Under the pieces are notes generated by a model. The model did no database searches, was not told where the DNA came from, and saw only the letters and a program-made list of their open reading frames with translations. From Candidatus Woykebacteria bacterium GWB1_45_5 (GTDB lineage: Bacteria; Patescibacteriota; Microgenomatia; Woykebacterales; RBG-16-39-9b), in contig MHCO01000032.1 in NCBI GenBank assembly GCA_001816645.1, positions 35,168 through 45,358 on the forward strand: 10,191 nt of DNA. The letters run 5' to 3'. Below are positions 1-10,191 of this stretch, one piece after another. Position numbers and translations under genes: made by a program. Numbering within the stretch: the stretch's first letter is position 1; each line of letters starts with the position of its first letter.

Positions 1-1018
1 GTTTAAAATCCTCTTCCCCAGCTCCGGGTGCTATGTGGACCAAACCCGTTCCCTCACTTTCTGTTACTAGTTCTTCTGCTCCAACTACTTTGTGAGTGTA
101 TCCTGTTAGCTCCTTGCTAACTCGATTCAGATCATCGAATGGACCGTCGTATATTAAGCCTACTAAATCTTTTCCTTTAAGTTGTTTTTTGGCTTTCAAT
201 CCTAAGGCTTTAACTCTTTCCTTAATTACAATTAAATTATCTTCTGTTAGAACGTAGTTTTTCTCTGGATGAACCGCAACAGCCACGTTTCCTGGTATTG
301 TCCAAGGAGTAGTGGTCCAAACAAGAAGAGAGGCGACGGCAAAATCCCCCGATTTAATTGATAGTTTGAAATAAACCGATTTATGAGTTAATTCTTGGTA
401 TTCTTCGGTTAGAATCTCATGCTGGGAGATTGCAGTACCACAACGGGGACACCAAGGCACGGTGTCTCGGCCTTTATAAAGCCAGCCTTTTTCGAAAACT
501 TTCTTCAAGTAATGCCAAATGGCGTAGTTATTTCCATCTGAAGAGGTGTGGTAAGAGTCTTCCCAGTCCATAAAATAGCCTAGACGTTTGCTTTGTTCTG
601 TTTGAATATTCGAGTATTTTTTGACTCTTTCTTTACATAAATCGACGAACTTAGCAATACTTTCAGAGACTTTGCTAGGGACGAGATTTTCGATATCTTT
701 TTTGGTTTTTAAACCAAGTTCCCTTTCCACCTCAACCTCAACCCAAAGACCCTGCTCGTCGAAACCATTTTGAAATCTTTGAGCGTACCCTCTCATGTTA
801 AAAAACCGCTGCCAGAGATCTTTATACGTTCTTCCCCACGCATGATGAACGCCCATAGGACCGTTGGCAGTAATCGGACCGTCAAGAAATGAGAAGTGCT
901 TACTTGATTTCGAATTTCTGCTAAGATATTTCTTCAAAATACCCTTTTTCGACCAATGCTTTATTATTTCACGCTCAAGAGCGGGGAAATCTACCTTTGG
1001 CACAACTGGTTTAAACAT
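1..1018 (-). CDS. ileS: Isoleucyl-tRNA synthetase, N-terminal 339 codons (runs off left edge)
   Basis: Cytoplasmic class Ia synthetase that charges tRNA-Ile with isoleucine. The reverse strand reads open from ATG at 1018 to the window edge. The HIGH-motif region lies at residues 54-66 (PMGVHHAWGRTYK), followed by GFDEQGLWVEVEVE (85-98), a CPRCGTAIS zinc-type knuckle (190-198), and the CP1 editing domain with WTTTPWTIPGN (234-244) and GTGLVHIAPGAGEED (323-337). This motif set identifies IleRS rather than ValRS or LeuRS. The form with HHAWG and GLWVEVEVE is, from memory, the one common in CPR bacteria. The start is fixed by the family N-terminus (MFKPVVPKVDFPALE). No Shine-Dalgarno precedes it; a TATAAT lies 8 nt upstream of ATG and a better-spaced promoter lies about 50 nt upstream. 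The KMSKS half and the anticodon-binding domain lie outside the window. Confidence 0.96.
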   Translation of the reverse strand, partial: MFKPVVPKVDFPALEREIIKHWSKKGILKKYLSRNSKSSKHFSFLDGPITANGPMGVHHAWGRTYKDLWQRFFNMRGYAQRFQNGFDEQGLWVEVEVERELGLKTKKDIENLVPSKVSESIAKFVDLCKERVKKYSNIQTEQSKRLGYFMDWEDSYHTSSDGNNYAIWHYLKKVFEKGWLYKGRDTVPWCPRCGTAISQHEILTEEYQELTHKSVYFKLSIKSGDFAVASLLVWTTTPWTIPGNVAVAVHPEKNYVLTEDNLIVIKERVKALGLKAKKQLKGKDLVGLIYDGPFDDLNRVSKELTGYTHKVVGAEELVTESEGTGLVHIAPGAGEEDFK

Positions 1019-1026
1019 AAGGATCT

Positions 1027-1098
1027 ATTATATCTCGAAGAGAAACAATCATCGAGACCCTCGAAGATGATTATATCTTGTTAGAGAAACGATGGCGA
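1027..1098 (-). promoter_or_regulatory. Putative ileS promoter region with two TATAAT boxes
   Basis: Reading leftward, TCGCCA (1098-1093) is followed after 17 nt by a perfect TATAAT (1075-1070), predicting a start near 1063 and a leader of about 45 nt. A second perfect TATAAT (1032-1027) ends 8 nt before the ileS ATG but has no good -35; if used it would give a leaderless mRNA. Between them, TCTCGA (1033-1038) can pair with TCGAGA (1052-1057). No T-box specifier or antiterminator sequence was recognised. Confidence 0.45.
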
Positions 1099-1181
1099 GA
1101 TGTAATCTTGGGCAAAAGGAGGAGAAGGTTTGGGAAGAGACATTAAAATAATTTTTTGTCGGTCTTAATCTGATAATTCCT

Positions 1182-1253
1182 CCCCCGATTATATCGGGGG
1201 CATACCTACCTACTGGCAGGTAAGTTTAGCAACCAAGGGTAAAGCTGCTAAAC
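1182..1253. repeat. Cluster of three intergenic stem-loops downstream of the KGG gene
   Basis: Three adjacent hairpins separate ileS from the KGG-repeat gene. CCCCCGAT (1182-1189) pairs with ATCGGGGG (1193-1200) across a 3-nt loop. TACCTACC (1203-1210) pairs with GGCAGGTA (1215-1222); its one A/C mismatch becomes G-U on the minus strand. GTTTAGCA (1224-1231) pairs with TGCTAAAC (1246-1253). None is followed by a clear U-run, so they are weak terminators at best. GGCAGGTA recurs at 1769-1776 in another hairpin, so these look like members of a dispersed palindromic repeat family. Confidence 0.6.
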
Positions 1254-1274
1254 ACTAAAGTCAAATCTAACTTC

Positions 1275-1532
1275 CTAAAACTCAAACTCCATTTGTTTGC
1301 GGGCTCGGGTGCGGCCACCTTTCTTGCCGATTTCCGAGTAGAAGGTTGGTCCGTGCTTTTCTTTCACTACCTCCCCACCTTTCTCTCCAATCTTGGAGTA
1401 AAATTCGGGGCCGTAGGTTCTTTTTGTTGCTTGGCCACCTTTTCGGCCGATTTCCGAGTAGAAGGAAGGACCATACTTCTTCTTGACGGCAAAACCGCCT
1501 CGTCTTCCCGCTTCTTGCGTTGTCATCGCCAT
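1275..1532 (-). CDS. Small KGG-repeat (stress-induced/GsiB-like) protein
   Basis: An 85-residue, highly charged protein of three consecutive 20-residue repeats (residues 20-39, 40-59, 60-79). Each has the pattern (Y/H)GPxFYSxIGxKGG followed by about seven mostly polar residues, preceded by a half-unit ending GRRGG (9-13). This is the KGG-motif family of small hydrophilic stress proteins (GsiB-like; plant group-1 LEA proteins have a related motif). No signal peptide or membrane segment is visible, so it should be cytosolic. Its role is inferred from family only: desiccation/stress protection or nucleic-acid binding. The ATG at 1532 is the first possible start after an in-frame stop (1568-1566); an ATG two codons in is also possible. 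No Shine-Dalgarno lies next to the start, but a perfect one sits about 80 nt upstream behind a heptamer repeat array. Confidence 0.85.
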   Translation of the reverse strand: MAMTTQEAGRRGGFAVKKKYGPSFYSEIGRKGGQATKRTYGPEFYSKIGEKGGEVVKEKHGPTFYSEIGKKGGRTRARKQMEFEF

Positions 1533-1538
1533 AGCGAC

Positions 1539-1609
1539 AGAGAGCAGATAACAGATAGCAGAAAGCTAGGACTTACGATGCTTGCTGCTCACTGCTTGCT
1601 GCTGACTGA
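1539..1609. repeat. Inverted pair of degenerate heptamer arrays (CAGNNAR)
   Basis: On the + strand the left arm reads CAGATAA, CAGATAG, CAGAAAG. On the minus strand the right arm reads CAGCAAG, CAGTGAG, CAGCAAG. Both are period-7 repeats pointing towards each other around a short centre (1567-1579). The inner units fold: GCAGAAAGC (1558-1566) pairs with GCTTGCTGC (1580-1588) at 8 of 9 positions. The array lies between the Shine-Dalgarno and the start codon of the KGG gene and looks inserted. Confidence 0.7.
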
Positions 1610-1612
1610 TTT

Positions 1613-1623
1613 TCACCTCCTTT
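1613..1623 (-). promoter_or_regulatory. Perfect Shine-Dalgarno, displaced from its start codon
   Basis: The minus strand reads AAAGGAGGTGA, a full match to the 16S rRNA tail, within a CTTTCGAAAG palindrome. No ATG, GTG or TTG follows within the usual 5-10 nt; the next usable start is ATG 1532, about 80 nt on. It is the only strong Shine-Dalgarno noticed in the window. Confidence 0.75.
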
Positions 1624-1638
1624 CGAAAGCTGGATTTT

Positions 1639-1667
1639 AAAATACACCTGGTTTGCTTGGTTGTCAA
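1639..1667 (-). promoter_or_regulatory. Promoter of the KGG-repeat gene
   Basis: A perfect TTGACA (1667-1662) and TATTTT (1644-1639) are separated by 17 nt on the minus strand. The predicted start near 1632 lies just upstream of the Shine-Dalgarno at 1623, as expected for a short leader before the heptamer array intervened. Confidence 0.65.
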
Positions 1668-1860
1668 CCCCACTTCAGCAAGCTTCTGCGGGGTAGACAC
1701 CGCGAAACTTTAGTGAAGTGATATATAGCTTGGGGCAGGAAGTCCAACTTCCTAGCCAAGTCTACCTTGGCAGGTATGGATGAGTGTAAGATTGATAGAA
1801 TATCTTACAATAATACTGTAATAAAATGGTAGGGGATTTGTCAAGGGGTTACTTGATAAT
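1668..1860. other. Non-coding stretch with stem-loops, no gene seen
   Basis: No convincing reading frame. CACTTCA (1671-1677) pairs with TGAAGTG (1714-1720), enclosing GCGG/CCGC. A second hairpin has GCCAAG (1755-1760) pairing with CTTGGC (1766-1771), extended by CCT/AGG, and carries the GGCAGGTA motif also seen at 1215-1222. The rest is AT-rich. Confidence 0.5.
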
Positions 1861-1866
1861 TATAAA

Positions 1867-1894
1867 GAAAGCTCTGCCTTTCCGCAGAGCTTTC
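1867..1894 (-). terminator. Intrinsic terminator, minus orientation
   Basis: A perfect 11-bp stem, GAAAGCTCTGC (1867-1877) with GCAGAGCTTTC (1884-1894), encloses a 6-nt loop. On the minus strand it is followed by TTTATAATT, a modest U-tract; on the + strand CCCGTTG follows. It therefore ends leftward transcription, yet no minus-strand protein gene lies immediately upstream, which argues for an RNA gene. Confidence 0.6.
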
Positions 1895-2073
1895 CCGTTG
1901 TGTGTTACCCTCGTCACCCGCTTAAAATACGCCCGTTATGGCACTTAAACGGGCTTAACACACAACATAACTAACTAAATAAATTATAAACAGAAAAAGT
2001 AGAAACGCAACAATCAACCAGGCTTGTCTTGTCACCCCTAAGATTAAAATTGGCCCTTGCAGAATGTTGCGTT
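1867..2073 (-). ncRNA. Candidate structured RNA with two related 70-nt domains
   Basis: Two elements of exactly 70 nt lie in tandem. Domain 1 (2073-2004) is closed by AACGCAACA/TGTTGCGTT. Domain 2 (1966-1897) is closed by an 11-bp stem, GTTGTGTGTTA/TAACACACAAC. Their interiors share the order GGGC, ATTTTAA, GGGTGAC, AG. Domain 2 can fold its CCCGUU segment in two exclusive ways: a local 7-bp hairpin (1931-1937 with 1948-1954) or a 9-bp stem (1945-1953 with 1917-1925). The second is complete only on the minus strand, where a G-U replaces an A/C mismatch. A minus-strand TATAAT (2084-2079) predicts a start near 2073, and the 1867-1894 terminator closes it. I do not recognise a known RNA family; cis-regulator, sRNA and mobile palindrome remain possible. 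Confidence 0.5.
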
Positions 2074-2086
2074 GTTATATTATATT
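2057..2086 (+). promoter_or_regulatory. Possible promoter of the HspR-like gene
   Basis: TTGCAG (2057-2062) and TATATT (2081-2086) are separated by 18 nt, giving a start about 20 nt before the ATG at 2111. It overlaps, on the other strand, the predicted promoter of the candidate RNA (TATAAT 2084-2079), so the two units would be divergent and perhaps mutually exclusive. No Shine-Dalgarno precedes 2111. Confidence 0.35.
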
Positions 2087-2110
2087 GTAGTATTGATTAA
2101 AGATTTACTT

Positions 2111-2422
2111 ATGAAATCAGACGATTCCAAACCATTATTTACCCTCTCTGTCGCCGCTGAAATTATGGGGGTCCACCCTCGAACTTTGATGATTTATGAA
2201 AATGAAGGCCTAGTTGTCCCTGCTCGAACAAAGACAAACCGGCGAAGATATTCCCAAAAGGATATCAAGAAGCTCCAATTCATTCGCTATCTAACCAATA
2301 AGAAGGGGGTAAACCTGGCAGGGGTAGCAGCCATATTAAAACTCCTCTCCCTTGCTGAAAAAAATCGCTTCGACCTCCAAAAACCTACTTTCCCCGACTT
2401 CACTGAAACCAGTATAGTGTAA
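2111..2422 (+). CDS. HspR-like MerR-family transcriptional repressor
   Basis: A 103-residue DNA-binding protein. Residues 10-50 form the MerR winged helix-turn-helix (FTLSVAAEIMGVHPRTLMIYE, then the wing NRRRYSQKDIKKL). VNLAGVAAIL (68-77) is the hallmark of the HspR branch, whose members repress dnaK/clpB-type heat-shock operons through HAIR palindromes with DnaK as co-repressor. The C-terminal tail is short, so the long dimerising coiled coil and effector domain of classic MerR proteins are missing. I chose ATG 2111 over an in-frame TTG at 2057 because the upstream 18 codons are hydrophobic, unlike the family, and overlap the structured element at 2004-2073. A HAIR-like site lies 80 nt past its stop. 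No chaperone gene is in the window, so its targets are not shown. Confidence 0.85.
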   Translation: MKSDDSKPLFTLSVAAEIMGVHPRTLMIYENEGLVVPARTKTNRRRYSQKDIKKLQFIRYLTNKKGVNLAGVAAILKLLSLAEKNRFDLQKPTFPDFTETSIV

Positions 2423-2459
2423 AATAAACTGTCTTGCCAGTAAAAATGATGCTTGCTTG

Positions 2460-2488
2460 TTGACACTTACGTTTGTTTCTGATAACAA
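2460..2488 (+). promoter_or_regulatory. Possible promoter downstream of the HspR-like gene
   Basis: A perfect TTGACA (2460-2465) is followed at 17 nt by TAACAA (2483-2488), or at 15 nt by GATAAC (2481-2486). The -35 is strong and the -10 mediocre. It would start an RNA near 2494 ending at the terminator 2556-2596. Confidence 0.4.
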
Positions 2489-2501
2489 TATTGTGCCATT
2501 T

Positions 2502-2521
2502 CGTGAGTCTTAAAACTCAAA
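2502..2521. promoter_or_regulatory. HAIR-like palindrome (putative HspR operator)
   Basis: CGTGAGT, 6 nt, ACTCAAA. Each half differs by one base from the HAIR consensus CTTGAGT-N7-ACTCAAG, and the spacer is one base short. It lies just downstream of the HspR-like gene and of a TTGACA promoter, so autoregulation or control of the small transcript is possible. It may instead be only an RNA hairpin. Confidence 0.35.
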
Positions 2522-2555
2522 GAATGTGCATAAGTTAGCTTCAACTTAATACCCC

Positions 2556-2596
2556 GAACTCCCTGTGTTGCCCTCCGCAGGGAGTTCTTTTTTTTT
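2556..2596 (+). terminator. Rho-independent terminator
   Basis: GAACTCCCTG (2556-2565) pairs perfectly with CAGGGAGTTC (2578-2587), followed by nine T residues (2588-2596). It ends + strand transcription from the HspR-like gene just before the convergent pyrG stop at 2602. Confidence 0.95.
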
Positions 2597-2601
2597 CAGG
2601 T

Positions 2602-4236
2602 TTACTTTTTTAAACACGCTTCAACAAAAGACAAATAAAGTGGGTGCGGACGCAAAGGTCGGGATTTAAATTCGGGGTGAAACTGGGTACCAACAAAGAA
2701 TGGGTGGTTGGGTAATTCGATCATTTCAACCAATTTACCGTTTAGGCTCGTACCGGAAACAACCAAACCTGCTTTCTCCAATGTTTCGCGGTAATGATTG
2801 TTTAATTCATAACGGTGACGATGACGCTCGTAAACCTCGTTTCGGCCATAGGCTCGTTTGGCTTCTGTTTCTGCCGCTAATTTACAAGGAAATGCCCCTA
2901 GTCGCATTGTCCCGCCATATTCCCGCCCAATTAAAAGCTTTTCCTGCTCCGGCATAATATGAATCACCGGATGCGGCGTTTTGGGATCGATTTCGGTGGT
3001 ATGTGCTTTTTCCAATTTGGCTACATGGCGGGCGAACTCTACTGTCGCCAGCTGCATACCATAACACAAACCTAGATAAGGTTTCTTACTCTCTCTGGCA
3101 AATTTTATGGATTTGATGATTCCCTCTATACCCCGGCCGCCAAAGCCACCTGGTACAACAATCCCGTCCATTTCACGAAGAACCTCTTCAACGCTTTTTC
3201 CTTTCTCAAATTCATCACTGTCAATCCAAAAAAGTCTCGGTTTGGCTTTATGACGCCAGGAGGCATGCTTTATCGCTTCTATCACGGAGACATAAACATC
3301 CTCTAGTTGGAAATCACCAGTGGAAAAGTATTTACCGACAACAGCGATTTTGAGTTCTTTTTTCGCTTTCTCGATGTCCAAAACTAAATTTCGCCACTCC
3401 CCTAAGTTCTTTTTTCCCAGAGGCAACCCAAATTTGGCCAATACCTTTTCACCAACACTCTGGCCGTCCAAAACCTGCGGTACTCGATAAATTGTATCGA
3501 CATCTGGGTTGGAAATTACATCATCACCGGCAACATTGCAAAAAAGCGCTAAACGCTCCTTACGTCGAGCATCCATCGGCAGTTCACTTCTTCCAATAAT
3601 GAAATCAGGCTGTATTCCTAAAGAATTCAAGGCGCGAACCGATTGTTGGACTGGCTTGGATTTCATCTCGCCAAGGTGGCTAGGAATGGGTAAGTAAGCC
3701 ACATGAACGTGCTTGGTTGAACCAGGATTTTTTAGCTCCATTATTCTCGTTGCTTCGAAAAAGAGCATGTTTTGGTATTCGCCAACCGTACCGCCGAGTT
3801 CAATAATGACAAAATCCGGCTCGCTGGCTTTTCCGGCTTCTTTTATCCGGCGAATAATCTCATCAGTGACATGGGGGATCGCCTCGACATCTTCCCCGTC
3901 GTACTCAAAAGCTCTCTCTTTCTTGATTACTTCCTGATAAACCTGGCCGGTGGTAATGTAGTTCGCGGCTGATAAAGATAAATCCAAAAACCGCTCATAG
4001 TGGCCAAGGTCTTGGTCAGTCTCAATCCCATCGTCAGTCACAAAAACTTCACCATGTTCTTGAGGTCTAATAGTACCAGCATCAACATTTAGGTACATAT
4101 CGATTTTGACTGGGGAAACCTTGAAGCCCTTTGATTGAAGGATAGTGGCAAGTGAGGCGGCAGTAATTCCCTTCCCGATCCCGGAAATCACACCACCAGA
4201 AACAAAGATGTATCTTGTACCTACCCTTTTCACCAT
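2602..4236 (-). CDS. pyrG: CTP synthase (glutamine hydrolysing)
   Basis: Converts UTP, ATP and glutamine to CTP, the last step of pyrimidine nucleotide synthesis; cytosolic. The 544 residues match the family length. The N-terminal synthase domain has the GGVISGIGKG P-loop (14-23), HGEVFVTDDG (61-70) and ETDQDLGHYERF (72-83). The C-terminal class I glutaminase domain has PGGFGGRG (362-369), the nucleophile Cys391 in LGLCYGMQ, and His520/Glu522 in TQFHPEF, so the catalytic triad is intact. Small variants are DMYLNVDAGT where DPYLNVDPGT is usual, and CYGMQ for CLGMQ. ATG 4236 (MVKRVGTRYIFVSGG) is chosen because an upstream in-frame ATG at 4467 would add 77 residues encoded by the leader terminator and the end of the preceding gene. 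There is no Shine-Dalgarno. Transcription probably starts at 4350. Confidence 0.97.
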   Translation of the reverse strand: MVKRVGTRYIFVSGGVISGIGKGITAASLATILQSKGFKVSPVKIDMYLNVDAGTIRPQEHGEVFVTDDGIETDQDLGHYERFLDLSLSAANYITTGQVYQEVIKKERAFEYDGEDVEAIPHVTDEIIRRIKEAGKASEPDFVIIELGGTVGEYQNMLFFEATRIMELKNPGSTKHVHVAYLPIPSHLGEMKSKPVQQSVRALNSLGIQPDFIIGRSELPMDARRKERLALFCNVAGDDVISNPDVDTIYRVPQVLDGQSVGEKVLAKFGLPLGKKNLGEWRNLVLDIEKAKKELKIAVVGKYFSTGDFQLEDVYVSVIEAIKHASWRHKAKPRLFWIDSDEFEKGKSVEEVLREMDGIVVPGGFGGRGIEGIIKSIKFARESKKPYLGLCYGMQLATVEFARHVAKLEKAHTTEIDPKTPHPVIHIMPEQEKLLIGREYGGTMRLGAFPCKLAAETEAKRAYGRNEVYERHRHRYELNNHYRETLEKAGLVVSGTSLNGKLVEMIELPNHPFFVGTQFHPEFKSRPLRPHPLYLSFVEACLKK

Positions 4237-4250
4237 ATAGATCGCTTCGT

Positions 4251-4314
4251 AATTCAGAATTTCGCTTCGCTCAATTCTTAAGTACTCTCGCGCTCTGCGA
4301 CCACTTCGTGGACT
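4251..4314 (-). other. Palindromic part of the pyrG leader
   Basis: Downstream of the leader terminator, CCAC/GTGG (4301-4311) and AGAATT/AATTCT (4256-4278) form small hairpins with GAAGCG-type loops. Such GCGAAGC palindromes recur three times here. They may be repeat-family debris rather than regulation. Confidence 0.4.
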
Positions 4315-4350
4315 AAAAAAAGCCCCTGGGGTTAGCTCTTTTTGGGGCCC
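4315..4350 (-). terminator. pyrG leader attenuator
   Basis: The predicted transcript begins GGGCCCC (4350-4344). Its GCCCC (4348-4344) pairs with GGGGC (4326-4322), extended by two G-U pairs, followed by U residues to 4315. A free CCCC (4331-4328) lies in the loop. This resembles the Gram-positive pyrG mechanism, in which low CTP stalls polymerase after GGG, extra G residues are added, and the G-run pairs with a C-rich leader segment to block termination. Confidence 0.6.
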
Positions 4351-4356
4351 ACCATA

Positions 4357-4386
4357 ACTATATATTTTCCACCGTTTGCTTGTCAA
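4357..4386 (-). promoter_or_regulatory. pyrG promoter
   Basis: A perfect TTGACA (4386-4381) and TATAGT (4362-4357) are separated by 18 nt; TATATA (4364-4359) is an alternative at 16 nt. Six nt after TATAGT comes the GGG at 4350, the likely start. The -35 lies 10 nt past the stop of the preceding gene, in sequence shared with 7496-7522. Confidence 0.75.
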
Positions 4387-4396
4387 TAAGGGATTT

Positions 4397-5092
4397 TCAG
4401 AGGAATTTGAAGGTTGAAAGCATAAGATCTGAAATGTTTTTGTATTCTGCAGCTCTATCACCAACACAGGTTATATAGATCTTGATCATTTGATCGCTAT
4501 TCTTGGAAGATAAGTAGAGTAGGGTATACTCCCCCATGACACCCTTCATATCAGCTTCATAACTCTCTTTATTGTCAATAGTAGATTTCTTAAAAGACAG
4601 GCGGCTTTCCCACGTAGGATCTTGTACTGCAGCCATACTGTTCTGATCGGCAAAATCTCTCAAATTTAATTGATTTGGATTTTCAACTGTCGCAATCACT
4701 ACTCTCATAGCATCACTTAACTGCGTATTCGGTCCTTGTTTTGGACCCCAAATATCAAATTGAACCGCTTCTACACCTAGTGGCCCCATGCGGTTTTTCG
4801 CTACCTCACTCCCTGCTTCTATCTTAGCCTCCACTGGGTACTTTATCTGAAATCCAATCGATCCGCTAGTGTAGTTTTTCCAATCCGCTATCACGTCTTT
4901 TTGGGTGGATGGGGTAGCAGGGTTGGCGGATGTAGTTGCTTGCTTTGTAGTTGTCGTGGGAGAAACTGGTTCTCGGATAAGGAAGTACCAAAATAAAAAG
5001 CCGCCTATTACCCCAGCGACTAGGAGAATTATTAAAACCGTCCAAATTACTTTTGACCAGGAAACGTCTATCGATGATTTTAGTTCAGGCAT
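4397..5092 (-). CDS. Single-pass membrane protein with PsbP-like extracytoplasmic domain (array gene A)
   Basis: A 231-residue protein: short N-terminus (MPELKSSIDVSWSK), membrane helix 15-38, Thr/Ser/Pro/Ala-rich linker 43-64, then a globular domain outside the membrane. WKNYTSGSIGFQIKYP (71-86) and the ending MLSTFKFL are typical of the PsbP-like fold common in exported CPR proteins. Ligand and role are unknown. Residues 1-66 are nearly the same as in gene C (5932-6573), whereas the ectodomains differ, so the anchor was duplicated and the exported part diverged or was exchanged. The start is fixed by the conserved MPE and by a promoter whose -10 ends 7 nt before ATG; there is no Shine-Dalgarno, so a leaderless mRNA is predicted. 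The stop is followed within 10 nt by the pyrG -35. Confidence 0.88.
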   Translation of the reverse strand: MPELKSSIDVSWSKVIWTVLIILLVAGVIGGFLFWYFLIREPVSPTTTTKQATTSANPATPSTQKDVIADWKNYTSGSIGFQIKYPVEAKIEAGSEVAKNRMGPLGVEAVQFDIWGPKQGPNTQLSDAMRVVIATVENPNQLNLRDFADQNSMAAVQDPTWESRLSFKKSTIDNKESYEADMKGVMGEYTLLYLSSKNSDQMIKIYITCVGDRAAEYKNISDLMLSTFKFL

Positions 5093-5099
5093 TGATTTA

Positions 5100-5129
5100 A
5101 TTGTAAATTAAGAGGAATAAAGAAGTCAA
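5100..5129 (-). promoter_or_regulatory. Cassette promoter of gene A, predicted leaderless
   Basis: TTGACT (5129-5124), 18 nt, TACAAT (5105-5100), then 7 nt to ATG 5092. The start of transcription should coincide with the A of ATG. Spacing to ATG is the same in all four copies. Confidence 0.7.
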
Positions 5130-5130
5130 A

Positions 5131-5214
5131 TTAGCGTTGCCGCATAAATGCAGGTATATCAAACTCGTCGGTTTCTTTGTCTTCGGCTTGCCCATTGCCC
5201 TCTTCAGAACTCCT
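5131..5214 (-). pseudogene. ftsZ 3'-end remnant, copy 1
   Basis: In frame it encodes 27 residues and a stop: an acidic linker end, then DEFDIPAFMRQR, the conserved FtsZ C-terminal peptide that binds FtsA/SepF-type partners. No start codon or FtsZ core precedes it, so it is a fragment, not a gene. The stop is TAA. Confidence 0.85.
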
Positions 5215-5219
5215 GATAG

Positions 5220-5930
5220 CTAACCTGTTTCTCGTGTTTCTCCGACCTGCTTCCCTGTAGTAGCTTCAAAAGTTGCTTCGTAACTGTGGTTGTTACCAGA
5301 AACAGCAGTAATTGTAAACTGCGTTGAATTCCCTACCCACTGCCCAAAACTTAGGTTATACATACCTGGAATTTTTGTTCCTAATCCCATTTTCGAAAAA
5401 TCTATTTTTATTTCTCTCCCATCTTCGTCGAGAAGAAAGGCAGCAAAACCTTCTGCAATTTTGGTAGTGATAATAATAAACTTCTTACCAGGTCCTGCAG
5501 AAACATAAATTAAAACCTCGCCTACAGATAAAGTTTCTCCCAGATTATAAGTAGGGCTACTAAGTTGGGATATTTTGACGGCGGTGTTTTTAGATAAATA
5601 TTCATCAACGATATAGGTATCCGCTTTGGGCCAAGGGTAGTCGCTGGTTTCTCCAGCTATTTTATAGATTATGAATTTTTTCGATTTTCCTTGAGAATTT
5701 GTAAATGATACTTGCTTAAGAATCAGAGATTGATCAAGTTTTTCATCAGATTTTGCTGAAGAGGCGGCGGGTTTAGCGGATGATGTTGAAGTTTTTGTGG
5801 TAGTTACAGGTGAGGTTTCTGATTCTTTTGGTCTAGTAAAATACCAAAAAGTAATTCCAACTAACCCAACCAAAATCGCACCGATAATTACTCCTATCAG
5901 AATGTTTTTCCAATTTATTTTTGATTCCAT
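5220..5930 (-). CDS. Single-pass membrane protein of unknown function (array gene B)
   Basis: A 236-residue protein with membrane helix about 9-31, Thr/Ser/Ala/Lys linker 38-62 (ends in a SSAKPAASSAK run), then a soluble extracytoplasmic domain rich in predicted beta strands (for example KKFIIYKI, KKFIIITTKI, TQFTITAV) without a family I recognise. It shares the architecture and linker of its neighbours but starts MESKINWKN, not MPE, and has no cassette of its own. Its ATG lies one base past the TAG of gene C, so it is probably translated by coupling from a C-B operon. Its last codons (GETRETG) and stop TAG run into cassette copy 1, so the C-terminus may have been cut and re-ended by the duplication. 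Confidence 0.85.
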   Translation of the reverse strand: MESKINWKNILIGVIIGAILVGLVGITFWYFTRPKESETSPVTTTKTSTSSAKPAASSAKSDEKLDQSLILKQVSFTNSQGKSKKFIIYKIAGETSDYPWPKADTYIVDEYLSKNTAVKISQLSSPTYNLGETLSVGEVLIYVSAGPGKKFIIITTKIAEGFAAFLLDEDGREIKIDFSKMGLGTKIPGMYNLSFGQWVGNSTQFTITAVSGNNHSYEATFEATTGKQVGETRETG

Positions 5931-5931
5931 A

Positions 5932-6573
5932 CTAGTCTAGTATCTCTATAGTTCTTAAAATACTGTCAATATTGTTATCCACTTCTTCAAAATTTTTCTG
6001 GTCAAAACCGCTAATTAAGATCATTAGATCAGGGCGGTTTTTAAACCCTCCCCAAATAAAAGTCACTTTGTCTGAAGGTACATCGCAATCTTCTCCTGTT
6101 GAATTATCCCAATATGCTAGATTTATTATTTCTCTATCGGTTCTAATAACCTTGCTGCTCATAACTTTGTATGGTCTCATACATCCAAAACCGCCGAAGA
6201 AATTCTCAATAAATGTTATATCGGTTCCCAAGGAGGGGTCTTTTATTGAAATTTCCGTATTTATTTTTTCGCCTTCGTGAATCATTCCATCTTCCTCCTC
6301 CACAGTCCATCTGGGTGGGTACTTGAATGTAATTTTTATATACTTTCCTGTATATTCTTGCCAACCAGCTGTTTCGTCTTTTTGGGCGGAAGGGGTGGCT
6401 TTTTTAGCGGATGGGGTTGCTCGCTTCGTACTTGTCGTTGGAGCAACTGGCTCACGGACATAGAAATACCAAACCAAACCTCCGCCTATCAATCCTACAG
6501 CTATAGCAATAATTACAACTGTCAGAATTACTTTTGGCCAAGAAACGTCTTTTGAGGATTTTAGTTCAGGCAT
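5932..6573 (-). CDS. Single-pass membrane protein, paralogue of gene A (array gene C)
   Basis: A 213-residue protein with the same anchor as gene A: MPELKSSKDVSWPK, membrane helix 15-38, then YVREPVAPTTSTK and a Lys/Thr/Pro/Ser/Ala linker to about 66. The exported domain begins WQEYTGKYIKITFKYPPRW (71-89), again PsbP-like, and has two cysteines (GFGCMRP, GEDCDVP) that could form a disulfide. Function is unknown. Start: conserved MPE, with a TAGAAT ending 7 nt upstream and no Shine-Dalgarno. It is transcribed from the shortened cassette copy 2 and is followed after one base by gene B, the only tight pair in the array. The close match to gene A in residues 1-66 and the divergence beyond point to recent duplication with ectodomain divergence. 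Confidence 0.88.
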   Translation of the reverse strand: MPELKSSKDVSWPKVILTVVIIAIAVGLIGGGLVWYFYVREPVAPTTSTKRATPSAKKATPSAQKDETAGWQEYTGKYIKITFKYPPRWTVEEEDGMIHEGEKINTEISIKDPSLGTDITFIENFFGGFGCMRPYKVMSSKVIRTDREIINLAYWDNSTGEDCDVPSDKVTFIWGGFKNRPDLMILISGFDQKNFEEVDNNIDSILRTIEILD

Positions 6574-6628
6574 TAATTTAATTCTAGGTTAGGAGGATAA
6601 AGAAGTCAAATCAGCGTTGCCGCATAAA
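6574..6628 (-). repeat. Upstream cassette, copy 2 (truncated)
   Basis: Only the last five ftsZ codons plus stop (FMRQR, TGA; 6628-6611) remain, then the cassette promoter: TTGACT (6609-6604), 17 nt, TAGAAT (6586-6581), 7 nt, ATG 6573. The break falls directly after the stop of gene D (6637-6635), so this copy has lost the upstream part present in copies 3 and 4. Confidence 0.85.
6581..6609 (-). promoter_or_regulatory. Cassette promoter of gene C, predicted leaderless
   Basis: TTGACT, 17 nt, TAGAAT, ending 7 nt before ATG 6573. It is one base shorter between the boxes than the other three copies. It probably drives the C-B pair. Confidence 0.7.
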
Positions 6629-6634
6629 GCTGAT

Positions 6635-7339
6635 CTAAGATATTTCTTTCAAATATTCTCCGAATAATCTTTTAGTAACCTCGAGAAGAGGTCCAGAATT
6701 CATTTCCCCGCTTTGGTATTTGCCTACAAGTATAGTGAGTAAATATGGCAAGGGAACATTTCTTTTTGCAAATTCAGATATATAGTTCTTTACCAAACTT
6801 CTATTCTCAGCATCGTTGTATTCGCCTGCCAAAAACTTCTCAGCATCAGTATTAGAGACAACGAATGCTCCACCCCATCTCGATACTACCTCAGCCGTTA
6901 ATTTATCTGCTTTTTCCTGTAATGTTTTTCCTTCAATACTTACCAACAACTGCTGAGCTTCTTGTAGCTCCTCTGCTTCTTCTTTTGTTAAGTTCTGCCT
7001 CTTTTCGTAATCCTTTATTCCCGTATCCAACTTCGTTAGTACATCTAAACACTCATCGGTCAGAACCGCCTTAAATTTTATAGAGATTTCTTCAGATGGA
7101 GAAGAGTTTTTTTGGTTGGTTTTAGGTGCAGAGGGAGTGGCTACTTGTTTTTTAGTAGTCCCTATAGAAGCTTCTTTTTTGCCAAAAACATCTAGGACCA
7201 CTGCTGTATAACCTAAACCGCCAAGAATGATTGCTGCGATCACTACTATAATTCCGATGATCTTCCAGTTAATTGATTTCTTTGGTGTTGCAAAAGTTGG
7301 CGTAGGTTGTTGAGGATTATTTAGATTGACTTCGGGCAT
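6635..7339 (-). CDS. Single-pass membrane protein with helical exported domain (array gene D)
   Basis: A 234-residue protein. MPEVNLNNPQQPTPTF and a short polar segment precede membrane helix 27-49, then a linker with ATPSAPK, and an extracytoplasmic domain from about 85 that reads as mainly alpha-helical (for example KEEAEELQEAQQLL, 118-131). No family recognised. Only the MPE start and promoter link it to genes A and C; the anchor itself is different. Spacing of TAGAAT to ATG is 7 nt and there is no Shine-Dalgarno. Two promoters may serve it: the cassette one and TTGACT-N16-TACAAT at 7501-7474. The stop (6637-6635) abuts the broken cassette copy 2. Confidence 0.85.
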   Translation of the reverse strand: MPEVNLNNPQQPTPTFATPKKSINWKIIGIIVVIAAIILGGLGYTAVVLDVFGKKEASIGTTKKQVATPSAPKTNQKNSSPSEEISIKFKAVLTDECLDVLTKLDTGIKDYEKRQNLTKEEAEELQEAQQLLVSIEGKTLQEKADKLTAEVVSRWGGAFVVSNTDAEKFLAGEYNDAENRSLVKNYISEFAKRNVPLPYLLTILVGKYQSGEMNSGPLLEVTKRLFGEYLKEIS

Positions 7340-7346
7340 TAATTTA

Positions 7347-7376
7347 ATTCTAGATTAGGAGGGGTAAGGAAGTCAA
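7347..7376 (-). promoter_or_regulatory. Cassette promoter of gene D, predicted leaderless
   Basis: TTGACT (7376-7371), 18 nt, TAGAAT (7352-7347), then 7 nt to ATG 7339. Confidence 0.7.
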
Positions 7377-7377
7377 A

Positions 7378-7461
7378 TCAGCGTTGCCGCATAAACGCCG
7401 GGATGTCAAACTCGTCGGTTTCTTTGTCTTCGGAGGCACCATTGCCTTCTTCAGAACTCCT
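7378..7461 (-). pseudogene. ftsZ 3'-end remnant, copy 3
   Basis: Encodes 27 residues ending DEFDIPAFMRQR and TGA. A TGA lies in frame just upstream (in GTGAGC), so no longer FtsZ reading frame exists here. Confidence 0.85.
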
Positions 7462-7473
7462 GATAGCTCACTT

Positions 7474-7501
7474 ATTGTATTATCCTAGATGCAGTAGTCA
7501 A
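7474..7501 (-). promoter_or_regulatory. Second, upstream promoter before cassette copy 3
   Basis: TTGACT (7501-7496), 16 nt, TACAAT (7479-7474). A related arrangement precedes copy 4 (9221-9193). It would transcribe through the ftsZ tail into gene D with a leader of about 130 nt. Confidence 0.55.
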
Positions 7502-7522
7502 TAGGGATTTTTGAGGAATTTG
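7496..7522 (-). repeat. Remnant of a duplicated gene 3' end
   Basis: AAATTCCTCAAAAATCCCT and then ATTGAC matches the end of gene A and the pyrG -35 region (4409-4381: AAATTCCTCTGAAAATCCCT, TATTGAC). Here it reads KFLKNPY then stop, like a PsbP-type C-terminus, but lies just past the unrelated gene E. It is a likely recombination scar. Confidence 0.6.
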
Positions 7523-7531
7523 TTTGCTGAA

Positions 7532-9058
7532 TTACTCCTCCACTAACAGGATTTGATCTTCTTCATCAGAACGATCGTAAGATATTTGTATGAAAGATTT
7601 ATCCCTCAAATCTACCCTATAGATACCTTGTTTATCAGTAGCAACAGGAGGAGAGCATACTACACCGCCAAATGAGCGGTTTAAATAAATAACATCTCCT
7701 CCTATATTGCTTGGATTATGATAGTTGTACGTGTCGTATAAGCATCCATCGCTCTTAGTAATGATTTGGCTATAATCTTTTACTCCCAATTCTCTTTGAT
7801 TAGTTAGATCGTAAGTAATAACTTTAGCTCCTCCATCTGAATAAATTAGTTCGTTAGGCATCTTAAAATTACAAACCGTTGGGGTCATTGTGTTGCTGGG
7901 AGAAGTCAACAACTGCTGGACAGATTCTTTCTGTATATTGTAGGCATAGTAGGAAGTGTATTTTTCGCCTGATTTAATATCATTCTGGACAGAGCCCAAA
8001 GTTACCCAGTTATTATTACAGAAACTAATAGGCTGAATTCTTTTTACTGCAGGGTCTAAACTTAACGATGAAGGGATTTTTATCTTTTCCACCTGATGTG
8101 TTTTTAAGTTAATTTTTTCCAAACCTAGTATATTCTGCTTATCAATAAGTTCCGGCTTACCTCCATATCCAAAAACTAAGTCGGGGTAACTAGCTTTAAT
8201 TAAATAGTTATTTTCCAGTTTTTTGACCATCATAAGATAAGCACTAGTCGGATCTGAAATAGTATAATGAGTATTACTTTCTAGGTTAAAAATACCTATT
8301 TCATTGGTTTTGGGCAAACTCGTGTTATAAACTAAAGTGTTATCGTCAATTATCTTCGGCCAAAAAAAGTTACCTTGAGCAAGGTTTTTGGAATTACCAC
8401 TAAGGTCAATGGAAAATAGATCATTTCTTCCTTCCCTATTTAACGTAATGTACAAGCTCTTGCTATCTAAGGACCATACAGGTTCTTGAATATATCCTGA
8501 ATATAAACTTGCCCCACTTAGAAGCTTTTTCTTTTCTCCTTTAACTAGATCATAAAACCAGAGATCCCATCCATTTATCGCTATATCTATGTGGGATTTG
8601 GGATCTTGTGAAGTAAGGCCAACATAAAAGGCTACCTTGGTTTTATCAGGACTTAAGACTGTATTGCCATATAAAGATACTTTTTCGGATATATTTTTAC
8701 TTGGAGCAACTAGATCAAAAAAAGATAAAAGTTGTCTTTCCTTCTTTGTTTTTAAATCATAATCCCAAATCCCAGCCCTATTAGTTGGCTGATTTAACAT
8801 CAATTTAGAGTAAATTATTTTTGAATCACCTTTAGAAATAGGTTTAGCAGATGAGGTTGCTTGTTCTCCCGATTCCTTAGATGTAGGATTTGGTGGGTTT
8901 TTAAGTAACAGCCAAACGCCCACACCAATTAAAATAAGGATTAAGATAGTACTTAATAAAATCCAAAGCCACTTTTTTGATTTTTTCTTTTCTAATGAAG
9001 GAAATTGCTCAGTTTTGGGTTGATCTGACTGTATAGGCACAGCTTGGTTTTCAGGCAT
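7532..9058 (-). CDS. Membrane-anchored TolB-like beta-propeller protein (array gene E)
   Basis: A 508-residue protein. A charged cytoplasmic N-terminus (MPENQ, ending KKKSKK) precedes membrane helix 30-52, a short linker with ATSSAKPISK, and an exported domain from about 80 to the end. It carries repeated PD40/TolB-type blade motifs: GIWDYDLKTKKERQLL (96-111), LSPDKTKVAFYV (135-146), DLWFYDLVKGEKKKLL (165-180), VWSLDSKSLYIT (194-205), DLFSIDLSG (213-221) and a late GIYRVDLRDKSFIQIS. This points to a six- or seven-bladed propeller for protein or glycan contacts at the cell surface; the partner is unknown. It uses the same MPE start and cassette promoter (copy 4) as its neighbours, with TACAAT ending 7 nt before ATG. 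It is the longest member and its domain is unrelated to the others. Confidence 0.9.
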   Translation of the reverse strand: MPENQAVPIQSDQPKTEQFPSLEKKKSKKWLWILLSTILILILIGVGVWLLLKNPPNPTSKESGEQATSSAKPISKGDSKIIYSKLMLNQPTNRAGIWDYDLKTKKERQLLSFFDLVAPSKNISEKVSLYGNTVLSPDKTKVAFYVGLTSQDPKSHIDIAINGWDLWFYDLVKGEKKKLLSGASLYSGYIQEPVWSLDSKSLYITLNREGRNDLFSIDLSGNSKNLAQGNFFWPKIIDDNTLVYNTSLPKTNEIGIFNLESNTHYTISDPTSAYLMMVKKLENNYLIKASYPDLVFGYGGKPELIDKQNILGLEKINLKTHQVEKIKIPSSLSLDPAVKRIQPISFCNNNWVTLGSVQNDIKSGEKYTSYYAYNIQKESVQQLLTSPSNTMTPTVCNFKMPNELIYSDGGAKVITYDLTNQRELGVKDYSQIITKSDGCLYDTYNYHNPSNIGGDVIYLNRSFGGVVCSPPVATDKQGIYRVDLRDKSFIQISYDRSDEEDQILLVEE

Positions 9059-9065
9059 TGATTTA

Positions 9066-9095
9066 ATTGTAGATTAGGAGGGGTAAGGAAGTCAA
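9066..9095 (-). promoter_or_regulatory. Cassette promoter of gene E, predicted leaderless
   Basis: TTGACT (9095-9090), 18 nt, TACAAT (9071-9066), then 7 nt to ATG 9058. Confidence 0.7.
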
Positions 9096-9096
9096 A

Positions 9097-9180
9097 TTAG
9101 CTTTGCCGCATAAATGCCGGGATGTCGAACTCTGAGTCTTCGTCGCTCTCGGCTTGGCCGTTGCCATCTTCAGAACTCCT
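9097..9180 (-). pseudogene. ftsZ 3'-end remnant, copy 4
   Basis: Encodes 27 residues ending SEFDIPAFMRQS and TAA. Its length matches copies 1 and 3, although the acidic linker part has changed (ESDEDS for EDKETD). Confidence 0.85.
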
Positions 9181-9192
9181 GCTATCTTGCTT

Positions 9193-9221
9193 ATTTTAGA
9201 TGTATCATCTGAAATAGTCAA
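9193..9221 (-). promoter_or_regulatory. Upstream promoter before cassette copy 4
   Basis: TTGACT (9221-9216), 17 nt, TAAAAT (9198-9193). Together with 7501-7474 it shows that the duplicated unit began at or before a promoter. Confidence 0.6.
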
Positions 9222-9235
9222 CGTAGCCAATCAAA

Positions 9236-9259
9236 CCTAGAAACAATCCTAGAAATAAC
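9236..9259. repeat. Two 12-bp direct repeats in the divergent intergenic region
   Basis: CCTAGAAACAAT is followed directly by CCTAGAAATAAC, and a weaker CCTAAGTTTATT follows at 9262. They lie between the two divergent promoters and could be a binding site, but could also be chance in AT-rich DNA. Confidence 0.4.
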
Positions 9260-9284
9260 TACCTAAGTTTATTAGAATCTTAAG

Positions 9285-9313
9285 TTGACAATGATTATTT
9301 TCTAGCTGATAAT
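9285..9313 (+). promoter_or_regulatory. Promoter of the 9371 gene
   Basis: A perfect TTGACA (9285-9290), 17 nt, GATAAT (9308-9313). GATAAT recurs at 9338 and 9357; the last ends 8 nt before ATG 9371 and has TTGATA 15 nt upstream, so a leaderless second start is possible. Confidence 0.6.
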
Positions 9314-9370
9314 ATTCATGTGTGTTTTATTTTTGTTGATAATATAAGTCCCATCAGATAATTTTTGAAG

Positions 9371-10177
9371 ATGAAAAAAATTTCTTGTCTAATAATTGTA
9401 AGTTGTTTATTTACTATATCAATCTCCCCAGTTTGGGCCACACCACCTAGCACCCCAGAAAAAGTTTTTATTAAAGAAATCCTTGTATCCAAAGACACTA
9501 TCTATTTAACAAACGAGGAATCCTTTATTTCCTCCGATATTTCCTCTATTTCCTCTTTTTCTAATTATCAATTTAGCATAAATAAAATTCTGGCAAATTT
9601 GGATGATTTCCAAAAAGAGTCCAAGGTCAAGTTGTATTTAGAAACCACAAAAGGAATCGAAGTGGTACTAAAAGAGGATACAATCGAAAGTCTTACTAGC
9701 AAAAAAGATTATTTCCATTTCTTTCAAGGAGATACATTAAGGTATCAATATGCTACGCAACACTCTTTGGGTACTCAAGTGAGAAAAACTCCTGCCTGTA
9801 CATCAGACCAAGTCAATATTCTTATTGATGCTATTTATCATAAAAAGACGATCGTTCCCAAAGAGATGGTAAGACCTGAAGGAGATATTTGTGATTATCC
9901 TCAAATTAGATTCCCTCAAGTAGATATTTCTAAAATCTATAACTTTAGTGACAAAAAAAGTCTTGATAATTCCAAATTAACACTGAAGATCGATAACACA
10001 ATTTATCGTCAATATCTTCTTGGATATCAACCAGGAGTTATTTTTTCTGGTCCTAACTACTATTTTACAAATAATAATCTCTTTTATTTGGCTGTAATAG
10101 GATTGATAATTTCAATTAGCACAATTTTCTTGATAATATTCCTTAGAAACAAAAAGAAGAAGAAGGTTGATACTTGA
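9371..10177 (+). CDS. Secreted type I membrane protein of unknown function
   Basis: A 268-residue protein. A signal peptide occupies residues 1-23 (MKK, hydrophobic core, cleavage after PVWA), then an exported domain of about 210 residues, a membrane helix at about 237-258 and a KKKKK cytoplasmic tail. Cys143 and Cys174 are the only cysteines outside the signal and could form a disulfide. Residues 49-64 are serine-rich. No family recognised. ATG 9371 is preferred to the in-frame TTG two codons earlier because MKKISCLIIV is a typical signal start. It has no Shine-Dalgarno. It is divergent from the array and differs in topology: cleaved signal and C-terminal anchor, not N-terminal anchor. The stop TGA overlaps the next ATG by one base, so it probably heads an operon that continues past the window. 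Confidence 0.87.
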   Translation: MKKISCLIIVSCLFTISISPVWATPPSTPEKVFIKEILVSKDTIYLTNEESFISSDISSISSFSNYQFSINKILANLDDFQKESKVKLYLETTKGIEVVLKEDTIESLTSKKDYFHFFQGDTLRYQYATQHSLGTQVRKTPACTSDQVNILIDAIYHKKTIVPKEMVRPEGDICDYPQIRFPQVDISKIYNFSDKKSLDNSKLTLKIDNTIYRQYLLGYQPGVIFSGPNYYFTNNNLFYLAVIGLIISISTIFLIIFLRNKKKKKVDT

Positions 10178-10191
10178 TGGAATTTCTGAAT
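10177..10191 (+). CDS. Start of the next gene (first five codons only)
   Basis: ATG 10177 shares its A with the upstream stop (TGATG) and follows a purine-rich AAGAAGAAGG. It reads MEFLN to the edge. The overlap suggests translational coupling; the product cannot be told. Confidence 0.5.

Follow-up and report, generated by a model that had tools for sequence, protein, structure and literature searches.

Why should a row of small genes in the genome of Candidatus Woykebacteria bacterium GWB1_45_5 be interspersed with pieces of ftsZ? Minus-strand translation of the stretch analysed here (the window; 10,191 nucleotides, G000:C32:35168-45358) confirmed three 84-nt copies of the ftsZ 3′ end and one 18-nt copy in front of the array genes (Table 1). 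Their derivation from ftsZ, stated in the first-pass annotation, is borne out by the translations and by comparison with the genome itself. When a 151-nt block surrounding the first copy was compared with the genome, the remaining copies were retrieved with E values of 2.8e-42, 7.6e-34 and 2e-20, the last match consisting mostly of leader sequence, and the real ftsZ with an E value of 2e-20 and 90% identity over 68 nt; the copies are therefore not due to chance. The FtsZ core is indeed absent inside the window, as annotated, but the resident ftsZ, likewise encoded by the minus strand, ends only 188 bp to the right of the window with ...EEGNGASEDKETDEFDIPAFMRQR and a stop codon. It terminates in the same peptide as the copies, whereas its downstream DNA is unlike the cassette; an extra fragment, ACATTCCAGCTTTTATGCGACAGCGTTGA, lies ca. 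50 nt past its stop. The annotated length of 27 residues is kept in each full copy, but the first three (RSS) differ from the ATV of FtsZ, which leaves a clear homology of ca. 24 codons.

Table 1. Positions of the ftsZ-derived pieces, leaders and genes in the window (strand relative to the sequence as presented).
Feature	Position	Strand	Remarks
Tail A, RSSEDGNGQAESDEDSEFDIPAFMRQS and stop	9097..9180	-	putative displaced ftsZ 3′ end, 27 codons and stop
Tail B, RSSEEGNGASEDKETDEFDIPAFMRQR and stop	7378..7461	-	linker almost the same as in resident ftsZ
Tail C, RSSEEGNGQAEDKETDEFDIPAFMRQR and stop	5131..5214	-	most distant from ftsZ; DIPAFMR codons are those of resident ftsZ
Tail D, TTTATGCGGCAACGCTGA	6611..6628	-	partial: final five codons and stop
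Leader after tail A	9059..9096	-	promoter-like TTGACT-18-TACAAT, then ATG within ca. 10 nt
Leader after tail B	7340..7377	-	promoter-like TTGACT-18-TAGAAT
Leader after tail D	6574..6610	-	promoter-like TTGACT-17-TAGAAT
Leader after tail C	5093..5130	-	promoter-like TTGACT-18-TACAAT
270-aa protein	9365..10177	+	lies between ftsZ and tail A; secreted or membrane protein as predicted by eye; not assigned to a Pfam family
508-aa protein	7532..9058	-	N-terminal segment hydrophobic; weak match to PD40 (beta-propeller), slightly below the Pfam cut-off
234-aa protein	6635..7339	-	N-terminal segment hydrophobic; not clearly similar to the 508-aa protein
213-aa protein	5932..6573	-	weak PsbP-like match below the cut-off
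236-aa protein	5220..5930	-	similar N-terminal segment; stop directly abuts tail block C
231-aa protein	4397..5092	-	counterpart of the gene immediately before pyrG in relative G002
pyrG (CTP synthase)	2602..4233	-	downstream neighbour of ftsZ in relatives; predicted start

Misjoining of repeats in a metagenome-assembled genome could in principle produce such a picture, the more so as ftsZ is split between two contigs (3′ part on C32, 5′ part on C38) and some contigs of relatives end near ftsZ. However, the full copies differ from each other at 11–21 of 84 nt and their flanks are distinct. Many other assemblies show the same pattern, and a viral contig has two tail sites, which renders an assembly artefact a negligible concern.

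The repeated unit is sharply delimited. A common block of ca. 131 nt consists of the tail (63–73 of 84 positions identical) followed by the promoter-like leader and ATGCCTGAA (39–44 of 47), and outside this block the ungapped identity is at chance level, with 19–26 of 100 positions into the genes and 16–26 of 80 upstream. We rejected the notion that the tails are translated in the FtsZ frame; in all four copies the M of MRQR/S is the sole ATG, GTG or TTG downstream of the preceding stop, so that the tail peptide is not produced via the usual start codons. Alternatively, the tails might be functional elements of the downstream genes at the DNA or RNA level, such as a promoter-proximal element, a terminator or a small out-of-frame peptide, that were selected and spread together with the promoter. 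A TTGACT..TANAAT pair follows directly after each tail and another lies upstream of A and B (the 18 promoter-like hits across the region are within what shuffled sequence gives, with a mean of 14.0 and an sd of 4.1), one terminator-like hit falls inside tail B, and AGGAG stands at the start of every full tail, with a short open frame other than that of FtsZ in tails A and B. Since the same out-of-frame reading is likewise open in ftsZ itself, it is a consequence of FtsZ coding. Moreover, tail D is nearly all lost although its leader and gene are retained, and elsewhere such tails sit between genes of either orientation. We regard a function of this type as very improbable.

Tails of this kind, which the first-pass annotation had suggested looking for, are present in related genomes. 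Within the scanned class, which we take to be Microgenomatia of Patescibacteria, displaced ftsZ ends were found downstream of ftsZ at 19 of 63 loci, some of which had been chosen for having repeats or an integrase; in a family sampled without this filter, 9 of 29 loci carry them. The class loci contain 34 copies at a score of at least 18, 33 of them on the ftsZ strand, compared with scores of up to 13.7 in the reversed-sequence control. At least one of the 34 copies, that of L191 inside an open frame, may be a chance match. Copies of a locus' own tail occur at 10 of 54 class loci vs 0 of 64 FtsZ loci of a GTDB scan, a set that includes one class genome (L039); the reversed control gave 0 in both. 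The displaced tails delimit unrelated genes of either orientation, while the resident ftsZ beside the inserts keeps its complete terminal peptide. Between 33 displaced tails and the resident genes, 118 nucleotide differences fall in synonymous and 16 in nonsynonymous codons, a ratio to be read with the bias of the scoring matrix toward peptide-preserving copies. Such an excess, which answers the synonymous-nonsynonymous comparison proposed earlier, would be as expected of former functional ends. It also shows that the terminal peptide is kept and not varied, and the suggestion that the tails serve as templates for varying the FtsZ C-terminus has a weak echo in the mosaic of the resident ftsZ described below.

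Upstream of many displaced tails a conserved arm was recognized, GGTGYTT + TTGAAGCTA + TGTCTTA, whose GGTGYTT part is present at 14 of 45 displaced sites (one of the 45 being really a resident ftsZ) vs 0 of 18 resident ftsZ genes. The motif GAAGC/TAGCTTC was dropped as non-specific (25 of 45 displaced vs 12 of 18 resident). Hairpins were seen by eye beside some tails. None of the locus pairs aligned with blastn shows a clean empty site, the interval being occupied by other DNA in the relatives; in G245 the DNA common to G127 begins at the stop codon of the most distant displaced tail, and G127 has no tail at that junction.

A link to mobile DNA is given by the neighbours of these ends. A tyrosine integrase matched in 8 of 373 genomes, that of the query included, at E 1e-35 or better (in G228 as a short piece of 121 residues), and all 8 matches adjoin the end of ftsZ: in seven the integrase starts 130–231 bp past the ftsZ stop, and in G084 it is on the opposite strand with its near end ca. 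150 bp away. Among 379 genomes drawn from the phylum, the search beyond the class yielded only G084, itself of the same class. Two of the elements between ftsZ and a displaced tail were tested, and their integrases belong to PF00589 (E 3e-32 and 2e-30). The displaced ftsZ copy at the far end lies at +6056 in G311, +7547 in G370 and +7796 in G374; the G370 element encodes an AbiP2-type reverse transcriptase (E 9e-173) and that of G311 a PDC-S45 match. Downstream of the G268 integrase no displaced tail was detected within 16 kb, and G159 has one doubtful displaced tail downstream of its integrase. Integrase-less cassettes with Fic/Doc and NYN genes recur at different array positions and in different genomes, and in G374 a 762-bp Fic/Doc unit abuts a 7.0-kb integrase element. 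In the viral contig L209 the order is ftsZ, integrase, terminase, portal, protease, capsid. A strict search for the right-arm pattern in viral contigs gave no match. Known phages were considered as relatives of the L209 integrase and set aside, the six listed of 230 matching records being 26–27% identical.

Displaced tails, adjoining integrases, phage genes beside ftsZ and recurring cassettes suggest that the ftsZ 3′ end is an attachment site. We consider it probable that it serves as attB in this bacterial class and that the tails in the window are displaced former ends, a reading close to the earlier idea that the tails act as seeds for recombination with the true ftsZ. We infer the direction and order of events as well as the exact point of crossover as follows. 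Incoming circular DNA would recombine within the codons for (D)IPAF[LM]RQ and supply its own version of the final codons, thereby leaving FtsZ intact, while the old 3′ end would come to lie at the distal end of the insert. Successive insertion by prophages, by islands of 6–7.5 kb carrying a tyrosine integrase and in some cases defence-like genes, and by integrase-less cassettes might then build up a row of former ftsZ ends. In the window, small cassettes would be separated by such ends, the oldest being tail C, a candidate original ftsZ end, which adjoins the presumably ancestral 231-aa gene and pyrG.

Systems of this kind, islands at gene 3′ ends and CIMEs, are already known. Genomic islands and prophages integrate in a gene and restore their target (PMC4383910; PMC12884075), and the class elements resemble them in the tyrosine integrase by the target, the restored target, the far-end fragment and the variable cargo. 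What sets them apart is the target, namely ftsZ with the codons for its conserved C-terminal peptide, and the window array differs further in having no integrase. Among the matches listed from the open-licence PMC literature, none reported ftsZ as an integration target. CIMEs and microCIMEs form tandem accretion arrays in Streptococcus salivarius (PMC7563491), and likewise the repeat-bounded units without recombination genes in the window and the class are integrase-less units of 0.6–3.6 kb and gene-less units of 46–111 bp at a gene 3′ end. A tandem with an integrase-bearing element is seen in G374 and not in the window genome. In contrast to the S. salivarius CIMEs, target and hosts are others and the Fic/Doc and NYN cassettes are common to several genomes. 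The cassette chromosomes SCC/ECC, which occupy the rlmH 3′ end (PMC6222049), likewise have variable cargo, remnants and direct repeats in the 3′ region of a conserved gene, but they use the serine recombinases CcrAB instead of a tyrosine recombinase (PF00589 in the two integrases tested here).

For the window genome itself the attachment-site reading is weaker, because no integrase stands by ftsZ, the shared arm is absent from its tails, and these are longer, extending ca. 75 nt into ftsZ vs roughly 24–36 nt elsewhere (by eye). Neither the array nor the ftsZ neighbourhood contains an integrase, and the array is therefore not classed as a complete integrative element; the one PF00589 gene of the genome (assembly 92.5% complete and fragmented) is on another contig, and the genome yielded no match to the ftsZ-linked integrase.

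The array would most likely have arisen by insertion rather than by tandem duplication. In favour of insertion are the sharp-edged 131-nt blocks before dissimilar genes, the partly mosaic ftsZ end and the position of tail C beside the counterpart of the G002 gene before pyrG. At sites that differ between tails B and C the resident ftsZ is B-like at 6 linker sites and C-like at 4 DIPA sites; against insertion, the mosaic is not clean, as the stop codon is B-like again. Also against it, the array genes look like a duplicated family: all genes behind the tails share a similar hydrophobic N-terminal segment, which is weakly alike between several of them (E 0.001–0.004), and the 213-aa (first 92 residues) and 231-aa proteins are 60% identical, their genes being 77.5% identical across 280 nt if the leader is counted in. 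The 508-aa protein was rejected as a mobile cassette occurring elsewhere; at E 1e-15 none of the other 372 genomes has a relative of it, which likewise counts against insertion.

The first-pass annotation had explained the array by duplication of DNA beginning within ftsZ. A unit that begins ca. 75 nt upstream of the ftsZ stop and takes in the promoter and a membrane-anchored gene would have been multiplied in place by unequal crossing-over, the genes diverging later and the tails being passengers, perhaps kept alike by gene conversion. Besides the related gene pair, this agrees with genes resembling those of the array between ftsZ and pyrG in G002 (one, by eye with a similar promoter-like leader) and G004 (two), with a gene family scattered in relatives (up to 9 matches, in G001) and with three short gene-less tail copies in G004, the final two 111 bp apart. 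In 9 other genomes of the same order the tail pattern never matched more than once, G004 and G005 having short fragments. The similarity of tail-promoter blocks A, B and C (ca. 80–86%) makes duplication possible, yet DNA identity between the genes that follow them is at chance level past the third codon, and comparison of their proteins revealed no clear similarity, nor do the 508- and 234-aa proteins match one another significantly. The core differences between the window tails and ftsZ are nearly all synonymous, unlike the mix expected of decaying passengers, and duplication leaves unexplained that similar tails in relatives separate unrelated genes and adjoin integrases. Tandem duplication is the less likely reading, albeit a serious contender.

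An extension of the attachment-site reading, which we put forward as doubtful speculation, is an integron-like cassette platform anchored in the conserved FtsZ C-terminal peptide, served by integrases in trans and swapping the ftsZ end. Each ftsZ-tail site in the window genome would bring a promoter and start codon, so that a cassette might be expressed on arrival. Integron gene-cassette arrays, from general knowledge, share the small cassettes, the repeated site and the same cassettes at different positions; here, what is repeated comes from a housekeeping gene. If true, the last ftsZ codons would be horizontally acquired and the array a fossil record of FtsZ ends.

An attachment site at the ftsZ end would name an integration hotspot in tiny, mostly uncultured bacteria, a group in which, to our knowledge, few temperate phages or islands have been mapped. 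A displaced ftsZ tail together with an integrase could serve as a simple marker that links phages and islands to their hosts and sets the limits of elements, and it hints where defence genes may collect. The C-terminal peptide of FtsZ is the contact point with FtsZ partners. The testable idea arises that mobile DNA may replace the end of an essential gene without an amino-acid change.

The copies of the ftsZ 3′ end reported in the first-pass annotation were confirmed in the window (G000:C32:35168-45358, from a genome of 882 kb on 55 contigs with 92.5% completeness) as three 84-nt sequences (tails A, B and C) and one of 18 nt (tail D) on the minus strand. Behind each copy come a promoter-like leader and then a gene whose product has a hydrophobic segment at its N terminus. 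The search for the full ftsZ of this genome located its stop codon, behind the C-terminal end EEGNGASEDKETDEFDIPAFMRQR, on the minus strand 188 bp past the right edge of the window, and its 5′ part at the end of contig C38, which places an assembly break inside ftsZ.

Order of features going away from the resident ftsZ of the window's genome, with coordinates (last row: a copy in locus L126 of G293)
Feature	Place	Coordinates (strand)
Short tail fragment	first, ca. 50 nt past the resident ftsZ stop	
270-aa gene (opposite strand)	between short tail fragment and tail A	
Promoter-like TTGACT..TAAAAT	ca. 40 nt upstream of tail A	9221-9193 (-)
Tail A, then 508-aa gene	after 270-aa gene	
Promoter-like TTGACT..TACAAT	ca. 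40 nt upstream of tail B	7501-7474 (-)
Tail B, then 234-aa gene	after 508-aa gene	
Partial tail D, then 213-aa and 236-aa genes	after 234-aa gene	
Tail C, then 231-aa gene, then pyrG	after 236-aa gene	
merR-type, KGG-repeat and tRNA-synthetase genes	beyond pyrG, in that order	
KGG-repeat protein, 85 aa (stress-induced motif)		1275-1532 (-)
Inverted tail copy in locus L126 (G293)	1.7 kb downstream of ftsZ, opposite to its strand	9443-9393 (-), in L126

The tRNA-synthetase gene matches the relatives' gene here named ileS; by eye, G004, G002 and G006 also have KGG-repeat-like proteins in the interval from the merR-type gene to ileS. The promoter-like pairs upstream of tails A and B lead via AGGAG into a short open frame other than that of FtsZ. 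Among family relatives, array-like genes lie between ftsZ and pyrG in G002 (one) and G004 (two), and pyrG is the first gene past ftsZ in G005 and G006. The 231-aa gene that follows tail C corresponds to the one preceding pyrG in G002 (31% over 229 residues, E 4e-11). Tail C, which is also farthest from ftsZ, therefore qualifies best as the original end of ftsZ. In G004, the ftsZ locus (L027) contains three gene-less tail copies ca. 0–300 nt past ftsZ, two of them preceded by GGAATGCAGT, a hairpin and TATA, the hairpin sequences differing with pairing kept (by eye).

Tails displaced from the resident gene also occur in related genomes. A degenerate DIP[AST]F-x-R pattern matched in 218 of 373 class genomes and in 54 of the 73 genomes of G367's family, with two or more copies clustered in several genomes. 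When 73 fetched stretches around ftsZ were scanned with a matrix built from resident tails, the ftsZ end was recognised in 63 (792 kb of downstream DNA), part of which had been fetched on account of repeats or integrase; 19 of the 63 contained 34 displaced tails scoring at least 18, and the reversed-sequence control reached at most 13.7. In the family fetched without such a filter (35 stretches from 34 of the 54 pattern-bearing genomes, 29 with an ftsZ end) the proportion was 9/29. A simpler test with own tails gave 10 of 54 class loci versus none of the 64 FtsZ loci of a GTDB scan, one of which (L039) is itself a class genome; 9 class loci with short downstream DNA were left out, as were 16 of 80 GTDB-scan loci whose tail could not be used or whose DNA was too short. 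Displaced tails are further carried by seven of the ten stretches lacking a recognised ftsZ end (L124, L141, L144, L157, L173, L177 and L189, of which L141 and L189 overlap). The ftsZ strand is shared by 33 of the 34 copies; the single inverted one, in L126, may reflect an inversion or an inverse insertion. Some contigs of G305, G231, G400 and the window's genome (C32/C38) end inside or just past ftsZ, as if the tail repeats broke assemblies there, and islands at ftsZ may be undercounted.

Three elements between tails, in G311 (6.1 kb), G370 (7.5 kb) and G374 (7.0 kb), carry a tyrosine recombinase together with varied cargo. PF00589 was detected in the two integrases tested (E 3e-32 and 2e-30), and the third is 42–64% identical to them. 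Of six cargo proteins searched, two remained without match; the G370 element encodes a reverse transcriptase of AbiP2 type (E 9e-173), a protein of the G311 element matches the candidate defence protein PDC-S45, and PDC-S02 is matched in an integrase-less unit of G265. Other integrase-less units, smaller than the three elements, comprise a 762-bp one with a Fic/Doc gene and an 80-aa gene (the latter without Pfam hit), units encoding NYN, HATPase, PLD-like or DUF3800 proteins, and gene-less ones of 46–111 bp. The same cassettes were found again in other genomes and array positions: a Fic gene is common to G374, G373 (both of one genus) and G155 (57–61% identity), and an NYN gene to G245, G373 and G129, the last from another family (61–78% identity).

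The G370 integrase has one match each in 8 of 373 class genomes at E 1e-35 or better, G370 included, and all eight adjoin an ftsZ end, across four families; the G228 match is a piece of 121 residues, and those of G070 and G278 lie close to a contig end. No convincing displaced tail was found in the fetched stretches of G159 and G268, and the tail copy inside an open frame in L191 (G159) may be a chance match. The inserts past ftsZ in L191 and L192 (G268) carry a 42–43% identical integrase and long opposite-strand gene runs; by eye, some genes of the G268 insert resemble phage structural genes. An arm comprising GGTGYTT, TTGAAGCTA and TGTCTTA immediately precedes the core in many displaced tails; GGTGYTT occurs in 14 of 45 displaced sites (one of which, in L189, is actually a resident ftsZ) versus none of 18 resident ones. 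The DNA that G245 has in common with G127 starts where the farthest displaced tail of G245 reaches its stop codon, as would be expected of an attR; at this junction G127 carries different DNA and lacks a tail.

Viral contigs present related arrangements. The IMG/VR contig L186 (IMGVR_UViG_3300027835_000014) has two tail sites enclosing 5.9 kb in which a 74% identical integrase is encoded. A different integrase gene flanks the first of these sites from outside the segment, which suggests that unrelated integrases use the same ftsZ-tail site. Among 23 viral contigs carrying a relative of FtsZ, only L209, also from IMG/VR, gave a tail match of at least 13. Its ftsZ ends in DIPTFLRKK and is followed ca. 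130 nt later by an integrase and then, according to PHROGs, by genes for terminase, portal, a head protease and a major head protein, so that phage genes lie directly beside the ftsZ 3′ end; the fetched stretch stops short of the other boundary. We regard it as highly probable that the ftsZ 3′ end serves as an integration site in this class.

For the window itself, the first-pass annotation had proposed duplication of DNA starting inside ftsZ. The derivation of the tails from ftsZ stands; tandem duplication in place appears a less likely origin of the array than integration at the ftsZ 3′ end, which is the probable one. Tails A, B and C are identical at 63–73 of 84 nt, and their leaders with ATGCCTGAA at 39–44 of 47 nt, beyond which ungapped identity falls to chance (19–26/100 in the genes, 16–26/80 upstream). 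Only for D and C does the likeness continue, into the proteins of 213 and 231 aa, as far as residue 92. The 236-aa protein matches these two at E 4e-9 and 6e-5, respectively, and further matches among the array proteins are weak and fall mostly in the N-terminal segment (E 0.001–0.004); the array genes could be a divergent tandem family, as duplication in place would have it. This possibility, a lone PF00589 gene on a contig other than that of the array, the absence of the shared arm from the window's tails and their length (up to ca. 75 nt of ftsZ-like sequence before the stop, ca. 24 to 36 nt elsewhere, by eye) temper our confidence in integration here. The leader reads TTGACT-17/18-TANAAT with an ATG ca. 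10 nt on; as promoter-like hits over the whole region (18) do not exceed those in shuffled sequence (mean 14.0, sd 4.1), the case for it rests on its position behind every tail.

Under integration, serial replacement of ftsZ ends would predict that changes were gathered while the ends were still functional. The comparison of synonymous with nonsynonymous changes suggested at first pass gave, for the PAF[LM]RQ codons of 33 displaced class tails against their own resident ftsZ, 118 nt in synonymous and 16 in nonsynonymous codons (25% synonymous expected from random single changes), an excess overstated by a matrix favouring peptide-keeping copies and by non-independent tails. The whole hexapeptide is nevertheless kept in 26 of the 33, and the changes were therefore probably gathered while the tail still ended a working ftsZ. 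At the 11 sites distinguishing tails B and C, the resident ftsZ is B-like at six linker sites, C-like at four (codons 19–22) and B-like in the stop codon (exact p 0.005, stop codon excluded); a mosaic end is suggestive only, because the sites in the linker lie close together and the division into groups was made after the data had been inspected.

Islands restoring the gene they enter (PMC4383910), accretion arrays with the integrase-less, repeat-bounded CIMEs and microCIMEs (PMC7563491) and the SCC/ECC cassette chromosomes at rlmH (PMC6222049) are already known, and the tails of the window and the class appear to be of this kind. As far as our searches show, novelty lies in ftsZ as the target, in the group of hosts and in small cassettes that different genomes have in common.
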